Of a stretch of DNA of 38,536 nucleotides, positions 1 through 38,536 are shown in pieces; the stretch's first letter is position 1; every line of letters starts with the position of its first letter. The notes beneath the pieces were generated by a model. It saw only the letters and a program-made list of their open reading frames with translations. It ran no database searches and had not been told where the DNA came from. Source of the DNA: Candidatus Cloacimonadota bacterium (lineage in GTDB: Bacteria > Cloacimonadota > Cloacimonadia > JGIOTU-2). The stretch covers positions 1-38,536 of the forward strand of contig JAGMCF010000053.1 in assembly GCA_023129415.1 (NCBI GenBank). The letters run 5' to 3'. The position numbers and the translations under genes were made by a program.

Positions 1-1590
1 TGCTCTTCCATATTCTAATTTACAATAAACAAGTTTTGAACCCTGCCAATTACTACAAAGAAATCTCAGTCCATGCCAACCTAATGTGGTATCCTGGGCA
101 GTAAAAACAATAGTATCAGTTGCAGTTCCTTCTGCTAATAGTCTGCCGTAAATATTAAACTTATAATGCCCGGAAAAAATTACCTGCACTCCGGGTTCAA
201 TAACCAAGTTGCTGTCAAACGGAATATTTATTTCACCACCAATATAATATGGGCTATTGGCATAATTCCAGGTACCGCTAACATCTCCTGGAGGTATGTG
301 AGGACCCTGGTCAAAATAGAATGCACCCATATCTGCATAAGTTCCATCCGGGTCAGGTGACGAAGAAGGGTCTCCTGTATCTATACAGGGAGATTTTGTA
401 GAGTCATGTATCGGAAAATTAACCCAGGTTAGATGAAAATCTCCACTTTCAGGATCTGCAAATAAAGGGTCTGCATCTATATTACCATCAAGCCAATTTA
501 CAATACCATTGTTATTTGTGACAATACCAGCAGAGTCTCCCTCAACATCTGAATATGCAATAGTAATGGAATTTGGACCAGCGGCTACACTGAAACAAAT
601 TTCTTGTGGTGAGTTATCCCACAAAATGGAATTTACTAAACTTGGATTTGCATTATTAACACAATAAATTCCGCCACCGGAGGAAATAGCTAAATTATTA
701 GAGACTGTAACATTACTCAAATTTGGATTGCAATTGTTATAACAATGAATCCCACCACCGTAAGCAGTCGTATTTTTACTAATTGTAACATTGGTTAAAC
801 TCGGGCTGGAATATAAATACAATCCAATGCCTCCACCAGAGGAAAAAGCTGAATTGTTAGAAATTGTTACATTTAAGAGATTCGGACTGGAATACCAATA
901 AAAGTAAGCACCTCCACCATGAAAAGCAGTATTATTTGTTATTATGCTATTATTTATAAAAATATCAGATGAATAGTAACAAAAGATTGCTCCACCACAA
1001 TTATCTGGAAAATTCCCAATGGCTTTTCCATATTCCAACTTACAGTAGACAACCTTTGAACTATCTTGTCCATTCAAGTCAGTATCGTAAAATCTTAATC
1101 CGTGCCAACCTACTGTGGTATCCTGAGCAGTAAAACCAATGGTATCAGTAGCAGCTCCTTCTGCTAATAATCTACCATAAATGAGAAACTTATAATGCCC
1201 GGAAAAGATTACTTGCACTCCGGGTTCAATCACCAGTGTGCTGTCAGTCGGAATATTTATTTCACCACCAATAAAATATGGGCTATTGTCAATTGTCCAG
1301 ATTCCACTTACATCTCCCGGCGGGATGTGAGGACCCTGGTCAAAATAAAATGCTCCCATATCTGCATAAGTTCCATCCGGGTCAGGTGACGAAGAGGGGT
1401 CTCCTGTATCTATACAGGGAGATTTTGTAGGGTCATGTATCGGAAAATTAGCCCATGTTAAATGAAAATCTCCACTTTCAGGATCTGCAAATAACGGGTC
1501 TGCATCTATATTACCATCAAGCCAATTTACAGTGCCATTGTCGTTGGTTACAATAGCAGATTCTCCACCCTGTATATCCGAATATGCAAT
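1..1590 (-). repeat. Internal tandem duplication of about 343 codons in the beta-helix gene
   Basis: Plus-strand positions 1-561 and about 1021-1590 are near copies with an offset of 1029 bases (exactly 343 codons), so the reading frame is preserved. Both copies hold the same order of features: the GGEINIP...LVIEPGVQVIFSGHYKF segment, the SPCIDTGDPSSSPDPDGT end of a coil series, and the NSITIAYSD segment. Between them lies a variable number of short beta-helix coils. This is growth of a repeat protein by unequal exchange. Confidence 0.85.
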
Positions 1591-2424
1591 AGTAATTGAA
1601 TTTGGACTACCTATTAAAGAGAAAAAAATCTCCTGAGGAGAATCGTTCCAAAAAATACAATTTACCAAACTCGGACTGGAATTGTCCCGACAGTAAATAC
1701 CACCACCATCATAGGAAGCAGAATTACCCGTTATTGTTACATTCTCTAAACTCGGACTGCAATTATTCCAGCAGTTAATACCGCCACCACGATAAGTAGC
1801 AGAATTACCCGTTATGATAACATTCTCCAAACTCGGGCTGGAATTATAGCAGGAAATACCACCACCGTCATGAGTCGCAGAATTACCCGTTATGATAACA
1901 TTCTCCAAACTCGGGCTTGAATTATTACAATAAATCCCACCACCATCACCGCCCTGCAGATTGGTTACAGAAGCTGTGTTACTAGTTATCGTTACATTGG
2001 ATAAACTCGGACTGGATTCCCAGCAGAAAATGCCCCCGCCATTGCTCTCTGGCCAATCACCTTGAGCATTTCCGTTTGTAATGGTAAATCCTTCAATAAC
2101 TGTAGTACCATCAATTATCCCACCTAAGTCCTCCTCAAACCTAATTACACTTGCAAGACTATCACCATTAATAATAGTGCTGTCCTTTCCTGCTTCCCCA
2201 ATGAGTTTTATGCCATTCATGGCAGGCCAGATAATATTCTCCACATATATGCCTGCGGCAACTAACACAGTATCTCCTGCTATTGCATAATCCAGTCCTT
2301 GTTGTATTGTTGGATAGTCACCAGGGACATTGATAATATTTGCATATGTAAGATTGGCAGAAAGTTTAATTATTATAAATACTAATACGACTACTCGACA
2401 TATTAAAAATGCTGTTTTTCTCAT
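1..2424 (-). CDS. Secreted parallel beta-helix protein (C-terminus beyond left edge)
   Basis: I read the minus strand codon by codon from the ATG at 2424 to the left edge and found 808 sense codons and no stop, so the gene continues outside the window. Residues 1-28 (MRKTAFLICRVVVLVFIIIK...) look like a signal peptide. The segment VPGDYPTIQQGLDYAIAGDT and the following text are typical of the first turns of secreted right-handed beta-helix proteins. Then come many short repeats of the type SSPSLENVIITGNSA..DGGGIYC, each one helix coil, and modules ending DADPLFADPESGDFHLT...SPCIDTGDPSSSPDPDGT..DMGAF. The sequence upstream of the start carries only a weak purine run (TATGGGGGTC). Expected to be exported and probably surface-attached through a C-terminal tail not seen here. 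Its substrate cannot be told; many such proteins are annotated as pectate-lyase-like without enzymatic proof. Confidence 0.9.
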   Translation of the reverse strand, partial: MRKTAFLICRVVVLVFIIIKLSANLTYANIINVPGDYPTIQQGLDYAIAGDTVLVAAGIYVENIIWPAMNGIKLIGEAGKDSTIINGDSLASVIRFEEDLGGIIDGTTVIEGFTITNGNAQGDWPESNGGGIFCWESSPSLSNVTITSNTASVTNLQGGDGGGIYCNNSSPSLENVIITGNSATHDGGGISCYNSSPSLENVIITGNSATYRGGGINCWNNCSPSLENVTITGNSASYDGGGIYCRDNSSPSLVNCIFWNDSPQEIFFSLIGSPNSITIAYSDIQGGESAIVTNDNGTVNWLDGNIDADPLFADPESGDFHLTWANFPIHDPTKSPCIDTGDPSSSPDPDGTYADMGAFYFDQGPHIPPGDVSGIWTIDNSPYFIGGEINIPTDSTLVIEPGVQVIFSGHYKFLIYGRLLAEGAATDTIGFTAQDTTVGWHGLRFYDTDLNGQDSSKVVYCKLEYGKAIGNFPDNCGGAIFCYYSSDIFINNSIITNNTAFHGGGAYFYWYSSPNLLNVTISNNSAFSSGGGIGLYLYSSPSLTNVTISKNTTAYGGGIHCYNNCNPNLSNVTVSNNLAISSGGGIYCVNNANPSLVNSILWDNSPQEICFSVAAGPNSITIAYSDVEGDSAGIVTNNNGIVNWLDGNIDADPLFADPESGDFHLTWVNFPIHDSTKSPCIDTGDPSSSPDPDGTYADMGAFYFDQGPHIPPGDVSGTWNYANSPYYIGGEINIPFDSNLVIEPGVQVIFSGHYKFNIYGRLLAEGTATDTIVFTAQDTTLGWHGLRFLCSNWQGSKLVYCKLEYGRA

Positions 2425-3066
2425 ATTGATGACCCCCATATAAATTAAGTTATCAATAAATATAAAATAGTAGATTTAATTCTCATTTTATTCACGACAA
2501 ATCTTTAAAAAAGGGCAATTTCCAATAAATTCAATAATATTTAGTCAAAATAGAAAATTATTATTTCATCTGTCAATTTTTTTAATTTAAGAAATTCTCT
2601 TTTATCCTATTTTTATGTTAATTATCTTTTAACCCTTTGTTTTTAAAATAGCCATTTTTAAATTAAAACATTGTTTTCAATAATTTCTACCAATCGGATC
2701 CAATAACATTTATCTTGACATCATCAATGCAAATATATATATAATATTTAAATAATAAAATCAAAAGTATAGGAATGAAATGAATATGAAAGAAATTTCT
2801 AAAGGCTGGCAAGAATATTGGGCAGAATTCTTTAGAATAAAACATCTACATAGCCTTTGTCCGTAAAGTCAAAACCTTGCGAATGGTCGCCTGTCTCCCG
2901 ATTTATCGGGAGCCAAGACGGGCAGGATTTGATCCCCGCTTACGCGGGGACTGTTTATTTCAACTTTGAAATCTTTATATGAGAATAATAAACACCATTA
3001 TCCCGATATATCGGGGGTGTTAGGATCGTTTCAATGTAATTGTAATTCGTAACTTTACATTTACAT
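2425..3066. other. Intergenic region with hairpins and no supported gene
   Basis: AT-rich spacer between divergent beta-helix genes. It holds an 18-bp palindrome CTCCCGATTTATCGGGAG (2895-2912), a hairpin CCCCGC-TTAC-GCGGGG (2934-2949) and CCCGATATATCGGG (3002-3015). A 28-codon reading frame (2780-2866, starting MNMKEISKGWQEYWAEFF) begins after a promoter-like sequence and stops just before the first hairpin. It may be the stump of a gene broken by the hairpin cluster, but it is too short to call. Confidence 0.6.
2715..2745 (+). promoter_or_regulatory. Possible sigma70-type promoter
   Basis: TTGACA at 2715-2720, then a 17-base spacer and TATATA at 2738-2743 (or a 19-base spacer and TATAAT at 2740-2745). 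It points rightward toward the 28-codon remnant and the beta-helix gene. Assigned by motif only, in very AT-rich DNA. Confidence 0.35.
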
Positions 3067-3147
3067 TTGTGTCTTTGTGTCCATTCTCCGTAGCAGTAGG
3101 ACTGCTACTGCGAAGGATGAACCTTTGTGGTTAGAAAGGATTTTCAG
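3067..3147 (+). repeat. CTTTGTG leader repeat, interrupted by a hairpin
   Basis: TTGTGTCTTTGTGTCC (3067-3082) and CCTTTGTGG..AGAAAGGATTTTCAG (3122-3147) correspond to the two halves of a continuous repeat seen at 15739-15777. About 38 bases separate them here, including the perfect hairpin GTAGCAGT-AGG-ACTGCTAC (3090-3108). The right half ends directly at the start codon of the next gene and contains its ribosome binding site (AGAAAGGA). Confidence 0.6.
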
Positions 3148-4377
3148 ATGAAAAAATTAAATCCATTAATAAATTATACTTTACTATCTTTACTGATCAT
3201 TCTAAATCTAAATTGTCTCCTCTTTGCTATTCAGCATGAGCAAAATCTTCAAACATTAATTGATAATACAAACTCCGGAGACACATTATTCCTTAAGAAT
3301 GGAATATATGAAGCAACACCTAAATCAATTATTGAAAAGATCTGTGGAAATTGTGTTGAACCACTTACAGATGTTCAAGCAACAGTTGGATTCTATATAA
3401 AAGGCAAATCAATAAAAATTTATGGTGAAAATCCAGACAGCACAATTTTAATCACAAATGCTGGTTATGGTATTTTGTTTGAAAACAGTTACGATTCATA
3501 TATCAGCAATTTAACAGTAACAGGTGGTATTCGTGATCCTGATGGAAATGCTACGGATGCAGGAATAGTTGTAAAAAATAGTCGGGTTACAATTGAAAAT
3601 GTCCATATTGTTAACAACACCCATCGGATTGACACAGTTGTTGTTGGCATTGGTGGAGTATTTGGTAGAGAAGGTGGAGAATTATTTATCCTCAATAATA
3701 TAATAAGAAATAACGGATGGGATGGTGTGGCACTTTACAGAGGAGCAACTGCTGTTATTGCTGATAATATTATTGAAACAGGCAGAGGAGCTGGGATAGG
3801 AATAACCTGGGATGCAGGTGCAATAGTTTATAGAAACAGAATATCTGGATATTGGAAAGGAATCGGAACATTCGGAGAATCACGAGCAGTTGTTCGTAAT
3901 AATGCTGTATTTAATAATCTTGGCTGGGGTATCATTGCAACAGGAAATGCTTATATGGAAGTGCTCAATAATGTTATCTATCATAATGGCAATTGCGGAT
4001 TTGCTGTCTGGCGAGAATCTACAAGAGGAATATTAAAAAATAACATCATTGCTAAAAATGGTTGGAAAGATGAATGGGTATGCCCTTGTGTTGGTGTCTG
4101 GATGAATACATCTTTGGAAAACTTCTCGATAGAATACAATAATGTGTGGGATAATTCCGCTGGCAATTATGAAGGAATTGATGACCAGACTGATAAAAAC
4201 GGGAATATTTCTCAAAATCCACAATTTATAAATAGTAATTCGTTTAGATTAAATCCAGAATCTCCCTGTATAAATTCTGGTGACCCAATTATAATTGACT
4301 CTAATGGAACAAGGTCTGATATAGGAATCTATGGTGGTCCACTGGGTAATACGAGATGCCAGATGCCGGATTCCTGA
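3148..4377 (+). CDS. Secreted right-handed beta-helix protein
   Basis: 409 residues. The ATG at 3148 is preferred over an in-frame GTG or ATG further upstream because AGAAAGGA lies 9 bases before it and MKKLNPLINYTLLSLLIILN then forms a signal peptide. The body has the repeating hydrophobic/Asn pattern of beta-helix coils (NNIIRNNGWDGVALYRGA, NNAVFNNLGWGIIATGN, NNVIYHNGNCGFAVWRES), followed by the closing block NPQFINSNSFRLNPESPCINSGDP and DIGIYGGP, which is common at the end of such domains. No sorting tail follows. Instead the last seven residues (RCQMPDS) are encoded by the first heptamers of a tandem repeat array, so the original C-terminus may have been lost when the repeat unit arrived. 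Likely a periplasmic or surface polysaccharide-binding or lyase-like protein; activity unknown. Confidence 0.85.
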   Translation: MKKLNPLINYTLLSLLIILNLNCLLFAIQHEQNLQTLIDNTNSGDTLFLKNGIYEATPKSIIEKICGNCVEPLTDVQATVGFYIKGKSIKIYGENPDSTILITNAGYGILFENSYDSYISNLTVTGGIRDPDGNATDAGIVVKNSRVTIENVHIVNNTHRIDTVVVGIGGVFGREGGELFILNNIIRNNGWDGVALYRGATAVIADNIIETGRGAGIGITWDAGAIVYRNRISGYWKGIGTFGESRAVVRNNAVFNNLGWGIIATGNAYMEVLNNVIYHNGNCGFAVWRESTRGILKNNIIAKNGWKDEWVCPCVGVWMNTSLENFSIEYNNVWDNSAGNYEGIDDQTDKNGNISQNPQFINSNSFRLNPESPCINSGDPIIIDSNGTRSDIGIYGGPLGNTRCQMPDS

Positions 4378-4490
4378 TACCTGATGCCAGATGCCGGATG
4401 CCGGATGCCGGATGCTGGATGCCAGATGCCGGATGCTGGATACCAGATGCTGGATGCCAGATGCCGGATGCCAGATACAAGATGACGGAT
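4355..4490 (+). repeat. Left heptamer array (GATGCCG) of four-helix-bundle unit 1
   Basis: GAT recurs every 7 bases without a register slip from 4355 to 4490 (20 occurrences, with GATGCCG, GATGCCA and GATGCTG the main variants). The array begins inside the last codons of the beta-helix gene and ends 17 bases before the four-helix-bundle start codon, with the ribosome binding site GAGGAAA just after it. Because 7 is not a multiple of 3, every frame through it reads as a 7-residue repeat; none of these is a credible protein. Confidence 0.9.
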
Positions 4491-4507
4491 AAGCGAGGAA
4501 ATTTGAA

Positions 4508-4894
4508 ATGCAAAAACCTAAAGGCTATAGAGATTTAGATATTTATAAATTAGCGAAAAAATTAGCAATTGAAATTCATAAAATTACTTTATCGCTTCCT
4601 CAATTTGAACTCTATGAAGAAGGAAGCCAAATTAGACGTTCTTCCAAATCAGTTGTTTCAAACATTGTGGAAGGTTTTGCAAGAAGAAAATATAAAAAAG
4701 ATTTTTTATACTACATAACCATATCTATTGGTGAATGTGACGAAACCCAAGTTCATCTGGAAATCTTATTTGAAACAGAATCACTCAAAGATAAAAATCT
4801 TTATGATTATTTAAAAAGTGAATACAATATACTTGGAAAGATGTTAATCAACTTTCATAAATCTGTATTGAAACATCACTTAAGCCCAAAATAA
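4508..4894 (+). CDS. Four-helix-bundle protein (23S rRNA intervening-sequence protein family)
   Basis: 128 residues, the usual length for this family. The N-terminus (YRDLDIYKLAKKLAIEIHKI), the central signature QIRRSSKSVVSNIVEGFARR (about residues 41-60) and the following FLYYITISIGECDETQVHLE are the family's hallmarks. The family includes ORFs found inside 23S rRNA intervening sequences and the Avd accessory protein of diversity-generating retroelements; a free-standing function is not established. GAGGAAA lies 7 to 8 bases before the ATG. The gene stands alone between two inverted arrays of 7-nt repeats (4355-4490 and 4924-5010), so a transcript of the unit could fold with the ORF in the loop. 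No reverse transcriptase or rRNA sequence is nearby. Confidence 0.92.
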   Translation: MQKPKGYRDLDIYKLAKKLAIEIHKITLSLPQFELYEEGSQIRRSSKSVVSNIVEGFARRKYKKDFLYYITISIGECDETQVHLEILFETESLKDKNLYDYLKSEYNILGKMLINFHKSVLKHHLSPK

Positions 4895-4923
4895 AAACAT
4901 AATATTGGTAATTAATATAAAAA

Positions 4924-5010
4924 ATCCGGCATCCGGCATCCGGCATCCGGCATCCGGTATCTGGTATCTGGCATCCGGCATCCGGCATCAGGTATCTTGA
5001 ATCCGGTATA
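4924..5010 (-). repeat. Right heptamer array (inverted, ATCCGGC) of unit 1
   Basis: ATC recurs every 7 bases from 4924 to 5003 (12 occurrences, mostly ATCCGGC, with ATCTGGT and ATCAGGT variants). CGGCATC is the reverse complement of GATGCCG, so this array is the inverted partner of 4355-4490. It starts 29 bases after the stop of the four-helix-bundle gene. Confidence 0.9.
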
Positions 5011-5083
5011 TGAATTATAAAAATAATATTGTTAAATAATAAATAAATTATTTGATTCTGGTTCATTAAGGTTAGGAGCTATT

Positions 5084-5497
5084 ATGCACGAATGGGCATT
5101 GGCAGATGCTGTTGTTACAACTGCTTTAAAGGTTGCAGAGAATGAAGGTTTAAAAGAAATATCTGAAATTATTGTCAAAATCGGCGAATTGCAAACAATT
5201 GATACAGAAATTTTTAACTTCGCATTAAAAGAAGCCATACAACCTAAGAAAAAATTGTTAGAAAATGCAAAAATAAAACTAAAATCAGAAAAGGCTATTT
5301 TAAAATGCAAAGTATGTAAACATGAATGGTTATTTAAAAATGCTGTGAAAAATCTAAATGAAGATGAAACCGAATCACTTCATTTCATTCCAGAAACTGC
5401 TCATGTTTATCTCAGATGTCCAAAATGTAATAGTCCTGATTTCGAAATAATACAAGGGCGAGGAATCTGGATTGACTCAATATCAGGTGAGAGGTGA
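5084..5497 (+). CDS. hypA: Hydrogenase nickel incorporation protein HypA
   Basis: 137 residues. Begins MHEW, giving His2 and Glu3 of the HypA nickel site, and has two CxxC pairs for the structural zinc (C75-x2-C78 in CKVC, C112-x2-C115 in CPKC). The spacing between the pairs is longer than in many HypA proteins, as in archaeal forms, making the protein some 20 residues longer than the usual 113-118. The ATG follows TTAGGAGC at a good distance. HypA delivers nickel to [NiFe]-hydrogenase maturation in the cytoplasm with a nucleotide-hydrolysing partner. The next gene, essentially abutting it, is a MinD/Mrp ATPase that probably fills that role. No hydrogenase genes are in the window. Confidence 0.93.
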   Translation: MHEWALADAVVTTALKVAENEGLKEISEIIVKIGELQTIDTEIFNFALKEAIQPKKKLLENAKIKLKSEKAILKCKVCKHEWLFKNAVKNLNEDETESLHFIPETAHVYLRCPKCNSPDFEIIQGRGIWIDSISGER

Positions 5498-5502
5498 TTG
5501 AT

Positions 5503-6228
5503 ATGGACCCAAGAATAGAAGTTATTGCTAAAAGGTTAAAAAACATAAAGCGAATAATTGCAGTAGCAGGTGGAAAAGGTGGAATAGGCAAAAGCTCTGT
5601 CGCTTCAGCTCTGGCACTAATTTTATCAAAGATGGGGCATAAGGTCGGCTTGTTTGATCTGGATTTTTCCGGTCCTTCATCACATATAATTCTTGGCATA
5701 AAGGATTATACATTCCCGAAAGAAGACAAAGGAATTGTGCCATTCGAATATTATGGAATAAAATTTATGTCAATCATCAGTTTTTCAGGAGAAAATCCTG
5801 CACCATTAAGAGGAATTGACATATCAAATGCAATCATTGAATTTCTTGCAATAACTCAATGGGGTTCTCTGGATTACCTCATCATTGATATGCCTCCAGG
5901 AATAGGAGATGCAACTCTGGATATTATTCGTGTTATAAAAAGAGCGAAATTCCTATTAGTTACAACTCCTTCAAAAGTTGCATTTGAAACAGTAAAAAAG
6001 TCTTTAGAATTGTTCCTGGAGTTGAAAGTTCCAATTATTGGTGTTATTGAAAATATGGCAAATTCAAAAAACACTTTCATAAAAGATAAACTTAATTCAT
6101 TAAGTATAAACTATCTTGATAAAATCAATTTTGATAAAGATTTTGAGGCTTCCATTGGAGATATAGAAAAACTTTTGAAGACAAATTTTGCACAAAATCT
6201 GAAAGAGATTATATTGAAAATCAGGTAA
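5503..6228 (+). CDS. MinD/Mrp-family P-loop ATPase, probable ATPase-type HypB partner of HypA
   Basis: 241 residues from the ATG at 5503, chosen because GAGAGGTGA lies 7 bases upstream; a GTG at 5494 overlapping the hypA stop is the alternative. The deviant Walker A GGKGGIGKSS (residues 23-32), the switch I segment LFDLDFSGPSS (about 50-60) and the Walker B/switch II segment LIIDMPPGIGD (about 126-136) mark the Mrp/NBP35/MinD class. There is no CxxC cluster motif as in iron-sulphur carrier Mrp proteins. In Thermococcus an ATPase of this class (HypB-AT) replaces the GTPase HypB and binds HypA. The direct coupling to hypA here suggests the same role. That it is not an Fe-S scaffold or septum-site protein is inference from context. 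Confidence 0.85.
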   Translation: MDPRIEVIAKRLKNIKRIIAVAGGKGGIGKSSVASALALILSKMGHKVGLFDLDFSGPSSHIILGIKDYTFPKEDKGIVPFEYYGIKFMSIISFSGENPAPLRGIDISNAIIEFLAITQWGSLDYLIIDMPPGIGDATLDIIRVIKRAKFLLVTTPSKVAFETVKKSLELFLELKVPIIGVIENMANSKNTFIKDKLNSLSINYLDKINFDKDFEASIGDIEKLLKTNFAQNLKEIILKIR

Positions 6229-6323
6229 TTTTCTTTATGAAAATTTATTTTATCAATAGGATAACATTTGTGTTATGAAAATTGAAAAGAACAAAGTTAA
6301 ATGGTAAAGATAAAGAGATAAAG

Positions 6324-6479
6324 AAGCAAGACTTGGCTCGAGAGGAACGAAGTGACCTTAAGCCGAGAATTGCGAACTAAAATTGTCGTTCTCGCCCCAC
6401 ACTTCGTCCCGATTAAATCGGGAGTCCGACAAAGCAAGACTTGGCTCGAAAGATGAAGTCGTTGAGCCGAGAATTGCGA
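6324..6479. repeat. Two copies of an about 50-bp dispersed element plus a hairpin
   Basis: AAGCAAGACTTGGCTCGA (6324-6341) and GAGCCGAGAATTGCGA recur as a pair: copy 1 6324-6375 (with one variant base in the right half) and copy 2 6432-6479. The two halves of each copy are imperfect inverted partners (CTTGGCTC/GAGCCGAG). Between the copies sits a CCCGAT hairpin, CCCGATTAAATCGGG (6408-6422). No gene is supported here. Confidence 0.6.
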
Positions 6480-6929
6480 CAGAAAAAAAACTTGTGAAAA
6501 AACCCTTATTATTTTCGTTCCATACTTTGGTGCTGGGCAAGTTCAAATAGTACAAAGTCCGGAATGTGAAAAAAGTTCTCTTAAATCCACAAGAAAAAAA
6601 GTTGACATAAAAATAAGTTAAATTTATTAAAGACTTTGAGGAAGGTTGAACATTTTCTATGAAAAGTTATACAGAACTGTGAATTGTTTCAAATGCTTTC
6701 TCAAGTAAAGAAAAATGAGTTCTGCAAAAGAAGTGCTTTTGGAAGAATCTTGCTCCAGAATGTTTTTGCGAGTTTTTCTTCTCGCTGTTACTAACGAAGC
6801 AATCTCTTTATTGTCAGTTAGTTATAGATTCAGATTACTTCGGAAGAATTCCTATATAAGAAACCTCGCAATGACAATCTTTAATTATGCAGAATCCATA
6901 AGAAAAAAAAATTAAAAAGGAGTAAAAAA
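6480..6929. other. Gap upstream of the tail-fibre-like gene; no supported gene
   Basis: About 450 bases. A promoter-like pair lies at 6602-6630. A 66-codon frame at 6715-6915 reads like the translated dispersed text seen between genes in many genomes (LLAVTNEAISLL...RNLAMTI), so I do not call it. A strong ribosome binding site, AAAAAGGAG, ends the gap at 6914-6923. Confidence 0.5.
6602..6630 (+). promoter_or_regulatory. Possible sigma70-type promoter
   Basis: TTGACA at 6602-6607, 17-base spacer, TATTAA at 6625-6630. It would read toward the tail-fibre-like gene, leaving a leader of about 290 bases. Motif evidence only. Confidence 0.35.
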
Positions 6930-9900
6930 ATGAAAAAGCTTAAGAAATTGTCCTATTTAATGTTAAGTATGTTGGTAATCTTTTTTGCCACGAACTTATC
7001 TGCTCAGAACATTAATAACAAGATCGGTGGAACTGGAGAGAATGATGAATTTCAGGTTAGTGATAGTGAAGGAAATGTGAAATTCGTGGTTCAAGGAGAT
7101 GGCAATATCGGTATTGGAACAACCACTCCCCAAGCGTTGCTTGATATGACATCAACCACAAAAGGCATATTAGTACCACGTATGACCCAAATACAGCGTA
7201 ACGCAATTTCAACTCCGGCAACCGGACTTTTAATTTATCAAACCGACAATACACCCGGATTCTATTTTTATAATGGCAGCGGATGGGTAGTTGTTGGCTC
7301 CGGCTCCATGAGTATTAACGGACTTACAGATGGAAAAACAGAAGGCGGAAGCGTTTTTCTCGGCTCTGGTGCAGGAGCTAATGACGATGGGACTGATAAC
7401 TGGAATGTTGGAATTGGTATTGATGCATTGAATACAAATACGACAGGAGGTGTTAACACAGCAACCGGATACCAGGCTTTATATTCCAATACGACAGGAG
7501 ATATGAACACAGCAAATGGAGTGGGGGCTTTATATTACAATATAACAGGACATGGGAACACAGCAAATGGACTGGCGGCTTTATATTCTAATACAACAGG
7601 GAGTGATAACACAGCAAATGGAGTGATGGCTTTATATTACAATACAACAGGAAATAATAACACAGCAAATGGATACTGGGCTTTGTATTCCAATACAACA
7701 GGATACAATAATACAGCAAATGGATATTACTCAAATTACTATAACCAGACAGGCTCATATAATACTATCATAGGATATGAATCCGGCAAGGGAACAGCAT
7801 TACACAATAAATCCGGAAATGTTTTTCTAGGTTATCGAGCTGGACATTCAGCAACAGGATCGAGTAATGTATTTCTTGGTTATAAGGCAGGATACAATGA
7901 AGCCGGAGACAATAAACTTTACATTGAAAACTCAAATTCTTCATCACCATTAATTTATGGTGACTTTAACACTAACCTGTTAAGAGTAAACGGAACTCTG
8001 GATATCAATAGTGTATATCAGTTTCCAACATCAGACGGTGCACTTGGTCAGGTCTTGCAAACTAATGGAAGCGGCATATTAAGCTGGACTAGCGGAGGCG
8101 GAGGAGCATCTGAGATCAATGACCTCACTGACGGAAAAACAGGAAATCTCAGCGTTTTTCTTGGCTCAGGTGCAGGAGCTAATAACTCCGGAATATCTAA
8201 TGTTGCAGTTGGGATAGAGGTACTTAATACAAACACTTCAGGATATTATAATACAGCAACCGGATACCGGACTTTATTTTCCAATACGACAGGATATGGG
8301 AACACAGCAAATGGATACAATGCTTTATATTCCAATACGACAGGAAATAATAACACGGTAAATGGATTTTACGCAAATCACTTTAACCAGACAGGCTCAT
8401 ATAATACTATCATAGGATATGCAGCCGGCAAGGGAACAGCATTACACGATAAATCCGGAAATGTATTTCTTGGTTATCAAGCAGGATACAATGAGATCGG
8501 AGACAATAAGCTCTACATCGAAAACTCAAATTCTTCATCACCTTTAATTTATGGTGATTTTGGCACTAACCTATTAAGAGTAAACGGAACCCTGGATATC
8601 AATAATGTATATCAATTTCCAACATCAGACGGTTCCCTTGGACAGATATTGCAAACTAACGGAGGCGGCATATTAAGCTGGACTAACGCAGGTAATGAAA
8701 TTAACGGTCTTTTAGATGGAAAAACAGGAGGCAACAGCGTTTTTCTTGGCTCAGGTGCAGGAGTTAATGACGATGGAACAGATAACAATAATGTTGCAGT
8801 TGGTATTAATGCATTTAATTCAAACACTTCAGGATTTGATAACACAGCAACCGGATACCAGTCCTTATTTTACAATTTGTCAGGATATGGGAATACAGCA
8901 AATGGAACGTATGCTTTAAATTCCAATACAACAGGATACAATAATACAGCAAATGGAGTGTCTGCTTTATTTTACAATACATCAGGACATACTAACACAG
9001 CAAATGGATTCTATGCTTTACGTTTCAATACTACAGGAGGTAGTAACACAGCAAATGGATATGGGGCTTTATATAGAAATACAACAGGAAATGGTAACAC
9101 AGCAAATGGATATTACGCAAATCACTTTAACCAGACAGGCTCAAATAACACTATCATAGGATTTAAAGCCGGCTATGGAACAGGAGTACACAATAAATCC
9201 GGAAATGTATTCCTGGGATATAAGGCAGGATACTATGAAACAGGAGACAATAAACTTTACATTGGAAACTCAAATTCTTCATCACCTTTAATTTATGGCG
9301 AGTTTGCCAATAACCTGTTAAGAATAAACGGAACCCTGGACATCTATAATGCATATCAATTTCCAACTACAGACGGTGCACTTGGTCAGTTCTTGCAAAC
9401 TAACGGAACAGGCACATTGAGCTGGTCAAGCGCTTCGGGAGTCGTTGATATTAACGGTCTTTTAGATGGAAAAACAGGAGGCAACAGCGTTTTTCTTGGC
9501 TCAGGTGCAGGAAATGATAACTCTGGTGGATCATATAATGCTGCAGTTGGTTATAATGCACTTTATCATAACACTTCAGGACATTATAACACAGCAAATG
9601 GATACAGTGCTTTAAATTCCAATACAACAGGAAGTGGTAACACAGCAATTGGATTTGATGCTTTATCACTCAATGAAGGAAGTAATAACACAGCAATTGG
9701 ATATATGGCAAATTTCCAAAACAGGTTCGGTTCAAATAATACTATCATAGGATATGAAGCTGGCAAGGGAACAGGAATACACGATAAATCCGGAAATGTA
9801 TTCCTGGGATATCAGGCAGGTTACAGCGAGCATGGAAGCAATATACTTTACATAGAAAACTCAAGTTCTGCATCCCCGCTTATCTGGGGAGATTTTGCTA

Positions 9901-10310
9901 ATGATAGAATTGTAATTAATGGTAACTCAACTCATAACTCACAGAACAGAACATTTTTTAGTAATGGTAGCGCTGGAGGCACAACTGTCTGGTCTAATGA
10001 TAGCGATGAACGGTTAAAGAAAAACATTGAGACAATTCCAGACGCTTTGGATAAGGTAGAAAAACTTCGGGGTGTGAACTTTGAATGGAAAGAGACTGAG
10101 AACCATGAAGAAGGTGTAAAGATGGGCTTTATCGCTCAAGAAGTTGAAGATATCATACCCGAAGTAGTAAGTAAAAATGGTGAATATTATTCCATGCAAT
10201 ATGCTCCCATTACAGCCCTTTTAGTTGAAGCGGTGAAAGAACAACAAAAAATGATAGAAGAATTACAAAAAGAAATTGAAGAATTAAAAAGTTTATCACA
10301 AAATAAATAA
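6930..10310 (+). CDS. Secreted tail-fibre-like repeat protein with C-terminal peptidase S74 (intramolecular chaperone) domain
   Basis: 1126 residues with an ideal ribosome binding site (AAGGAG). Residues 1-26 (MKKLKKLSYLMLSMLVIFFA...AQ) are a signal peptide. Residues 50-125 hold the phrases IGIGTTTPQALLDMTSTTKG and GILVPRMTQIQRNAI found at the head of many FCB fibre-like proteins. The middle is four large modules, each opening with INGLxDGKTGGxSVFLGSGA and containing runs of 13-15-residue units (NTTGxxNTANGYxALYS) like beta-roll head repeats of trimeric adhesins. The C-terminal 110 residues begin SDERLKKNIETI and contain GFIAQEVEDIIPEVV, the S74 signature; a coiled coil (EQQKMIEELQKEIEELKS) ends the protein. 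S74 domains assist trimer folding and in phage fibres cleave themselves. Likely a trimeric surface fibre or adhesin; ligand unknown. Confidence 0.88.
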   Translation: MKKLKKLSYLMLSMLVIFFATNLSAQNINNKIGGTGENDEFQVSDSEGNVKFVVQGDGNIGIGTTTPQALLDMTSTTKGILVPRMTQIQRNAISTPATGLLIYQTDNTPGFYFYNGSGWVVVGSGSMSINGLTDGKTEGGSVFLGSGAGANDDGTDNWNVGIGIDALNTNTTGGVNTATGYQALYSNTTGDMNTANGVGALYYNITGHGNTANGLAALYSNTTGSDNTANGVMALYYNTTGNNNTANGYWALYSNTTGYNNTANGYYSNYYNQTGSYNTIIGYESGKGTALHNKSGNVFLGYRAGHSATGSSNVFLGYKAGYNEAGDNKLYIENSNSSSPLIYGDFNTNLLRVNGTLDINSVYQFPTSDGALGQVLQTNGSGILSWTSGGGGASEINDLTDGKTGNLSVFLGSGAGANNSGISNVAVGIEVLNTNTSGYYNTATGYRTLFSNTTGYGNTANGYNALYSNTTGNNNTVNGFYANHFNQTGSYNTIIGYAAGKGTALHDKSGNVFLGYQAGYNEIGDNKLYIENSNSSSPLIYGDFGTNLLRVNGTLDINNVYQFPTSDGSLGQILQTNGGGILSWTNAGNEINGLLDGKTGGNSVFLGSGAGVNDDGTDNNNVAVGINAFNSNTSGFDNTATGYQSLFYNLSGYGNTANGTYALNSNTTGYNNTANGVSALFYNTSGHTNTANGFYALRFNTTGGSNTANGYGALYRNTTGNGNTANGYYANHFNQTGSNNTIIGFKAGYGTGVHNKSGNVFLGYKAGYYETGDNKLYIGNSNSSSPLIYGEFANNLLRINGTLDIYNAYQFPTTDGALGQFLQTNGTGTLSWSSASGVVDINGLLDGKTGGNSVFLGSGAGNDNSGGSYNAAVGYNALYHNTSGHYNTANGYSALNSNTTGSGNTAIGFDALSLNEGSNNTAIGYMANFQNRFGSNNTIIGYEAGKGTGIHDKSGNVFLGYQAGYSEHGSNILYIENSSSASPLIWGDFANDRIVINGNSTHNSQNRTFFSNGSAGGTTVWSNDSDERLKKNIETIPDALDKVEKLRGVNFEWKETENHEEGVKMGFIAQEVEDIIPEVVSKNGEYYSMQYAPITALLVEAVKEQQKMIEELQKEIEELKSLSQNK
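7315..9800 (+). repeat. Four large coding modules with nested 45-bp-scale repeats
   Basis: Module starts are visible at 7315, 8116, 8699 and 9449 as near-identical DNA (GATGGAAAAACAGGAGGCAA in modules 3 and 4). Inside each, units around AACACAGCAAATGGA recur about every 42-45 bases. The modules differ in unit number (about 6, 3, 7 and 3), which shows expansion and contraction by recombination. Confidence 0.8.
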
Positions 10311-10326
10311 ATTTTTAGGAGAAATC

Positions 10327-11235
10327 ATGAACAGGTTCAATATTCTTTTATTGATGAGCATATTTTTTCTCAGTACATGTTTATATTCAGCGAACAGTGT
10401 TATCACAATCAATAGCGGAGCGTCCATCACTCTAACTGCCCAAGGTGCAAATAAATCATATCTCATAAACAGCGGAGCTGATGATGGACAGATCATTGTA
10501 AACAGCGGTGCATCTTTCACCAGCTGGGCACCGGAAGCTCTAATTGATTTTACAGCTTCTGGAGAAGGTGATATTACGCTTCCTGTTGTTCTCTCTACAT
10601 TTACTGCTCAATTCATAGAAAACACCCCTACCCTCTATTGGACAACCCAATCAGAAACAGACAACATGGGTTGGTTTGTATATCGTAATAATGAAAATGA
10701 TTTTTCTACTTCTGATAAAGTATCTGATTTAATTGATGGTTATGGTACGACTTCAGAATCACATGATTATATTTATGAGGATACAATATACGATGCTTTA
10801 CCCGGAGATACATACTGGTATTGGCTTGAGAGTATAGACCTTGGTGGAGAGACTCATCATTATAATAAGACAGCAAAGTTAGTTGTCCCAGACGATTATG
10901 AACCTCCAATACCACCAGAAATTCCAATAATATATGGTCTTTATCACAACTATCCTAATCCATTTAATCCAACTTTAACAAGAGCAACAAAAATATGGTT
11001 CAATCTTCATAATAGTGCAGATGTGGAGATAAATGTCTATAATATTAAAGGACAATTAGTGAGATGTATTTATAATGATTTTGTAGAATTTGATGACAGC
11101 AAATCAAAGCCAAAAGTTACATATTGGGATGGTAGAGATAAAAATGGGAAAATCCAGGCAAACGGAATTTATTTATACATAATGAAGGTTGATGGTAAAG
11201 GTAAAGAAGTAAAAAGATTGATATTCCTTCGCTAA
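10327..11235 (+). CDS. Secreted protein with C-terminal sorting (FlgD-Ig/T9SS-like) tail
   Basis: 302 residues; AGGAG lies 6 bases before the ATG. Signal peptide MNRFNILLLMSIFFLSTCLY (cut near Ala22). Residues 25-75 contain SGASITLTAQGANKSYLINSGAD, a short beta-rich start. Residues 80-200 (LPVVLSTFTAQFIENTPTLY and after) match the LPVELxxFxAxxxxxxVxLxW module that often precedes sorting tails, including TQSETDNMGWFVYRN. The last 80 residues (YHNYPNPFNPTLTRATKIWF, VYNIKGQLVRCI, WDGRDKNGKIQANGIYLYIM) form the tail. It lies 16 bases after the fibre gene, so the two are probably co-transcribed and may be assembled at the same cell surface. Partner role is inference. Confidence 0.85.
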   Translation: MNRFNILLLMSIFFLSTCLYSANSVITINSGASITLTAQGANKSYLINSGADDGQIIVNSGASFTSWAPEALIDFTASGEGDITLPVVLSTFTAQFIENTPTLYWTTQSETDNMGWFVYRNNENDFSTSDKVSDLIDGYGTTSESHDYIYEDTIYDALPGDTYWYWLESIDLGGETHHYNKTAKLVVPDDYEPPIPPEIPIIYGLYHNYPNPFNPTLTRATKIWFNLHNSADVEINVYNIKGQLVRCIYNDFVEFDDSKSKPKVTYWDGRDKNGKIQANGIYLYIMKVDGKGKEVKRLIFLR

Positions 11236-11351
11236 AACTTCGTAAGATAAATTTTGATTAGGTAGAGAGTAAAGAATGGGTTAATCCTTCACCTTCAGTG
11301 AAATATAGTAGTTGAAAACTTGCCAGTCCTTTGACTTATTTTCAACCCCTT

Positions 11352-11440
11352 CCCACGCTGGTTCCCCGATATTCATCGGGGTAAATTGAACCATATATTT
11401 TAAACACTTATTTCAGGTGTCATACCTGAACCAACCAACG
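11352..11440 (+). repeat. Dispersed hairpin element, copy 1
   Basis: Runs from CCCACGCTGGTTC to CCAACCAACGG. It contains CCCCGATATTCATCGGGG (11364-11381) and the palindrome TTCAGGTGTCATACCTGAA (11412-11430). The rest matches copy 2 (11661-11750) closely. It lies in the 520-base gap between two secreted-protein genes, which otherwise shows no gene. Confidence 0.75.
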
Positions 11441-11660
11441 GAACTTTGCGAAATTTTGGAACTTTCGCAAAGATAAAGATTAAAAACAAACCATTTAAAA
11501 ATTGACCTTTAAAAATCGAATATTAAAAATTTACATTAAAATAATTTATTTAGAAAATCCAAAATTTGAAAGCATAAAATGGAACATACATATCGGCAAA
11601 CCGTCACAAAGGAGAATGAAAATTATATATTTGTTGTAATGATGAATATGAATAGAAACC

Positions 11661-11750
11661 CCACGCTGGTTCGATTTTGTCCCGAATAAATTCGGGAGAA
11701 CCATATATTTTAAACATATGGTTCAGGTGGCATACCTGAACCAGCAAACG
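11661..11750 (+). repeat. Dispersed hairpin element, copy 2, just before a start codon
   Basis: Contains CCCGAATAAATTCGGG (11681-11696), then GAACCATAT...ATATGGTTC (11697-11723), and GGTTCAGGT-GGCAT-ACCTGAACC (11720-11742). The last two stems share the GGTTC segment and so cannot form together. The outer ends GCTGGTTC and GAACCAGC are also complementary. It ends about 8 bases before the ATG at 11758. Confidence 0.75.
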
Positions 11751-11757
11751 GTATAAA

Positions 11758-13599
11758 ATGAAAAAGTTAAAATTTATTTTATTTCTGATTTTACTATCAA
11801 TATCAAATCTCTATTCCGATACAAATTTCCGAGTTATGACTTATAATGCTTTAAAATTCCCGGGTGCGAACGGAGCTGGTCGCTTATCTTATTTCCAAAC
11901 TGTATTTGAAACATCTGAACCTGATATTCTAATTATGCAAGAGATAGAAAACGAAGATGGAGCGGATATGCTTCTTACAACTTTAAATGCTAATGGAATA
12001 CAATATGCACGAGCTGAGTTTGTACTCACTGATACATTTTATACAGCTAATATGCTTTTTTATAAAACATCTAAAGCAAATCTTATTTCTCAGGATATAA
12101 TTGAAACTCCGAGGCGCGATATTGCTGAATATGTAATTTTTATTGATGGTAATCCAATTCGATTTTATAGTTGTCATTTAAAATCTTCAGAAGGTTCACA
12201 AAACGAACTAAAACGGCTGGTAGAAATTACATGCTTAAGAAACCATCTTAACAATTTAGAACAAGGAACAGAGTTTATAATTGTTGGAGATATGAATTTT
12301 TATACAAGTTCTGAACCAGCATATCAAAAGATAATTGCAGATGAGAGTAACAACATAGGAAGAGGACAAGACCTATCCGATCAGGTGGGAAATTGGCATA
12401 ACGATTCTACTTATACAGAAGTCCATTCCCAATCAACAAGAGTAAATCAGTTCGGAGGTGGGGTTGGCGGTGGATTAGATGACAGGTTTGATTTTATCTT
12501 TACTTCTTACGAAATTAATAATGAGAGTGGAATTGAATATATAGATAGCAGTCTTATATATTTTGGAAATGACGGAAATCATTTTAATCAATCTGTGAAT
12601 TATGGTACAAATTCAGCAGTTCCTGATAGTGTTGCGGATGCTCTTTACTATGCTTCAGACCATCTCCCGGTATTTGCAGATTTTGTAAGTTTGGATACAC
12701 TATACACGATCTATGGCATTCAATATACAACGGACCCAGGGTATGAGGGTACTTATCCTTCACTATTAGAAGGAGAAACTGTAACTACTTCTGGTATTGT
12801 AACAGGAACTTATGATGCAAATGGTTCCACCAAATTTTATCTTACTCAACCTGAGGGAGGAGAATGGAAAGGTATTTTTGTTTATAACACAAACTCCAGT
12901 TACAATCCAGCTCTCGGAGATGAAGTTCAATTAATAGCCGAAGTGTATGAATATTATGGAATGACCGAGTTAAAAAATATTTTATCATTTGAAATATTTT
13001 CAAATGGAAATACAATACCAGATGCATTTTTCGTTTCAACTCAACAAGTAGCCACAGAAGAATCTCTTGAAGGTGTATTAATTAAAGTGAGTAATGTTAT
13101 TGTAACTCAAGTACAAAATCCATATGGAGAATGGTATGTTGATGATGGCACTGGAGAATGCCAGATTGATGATGTTTTCTGTCTTTTGGAGCCAGTCGGA
13201 CTGGGACAATTCTTCGGTTCTATAAAAGGACTCGTAAATTACAGCTATGGAGAATATGACTTAAACCCACGAAGCAGTGATGATTTGCCAGTAGATCAGA
13301 GTTTCAGTCCCAATTCTGAATTATCTTTAAAGCTTTTTCCCAATCCTTTTCATGATAACATTAAAATTGAACTTTACTATGATAATTATAATTTGCCAAA
13401 ACCTTCAATAATCAATATCTATAATATTAAAGGACAACTCCTTAGAGAAATTAAAATGAAAAAGGCAAAAGACAAAAATATTATTGAATGGAATGGAAAA
13501 GATAAACAGGGAAACGAGGTAGAAAATGGTATTTATTTAATTCAATTTATTTATGATAATCAAAATATAGGCATTCAGAAAGTTGTTAAACTATATTAA
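11758..13599 (+). CDS. Secreted endonuclease/exonuclease/phosphatase-family protein with sorting tail
   Basis: 613 residues. Signal peptide MKKLKFILFLILLSISNLYS; no clear ribosome binding site precedes the ATG, because the upstream DNA is the hairpin element. Residues 24-320 carry the metal-dependent EEP fold motifs in order: MTYNAL, IMQEIEN (metal Glu), CHLKSS, VGDMNF (Asp/Asn), DDRFDFIF and ASDHLPVFADF (catalytic Asp-His). Residues about 325-480 form a beta-rich OB-like region (GETVTTSGIVTG...YYGMTELKNI...DDGTGECQIDD), as in extracellular nucleases of the ExeM/NucH type. The last 85 residues (LKLFPNPFHDNIKIELYY, IYNIKGQLL, NGIYLIQF) are a sorting tail. Probably an extracellular or surface nuclease or phosphodiesterase for nucleotide scavenging; exact substrate is inferred from the fold. 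Confidence 0.88.
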   Translation: MKKLKFILFLILLSISNLYSDTNFRVMTYNALKFPGANGAGRLSYFQTVFETSEPDILIMQEIENEDGADMLLTTLNANGIQYARAEFVLTDTFYTANMLFYKTSKANLISQDIIETPRRDIAEYVIFIDGNPIRFYSCHLKSSEGSQNELKRLVEITCLRNHLNNLEQGTEFIIVGDMNFYTSSEPAYQKIIADESNNIGRGQDLSDQVGNWHNDSTYTEVHSQSTRVNQFGGGVGGGLDDRFDFIFTSYEINNESGIEYIDSSLIYFGNDGNHFNQSVNYGTNSAVPDSVADALYYASDHLPVFADFVSLDTLYTIYGIQYTTDPGYEGTYPSLLEGETVTTSGIVTGTYDANGSTKFYLTQPEGGEWKGIFVYNTNSSYNPALGDEVQLIAEVYEYYGMTELKNILSFEIFSNGNTIPDAFFVSTQQVATEESLEGVLIKVSNVIVTQVQNPYGEWYVDDGTGECQIDDVFCLLEPVGLGQFFGSIKGLVNYSYGEYDLNPRSSDDLPVDQSFSPNSELSLKLFPNPFHDNIKIELYYDNYNLPKPSIINIYNIKGQLLREIKMKKAKDKNIIEWNGKDKQGNEVENGIYLIQFIYDNQNIGIQKVVKLY

Positions 13600-13614
13600 A
13601 ATTTATAAAGTTGT

Positions 13615-13690
13615 GGGGAAGTAGCTCAGTTGGGAGAGCGCAGCGTTCGCAATGCTGAGGTCGAGGGTTCAAATCCCTTCTTCTCCACCA
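13615..13690 (+). tRNA. tRNA-Ala (anticodon CGC)
   Basis: Full cloverleaf: acceptor GGGGAAG/CTTCTCC, D-arm GCTC...GAGC, anticodon stem CAGCG/TGCTG with loop TTCGCAA (anticodon CGC), T-arm GAGGG-TTCAAAT-CCCTT, discriminator A and encoded CCA. 76 nt. It reads GCG codons, which are rare in AT-rich genes such as those here. Confidence 0.93.
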
Positions 13691-13720
13691 GTTCTTTATA
13701 ATTCTTTATAATTGGAGTGT

Positions 13721-13826
13721 CCCGATTTCAATCCCGATTATATCGGGACCGAAGTCGGGTCTGAAAACGATCCGCCAGACCCGATTTATCGGGATGCCGA
13801 CAAGTCGGCACTGGCGGGAAACTTTC
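13721..13826. repeat. Cluster of nested CCCGAT and CCGCCAG palindromes
   Basis: Contains CCCGATTATATCGGG (13733-13747) and CCCGATTTATCGGG (13780-13793). The second lies inside an outer pair CCGCCAG...CTGGCGG, together with GCCGACAAGTCGGC. It follows the tRNA-Ala gene and no gene is visible in it. Confidence 0.7.
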
Positions 13827-13887
13827 AGCAATGACGAAAAATTTGAAAAGGATAATATTATGTTAAACTATAATAAAAAAGCAAGAA

Positions 13888-13992
13888 ATGAAAGTAATCT
13901 TGATACTTTGTATATTCTTAACTTTAATACTTTCATATTGTAAAGAAAAGAAGTTTAATAAAGAAGAAACTATGGTTACAAGTAATGAGTAA
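13888..13992 (+). CDS. 34-residue lipoprotein-leader ORF in frame with the PEBP gene
   Basis: ATG at 13888, TAA at 13990-13992. The product begins MKVILILCIFLTLILSYCKE, a complete lipoprotein signal with lipobox LSYC, followed by only 16 charged residues. It is in the same frame as the next gene (14008) and separated from it by a single TAA and the sequence AAAGGAGGAAACAAA. PEBP/YbhB proteins of related bacteria are often lipoproteins, so this may be the severed export signal of the next protein, or a real mini-lipoprotein translated upstream of it. Confidence 0.5.
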   Translation: MKVILILCIFLTLILSYCKEKKFNKEETMVTSNE

Positions 13993-14007
13993 AAAGGAGG
14001 AAACAAA

Positions 14008-14448
14008 ATGGTAACAAAAATAGCAAGCACTGCATTTGCAGAAGGCGAGATGATTCCAAGAAAATATACTTGTGATGGAGATGATATTTCTCCACCATTG
14101 CAGATAAGTGATGTTCCAGAAAATACCAAGTCGCTTGCTTTAATTATGGACGACCCAGATGCACCTGTCGGTGTATGGGACCACTGGATTGTTTTTAATA
14201 TTCCAGCAAGTATTTCGCAAATAAGTGAGGGAGAAGAACCACAAGGCACCCCGGGAAAAAACAGTTGGGGACGAACTGGTTATGGCGGACCCTGTCCCCC
14301 ATCTGGAACACATCGTTATTTCTTTAAGCTATATGCTCTTGATACAATGTTAGATTTGGAACCTGGTGCATCAAAGAAAAAAGTTCTTAAAGCAATGGAA
14401 GGTCATATCTTAGCTCAAGGAGAGTTAATGGGAAAATATAAAAGGTAA
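14008..14448 (+). CDS. YbhB/YbcL-family PEBP (Raf-kinase-inhibitor-like) protein
   Basis: 146 residues with a perfect ribosome binding site (AAAGGAGG, 8 bases from the ATG). Motifs of the family: KYTCDGDDISPPL (residues 19-31), MDDPDAPVGVWDHWIVFNIP (about 47-66), GKNSWGRTGYGGPCPPSGTH (about 83-102), RYFFKLYALD and the C-terminal GHILAQGELMGKYKR. These build the small anion-binding pocket of phosphatidylethanolamine-binding proteins. The physiological ligand in bacteria is not settled. As annotated the protein has no export signal, but an in-frame lipoprotein leader lies just upstream behind one stop codon. Confidence 0.92.
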   Translation: MVTKIASTAFAEGEMIPRKYTCDGDDISPPLQISDVPENTKSLALIMDDPDAPVGVWDHWIVFNIPASISQISEGEEPQGTPGKNSWGRTGYGGPCPPSGTHRYFFKLYALDTMLDLEPGASKKKVLKAMEGHILAQGELMGKYKR

Positions 14449-14527
14449 ATAAGTATTTGGAATTCGATTCTCCAGAATCGGAAAAATCATTGCGTTCCCA
14501 ACATAGCCGTTGAGAACGAGATGGGTA

Positions 14528-14603
14528 TGGTGGGCGATATAGGACTTGAACCTATGACTTCTTCCTTGTAAGGGAAGCACTCTTGCCACTGAGTTAATCG
14601 CCC
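14528..14603 (-). tRNA. tRNA-Val (anticodon TAC)
   Basis: Read on the minus strand: acceptor GGGCGAT/ATCGCCC, D-arm ACTC...GAGT, anticodon stem CTTCC/GGAAG with loop CTTACAA (anticodon TAC), T-arm ATAGG-TTCAAGT-CCTAT, discriminator A and encoded CCA. 76 nt, convergent with the PEBP gene. Confidence 0.93.
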
Positions 14604-14722
14604 ATTATTTTGAATTCAAAATCTTTTCACTTCCGAAATTCTGTCAAGATTAATTGTGTTTGAATAAATAAAGTATTTCCCAAATTCTTGACATAAGATT
14701 TTGACAATTCTCATTTGCTATC

Positions 14723-15385
14723 ATGAAAAAAGTTATCCTAATTTTCATAATAATTTATGCTATTTCAGCAACTAATTTATCTTCTGAAACAAAGTTTACT
14801 ATTGCCAGAGTCCAATATGATGGCGGTGGAGATTGGTATAACGATACATCAGTTATTCCAAATCTTTTAAGAGAAATAAATAACAGAACCAATATCAAAG
14901 CTGCTGAAGACCAAGTAATTGTTTCATTGAAAGACAATAGAATTTTTGATTATCCCTTCTTATATCTAACAGGACACGGAAATATTGTGCTCTCTGATGA
15001 AGAGATTAAAAATCTCCGTGAATATCTCAAGAAAGGCGGTTTTCTCTATATTGACGATGATTATGGATTGGATAAATACTTCAGAAGAGAGATTGCAAAA
15101 GTTTTTCCAAATAAACCATTACAAGAACTCCCATCTTCACATCCAATATTCAATTGTTTTTATCATTTTGAAAATGGATTGCCCAAAATTCATGAGCATG
15201 ACAATAAACGACCACAAGCATTTGCTCTATTTGACAATTTCGGAAGAATGATCGTCTTATATACTTACGAAAGCAATATCAGTGATGGCTGGGCTTCGCC
15301 AGAGGTTCATAGGGACCCACCTGAAATACGCAAAATGGCTTTTCGGATGGGAATAAATATGGTATATTATGTTCTAACCCATTGA
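14723..15385 (+). CDS. Exported DUF4159-domain protein
   Basis: 220 residues. Signal peptide MKKVILIFIIIYAISATNLS, then a single DUF4159 domain: FTIARVQYDGGGDWYNDTSV, LLREINNRTNIKA, FLYLTGHGNIVLSDEEIKNL, GGFLYIDDDYG and HPIFNCFYHF. The domain resembles class-I glutamine amidotransferase-like folds and is typical of exported proteins in FCB and related phyla. Its activity is unknown, and HGN with DDDYG are the most conserved features. No ribosome binding site is visible before the ATG, which is chosen because it starts the signal peptide. Confidence 0.87.
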   Translation: MKKVILIFIIIYAISATNLSSETKFTIARVQYDGGGDWYNDTSVIPNLLREINNRTNIKAAEDQVIVSLKDNRIFDYPFLYLTGHGNIVLSDEEIKNLREYLKKGGFLYIDDDYGLDKYFRREIAKVFPNKPLQELPSSHPIFNCFYHFENGLPKIHEHDNKRPQAFALFDNFGRMIVLYTYESNISDGWASPEVHRDPPEIRKMAFRMGINMVYYVLTH

Positions 15386-15738
15386 TTAACTTAACAGGAG
15401 TGCTGAAACGAGTTCTCCGATATATCGGGAGAACGAACTTTCAGCGTAATTACACCATGCGAAAAGTTCCTCCCCGATTCATCGGGGAGTCGTTTTCGCA
15501 CTCCCCATAGTCTATAATAGATATGCTGAGATAAATCCCGCAATTATCCCAGATTAAAAAAAAGGAGATTCATTATATGAAACATACGTGTCCCGAAAAA
15601 AAATCGGGACACCCCATTAAATAGGAAAAGATTTAACCCCGGTGAAATAGGAAGAAATTTCACAGGGCAGGCGGGGCAGGCAAAGGAGCATGAAAATTAC
15701 ATTAGAGTTGTTGAATTAATCATGTTTTTAATTTTTTT
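15386..15738. other. Gap with several hairpins and no supported gene
   Basis: Palindromes: an imperfect GTTCTCCGA/TCGGGAGAAC hairpin (15412-15434), CTCCCCGATTCATCGGGGAG (15470-15489) inside an outer pair TGCGAAAA/TTTTCGCA (15458-15500), GTCCCGA...TCGGGAC (15590-15610) and GTGAAAT...ATTTCAC (about 15641-15662). AAAGGAGATT followed by a 15-codon frame (15577-15624) is cut by the third hairpin, so a small gene may have been broken here. Confidence 0.6.
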
Positions 15739-15777
15739 CTTTGTGTCTTTGTGCCTTTGTGGCGAAGGGATTTTCAT
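15739..15777 (+). repeat. CTTTGTG leader repeat directly before a start codon
   Basis: Three CTTTGTG-type units (CTTTGTGTCTTTGTGCC, then TTTGTGG) followed by CGAAGGGATTTTCAT and the ATG. The repeat carries the ribosome binding site (GAAGGGA) of the LpxH-like gene, as the related repeat does at 3067-3147. Confidence 0.65.
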
Positions 15778-16506
15778 ATGAAAATAATCTGTATTTCTGA
15801 TATTCATCAAAAATTACAAATTGATGACGAAGAAAAGGAAAAATTAAAAAAACTATATTCCTTTCTTGATAAAATAAAATCCTGGAATCTTGATAAACTC
15901 ATTATTGCAGGAGACTTATTTGATGTATGGTATGAATATAAAATGGTCATCCCGAAGCCATATTTTACTACTCTGACAAAATTAAAATCCATCTCTGAAA
16001 AAGGTATAAAAATCATATATCTGGCTGGTAATCATGATTTCAAATTCAGAGATTTTCTCCAAAATGAAATCCAAATAGAAGTGTATTTAAATGATTATGA
16101 GTTTAATATTGGAAACAGGAAATTTTTTATCTCACATGGAGATGACTACACATCTAACGATGCACGATATCATTTTTTTAAAACGATTTTGCGAAACAAG
16201 TTTGTAAATCACATATTTGGAATTGTTCATCCTGATTTAGGACTAAAATTCGGTAAATGGATGTCCCGTTCAAGTAGAAAAAAGGAATTACCCCAAAAGA
16301 AAAAAACAAAACTTGAGAAAGGATTGGTAAGTTTTTCTAAAATAAAATTCTCACAAGGTTTTGAATATGTTATTATGGGGCATATCCATCAACCCAGAAT
16401 TTTGACATTTGACAACAGCAAATACATTAATTTGGGTGATTGGATATATCATTACTCTTATTTAGAAATTGAAGATGAAAAAGTGGAATTAAAATACTGG
16501 AAGTAA
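15778..16506 (+). CDS. LpxH-like UDP-2,3-diacylglucosamine diphosphatase (calcineurin-like phosphoesterase)
   Basis: 242 residues from the ATG at 15778; an in-frame ATG 27 bases upstream lies inside the repeat and has no ribosome binding site. Metal-site motifs in order: SDIH (D8, H10), GDLFD (45-49), GNHD (84-87), SHGDD (119-123) and GHIH (201-204). The tryptophan/tyrosine after GDLFDVW and the length fit the LpxH family, which removes UMP from UDP-2,3-diacylglucosamine in lipid A synthesis at the inner membrane. Other small phosphoesterases share these motifs, so substrate assignment is probable rather than certain. It converges with the next gene, with 4 bases between stops. Confidence 0.8.
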   Translation: MKIICISDIHQKLQIDDEEKEKLKKLYSFLDKIKSWNLDKLIIAGDLFDVWYEYKMVIPKPYFTTLTKLKSISEKGIKIIYLAGNHDFKFRDFLQNEIQIEVYLNDYEFNIGNRKFFISHGDDYTSNDARYHFFKTILRNKFVNHIFGIVHPDLGLKFGKWMSRSSRKKELPQKKKTKLEKGLVSFSKIKFSQGFEYVIMGHIHQPRILTFDNSKYINLGDWIYHYSYLEIEDEKVELKYWK

Positions 16507-16510
16507 TTCT

Positions 16511-17857
16511 TTATTGAAAAATTATTGGCAAAATATTTATAGTAACTTCTTTATCTAATTTATTTCCCTCATAATCTTTACAATCAGACGAAATAACTAA
16601 TTTATAAGGCACATAATTTTGAAGTTTTGTTTGGGGTTGAATTTTAAACTTATTTCCTATAATTCTATCTATATTGAACTTTATTGAATTATTATTTTCA
16701 CAGTTTTTCAAATCCACAATTAAATTATCCAATGCTATTATCTTATTAAACTCTATTAGAAAACTTGGCATAAGATTATTAACTGTTGTTCCATCCTCTG
16801 GAGAGCAACTTGTTAGTAATAGCGCATTCGTATCTGCAGGCATTGTGTTCACAAAATTTATTGAGTCGGAAAGATTAATATTATTTTTCAAATCTATAAT
16901 ATTATTAGCAACAAGAATATAAGAAACAGTATCAGGAATAGCTGTTATCACATCCATTTCATTTCCATTAAGCATAGTCTCGAGCACTTCTAATTCTGAG
17001 TTGTTTACTTTGTTAATTATTGCTATATGATGAATTTGTTTAATCTCTTCGCTAAATTCAACTAATAAATGCTGTTTACTTTTTGAAATTATCTTTTTTA
17101 ATTCTGGCTTTGTTGTATCCTGCAAAGTTAATTTCAAATCTACAGATTGAACAGGATAAATAAGGCTCACTTCTTGCTTATCAAAAAGTTCCTTTTTAAA
17201 ATCGTATTCTAAGTCACCATTGATATCTTCAAATGCAGAGATTAAATAAGTATCATTCCTCAGATTAGTAAAATCAAAAGTATTATCACTCCGAGGAGTA
17301 GTTTTTGTAATCAAAATTGTATCTTCAATTGAATAAAGAGAAATGCATATTTTGCTGCTTGTGGTAAGAAATCCTTCCTCTATAGAAATATTTCCAGAAA
17401 TAGAATTTGAATCAATTGAGTCACCAGTAGAAAACACAAAATGATAAATATCTTCTAAATGATTATTTCGTATATCCTGACATTGATTGTCAATAGTAAT
17501 GTGATATGTTTGATCAGGTAAAAGTTTTTCTAATATTTTGATTGTAATTCTGCTTTTACTTTCGGAAAACCTTTTATTTAAAATAGTAGGATAAATTATG
17601 AGTGCATCTTGAAAGGAATCAGGATCAATCTGTTCTGAAAAAGTAATTTCAATTTTTCCCTTGTTATAGTTATTAGTTAAATTACTTGGCTCACCATTTA
17701 TGATTTCTGGCGGCACAGTATCTTTTGGACCGCCTGTTGGAGGTTTTTCTTTGCCGCAGGAAAGTAAAAAGATTGAAACACAAAGGACACAAAGAACACA
17801 AAGTTTCTTTATTTTCTTTCTATACTTTGGAATATATCTGTATTTATCTGTGTTCAT
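16511..17857 (-). CDS. Ig-like-domain lipoprotein (Big_5 type)
   Basis: 448 residues on the minus strand. Lipobox LLSC with Cys34, followed by GKEKPPTGGPKDTVPPEI, the standard opening of a family of FCB outer-membrane lipoproteins with N-terminal Ig-like Big_5 domain (IEITFSEQIDPDSFQDALII, residues about 68-87). The middle and C-terminal parts are beta-rich with further weak Ig-like segments (PELKKIISKSKQHLLVEFSE, MPSFLIEFNKII). Unusual: the hydrophobic core of the signal peptide, KLCVLCVLCVS, is encoded by a CTTTGTG-type dispersed repeat. A start without it would lose the lipobox context, so the repeat seems to be part of the gene. Cell-surface or periplasmic role; partner unknown. Confidence 0.85.
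   Translation of the reverse strand: MNTDKYRYIPKYRKKIKKLCVLCVLCVSIFLLSCGKEKPPTGGPKDTVPPEIINGEPSNLTNNYNKGKIEITFSEQIDPDSFQDALIIYPTILNKRFSESKSRITIKILEKLLPDQTYHITIDNQCQDIRNNHLEDIYHFVFSTGDSIDSNSISGNISIEEGFLTTSSKICISLYSIEDTILITKTTPRSDNTFDFTNLRNDTYLISAFEDINGDLEYDFKKELFDKQEVSLIYPVQSVDLKLTLQDTTKPELKKIISKSKQHLLVEFSEEIKQIHHIAIINKVNNSELEVLETMLNGNEMDVITAIPDTVSYILVANNIIDLKNNINLSDSINFVNTMPADTNALLLTSCSPEDGTTVNNLMPSFLIEFNKIIALDNLIVDLKNCENNNSIKFNIDRIIGNKFKIQPQTKLQNYVPYKLVISSDCKDYEGNKLDKEVTINILPIIFQ
17775..17803 (-). repeat. CTTTGTG repeat encoding a signal peptide
   Basis: On the minus strand CTTTGTGTTCTTTGTG and CCTTTGTGTTTC follow one another and encode LCVLCVLCVS. The DNA is the same repeat family as 3067-3147 and 15739-15777, but here it lies downstream of the start codon. 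Confidence 0.7.
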
Positions 17858-17870
17858 CTGCCTGCCCCAT

Positions 17871-17930
17871 TAAATGCGACCTGTCCCGTGTAGTGCAAAG
17901 CTACTACATTGGGAAGCAATTTAATCGGGG
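17871..17930. repeat. Nested hairpin between divergent ends
   Basis: Outer arms CCCCATTAAAT and ATTTAATCGGGG enclose an inner GTAGT...ACTAC stem with TCCC/GGGA. It lies between the start of the Ig-like lipoprotein and the end of the riboflavin synthase gene. Confidence 0.5.
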
Positions 17931-17932
17931 TG

Positions 17933-17979
17933 ATTTAGGGGGTGTAATAGTGAAGCGTTTTATATTACACCCCCTAAAT
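17933..17979 (-). terminator. Perfect 17-bp inverted repeat at the riboflavin synthase stop codon
   Basis: ATTTAGGGGGTGTAATA (17933-17949) and its exact reverse complement (17963-17979) enclose 13 bases. The proximal arm contains the stop codon of riboflavin synthase. A very stable hairpin at a gene end suggests termination or 3' mRNA protection, but no T-run follows, so intrinsic termination is uncertain. Confidence 0.5.
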
Positions 17980-18594
17980 TAATTCCAAAAGGTATTTTTC
18001 CCTTTTACTTTTTTCCAAATAATTCACTACATACTTGCCAATAATATCAAATTCAAGATTCAGTTCATCTCCAATCTTTATATATTTCAGATTTGTGTTT
18101 TCCTGAGTGTAAGAAATGATATTTACAAAAAAACTACGAGCTTTAACATTTGTGATAGTCAAGCTTATACCATTTACTGCAATAGAACCCTTTTCAATAA
18201 TAAGATTTTTATACTTTTCAGGAAAAGATATTTTTAATACAATGCTTCCTCTGATTATTTTTTTTGAGACCAACTTTCCAGCTGTATCAATATGACCTTG
18301 AACTAAATGTCCATCAAACCTGCTGTCTGTTGACATAGGTAATTCTAAATTCATTATGCTTCTTACCTTAAGGTGTTTCAAGTTGGTTCTATTAAGTGTT
18401 TCAGAAGTTACTTCAACAGTGAAGAAATCTTTATCACTTTCAATTACCGTTAAGCATGCACCATTACAGGCGATGCTATCAGCAGGATGAAGCAAATCCT
18501 TTAAACCATTTGCAAAAATGGTTAAATACATTTTATTGCCAGAATATTTTATATTCTTTACTTTTCCTAAATGATTTATGATTCCTGTAAACAT
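17974..18594 (-). CDS. ribE: Riboflavin synthase, alpha subunit
   Basis: 206 residues. Starts MFTGII and contains two lumazine-binding repeats: residues 1-97 (NGACLTV, TSETLNRTNL, MNLELPMSTDSRFDGHLVQGH) and 98-190 (GSIAVNGISLTITNV, ISYTQENTNL, LNLEFDIIGKYV). It converts two 6,7-dimethyl-8-ribityllumazine molecules to riboflavin in the cytoplasm. The first-repeat GHLVQGHIDT motif is intact. No FMN-riboswitch signature is seen in the AT-rich 130 bases upstream. The other rib genes are not in the window. Confidence 0.95.
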   Translation of the reverse strand: MFTGIINHLGKVKNIKYSGNKMYLTIFANGLKDLLHPADSIACNGACLTVIESDKDFFTVEVTSETLNRTNLKHLKVRSIMNLELPMSTDSRFDGHLVQGHIDTAGKLVSKKIIRGSIVLKISFPEKYKNLIIEKGSIAVNGISLTITNVKARSFFVNIISYTQENTNLKYIKIGDELNLEFDIIGKYVVNYLEKSKREKYLLELI

Positions 18595-18672
18595 TATAAA
18601 TTCATTTTGAATTAATAAATTTTATGTCAAGTAAAATAATCCTATTAAAATAATTAAAATCTAATCATTTTC

Positions 18673-18702
18673 TTGACGCAATTTTAAAAATTATAATATT
18701 TT
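18673..18702 (+). promoter_or_regulatory. Possible promoter of the SPOR lipoprotein gene
   Basis: TTGACG (18673-18678) is followed by TATAAT after only 13 bases (18692-18697) or TATTTT after 18 bases (18697-18702). Neither arrangement is ideal. Position before a divergent gene pair is the main support. Confidence 0.3.
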
Positions 18703-18728
18703 ACTTAATTAAATATCGGAGGGTTCAA

Positions 18729-19169
18729 ATGATTAAAAGAACTTTAGTAATAATTTTTGTAATCTGTGCTTTAATACTTTCCTTTTCACTTTTTACAGGT
18801 TGTGGTAAGAAAAAAGTAAAGGAAGAAGTTCCCGAACCTGTAACAATAGAAGAACCAACTGTAGAGAAAGCAAAAGTTACACCAGAAAAAGAACCTGAAC
18901 AAGTTCCTGAAGAAGTCAAGGTTGAAGAAAAAGTATTTGAATTGCAAGTAGTCGCAGTTAAAGACTACTCAAAAATTGATATTGAGAAGAATAAATTAGC
19001 TCAATACGGTTACAATACTAAAATCACAACAATTGAGAAAGACGGGGAAACTTTCTATCGTCTTCGTCTGGATGGTTTGTATACTTATTCTGAAGCTACT
19101 AAATTGGGTGAAAAATTAAAAAAGCAATTCCCTTCAATTAATGAGTATTGGGTTCAAAAGGTAAAATAG
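18729..19169 (+). CDS. SPOR-domain lipoprotein
   Basis: 146 residues with ribosome binding site CGGAGGG. Residues 1-25 are a lipoprotein signal with lipobox LFTGC (Cys25). Residues 26-70 are a Glu/Pro/Val/Lys-rich linker typical of periplasm-spanning stalks. Residues 72-146 form a SPOR domain (ELQVVAVKDYSKIDIEKNKL, YRLRLDGLYTYSEATKLGEK, YWVQKVK). SPOR domains bind denuded peptidoglycan glycans, often at the septum. Probably a cell-wall-associated lipoprotein; the neighbouring alanine racemase also serves the wall. Confidence 0.88.
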   Translation: MIKRTLVIIFVICALILSFSLFTGCGKKKVKEEVPEPVTIEEPTVEKAKVTPEKEPEQVPEEVKVEEKVFELQVVAVKDYSKIDIEKNKLAQYGYNTKITTIEKDGETFYRLRLDGLYTYSEATKLGEKLKKQFPSINEYWVQKVK

Positions 19170-19496
19170 GATTTATACCCACGATCCCCAATTAAATTGG
19201 GGACACGAAATAGCTAAAAAACGAATTTTATAGCTTCACCCAATGAAATATTTTGTTATGTATATTCAAATAACTACATAGTGGTCGAACGAAAACTTAA
19301 AAAATTAATAAAACTTGAGTTAAGTCCCGATTCATCAGGACTTGACTTAAGTGTCGACTCGTTGAAAGAAGTCAACTTAACTCATCCCGATCCGTTCAGG
19401 CTCGATGCCTGACCAAGACTAATACATCGGGATAAGTCAAGTATCCTTTTATCAAAAAAAACTCTTTTCGCTTGCATACTACTTAAATTGCATTAA
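19170..19496. other. Gap with nested palindromes and no gene
   Basis: Contains TCCCCAATTAAATTGGGGA (19185-19203), an imperfect AAGTCCCGA...AGGACTT hairpin (19322-19343) with outer TTAAGT/ACTTAA partners, and a composite at 19384-19432. In the composite, CCCGAT and ATCGGG are split by an inserted TTCAGGCTCGATGCCTGA hairpin. No reading frame of note. Confidence 0.6.
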
Positions 19497-21446
19497 ATGA
19501 AAATGATAAACCAGCAATTCCGTAGTTGGACAGTTATCACCTTAGATAACTTCAGATATAATATTACTCAGCTTAAAAAATTTCTGAAACCAGATGTTGA
19601 ATTAATGCAAATTGTTAAAGCCGATGCATACGGACATGGTTCAGTCGAAATTGCTCGTGAATCAGAAAAGTTGGGAATTAAATGGTTGGGAGTAGCAAAT
19701 TTAGATGAGGGCGTGCTTCTCAGACTTGAGCAGATAAACAGTAGAATTTTAATACTGAGTCCTTCATTCCCTGATGAAATAGAAGATATAATCAATTATG
19801 ACTTAACTCCATCTATTTCCAGCATTAAATTTGCACAAGAATTGAATATGTTTGCTATTCAAAATGAGAAAATAATCAAAGTTCATATCAATTTTGATAC
19901 AGGAATGGGCAGAGCAGGATTTCTATGGAATCAAGTAAACGAGGTTGTATCTGAATTAAAAAAGTTGAAGAATATTCAGATTGAAGGTGTATTCTCTCAT
20001 CTTTCAATGAGTGAAAATAAAGAAAGTGAATTCTCTTCTATCCAGGTTCAAAGATTTGATTCTGTTTTGTTACAATTTAAATCTGCAGGCATCAATCCAG
20101 AAATCATTCATTTTGAAAATAGTGCTGCTTTAGTTAATTTTCCAAATTCTCAATATAATATGGTTCGAATTGGTCTATTATCCTATGGAATTTATACAGA
20201 TGAAACACTTCATTCCAAAATAAAACTCCTTCCTGTAATGACCTTCAAATCCAAGATAGTTTTGATAAAGGAATTTCCAGATGAGTTCGGCATCAGCTAC
20301 AACAAAACTTATATAACACACAAACCCACACGCACAGCAATTTTACCAATTGGGTATGGAGATGGCTATAACTTTCTACTTTCAAATCTGGGAAAGGTTA
20401 TCATTAATGGAAAAATGTGCCCTATTCTTGGCAGAGTAACAATGGATATGATTGTGGTTGACATCTCAGATGTGGAAGATGCTAAAATTGGAGATGAAGT
20501 AACTCTGCTTGGTAATAATGGAAATTTAACAATTTCTGCTGAAGAATTATCTGGATTATATAAAGGATTAAGTTATGAAACTGTATGCAATCTTGGAAGA
20601 CGAGCTCAAAGAATTTTCATAAAAGAAAATAAAGGAACAACTATAGAACCCATTTCTCGCAGAACTTTTATTGCAAAAGATTTCTCCAATACAAAATTAG
20701 AAAAGATAATTCAAACCTCATTGAACCAACGACTAAATAGTAATGAAATTGGTAGTATAATCTATCAGGAACTGCTGAAAAATCTGTTCTCAACTGCAGA
20801 TAGAGAAGTGGGTTGGAAAACAGACTTCGTTCATCTGGTAAAATTTTTAGAACTCAAAAATAACCCACAATTGTCAAAACAGTTCTATCTGGCTAAAACT
20901 AAGTTGAGTTATCGTAAAAAGTTGAAAAATGAAAAGTTCAAAATTGTATGTGCGAATAACTTAAGCAACCTGGAGCAATACTTCCTTTCTGAAGATGTTG
21001 AATATCGCTGGCTTTTGGACAGCAAGATAGACCTGATTCATTCATTTCAGATTGATAAAATTATGATTAATGATAATATCTTAAACTATGAAATCAAAAA
21101 AAATAATCATACATCAACAACTTCAAATCAAGCAAATTTAGAAATTGAATGTTCCCACCCCAAACTTAAATATCTTGTAGATAAAGATGTACAATTTACA
21201 ATTGATACTACAACATATTATCCTAAAACAAAACACCAATTAACTATCTATCTTTCAGAACTTACAAAAGGAATTCTAGTTACATTTGATTTTTCAGAAA
21301 CTGATATCAAAAATGTTGAAACCATCTCAATTTTTGCTGGTAAAGAGAAATACCCGAAAGAAATAAATGAAAATGGTATAGTGACTTTGAAAAGCCATCA
21401 AGATGAGTGGTTTTTCCCAAACAGTGGTGTGGTTTTTGTATGGTGA
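19497..21446 (+). CDS. alr: Alanine racemase with a long unrecognised C-terminal extension
   Basis: 649 residues; ordinary alanine racemases have 360-390. Residues 1-375 are a complete fold-type III enzyme: PLP lysine K41 in VKADAYGHG, the barrel motifs HINFDTGMGRAGF (130-142) and HFENSAALVN (205-214), the catalytic tyrosine Y268 in GISYNKTY, and PIGYGDG and LGRVTMDM (311-318). It makes D-alanine for peptidoglycan in the cytoplasm. Residues 376-649 contain a helical part (NTKLEKIIQTSLNQRLNSNE) and a beta-rich end (VQFTIDTTTYYPKTKHQLTI...WFFPNSGVVFVW); I do not recognise them. No clear ribosome binding site; ATG at 19503 is an alternative start. The frame is open through both parts with no sign of a join artefact. 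Confidence 0.9.
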   Translation: MKMINQQFRSWTVITLDNFRYNITQLKKFLKPDVELMQIVKADAYGHGSVEIARESEKLGIKWLGVANLDEGVLLRLEQINSRILILSPSFPDEIEDIINYDLTPSISSIKFAQELNMFAIQNEKIIKVHINFDTGMGRAGFLWNQVNEVVSELKKLKNIQIEGVFSHLSMSENKESEFSSIQVQRFDSVLLQFKSAGINPEIIHFENSAALVNFPNSQYNMVRIGLLSYGIYTDETLHSKIKLLPVMTFKSKIVLIKEFPDEFGISYNKTYITHKPTRTAILPIGYGDGYNFLLSNLGKVIINGKMCPILGRVTMDMIVVDISDVEDAKIGDEVTLLGNNGNLTISAEELSGLYKGLSYETVCNLGRRAQRIFIKENKGTTIEPISRRTFIAKDFSNTKLEKIIQTSLNQRLNSNEIGSIIYQELLKNLFSTADREVGWKTDFVHLVKFLELKNNPQLSKQFYLAKTKLSYRKKLKNEKFKIVCANNLSNLEQYFLSEDVEYRWLLDSKIDLIHSFQIDKIMINDNILNYEIKKNNHTSTTSNQANLEIECSHPKLKYLVDKDVQFTIDTTTYYPKTKHQLTIYLSELTKGILVTFDFSETDIKNVETISIFAGKEKYPKEINENGIVTLKSHQDEWFFPNSGVVFVW

Positions 21447-21460
21447 TTATTCAACAATCA

Positions 21461-21647
21461 GTGTCTATCCGTAAATGTAGAACGGGGTTCCAAGCCCGTT
21501 CTCCGTCCCGAAATATCGGGACTACGAAGGGTGAACTCGTTTTCTTAAGGCACATTTTCCGAAGGATCTGCCTTTGGCATGAAAAGCCTATTTACATTAA
21601 CGACCTTGGAAGGTCGTTCTACAAACAATAACTTTACGGACATACAC
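21461..21647. mobile_element. MITE-like element with imperfect terminal inverted repeats
   Basis: Left end GTGTCTATCCGTAAATGTAG and the reverse complement of the right end, GTGTATGTCCGTAAAG...GTAGAACG, match apart from a short insertion. Inside are GTCCCGAAATATCGGGAC (21505-21522) and ACGACCTTGGAAGGTCGT. 187 bp, no coding capacity, and located right after the alanine racemase stop. A TCCGTAAAG-like fragment also occurs near 2860. Confidence 0.55.
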
Positions 21648-21740
21648 TAATTAACTAAAATTTAGAAAATACTATTTTTTAAAAAAATGATAAAATTGAC
21701 AAAAATTCAATATAAATTCCAAATAATTTTGGAGAAATAG

Positions 21741-22715
21741 ATGGTTACAAGATCACAAAAAATAAGACTTGGAATATTTATCGGGGTTGCAATAATACTA
21801 CTCCTCTTATTATTAAGCTTAATTATTGGCAGCAAATTCTTAGAAAAAAGAGATATTTACTACATCGCATATAAAGATGTTTCTGTTGGTGGATTGGATA
21901 TTGGAAGTGCTGTAAAGTACCACGGAATCCGCATTGGTCGTGTGGAAGATCTAAAAATTGACCCTGAAGATATTACAAGAATAATTGTCAAAATAAGCAT
22001 AAAAGAAGGCACCCCAATCAAATCTGATGTGGAAGCAGTTATTGCTGTAGTTGGTATTACAGGATTAAAACTCATAGAATTAGTGGGCGGCACACCAGAG
22101 GTTGAAACACTTAAACCAAATTCTTACATTAAACCAGGTGCATCTGTATTTGAAGCAATTACTGGAAAAGCAGAAGTGATAGCAGAAAAACTGGAATTTA
22201 TCCTTAATAATCTGGCTGATATATTCAGTGGAGAGAGTAAAACTGACTTACAAGATTTGATAAGAAATGCAAAAAATTCTCTGGCTAACATTAATTATAT
22301 CCTTGAGGAAAATAGAGATAATATCCAGATTGGTTTTGCAAACATCAGGCAAATTTCTGATGAATTAGTGGTCTTATCAAACGATGCTAAAAAAACAGTT
22401 AATGATATCTCTACTATAATAAATTCAGAGGAATTATCAAATTTGCTCTCTAATTTGAGTACAGCTTCAGATGACATTAAGACAGCACAACTCAAAAAAA
22501 CAATTCAAGACATCAATACAGCAGTAGCTGGAATTAATAAAACTTTTACTCATATTGACTTAACATTAGTTGAAAGCAGAGAGGATATTATCCGCTCTAT
22601 GGAATTGCTTAAAGAAACTATGCAGTATCTTAATGAATTTTCCCGTTTAATTTCCGAAGACCCATCTTTATTGATTAGAGCACGTGGAGTTGAAGAAATC
22701 CCGGGAGGGAAATAA
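21741..22715 (+). CDS. MlaD/MCE-family lipid transport substrate-binding protein
   Basis: 324 residues; TTGGAGAAAT precedes the ATG. One N-terminal transmembrane anchor (residues 9-30), then an MCE domain (about 38-118: YIAYKDVSVGGLDIGSAVKY, GIRIGRVEDLKIDP, TGLKLIELVGG), then a long predicted helical region (180-310) that would form a periplasmic tunnel or needle. It works with the MlaE permease and MlaF ATPase encoded further down in moving phospholipids between inner and outer membrane. The MCE repeat lacks a long pore loop. It starts the locus and overlaps closely with the next gene (2-base gap). Confidence 0.92.
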   Translation: MVTRSQKIRLGIFIGVAIILLLLLLSLIIGSKFLEKRDIYYIAYKDVSVGGLDIGSAVKYHGIRIGRVEDLKIDPEDITRIIVKISIKEGTPIKSDVEAVIAVVGITGLKLIELVGGTPEVETLKPNSYIKPGASVFEAITGKAEVIAEKLEFILNNLADIFSGESKTDLQDLIRNAKNSLANINYILEENRDNIQIGFANIRQISDELVVLSNDAKKTVNDISTIINSEELSNLLSNLSTASDDIKTAQLKKTIQDINTAVAGINKTFTHIDLTLVESREDIIRSMELLKETMQYLNEFSRLISEDPSLLIRARGVEEIPGGK

Positions 22716-22717
22716 TT

Positions 22718-23320
22718 ATGAATATTAAAAAATATATAATTCTTTTTGTAGTCATTTCAATATTTGGCTGTGCTAAGCGGTATATAGCAAAATATTATAT
22801 CCTGGATTATAATCCACTCATATATGTAGAAACCCAGGTTGAAAAGCCTTTCCCTTATAATTTACAGGTTAAAGAATTCAAGATTAACCGCACTTATGAT
22901 AATACCAGAATTGTTATAAGACAATCTACTCATGAGGTTTACTATGACCGAATGAGTCTATGGGCAACCAGACCACAAGTAGCTATTACTAATCTTTTAA
23001 TTAATCATATTAATAAACTAAAAATAGTAAAAAAATGTGAGAAAACCTTTTTAGAAGAAAGACCTGACTATATCATCTCAGGTACTATCCAGAGTATAGA
23101 AAAATATCAAAGTGAAAGATACTCTCGTGCCGATTTGCATATTTCAATTTACCTAATAGATGTTCAGGAAAATCAAATTGTTTTAAACTATACCATTGAA
23201 AGATATATACCTCTTTACACAAATAAAATGAATTACTTTTCTAAAAAGATTAGTGATACTCTAAATGAAGAATTCAATGTATTTCTTGCTCAGGTGATTA
23301 ATTATTTCAGTAGGCAGTAA
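22718..23320 (+). CDS. PqiC-like / ABC transport auxiliary lipoprotein
   Basis: 200 residues. Lipobox IFGC with Cys18 after a short signal peptide. The body (YYILDY, LQVKEFKINRTYDNTRIVIR, WATRPQVAITNLL, PDYIISGTIQSIEKY) fits the ABC_trans_aux family of outer-membrane lipoproteins that accompany MCE transporters. It begins 2 bases after mlaD, so they are co-translated. The last residues (SRQ) and the stop are encoded by the first heptamers of a repeat array (23308 on), as happens to the beta-helix gene at 4355; the original end may have been replaced. Confidence 0.85.
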   Translation: MNIKKYIILFVVISIFGCAKRYIAKYYILDYNPLIYVETQVEKPFPYNLQVKEFKINRTYDNTRIVIRQSTHEVYYDRMSLWATRPQVAITNLLINHINKLKIVKKCEKTFLEERPDYIISGTIQSIEKYQSERYSRADLHISIYLIDVQENQIVLNYTIERYIPLYTNKMNYFSKKISDTLNEEFNVFLAQVINYFSRQ

Positions 23321-23342
23321 GCAGTAGGCAGTTGGCGGGTAA
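23308..23342 (+). repeat. Left heptamer array (CAGTAGG) of four-helix-bundle unit 2
   Basis: CAGTAGG, CAGTAAG, CAGTAGG, CAGTTGG and CGGGTAA follow one another in register. The array starts in the last codons of the upstream lipoprotein gene and runs to just before the four-helix-bundle frame. Confidence 0.85.
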
Positions 23343-23361
23343 AAAAAGAAAGGAATTACTT

Positions 23362-23619
23362 TTGTCGCAAGATCTTAAAGATTTAATCGTTTACAAGAAA
23401 GCTTTTAGACTGGCTATGGAAATTTTTCGCCTCAGTAAAGGCTTTCCTAAACCCGCCTGCCAAAGCTTGGTGGCGGGCAAGGATGAACTTTATTTTCTTA
23501 CTGATCAAATCCGACGATCATCACGATCAGTGTGTTCAAACATAGCAGAAGAATATCGTAAGCGTCAATACAATGCATATTTTATTAGTAAAATATTCCC
23601 AATACATCGGGATGATTAA
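23362..23619 (+). pseudogene. Degenerate four-helix-bundle protein gene (unit 2)
   Basis: The frame probably starts at TTG 23362 (AAAGGA 8 to 9 bases upstream; TTG 23332 is an alternative). It keeps the family signature DQIRRSSRSVCSNIAEEYRK and the preceding LIVYKKAFRLAMEIF. Aligned with the intact copy at 4508-4894, it has an extra 10 residues (PACQSLVAGK) exactly where a CCCGCC/GGCGGG palindrome lies. It stops early at a CCCAAT...ATCGGG palindrome (FISKIFPIHRDD), losing the last helix and a half. Both lesions coincide with dispersed palindromes. Probably non-functional; a short product cannot be ruled out. Confidence 0.8.
23452..23477. repeat. Palindromic element inserted in frame within a coding sequence
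   Basis: CCCGCC...GGCGGG with an inner CCAAAGCTTGG. Together with flanking bases it accounts for exactly 30 extra nucleotides (10 codons) compared with the paralogue at 4508. It is related to the CCGCCAG/CTGGCGG arms near 13772-13823. Confidence 0.7.
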
Positions 23620-23655
23620 ACAGCCATAAAAATATCAACCGAAGAGTTAATGGGT

Positions 23656-23736
23656 AGTTAGCAGTAAGGAGTAAAAATTGAGCAAGAACTTTTACCGGAA
23701 ATTATCTATTGTCTACTGCCTACTGCCAACTGCCAA
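23656..23736. repeat. Right heptamer arrays of unit 2 (direct remnant plus inverted array)
   Basis: AGTTAGC, AGTAAGG, AGTAAAA (23656-23676) are in direct orientation. TACTGCC, TACTGCC and AACTGCC (23714-23734) are inverted relative to CAGTAGG. The inverted part ends shortly before the ribosome binding site of the next gene. Confidence 0.75.
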
Positions 23737-23754
23737 ATAAAAATGGAGGATAAA

Positions 23755-25302
23755 ATGAAAAAAATATTATGTTTTTTACTGACCATCTTTATACTTTATC
23801 TACCAATTAATGCATCCTCTGACTCTAATAATCCCTATGATAGCTGGTTTGCGGATGAACCTCAAGTACAATTAGATAAGGAAGCAGTTGACGATGAAAG
23901 TGGTTTTGGTAGAATCTTTATTCCAGCAATGTCAAAGCCAGAATTAGAACCAGATTTTTCAGTATATCAAGATGGAAAAAATATTAAATTTGGTTGTCCT
24001 GTTGGAAAAAGTTGCTTTCTTAAACCAGGAAAATATACAATTATTCTGGGTTCAAGTGAAGATAATAAACAAAAAATAAAAAAAGAGATTACAATTGAGG
24101 AAGGTGAAACAAAAATAATTTATCCTGATTGGTCTGGTTTAATAGTGAAGATTATTGACCAAGACAGAGATTTCCTTAGAGAAAGTTATGAAATATTCGA
24201 TCTTCCAGATTATCATCCTATAGGTATGGCATATAGTGCTGATGAAGATGAACCGGGTGAATATCAGGATACATGGATTTTAAAACCAGGATTGTATAAA
24301 ATTGTTCGACAAGGTGAACCATATAATACCTACACAAATTTTACAACTATAAGATTATTGCCTAAAGAATTAATAACTACTACTATTGTTGTTGATAATA
24401 CAAGTAGAAATTTTGTTGGTTCAGGAATCATACCTGAAATTGCTGAATTGAAGAAGGCTCAAGTCTGGAATGTATATACATCACTCAAGGGAAGCTTTCT
24501 TTTAATTAGTAACAACGAAGATAATAAAGATGAAAATGTCACGACTATTACTCTTATTTCCAAACTTGAAAATCAAATAAAACTTGATAAATTCCCTCAT
24601 TATTTTACTTCGCGACAAATTCTTAATCTTGGTCTTAATAAAGAGCATAAACAAGACTTTCGAATATCCTCTAATAATATTCAGATACCAACAACTTATA
24701 TCTACTATTTTGTAAAATCATTTGGTGTTTATGTTCGTTTTAGAATTGATACAAGACCTTTTCCTTCTAAATATTACTTCGATACTAGACAGGATACAAT
24801 TTATACATATGATGAAGATGGAAATGTAATAGATATTTTAACAGATATTAATGAAATTCAAACTGCACCTATGTTCTTCCCAATGCGTTTTGAAGAAGGG
24901 CTCGGTTTAAATATCTCACTTCTAAAAAGTAGTCGCAGTAACCTTAGCATAAAGGGTGGTCTTGGTCTTTCTCAAACAATGAATAATGATGTTTTTGAAC
25001 AGGATTCTGATAATCCAAAGATATTTAACTGTCTTAAATCTGTTGATCTTAAAGGTATAGAAGGTTCTATTAGTGGAGATTTTAGAATTATTAGCAATTT
25101 GAGTTATTTCTTCGAAGTCTATACCCTTTACCCATTTGATGGGGAGCGTTCCCAGATATTTAGATTGGAGAACACATTTAACTTTAGAATCTCTCGTTTT
25201 GTTTCTCTTGATTATACCCTTTCACTTAACCGTGATGAATCCAAAGATTGGGTTGTACAAAGACATAATTTATCAGTAGATATAACATTCATATCTTTCT
25301 AA
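23755..25302 (+). CDS. Putative outer-membrane protein of the Mla locus (unrecognised family)
   Basis: 515 residues. The ATG at 23755 follows TGGAGGATAAA; the ATG four codons upstream overlaps the ribosome binding site and is rejected. Signal peptide MKKILCFLLTIFILYLPINA. Residues 80-150 look like a PEGA-type beta-sandwich (FLKPGKYTIILGSSEDNK, ITIEEGETKIIY). The C-terminal half has alternating beta-strand patterns (SNLSIKGGLGLSQTMNN, IEGSISGDFRIISNLSYFFE) and ends in phenylalanine (VDITFISF), the usual outer-membrane barrel signal. It sits between the auxiliary lipoprotein and the permease genes, so it may be the outer-membrane end of this lipid transporter. I do not recognise the family; barrel topology is inference. 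Confidence 0.7.
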   Translation: MKKILCFLLTIFILYLPINASSDSNNPYDSWFADEPQVQLDKEAVDDESGFGRIFIPAMSKPELEPDFSVYQDGKNIKFGCPVGKSCFLKPGKYTIILGSSEDNKQKIKKEITIEEGETKIIYPDWSGLIVKIIDQDRDFLRESYEIFDLPDYHPIGMAYSADEDEPGEYQDTWILKPGLYKIVRQGEPYNTYTNFTTIRLLPKELITTTIVVDNTSRNFVGSGIIPEIAELKKAQVWNVYTSLKGSFLLISNNEDNKDENVTTITLISKLENQIKLDKFPHYFTSRQILNLGLNKEHKQDFRISSNNIQIPTTYIYYFVKSFGVYVRFRIDTRPFPSKYYFDTRQDTIYTYDEDGNVIDILTDINEIQTAPMFFPMRFEEGLGLNISLLKSSRSNLSIKGGLGLSQTMNNDVFEQDSDNPKIFNCLKSVDLKGIEGSISGDFRIISNLSYFFEVYTLYPFDGERSQIFRLENTFNFRISRFVSLDYTLSLNRDESKDWVVQRHNLSVDITFISF

Positions 25303-25303
25303 T

Positions 25304-26392
25304 ATGAGTTTTTTAACTTTTACTGAAAATAAAATAATTATAGCAAATTCATTAAACATAAAAAATGCAAATGAGTTGCTTAATTTTACCTATTCAAAAT
25401 TGTCAGATTTTCATTATGACAAATTGATTATCGACCTTTCAAAATTAAAATCTATAGACAGTGCTGGTGTGGCTTCATTGGATGAAATAACAGAATCTAC
25501 AAGTAAAAAGGGCATTTTAACAGAAATACTTAATGTCCCCAATAACATCTCTAAATCTATACAAACCTTTTCTTCATTGAGTATAAAAACTTTACCACCA
25601 ACAAAACCACCTACCTTTTTCGAAAAACTGGGCAATAGACTGATTATATTACTGCAAGATATTAGACAATTTATTTTCTTAACCGCAGATACATTTTATT
25701 GGGGTGTAGCAGGACTTTTTACAAAAAAGGGACAGAGAAAAGGTGAGTTTGTTGCGCAAAGTATCCTTATTGGCGTAAATGCTCTTCCTATAATTGCTAT
25801 AGTCTCTTTTTTAGTTGGTTTTATCCTTGCTTTACAATCAGCACAACAATTAAGACAGTTTGGAGCTAATATTTTCGTAGTTGACTTAATCACCCTAGCA
25901 ATGATAGCTGAGATGGGACCACTTATGACTGCAATAGTTCTTGCAGGAAGAAGTGGTTCTGCTATTGCCTCAGAAATTGCAACAATGAAGATATCAGAAG
26001 AGATCGATGCTCTTAAAACTATGGCACTAAATCCTATTAAATATGTAGTATTACCAAAATTCTATGCAATGACAGTTTGCACCCCACTTCTCACTATATT
26101 TGCAGATATTATTGGTATTGCTGGTGGATTTGTTATTGGTATTACTTATCTAAAACTTAGTCCAACTGCTTTCATTAATGAAATGGCAAAGGTTATGGTT
26201 CTCAAAGATATTATTACTAGTATGATAAAAAGCCTTGCTTTTGCCTGGGTGATTGTCCTTGTGGGAATCTACTTTGGCTTCCGTGCAAAGGGTGGAGCTG
26301 AGGGAGTTGGCAAAGCAACCACCTCCTCAGTTGTTACTGCAATATTTCTGGTTATTGTGGTAGATTCTGTATTAGGATTGATTTTTTACTAA
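25304..26392 (+). CDS. MlaE-family lipid transport permease fused to an N-terminal STAS (MlaB-like) domain
   Basis: 362 residues. Residues 1-90 are a STAS domain (DKLIIDLSKLKSIDSAGVAS), the role played by separate MlaB in Enterobacteria. Residues 105-362 are MlaE: the amphipathic start (FEKLGNRLIILLQDIRQFIF), then membrane segments with the conserved EMGPLMTAIVLAGRSGSAIA and ATMKISEEIDALKTMALNP coupling region, and GFRAKGGAEGVGKATTSSVV near the end. It forms the inner-membrane dimer that moves phospholipids with MlaF and MlaD. It follows the outer-membrane protein gene by one base, without its own ribosome binding site, so translation is coupled. Confidence 0.94.
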   Translation: MSFLTFTENKIIIANSLNIKNANELLNFTYSKLSDFHYDKLIIDLSKLKSIDSAGVASLDEITESTSKKGILTEILNVPNNISKSIQTFSSLSIKTLPPTKPPTFFEKLGNRLIILLQDIRQFIFLTADTFYWGVAGLFTKKGQRKGEFVAQSILIGVNALPIIAIVSFLVGFILALQSAQQLRQFGANIFVVDLITLAMIAEMGPLMTAIVLAGRSGSAIASEIATMKISEEIDALKTMALNPIKYVVLPKFYAMTVCTPLLTIFADIIGIAGGFVIGITYLKLSPTAFINEMAKVMVLKDIITSMIKSLAFAWVIVLVGIYFGFRAKGGAEGVGKATTSSVVTAIFLVIVVDSVLGLIFY

Positions 26393-26518
26393 CACATAGC
26401 GCGGTAAACCGCAAAGATTAAAGATTAAAGGTAAAAGATCAAAATTCTAAACCCAAAATCTAAATTTTGATTTCTTGCAAAAAAACAAAGATTTCATTTA
26501 TGATACTATAAAGTAGAT

Positions 26519-27262
26519 ATGCAAAATAAAAAAGTAATTGAAGTTCGTGACCTTATAACAGAATTTGATGAAAAACGGATTTTAGATAATGTTTCTTTAG
26601 ATGTGGTAGAAGATGAAGTGATGGTTATTCTTGGTGGAAGCGGCTGTGGAAAAACAACTTTGCTCAAACATATTATTGGACTTCACAGCCCTGTTTCTGG
26701 CTCAATAAAAATATTTGATAAAGAAATTATAGGTATGGATGAGGTTGATCTCGAAAATATATTAAAAAGAGTCGGCGTTCTTTTTCAGAATGGCGCATTA
26801 CTTAATTCACTTACTATCAGGGAAAATGTGGCAATCCCTTTAAGACAACATACAAACTTATCTGAACCATTAATCCAAAGATTGGTAAGAACCAAACTAC
26901 ATCTTGTCGAACTGGATGAAGCAATTAATATGTCCCCAGCACAGCTTTCTGGTGGAATGCGTAAGAGAGCTGCCCTTGCAAGATCCATTGCTCTTGATCC
27001 ACTAATACTTTTTTGCGATGAGCCAACAGCTGGACTTGACCCTGTAACCTCTGAAGCAATAGACAGTTTGATAAAAAAATTAAATATTCAACTAAATATG
27101 ACCATTGTAGTTATCACACATGAACTTGCTTCTATCCATCGTATTGCAGATAGGATTGTATTCTTAGATAAAGGAGAGGTGCTATATTTTGGCAAACTGG
27201 AAAATGCAAAGAATTCTAAAATATCACAAATAAATAACTTCTTTGCAAAAGGTAGCTTCTAA
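26519..27262 (+). CDS. MlaF-family ABC transporter ATP-binding protein
   Basis: 247 residues. Walker A GGSGCGKTT (39-47), Q-loop LFQNGALLNSLT (88-99), signature LSGGM (143-147), Walker B LILFCDEPTAGLDP (162-175) and H-loop VVITHEL. The FQNGALLNSLTIRENV segment is characteristic of MlaF-type ATPases. Energises the MlaE permease from the cytoplasm. It lies 126 bases after mlaE; the gap holds an ATCAAAATT/AATTTTGAT inverted pair and a GCGGT-AA-ACCGC hairpin, so a terminator or partial attenuator between them is possible. Confidence 0.94.
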   Translation: MQNKKVIEVRDLITEFDEKRILDNVSLDVVEDEVMVILGGSGCGKTTLLKHIIGLHSPVSGSIKIFDKEIIGMDEVDLENILKRVGVLFQNGALLNSLTIRENVAIPLRQHTNLSEPLIQRLVRTKLHLVELDEAINMSPAQLSGGMRKRAALARSIALDPLILFCDEPTAGLDPVTSEAIDSLIKKLNIQLNMTIVVITHELASIHRIADRIVFLDKGEVLYFGKLENAKNSKISQINNFFAKGSF

Positions 27263-27318
27263 ATTTATTACATAGTTCCCAAATCCTATCTGGGGAATAA
27301 ATATATACACATTTAACT

Positions 27319-27804
27319 ATGAATGAAATAAAGTACAAACCAATTGGAATTATCCATTCTTTATCTAAAGAACCCAAAGGAACGCCTATCCAACCCACTG
27401 GAGCTAAAGGTATTGAAGGAACAGTTGAGTTATTCCCGGAATATACTGAAGGATTAAAAGATGTTGAAGGTTTCTCTCACATTATTTTAACCTACCATTT
27501 TCATTTATCAAAGAAAGTATCCTTAAGAGCAAAACCCTATATGGATAATGAAGAACACGGAATCTTTGCAATGCGAGGTCCAAGCAGACCTAACCCAATA
27601 GGTATTTCAGTTGTGCGTCTTATTAGAATTGAAGGGAACATACTTTATATTCAAGATGTAGATATAGTGGATGGAACCCCACTTTTAGATATCAAGCCGT
27701 ATGTGCCGGAATTTGATATAAGAGATGCAAAGAAAATAGGCTGGCTTGAAAAAGTGGTTCATAAACTTTCAATATCAAAGGATGATGGTAGATTTACTAA
27801 ATAA
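27319..27804 (+). CDS. TsaA/TrmO-like tRNA methyltransferase
   Basis: 161 residues. Family motifs: KPIGIIHS (7-14), FSHIILTYHFH (53-63), GIFAMRGPSRPNPIGISVVR and DVDIVDGTPLLDIKPYVPEF. In E. coli TrmO uses S-adenosylmethionine to N6-methylate t6A37 in tRNA-Thr. This protein covers the beta-barrel catalytic domain only and lacks the C-terminal extension of the E. coli protein, as is common outside Enterobacteria. No clear ribosome binding site precedes the ATG. Confidence 0.88.
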   Translation: MNEIKYKPIGIIHSLSKEPKGTPIQPTGAKGIEGTVELFPEYTEGLKDVEGFSHIILTYHFHLSKKVSLRAKPYMDNEEHGIFAMRGPSRPNPIGISVVRLIRIEGNILYIQDVDIVDGTPLLDIKPYVPEFDIRDAKKIGWLEKVVHKLSISKDDGRFTK

Positions 27805-27851
27805 TTTGGTTTATTTTAGATAACAGTGGATTATGTAGTGTTTTAATACTT

Positions 27852-27899
27852 CACGATTAAGCTCACGGTTAACTTCACGATTAGGTTGGCGATTAAACC
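27852..27899. repeat. Four 12-bp degenerate tandem units
   Basis: CACGATTAAGCT, CACGGTTAACTT, CACGATTAGGTT and GGCGATTAAACC in a row, in the short gap before the isochorismatase-like gene. No function assigned. Confidence 0.5.
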
Positions 27900-28007
27900 T
27901 ATGGGTAATGGTAAGGGGATTTTGCACTTGCCAATGTTTACTATTTGATGATATGGATAAACAAAATTCGCATCTAACAAATTATGTAAAATTTTAAAGT
28001 AAATTAT

Positions 28008-28676
28008 ATGAAAAGCTATTACTTCACCCATGAAACCATTAGTAATAAATCCCTGGAAATGCTCCAAAAACTGGAGAAATCCATAAGATTACATAAGATT
28101 AATTTTATACCCAAACAATCAGCACTTTTAGTTCTTGATATGCAAAGATTTTTTCTTGATGAATGCTCACATGCTTATATCCCAAGTGCTTTACCCATTA
28201 TACCGAAAATCAAAAGATTAGCAGATGCTTTTAATGAAATTAATTTACCAGTCATTCTTACTCGTCACATCAATTCAAAGGAAGATGCAAAACTTATGGC
28301 TCAGTGGTGGAAAGACTTAATATCAGAAAAGGATAATTTAAGCGAAATTATTCCTGAATTAAATCTACCGAACTCCATTGTTATTAGAAAGACACAATAT
28401 GACGGATTTTACCAAACACCACTTGAAAATATATTAAGAGAAAACGGAATAAGCCAGCTTATAATAACTGGAGTAATGACCCACCTCTGCTGCGAAACAA
28501 CTGCAAGATCTGCCTTTATTAGAGGCTTTACAGTCTTTTTCCCGATAGATGGAACTGCAACATATAATGAAAATTTTCATTGGGCAACTTTACTTAATCT
28601 GTCGCATGGTTTTGCCATACCTGTGCTTATGAAAGAACTACAACACTATTTGGATGCTATCAGAAGTGGACATTAA
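28008..28676 (+). CDS. Isochorismatase-like cysteine hydrolase
   Basis: 222 residues. Catalytic triad of the family: D44 in LVLDMQRFF, K128 in IVIRKTQYDGF, and C161 in GVMTHLCCETTARSAF. Members hydrolyse amides (nicotinamide, ureidoacrylate, N-carbamoyl compounds) or isochorismate. Residues for nicotinamidase metal binding are not obvious. First gene of a run of three overlapping genes: the flavoprotein gene overlaps its end by 23 bases. Substrate unknown. Confidence 0.88.
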   Translation: MKSYYFTHETISNKSLEMLQKLEKSIRLHKINFIPKQSALLVLDMQRFFLDECSHAYIPSALPIIPKIKRLADAFNEINLPVILTRHINSKEDAKLMAQWWKDLISEKDNLSEIIPELNLPNSIVIRKTQYDGFYQTPLENILRENGISQLIITGVMTHLCCETTARSAFIRGFTVFFPIDGTATYNENFHWATLLNLSHGFAIPVLMKELQHYLDAIRSGH

Positions 28677-29595
28677 GGATGTGGTTATAATTGGAGCAGG
28701 ACCTGCAGGAATAGCCACTGCAATTCAATTAAAACATTATAATATTGAACCTATACTCCTGGAACAAGCAGAAATTGGTGGTCTTTTGCGAAATGCTAAC
28801 TTCTTAGAGAACTATCCAGGTTTTCCTGATGGAATAGGCGGGTTGGAGCTTGTTCAACTTTTCAAAAAGCATCTAAAAAATTTTAGTATCAAAGTTAACT
28901 TTGAAAGGGTTCTGGAGTTGGAATATTGCGATAATCTGTTTCTTACAAAAACTAACTGTAGAGTAATAAAATCCAGTGTTGTAGTAATTGCTACCGGCAC
29001 AAAACCTAAAAAAATTTCTGTCCTCCCCATTTCAGATAATATCAAAGATCGTATATTTTATGAAATTTACCCAATTCTTGGGATTAAGAATAAAAAAATT
29101 GCAATAATAGGAGCAGGAGATGTTGCGTTTGATTATGGCCTTAACTTGTCTCAAAATAATGAAGTTATAATTTTAAACAGGAGGAAAGAGGCAAAATGCA
29201 TTCCTGTGCTTATGGAAAGATGTATGAAATCCAAGAATATTTCATATTTTCATAATGTAAGTGTTAGTGAAATAAATAACGCTGACAGCAAAACAATGTT
29301 GACTCTTATTCACAGTGATAGCCAAACTGTTAATAAAAAATGGAAATCCCAGAATTTTTTGGAGGATAACCAAATTTATACAGATTATGTGGTAATCGCT
29401 ATTGGAAGAGAACCTTGTATTGATTTTTTAGGCAGTAATCTCAAGAAACATCTTGATAACCTGTTAAACACAGATAAACTTTATCTGGTTGGAGATATTA
29501 AAAATGAAATCTATAGGCAAACTGCTATCTGTGTAGGAGATGGTATCAAAGCAGCCATGAAAATCTATAGAAATATTGAAAGAGAACGCACATGA
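28654..29595 (+). CDS. Thioredoxin-reductase-like FAD/NAD(P) oxidoreductase without the redox CxxC
   Basis: 313 residues. FAD-binding GAGPAG (14-19), then GGLLRNANFLENYPGFPDGI as in thioredoxin reductases, VIATGTKPKK, a second Rossmann motif IIGAGDVAFDYG (about 152-163) and the closing IYLVGD-like/ AICVGDGIKAA flavin motif. There is no CxxC in the NADPH domain, so it cannot be a classical thioredoxin reductase. Ferredoxin-NADP reductase-like or other flavin reductase roles fit better. It overlaps the hydrolase gene by 23 bases and the radical SAM gene by 4 (ATGA). GTG 28666 is a possible shorter start. Perhaps it supplies electrons to the radical SAM enzyme; that is inference. Confidence 0.85.
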   Translation: MLSEVDIKDVVIIGAGPAGIATAIQLKHYNIEPILLEQAEIGGLLRNANFLENYPGFPDGIGGLELVQLFKKHLKNFSIKVNFERVLELEYCDNLFLTKTNCRVIKSSVVVIATGTKPKKISVLPISDNIKDRIFYEIYPILGIKNKKIAIIGAGDVAFDYGLNLSQNNEVIILNRRKEAKCIPVLMERCMKSKNISYFHNVSVSEINNADSKTMLTLIHSDSQTVNKKWKSQNFLEDNQIYTDYVVIAIGREPCIDFLGSNLKKHLDNLLNTDKLYLVGDIKNEIYRQTAICVGDGIKAAMKIYRNIERERT

Positions 29596-30527
29596 AGATA
29601 ATAGCCAAAACTGGAAATGAAGATATCGCAATGGTTTATATTGCTGAAATGGAGAATGGAAAACTTATAGAATTTGTTGAATCAGTTCAACCCCCTATTC
29701 CACGAGAAAAAAAATGGGTTTTAATTGTATCCACCTTATATGGATGTCCAGTAGGCTGTCGCTTTTGTGATGCTGGTGAATATTACCACGGAAAATTTTC
29801 CAAAAACGAAATAATCTCACAGATAGATTATCTGATACTAAATCGTTTCCCAGACAGAAAAGTTCCAGTTCAGAAGTTTAAGATTCAATTTGCAAGAATG
29901 GGTGAACCTGCATTTAATCAAAATATACTTGATGTCCTTGAAGAACTCCCTAAACTCTATGATGCCCCAGGACTTTTACCAACAATCTCTACAATTGCTC
30001 CTAAAGGGACTGATAGATTTTTTGAACGACTATTAGTAATTAAGGAGAAAATTTATAAGAAAAGGTTCCAACTTCAGTTTTCAATACATACTACGGATAG
30101 TAAGTTAAGGGATTGGCTTATTCCTGTAGAAAAGTGGGATATGGAGAAAATTTCAAGATATGGGGAGTTATTTTACAGAAAGGGAGAAAGAAAAATAACT
30201 CTCAACTTTGCTCTGGCAGAGGGAATGCCGGTTAACCCGGATGTTCTTTTACAGCATTTTACTCCGAATAAATTTTTGATCAAAATAACTCCAGTGAATC
30301 CAACTTATCAGGCAAACAAAAATAAAATATCTTCGCATATACTTCCAGATAGAGAAAAATATAAAATAATAGATGCGTTGAGAAAAGTGGGTTATGAAGT
30401 TATCCTGAGCATTGGAGAATTAGAAGAAAATTTTATTGGCAGCAATTGTGGCCAATATATTACAAATTACTTGAGAGAAAAGGAAATTATAAAAGGTGGA
30501 TATACATATCCTTTGCAGGAAGTTTGA
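29592..30527 (+). CDS. RlmN-like radical SAM protein
   Basis: 311 residues. Cluster motif C52-x3-C56-x2-C59 in GCPVGCRFCDAG, then FARMGEPAFN (the GEP motif), LQFSIHTTDSKLRDWLIP and LNFALAEGMPVN. Near the C-terminus C286 stands in NCGQYI, like the NCGQL cysteine that accepts the methyl in RlmN/Cfr. The second methyl-transfer cysteine, seven residues before the first cluster cysteine in RlmN, is isoleucine here. So the substrate and mechanism likely differ from 23S rRNA A2503 methylation. Third gene of the overlapping trio. Confidence 0.87.
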   Translation: MKIIAKTGNEDIAMVYIAEMENGKLIEFVESVQPPIPREKKWVLIVSTLYGCPVGCRFCDAGEYYHGKFSKNEIISQIDYLILNRFPDRKVPVQKFKIQFARMGEPAFNQNILDVLEELPKLYDAPGLLPTISTIAPKGTDRFFERLLVIKEKIYKKRFQLQFSIHTTDSKLRDWLIPVEKWDMEKISRYGELFYRKGERKITLNFALAEGMPVNPDVLLQHFTPNKFLIKITPVNPTYQANKNKISSHILPDREKYKIIDALRKVGYEVILSIGELEENFIGSNCGQYITNYLREKEIIKGGYTYPLQEV

Positions 30528-30561
30528 GGTTATTAAAAAGTAAGAAAAACGCAAAAAAGTA

Positions 30562-30753
30562 ATGAAAACTGAAATAAATAATTCTACAACCTGCAATCTA
30601 CCACACGAACTCCCTCTCGGCTGGCAATTGGTGAGATTGGGCGAAGTGTGTGAGAAAATTACGGAGATTAAAATCCTTGACCATATTATTATTGGTGATA
30701 ACAAATATTTTAATTTCGCTGATGAAGTGCTAATTGAAAAATATAACCTTTGA
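30562..30753 (+). pseudogene. HsdS N-terminus fused to a RadC C-terminus (recombination scar)
   Basis: The first 35 codons (NNSTTCNLPHELPLGWQLVR, LGEVCEKI) match the start of the HsdS gene at 37650 at both DNA and protein level. From 30667 on, IKILDHIIIGDNKYFNFADE matches the C-terminal end of RadC (IKVLDHIIIGKNVDDYYSFS at the end of 34779-35705). The frame is continuous across the junction. A deletion between an hsdS gene and a downstream radC gene explains it best. No functional product expected. Confidence 0.85.
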
Positions 30754-30923
30754 AACTCGAGTTCCTTGAACCCGAGTTGGGTTTCGTATTGAAGACCATT
30801 ACAAATAAAAAGGATAATTTATTATTAAAAGAATTTGAGAAGGGGATATTTTGTTATCCGCTTTAATTCTAAAACAGGATAATTTTTTGTTGACAAATTA
30901 GATTTTGGGGATAATTTGTTATT
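30754..30923 (+). promoter_or_regulatory. Hairpin and repeated GGATAATTT motifs before the DUF4143 ATPase gene
   Basis: An AACTCGAGTTC-CTT-GAACCCGAGTT hairpin (30754-30778) is followed by GGATAATTT at 30812, GGATATTTTGTTATCC (30844-30859, an inverted pair), GGATAATTTTTT at 30877 and GGATAATTT at 30909. TTGACA (30890-30895) lies 16 bases before TAATTT (30912-30917). The repeated motif overlaps the likely promoter, so it may be an operator. Confidence 0.45.
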
Positions 30924-32108
30924 ATGAAATATAGAGCATTATATAAAAGTTTACTTAACCACCTAAATAAGAAGCAGATATCACTTATTATTGGAGCTCG
31001 TCAAACTGGAAAAACAACATTAATGCAACAAATGAATTCATTTTTAAAGTCTAAAGGAAATCAAACTTTTTTTATATCATTAGAAGATCCTGAAATATTA
31101 AGTATTTTAAATACTCACCCTCGCAATCTCTATAATGTGATACCTCCTTTTAATGACAAGAGCAAGATTATACTTTTTATTGATGAAATTCAATACATGA
31201 AAGACCCAACAAATTTTCTCAAATATCATTATGATTTAAATAGTCATCAAATAAAAATGATTGTAAGCGGTTCATCAGCATTTTATATTGATTGGAAATT
31301 TAAAGACAGTTTGGCTGGTAGAAAACGCATCTTCAATTTACCAACTTTAAGTTTTGAAGAATTTCTGATTTTTAAAAATAGGGAAGAAATAGTCCCTTTT
31401 ATAAATTCCGGTAACATTCCGGAAATATACATTGCAGAATTAAACAAATGGTTAAACGAATATTTGCTATTTGGTGGATATCCGGATGTTGTTTTAGAGT
31501 CAAATACAACGGAGAAAAAATTAATCTTAAAGGATATAGCAGAATCATATATTAAAAAAGATGCTTTAGAAGCTAATTTAAAATATCCTGATGCTTATCT
31601 TGATATTCTAAGAATTTTGTCTTGTAGAAAAGGACTTTATAATGCAAATAGCATAGGAAATGAACTGAATATGAAACATCTAAGTGTTGAAGCTTATGTA
31701 AAGCTAATGGAGCGATCGTTTCATATTTCAAGAATTCACCCTTTTTATAGAAATTATTCAAAAGAATTAAGAAAAATGCCAAAAGTATATTATAATGATT
31801 TAGGTTTACGAAACTATTTTTTAAAAAATTTTGAACCTATTGCATTAAGAAAGGATAAGGGAGAATTATTAGAAAATTTTGTATTCAGACGATTTATGGA
31901 TTTTTATGATATTGACGAGATCAAATTCTGGAGAACGCAAAAAAAGCAAGAAGTTGATTTTATTATTCAGGAATCTAATGCTTATGAAGTTAAGTTCTCT
32001 GAAAAATCATTCAAACCTAATAAATATAAATTCTTCCAGGAAAAGTATCCAGAAATAACTTTTCATTTAATACATTTTGAGAATGTTCTGAAATTAAAAT
32101 TAGGTTAA
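30924..32108 (+). CDS. ATPase of the AAA_14/DUF4143 family
   Basis: 394 residues. Walker A GARQTGKTT (24-32), Walker B IILFIDEIQY (about 84-93), sensor-like MIVSGSSAFY (about 112-121), then LPTLSFEEFL and the DUF4143 part (about 200-394): YNDLGLRNYFL, GELLENFVF, FWRTQKKQEVDFII and YEVKF. The last segments resemble a PD-(D/E)xK nuclease-like core. These ATPases are common in many copies per genome, in accessory regions. Role unknown; defence or toxin-like functions have been suggested. It stands alone between hsdS/radC debris on both sides, so it is probably an inserted gene. Confidence 0.88.
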   Translation: MKYRALYKSLLNHLNKKQISLIIGARQTGKTTLMQQMNSFLKSKGNQTFFISLEDPEILSILNTHPRNLYNVIPPFNDKSKIILFIDEIQYMKDPTNFLKYHYDLNSHQIKMIVSGSSAFYIDWKFKDSLAGRKRIFNLPTLSFEEFLIFKNREEIVPFINSGNIPEIYIAELNKWLNEYLLFGGYPDVVLESNTTEKKLILKDIAESYIKKDALEANLKYPDAYLDILRILSCRKGLYNANSIGNELNMKHLSVEAYVKLMERSFHISRIHPFYRNYSKELRKMPKVYYNDLGLRNYFLKNFEPIALRKDKGELLENFVFRRFMDFYDIDEIKFWRTQKKQEVDFIIQESNAYEVKFSEKSFKPNKYKFFQEKYPEITFHLIHFENVLKLKLG

Positions 32109-32454
32109 AATAATTTTAAAATTCATAATGATAAAGTATGATAATAGCTAAATATACTAAATAAAAATTTGTAGTAATTATTGATAAAGCAAATTTTCAA
32201 TGGAGATAATAAATATTTCAGTTTTGCTGATGAAGGATTGATTTAAGAATATGATGGATGGAAAATGTAAGTTTTGCAGGTATGAGATTCAGGGAATTTG
32301 GGAATAGGAAGAATTGCTGAGTTTATTACTTTTACAAAAATATAACATTATAAAATTATAAAACTAATGTTCTCAGAAATTTATTTGACTTATTTAGTAT
32401 TTGAGATTTTTAATAGATAAATTGGAGATTATACAAAATAAGGTAAGAATAAAT
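32109..32454 (+). other. Gap containing a second RadC remnant; otherwise AT-rich filler
   Basis: Except for the fragment at 32202-32246 I see no gene in these 346 bases. The end of the gap precedes hsdR; AAGGTAAGAATAA before 32455 is a moderate ribosome binding site. Confidence 0.5.
32202..32246 (+). pseudogene. RadC C-terminal fragment
   Basis: Encodes GDNKYFSFADEGLI and a stop, nearly the same as the last residues of the RadC part of the scar at 30562-30753. The codons upstream are in a different frame. It marks another break point of a lost radC copy. Confidence 0.7.
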
Positions 32455-34782
32455 ATGTACTTAAGCGAAGCAGATACAAGAGCAAAACTTATTGATCCCG
32501 CACTTCATAAATGTGGCTGGACTGAAGACCTTATTAGACGAGAAGAAACAGAAAAAGGCATTTATGTTGTGGATGGAAAACCACAAAGAAGAAAAAAAGG
32601 AAGAATAGATTACCTTCTGCGAATAAGGGTTAATATTAACTCACAACCTGTTGCTGTTGCATTAATAGAAGCTAAACGAAGTGATGACCCTCCTGATAAA
32701 GGTCTTGAACAGGCAAAGAAATACGGACGATTAAATCATGTTCCATTTATATATTCTTCTAATGGTCATCTTTTTGTAGAATATGATAATTTTACAGGAA
32801 AAACTTCCAAACCTATTCCTATAATAGAATTCCCAAATCCTGATGAACTTCGTCAACGTTATGAAAAAGGTATTGGATTGTCACTTGAAAGTGAACAAAC
32901 AAAACCTTTACTTGTTCAATATAGCAGAGGTGAAGCAAGCCGTCGGTATTACCAGGATGCAGCAATTAGAGCATCTCTTGAAAAAATAGCACAAGGCAGA
33001 AAAAGATTACTTCTCTTCCTTGCTACAGGCTCTGGAAAAACATTTATTTCAGTTCATCTTTTGAAAAAAATTGCAGATGCAGGCCAACTCAGACGTGCTC
33101 TATTCCTTTGTGATAGAGATGAACTTCGTACACAAGGTTTGGGAGCTTTTCAAAATATTTTTGGGAATAATGCCGCTTCAGTAACAACTTCCAATCCTCA
33201 AAAAAATGCCAGAATATTAATTGCAACTTATCAGACCTTAAATGTTTCAGGTGAAGATGAAGATGCCCAATTCTTTCTTGAGAATTACCCTGAAAACTAT
33301 TTCAGCCAAATTATTATAGATGAATGTCATAGAAGTGCATGGGGCAAATGGAGTATTGTACTGAAAAGAAACCCAAATGCTGTTCAAATTGGTCTCACGG
33401 CAACTCCTCGCTATTGGGAAGGAGGAGAGGAAGCGGAGCGAAAAGAAGATGAAAAAATTACTGCAAATAACATAAAATATTTTGGTGAGCCTGTTTATGA
33501 ATATAGTATGTCTCAAGGAATTGAAGACGGTTATCTACCAGCATGTGAAATTATCAGGCGAGATGTAGATTTGGATGAAAAAGGTATTTCCCGAGAAGAT
33601 ATAGAACAAAAAAAAATAGAGGATGCTATAACAGGACAACCTCTTTTAACTGTTGAAACCAGAGAACATTATGAAGCACCATCATTTGAAAATGTTATAA
33701 TGTTACCTGATAGAATAAAAATAATGTGTAAAGACCTTTTTGAAATGTTTCTTCAAACCGGTGGACCCCACCAAAAAACTGTTATATTTTGTGTTCGCGA
33801 CATACATGCCGATAGAGTTACAACTGAAATGAATAATCTGTATGCTGACTGGTGTTCAAGAAAAGGACAGAATAGACTGAAAGATTATGCTTTTAAATGT
33901 ACTGCTAAGGTGAAAGGAAGCCAATATATTGCTGATTTACGGGGTTCTGAACGAACTCATTTCATAGCAACTACTGTAGATTTGATTACAACGGGTGTTG
34001 ATGTTCCAATTATCAGGAATGTAGTTTTCTTTAAATATGTGCGTTCCCCGATTGCTTTTCAACAGATGATGGGAAGGGGTTCAAGAATTCACTTGCCAAC
34101 CAACAAACTAATGTTTCGCGTATATGATTATACAAATGCAACTAGACTTTTAGGAAAAGATTTTATTACTAAACCCTCTCCTCATCGTCCACCAATTCCA
34201 CCTCAACCACCTGAAAAAATTATCAGTGTTGAAGGATTTGATGTTCATATAAATCCTGCAGGTACTTTTATTGTTATTGAAAAGGAAGGTAAATTATCAA
34301 TGGTAAGTGTGGAGGAGTATAAACAAATTCTTGCGGAACATTTAGTTAAAGAAGTTAAAACATTTGAAGAATTTCATAAATACTGGATCGATCCTTTGAA
34401 ACGTTCGGAGCTTATTGATTCACTTCCCAATGCAGGACATGGAGTACGATTACTTCAAGAACTTATGAAGTTAAAAGACTATGATATTTATGACATATTT
34501 GCAGAAATTGCATTTGGTTTAGCTCCTAAAAGCCGTAAGGAAAGAGTAGAAGCATTGCACTACAAACACGATGAGTGGTTTAAAAATCTACCTGAAAAGA
34601 CTGTGAAAACATTATTTGCTCTGGCAAAACAATTTGAAATAGGCGGTATTGAAGAATTAGAAAATCCACATATTTTTAATGTCAGAGATGTGGTTAATGC
34701 AGGAGGTCTTCAATCTCTGAAAATACTCGGTGAACCTAAAGATATTATCATCCAGACAAAAGAAAGAATATTCGCATTATGA
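32455..34782 (+). CDS. hsdR: Type I restriction endonuclease R subunit (EcoEI type)
   Basis: 775 residues from ATG 32455; an in-frame TTG 54 bases upstream lacks a ribosome binding site and the protein MYLSEADTRAKLIDPALHKC starts as in other members. Residues 1-120 are the nuclease domain with D52 in RIDYLL and E72-x-K74 in LIEAKRSDD. Then the SF2 motor: Walker A ATGSGKT (190-196), DECH (289-292), TATP (315-318), motif VI QQMMGRGSRI (about 554-563). The C-terminal part (about 620-775) fits the EcoEI_R_C region that docks to the modification enzyme. Cuts unmodified DNA after translocation together with HsdM and HsdS. It overlaps radC by 4 bases (ATGA). Confidence 0.93.
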   Translation: MYLSEADTRAKLIDPALHKCGWTEDLIRREETEKGIYVVDGKPQRRKKGRIDYLLRIRVNINSQPVAVALIEAKRSDDPPDKGLEQAKKYGRLNHVPFIYSSNGHLFVEYDNFTGKTSKPIPIIEFPNPDELRQRYEKGIGLSLESEQTKPLLVQYSRGEASRRYYQDAAIRASLEKIAQGRKRLLLFLATGSGKTFISVHLLKKIADAGQLRRALFLCDRDELRTQGLGAFQNIFGNNAASVTTSNPQKNARILIATYQTLNVSGEDEDAQFFLENYPENYFSQIIIDECHRSAWGKWSIVLKRNPNAVQIGLTATPRYWEGGEEAERKEDEKITANNIKYFGEPVYEYSMSQGIEDGYLPACEIIRRDVDLDEKGISREDIEQKKIEDAITGQPLLTVETREHYEAPSFENVIMLPDRIKIMCKDLFEMFLQTGGPHQKTVIFCVRDIHADRVTTEMNNLYADWCSRKGQNRLKDYAFKCTAKVKGSQYIADLRGSERTHFIATTVDLITTGVDVPIIRNVVFFKYVRSPIAFQQMMGRGSRIHLPTNKLMFRVYDYTNATRLLGKDFITKPSPHRPPIPPQPPEKIISVEGFDVHINPAGTFIVIEKEGKLSMVSVEEYKQILAEHLVKEVKTFEEFHKYWIDPLKRSELIDSLPNAGHGVRLLQELMKLKDYDIYDIFAEIAFGLAPKSRKERVEALHYKHDEWFKNLPEKTVKTLFALAKQFEIGGIEELENPHIFNVRDVVNAGGLQSLKILGEPKDIIIQTKERIFAL

Positions 34783-35705
34783 GAAACGAATCATTTTTAA
34801 AAAAAGAAATAATTGATTTCCTTGTTGGAAATTCAATCTACCCAATGATAAGTAAAAAAGGTAAAGTATTTCTAAAGCTCCCCAAAAAGAATTGTATCAG
34901 TAAAGAGAAAGCTAAAGAAATAATCAAACAATTAGATATAAAAACAGCAGATGATTGTAAGCAAATTAGAGATGAGGTTAAAAAGCGTGCTTCCGAACTT
35001 CGGCAAAATCTTCCTATAAAAAAATGGATAAAAGAAGAAAGACCCAGAGAAATGCTGATTAGTTCCGGACCAGAATCATTATCTTTATCAAAACTTCTGG
35101 CAATAATTCTGCGAACCGGAAAAGAAGGAATCAGTGCGGAAGAACTATCAAAAAGATTATTAAATAAAATTGGAACATTAAGAGCAATAGATTCAGCATC
35201 TATTTCTGAAATTTGTGAAATTGATGGAATTGGTCCTGCCAAAGCAGCACAAATAAAAGCAGCTCTGGAGATTGGAAAACGACTTTTTAAAGAAAGTGCG
35301 AAAAAACAGAAAAAGATTAAAAGCCCTGATGATATTATCAATTATGTTGCTGAATATTATGGAGCATATCTCAGAGATGCTAAAAAAGAGTTCTTTAATG
35401 TTATTCTTCTGGATATTAAAAACAAACCGATTCATAATATAGAAATAAGCAAAGGCAGCATTAATGCAAGTATTGTTGACCCCAAAGAAATCATAAAAGA
35501 AGTCACATTGAAATCTGCTTCTTCCATTATTCTGGTTCATAATCATCCATCTGGTGATACAGAACCGTCTGCGGATGATATTAAACTTACCAATAAAATT
35601 ATTGATGCCTGCAATATTGTGGGAATAAAAGTGCTTGATCATATAATTATCGGAAAAAATGTAGATGACTATTATAGCTTTTCAAATACTGGTCTAATAA
35701 AATAG
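34779..35705 (+). CDS. radC: RadC/JAB-domain protein with an N-terminal extension
   Basis: 308 residues against about 225 for a typical RadC. Residues 80-175 hold the UPF0758 N-terminal helices with a helix-hairpin-helix (IDGIGPAKAAQIKAALEIGK). Residues 180-308 are the JAB/MPN domain with HNHPSGD (254-260) followed by D267 in the JAMM metal motif. Residues 1-79 are extra and Lys-rich (KGKVFLKLPKKNCISKEKAK). Despite the name, RadC is not a proven repair protein; it often occurs with restriction systems and mobile islands. Translational coupling with hsdR puts it inside this system. Confidence 0.92.
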   Translation: MRNESFLKKEIIDFLVGNSIYPMISKKGKVFLKLPKKNCISKEKAKEIIKQLDIKTADDCKQIRDEVKKRASELRQNLPIKKWIKEERPREMLISSGPESLSLSKLLAIILRTGKEGISAEELSKRLLNKIGTLRAIDSASISEICEIDGIGPAKAAQIKAALEIGKRLFKESAKKQKKIKSPDDIINYVAEYYGAYLRDAKKEFFNVILLDIKNKPIHNIEISKGSINASIVDPKEIIKEVTLKSASSIILVHNHPSGDTEPSADDIKLTNKIIDACNIVGIKVLDHIIIGKNVDDYYSFSNTGLIK

Positions 35706-35719
35706 GAATTGCATGTAAT

Positions 35720-37198
35720 ATGGGAATATATAAAATATTTATCAGCAGCGTTCAAGAGGAATTTAAAAAGGAACGATTAGTAGTAAAAGAACTTATAACC
35801 CAGAATGCTCTACTAAAAAAGTATTTCACAGTATTTCTTTTTGAAGACCTTCCAGCTAAAAGCAAATCAGCACAAGACATTTATTTAAGAAATATTTCAA
35901 AAAGTGATATTATGATATTAATTTTAGGAAAAGACTATGGAAAGATAGGTGCTGATAATCTTTCTGCTATTGAAAAAGAATATAGAAAAGCAGTTGAAAA
36001 AAATTTAGAAACTCTAACATTTATAAAAGATGTCAATAACTCTGATAGAGATAAAAGAGTATTACGACTCATTAAAGAAATAGAAAACCCTGATAAAGGC
36101 TATATATATAAGACATTTGATGATAATTCACAATTAAAAGAGTGTATTTATAACAGTCTTGTAGAATTTCTTGATGAGCAAGGTATTTTACCTAAATTTC
36201 CTTTTGACAAAAGAATATGTGAAGATGCATCTTATGAAGATATAAAGGAAGAATTAGTTTGGGATTTTCTGGAAACCAGAGCAACAAAACTGAAAGTAGC
36301 AGTTCCGAAAATATCTATTAAAGATTTTCTACAAAAAACTGTTAAAGTAGTAAAAGACGAAGATGGAGTGTTAAAACCGACAAATACTGCAATATTATTT
36401 TTCTGTGACAATCCTCAAGATTTCATTTCGCAAAGTATTATTAAAATTGCCCGTTTTAGAGGAAATACACGAATTGAATTTATTGATTCCCAAGAATTAA
36501 TAGGTCCAATCTATAAAATTCTTAATTATATTGAAAATTTTTTCAAAAGAAATACGCGTTTAGCAAGTAAGATTGTAGAATTTAAACGAGTGGACATACC
36601 TGAATATCCTTTTGAGGCTATAAGAGAAGCGATTGTTAATGCCATTGCACATAGAGATTATTTACGAATTGGTGCAAATATTCAAATAAATATTTTTGAT
36701 GATAGAATTGAGGTTACCAGTCCTGGTGGGTTACTTCCCGGCTTAGATATAAATCATCTGGAAGGTGTTCATGAAACAAGGAATAAAGAGATCTGCAAAA
36801 TTTTTCACGAAACAAAAGATATGGAAAAATATGGCACTGGAATAACTAAGATGAACAACTTGATGAATGAACATGGTCTTAATCAACCTGCTTTAAATCA
36901 GATAAGTAATTTCTTCAGAGTTACCTTTTATGGACCCGGTGAAAAAATTCTAGATTTGGTTTCAAATATACCCGAAGAAAGGCAAACAGATTTAAAAGAA
37001 TTAGGTCTGAATGAAAGACAGATTGAAGCATTGAGATTGATGGTGAATGAAGATGAAAAAATAACAATTAGAAAATATGCAAATTTTTTTAATGTTAGTG
37101 ATAAGACTGTAAAAAGGGATTTGAAGAAGTTGGTTGAAACAGGATTTGTAGTTAAAGTTGGATATAAAAAGGGAGCATATTTTGAAGCAAAAAAATAA
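35720..37198 (+). CDS. DUF4062 - HATPase_c_4 - winged-helix protein
   Basis: 492 residues; AGGAATTG precedes the ATG. Residues 1-110 are DUF4062 (YKIFISSVQEEFKKER, SKSDIMILILGKDYG), a TIR/SEFIR-like fold. Residues 160-290 match the linker of Schlafen/AlbA-type ATP-binding proteins (PTNTAILFFCDNPQ). Residues 295-400 carry GHKL ATPase motifs EAIREAIVNAIAHRDY (299-314), SPGGLLPG (334-341), RNKEICKIF and EKYGTGI (369-375). Residues 432-492 form a winged helix (ITIRKYANFFNVSDKTVKRD). Compared with the usual AlbA_2-HATPase-wHTH proteins, DUF4062 stands where AlbA_2 would be. It lies between radC and hsdS in the same direction. Regulator or separate defence effector are both possible. Confidence 0.85.
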   Translation: MGIYKIFISSVQEEFKKERLVVKELITQNALLKKYFTVFLFEDLPAKSKSAQDIYLRNISKSDIMILILGKDYGKIGADNLSAIEKEYRKAVEKNLETLTFIKDVNNSDRDKRVLRLIKEIENPDKGYIYKTFDDNSQLKECIYNSLVEFLDEQGILPKFPFDKRICEDASYEDIKEELVWDFLETRATKLKVAVPKISIKDFLQKTVKVVKDEDGVLKPTNTAILFFCDNPQDFISQSIIKIARFRGNTRIEFIDSQELIGPIYKILNYIENFFKRNTRLASKIVEFKRVDIPEYPFEAIREAIVNAIAHRDYLRIGANIQINIFDDRIEVTSPGGLLPGLDINHLEGVHETRNKEICKIFHETKDMEKYGTGITKMNNLMNEHGLNQPALNQISNFFRVTFYGPGEKILDLVSNIPEERQTDLKELGLNERQIEALRLMVNEDEKITIRKYANFFNVSDKTVKRDLKKLVETGFVVKVGYKKGAYFEAKK

Positions 37199-37484
37199 AG
37201 CTCCTAAAAATGAAATAATGTCCTTAAAAATATCCCTAAATTTGATGTCCCTAAAAACGCAGAAATGTCCCTAAAAATGTCCCAAAAAACTTTATAGAGA
37301 AAATGGGTAAAACAAAGGGAACATATTTTAAAGCAAAAAAATAAAGATCCTAAAAATGAAATAATGTCCTTAAAAATATCCCTAAATTTGATGTCCCTAA
37401 AAACGCAGAAATGTCCCTAAAAATGTCCCAAAAAACTTTATAGAGAAAATGGGTAAAACAAAGGGAACATATTTTAAAGCAAAA
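37168..37484 (+). repeat. 146-bp tandem repeat including the 3' end of the DUF4062 gene
   Basis: Copy 1 about 37168-37313, copy 2 about 37314-37459, partial copy 3 37460-37484, with an exact 146-base offset. The first 31 bases of each copy encode or mimic the protein's end (KGAYFEAKK in the gene, KGTYFKAKK in copy 2). The rest contains ATGTCCCTAAAA-type subrepeats (five or so per copy). The copies are nearly identical, so the duplication is recent. Confidence 0.9.
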
Positions 37485-37649
37485 TGAATTACCGAAATAA
37501 TAAAAAAATTACCAAAATAATTACCGAAATTGTTTGGCGCATAAATTTGGAAAATGGCATATATTCTTATTTATGGTTAAAAATAATGAGTATGGCACAT
37601 GAAGCTTAAATGTGGCACAAAAAGTGGCGTATAAAAAGCAAATAAAAAA
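37485..37649. other. Spacer before hsdS, no gene seen
   Basis: AT-rich, with short repeated phrases (ATTACCGAAATAAT, ATTACCAAAATAAT and TGGCGCATAAA, TGGCGTATAAA). No good ribosome binding site precedes the hsdS start. Confidence 0.4.
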
Positions 37650-38536
37650 ATGCAAACCAAAATAAATAATTCCACAATCCACAATCAACAACCCGAACTC
37701 CCAACTGACTGGAAATGGGTGAGATTGGGAGAGGTGTGTGTGATAAATCCTCGGCGTCCAAAAAATTTCACTCGTTTCCCAGAAAGTCTAACAACATTTA
37801 TTCCAATGTCATCAGTTAATGGAAAGTCTGGTGCAATAATAAAACCGGAAGTTGTTCCTTATTTCAAAGTTGCTAGAGGTTATACATATTTTGAAGAAAA
37901 TGATGTTCTCTTTGCTAAAATTACTCCTTGTATGCAAAATGGTAAACATTTAATAGCAAGAAATTTGATTGATAGAGTAGGTTTTGGAACAACCGAATTT
38001 CATGTTTTAAGAACTAAAGATGAAATTCTACCTGAATGGATTCACTTTTTTATTCGCCAACCACTTTTTTTAAAAGAAGCAACTTCATATTTTACTGGTG
38101 CTGTAGGTCAGCAAAGAGTTCCTAAAGAATTTTTATCTAATTACATTATTCCTCTCCCCCCACTTTACGAACAAAAACGCATTGCTAAAAAAATCCAGGA
38201 ACTTATGCAAGAAATAGATAAATCCCGAAATGCCTGCGAAAAGCAACTTGAAGCAGTAAAAGCTCTTCCTTCTTCCTATCTGCGAGAAGTTTTTGAAAGC
38301 GAAGAAGCAAAGAAGTGGGAAAGGAAAAGGCTGGGGGAGGTTTGTGATATTTTTAGTGGTTCTTCAGCACCACAAGATGAAAAATATTTTGTTAACGGTA
38401 AATATCCTTTTGTAAGAGTTCAAGATTTAGGAAGATATTCAAAGACTGATAATCTTCATAAAATTAAAGATTATATTAATGATACCGCTATTTATGAACT
38501 TAAATTAAAAGAGGCTAATAAAGGAACTATTCTTTT
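37650..38536 (+). CDS. hsdS: Type I restriction specificity subunit (C-terminus beyond right edge)
   Basis: 295 codons, open to the window end. First target-recognition domain from ELPTDWKWVRLGEVCVINPR to about residue 165, ending in GAVGQQRVPKEFLSNYIIPL. Central conserved helices follow (PLYEQKRIAKKIQELMQEID), the spacer that sets the distance between half-sites. A second recognition domain begins at WERKRLGEVCDIFSGSSAPQ and is cut by the edge. It directs DNA binding of the methyltransferase and restriction complex. The start is fixed by similarity to the scar at 30562. The HsdM gene, needed for function, is not in the window and would be expected to the right or elsewhere. Confidence 0.92.
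   Translation, partial: MQTKINNSTIHNQQPELPTDWKWVRLGEVCVINPRRPKNFTRFPESLTTFIPMSSVNGKSGAIIKPEVVPYFKVARGYTYFEENDVLFAKITPCMQNGKHLIARNLIDRVGFGTTEFHVLRTKDEILPEWIHFFIRQPLFLKEATSYFTGAVGQQRVPKEFLSNYIIPLPPLYEQKRIAKKIQELMQEIDKSRNACEKQLEAVKALPSSYLREVFESEEAKKWERKRLGEVCDIFSGSSAPQDEKYFVNGKYPFVRVQDLGRYSKTDNLHKIKDYINDTAIYELKLKEANKGTIL

Follow-up and report, generated by a model that had tools for sequence, protein, structure and literature searches.

Genes of the S23/IVP family bounded by inverted arrays of 7-9-nt repeats: a widespread mobile element, and probably an intercistronic counterpart of rRNA intervening sequences

The stretch of DNA analysed here (the window) comprises 38,536 nucleotides from a Candidatus Cloacimonadota bacterium (GenBank assembly GCA_023129415.1, contig JAGMCF010000053.1), and holds two units in which an S23/IVP gene is bounded by short tandem repeats (Table 1). 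For the first of these, unit 1, a sequence-only reading had described a four-helix-bundle gene enclosed by 20 GAT-headed heptamers and 12 inverted ones in strict 7-nt register, and had noted that the left array both supplies the stop codon of the upstream gene and abuts a ribosome-binding-like sequence; we find each of these features as described. The two arms are 84% complementary over 89 nt, and unit 1 thereby has the complementary ends of an intervening sequence (IVS). Its neighbours are a β-helix ORF upstream and hypA downstream, so it does not lie inside a 23S rRNA gene. This is also the sole place in the 3.46-Mb host genome where GATRCYR occurs three times in succession. At the corresponding site in G002, one of three same-genus genomes compared (G001-G003), the same heptamer array is present and starts past the native stop codon, the contig ending there, and in G001 there is no array ahead of hypA (L228, L229). 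As the native stop precedes the array in G002, the stop within the array of unit 1 is a later change in this lineage.

The protein encoded by unit 1 is a full-length match to its family, reaching 96.2 bits against PF05635 (cut-off 33.8; positions 1-105 of 106) and 99.1 bits against TIGR02436 (cut-off 24). S23/IVP genes are common in bacterial genomes, and we know of no function for the family. The relatives of solved structure identified by sequence, 2gsc and 2rld, each have five chains per entry. Profile searches gave no transposase or nuclease domain in the protein, and, with dN/dS values of 0.06-0.31, it is under purifying selection. Unit 2 (23308-23736) is a second, decayed copy with another heptamer, CAGTAGG; its ORF lacks the C-terminal part and carries a short internal insertion.

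Table 1. Features of the two array-bounded units, in window positions
Feature	Position	Strand	Basis or remark
Unit 1 left array, 20 GATGCCG-type heptamers	4355..4494	+	Sequence reading, strict 7-nt register
TGA stop codon of upstream β-helix ORF (3127-4377), within left array	4375..4377	+	
GAGGAAA, ribosome-binding-like, in the gap between array and start codon, directly after array	4495..4501	+	Read from sequence
Unit 1 S23/IVP four-helix-bundle gene, 128 aa	4508..4894	+	PF05635 1.6e-27, TIGR02436 1.6e-28
Unit 1 right array, 12 inverted heptamers	4924..5007	-	ATCCGGC on + strand
Unit 2 left array, CAGTAGG, including upstream ORF stop (23318-23320)	23308..23336	+	
Unit 2 S23/IVP ORF, truncated, 95 aa	23332..23619	+	PF05635 5.5e-15, profile positions 1-61 of 106
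Unit 2 right inverted array	23701..23736	-	ACTGCCT / ACTGCCA on + strand

The host genome (300 contigs) gives 29 matches to PF05635, a few being fragments of one gene. This is nevertheless an undercount, as the Pfam search overlooked a divergent family member, an array-flanked broken ORF at L069 1017-1724 (contig C134, ~21.0-21.8 kb). Inverted arrays lie at many of the host copies, and their repeat unit varies: GATGCCG, AGCGTAG, GTTAGAA, CAGTTGG, the 8-nt GTRAAYTR, the 9-nt GGAAATAAG and others. Period-7 arrays, counted across 406 kb of the host, reach 0.60/kb within 500 bp of the family compared with 0.043/kb elsewhere, and strong arrays of period 7-9 number 15 in 218 kb of further contigs picked independently of the family. 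Arms that match each other flank 16 of 23 family ORFs in the host, and the rate among its other small ORFs is 4 in 122 (Fisher 1e-12). Several contigs end inside arrays (C45 at its end and C300 at its start in G000, C4 at its start in G002); assemblies thus seem to break there, and counts from draft genomes are probably too low.

The arrangement recurs well beyond this genome. We collected 80 loci from Bacteroidota, Ignavibacteria, Acidobacteria, Nitrospirae, Acetothermia, Omnitrophota, candidate phyla and ANME-1 archaea, of which 77 had enough flank for the arms to be compared, a match being a score of at least 18. The arms match in 53% of these 77 loci, compared with 0.4% at control positions and 1.7% with swapped flanks (Mann-Whitney 3.5e-24), and for the 54 loci of the window's own phylum the corresponding rates are 59%, 0% and 0.6%. 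Depending on the sample, inverted flanks match at 53-70% of loci and in 0-3% of controls. The broad alignment of the family had no conserved stretches and a narrower query was used, which biases the genome_contigs sample to one subfamily; furthermore, the scoring overlooks degenerate arrays such as that of L123, and about a quarter of loci have no array detected by these scores. Copies on cyanobacterial plasmids have the same array arrangement, and at four loci (L129, L154, L167, L189) the arrays flank the gene in direct rather than inverted orientation.

Could such arrays simply be low-complexity or AT-rich intergenic repeats that lie beside the gene by accident? Weak AT-rich arrays do exist elsewhere in the host genome, as this explanation would have it. 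However, the control positions, swapped flanks and small-ORF comparison given above refute it, and arrays are also present at GC-rich loci such as that of Azospirillum, so that we regard chance as practically eliminated. Indeed, the sequence-only reading had named as its own test whether flanking arrays are more frequent around members of this family than around other genes, and they are far commoner there. What it saw at unit 1 was right, and unit 1 exemplifies an arrangement that is general, recurring in many bacterial phyla and in some archaea. Its view of the repeat as a heptamer holds in part: the arrays are real, but the unit is of 7, 8 or 9 nt (with the multiple 14, and almost nothing else), and every lineage of the element has its own. 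The 8- and 9-nt arrays rule out a strictly 7-nt unit, and the variation between copies rules out a fixed recognition motif; with units specific to each lineage, it follows that no such motif is recognised.

Whilst the repeat unit differs between copies, it is common to both arms of a copy, and its sequence tracks the relatedness of the proteins, even across genomes. Arrays are alike in 87% of pairs with a protein similarity above 0.8 compared with ~1% of distant pairs, array and protein similarity are correlated (Spearman 0.20; permutation maximum 0.11), and the protein tree shows 19 changes of repeat period compared with at least 27 in shuffles. Between paralogs at unrelated sites, the likeness sets in roughly where the left array starts and stops roughly where the right array ends, or no more than ~50 bp beyond. 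Likewise, L006 in the host genome and L121 on a Nostoc plasmid are 76% identical over 300 bp and both have the octamer GGAGCAGA, from which we infer horizontal transfer of the gene along with its array.

To compare occupied and empty sites, orthologous sites in the three same-genus genomes were located with the flanking proteins as queries and then read. The unit on C265 occupies 651 bp in the host, where G002 has 4 bp between flanks that are 90-95% identical; those on C89 and C237 measure 671 and 516 bp compared with 51 and 17 bp at the orthologous sites, and unit 2 of the window measures 432 bp compared with 58 bp at the empty site in G001 (L213). Whole units are thus present or absent at orthologous sites (e.g. 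L207, L219, L220, L213, L227), as a comparison proposed in the sequence-only reading was meant to reveal. In G001, the place of the C205 unit is taken by a hairpin of 8-nt repeats that measures 70 bp and has no gene (L223). The C89 site in G001 and G003 (L230, L231, ~900-1180) retains the left array and two pieces of the gene, its first ~80 bp and a final portion, and is an internally deleted copy. At the sites read, flanks diverged by 5-25% would hide an exact target duplication, and none is visible. With empty sites, and a likeness that is essentially limited to arrays plus gene, the two behave as one mobile unit, which bears out the suggestion that unit 1 is a self-contained genetic element. 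The array-bounded element is real, widespread and mobile.

The placement of these elements within operons is strongly biased. Considering the 117 loci at which both neighbours are readable, both are co-directional with the gene in 97 and both opposed in none; other small ORFs in the host have both neighbours opposed in 15 of 106 cases. The start of the left array lies at most 30 bp from the stop codon of the preceding gene in 84% of loci, and in 53% the array contains that stop or starts at it; the right array lies a median of 18 bp from the next start codon. This stop-adjacent, sense placement can be the result of targeting or of selection, and the data fit either; the bias in orientation could come from selection alone. 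It suggests a way for an operon to tolerate a long hairpin insertion, namely in the gap between stop and start codons. One might argue that the gene is an ordinary, immobile member of its operons, accompanied by a regulatory hairpin that serves as terminator, mRNA stabiliser or autoregulation site; the co-directional neighbours, the predicted stem (see below) and purifying selection all suit this idea. On the other hand, sites are empty in species of the same genus, a genome can hold up to 29 matches, and close paralogs have unrelated flanks, all of which make an immobile operon gene very improbable.

The sequence-only reading had envisaged an RNA that folds up as a long stem whose loop holds the ORF, and structure prediction agrees. 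The fold predicted for unit 1 (-247 kcal/mol, z -14) places the ORF in the loop that the array stem closes, and at 78% of 74 loci the right array is predicted to pair with half or more of the left one. The stem does not appear to be kept unit by unit in register, however: when units were shuffled within arms at 40 loci, the shuffled arm paired equally well (combined p 0.999). The arms are therefore alike in their units and not in their order, so that units turn over whilst being kept alike in kind, and neither an exact stem nor any one register of it is conserved.

The same reading had linked unit 1 to the IVSs of 23S rRNA, and a copy on an Azospirillum plasmid (L123) strengthens that link. 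Alone among the loci examined, it sits in a 23S rRNA gene, and its arms are inverted heptamer arrays of the same kind (31/36 positions alike) with a similar predicted fold (z -9.7). Moreover, the IVS of Coxiella burnetii has a 28-bp terminal stem, is excised by RNase III, and carries tandem GACAGAT heptamers ahead of its S23p ORF; rRNA IVSs with such an ORF have been described as selfish (PMC4990558). The units described here resemble rRNA IVSs in the protein family and in their inverted ends, which form a stem whose loop contains the ORF. They differ in being intercistronic, with many copies per genome, and in their longer, lineage-specific 7-9-nt arrays on both sides; cutting by RNase III is known for the rRNA IVSs only. 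The element is thus related to rRNA IVSs by protein, stem and arrays, and lies mostly outside rRNA. From the Azospirillum and Coxiella features, we propose that rRNA IVSs represent one landing place of the element.

Arrays also occur without the gene. Three successive copies of GTRAAYTR are found at 27 sites in the host genome, with the gene at 3 of them, and the gene-less octamer sites examined include inverted hairpins and single arrays, several starting at a stop codon. Hairpins of this gene-less kind were read at L223 (in G001), L258, L259, L271 and other loci. For this one unit family, the gene-less copies amount to a dispersal like that of MITEs, whereas the heptamer of unit 1 is confined to one site; the dispersed sites make spread in trans plausible. 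One rival view has an unrelated transposase move the hairpin arrays, or has them originate through replication slippage and template switching; the S23/IVP gene would then be either cargo that was captured or a regulator. The excess of gene-less arrays in the octamer family speaks for such an origin, as do the lack of a known catalytic domain in the protein and the tandem units, which invite slippage and are common to both arms without a common order. Yet a single gene family accompanies the arrays across phyla, unit and protein are inherited together, the protein is constrained as a passenger need not be, and an unsystematic reading of the surroundings showed no common transposase gene beside the units; a MITE-like origin consequently seems unlikely to us.

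Several known repeat systems invite comparison. REPIN/RAYT and MITE/IS pairs have the same dispersed, gene-less inverted copies beside few gene-bearing ones, but our unit is without a Y1 or DDE transposase, and its ends are tandem arrays whose unit varies in length and sequence. In eukaryotes, Foldback (FB) transposons have long inverted ends made of short tandem subrepeats; the unit here differs from them in being bacterial, far smaller, sense-oriented in operons and equipped with another gene. The STRR repeats of cyanobacteria are heptamers. Intergenic heptamers have been described in Xanthomonas (GGGAATC) and Nostoc (GGGGA(T/C)T), often as facing inverted pairs, 70 of them in X. campestris, without a link to an S23p gene or to mobility (PMC4692102). 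The solved S23p structure 2gsc comes from the same Xanthomonas species as the GGGAATC repeat. A fragment of 2gsc as query found no Xanthomonas plasmid, and GGGAATC arrays gave three matches in viral contigs. No paper linking S23/IVP genes generally to flanking arrays came to light in a search that left out preprints and many subscription papers.

The protein points to a further possibility, namely that a reverse transcriptase acting in trans copies the RNA of the element, with the S23/IVP protein in a role like that of Avd. Avd, the accessory protein of diversity-generating retroelements, has a homologous four-helix-bundle fold (PMC10053308), and the homology is seen here as a match to PHROG 3206 (E 3e-11); sense orientation within transcripts and the structured RNA predicted above would also fit. 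However, RVT_1 has no match in G001 (96% complete, with 22 copies of the family), G002 or G003, and its two matches in the host genome are on contigs (C44 and C172) that have no PF05635 match. The absence from three same-genus genomes weakens an Avd-like retro-mechanism despite the homology, even if copies could predate the loss of a reverse transcriptase. We therefore hold retrotransposition to be improbable. The pair of template and variable repeats that marks a diversity-generating retroelement was not noticed in passing. Two other affiliations were rejected: a phage origin, as the phage collection gave no match, though viral contigs yielded 20 relatives, several of which have arrays; and a defence system, for which PADLOC returned a weak partial match to BovA alone (E 7e-4).

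Taken together, we consider it likely that these units are a small (~0.4-0.7 kb) mobile element, made of one S23/IVP gene between inverted 7-9-nt arrays, and the intercistronic counterpart of the rRNA IVSs. In the model that we favour, the element would be transcribed together with the host operon, and its arms would pair into the long predicted stem with the ORF in the loop. By analogy with rRNA IVSs, a double-strand RNase such as RNase III may then cut the stem; the flanking cistrons would stay usable and the insertion would be tolerated. The S23/IVP protein, whose relatives of solved structure are homopentameric and which is related to Avd, might bind the stem of the arrays, in RNA or DNA form, and promote the spread of the element and, in trans, of the gene-less arrays. 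Alternatively, the protein could be kept for a host function instead. More tentatively, and with some doubt on our part, we can picture a widespread class of elements without a transposase, in which the S23/IVP protein itself recognises the array of its lineage, turnover of units keeps the arms alike, and array hairpins with or without the gene spread into gene ends; such a class would unite the rRNA IVSs with the Xanthomonas and cyanobacterial heptamers. Regardless of the mechanism, arrays that bound the gene, and that are inherited and moved with it, give the S23/IVP family a genetic context in which its function becomes directly testable. They may also join several puzzles: the origin of rRNA IVSs, the over-represented heptamer repeats of bacteria, and the Avd partner of diversity-generating retroelements.

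A number of other repeats were noted along the way. Short palindromic sequences are inserted in S23/IVP coding regions (window 23450-23480; genes in L021, L022 and L026), where they translate as ACQSLVAG or SRLGEA-like stretches; the gene of L022 has such an insert and its close paralog L024 does not, and similar palindromic text lies between genes after an Mrp-like gene (window 6330-6470). These inserts look like a family of palindromic repeats of coding regions. The paralogous units of L022 and L024 each lie between direct repeat copies of 80-100 bp (at ~1350-1440 and ~1950-2060), which have complementary ends and are situated outside the arrays. A dispersed intergenic repeat with AAAGATTAAAGATTAAAGGTAAAAGAT flanked by TAGCGCGGTAAACCGC occurs at window 26413-26464 and at L071 3149, L077 12456 and L073 2159, with no S23/IVP gene at these sites. 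Finally, the window contains a 1126-aa ORF (7437-9703) with 51/102-bp tandem repeats that encode repeated NT..G..AL motifs, which we take to resemble the heads of trimeric autotransporters, and a 146-bp tandem duplication of 98% identity (37168-37484) that adjoins a 492-aa ORF.
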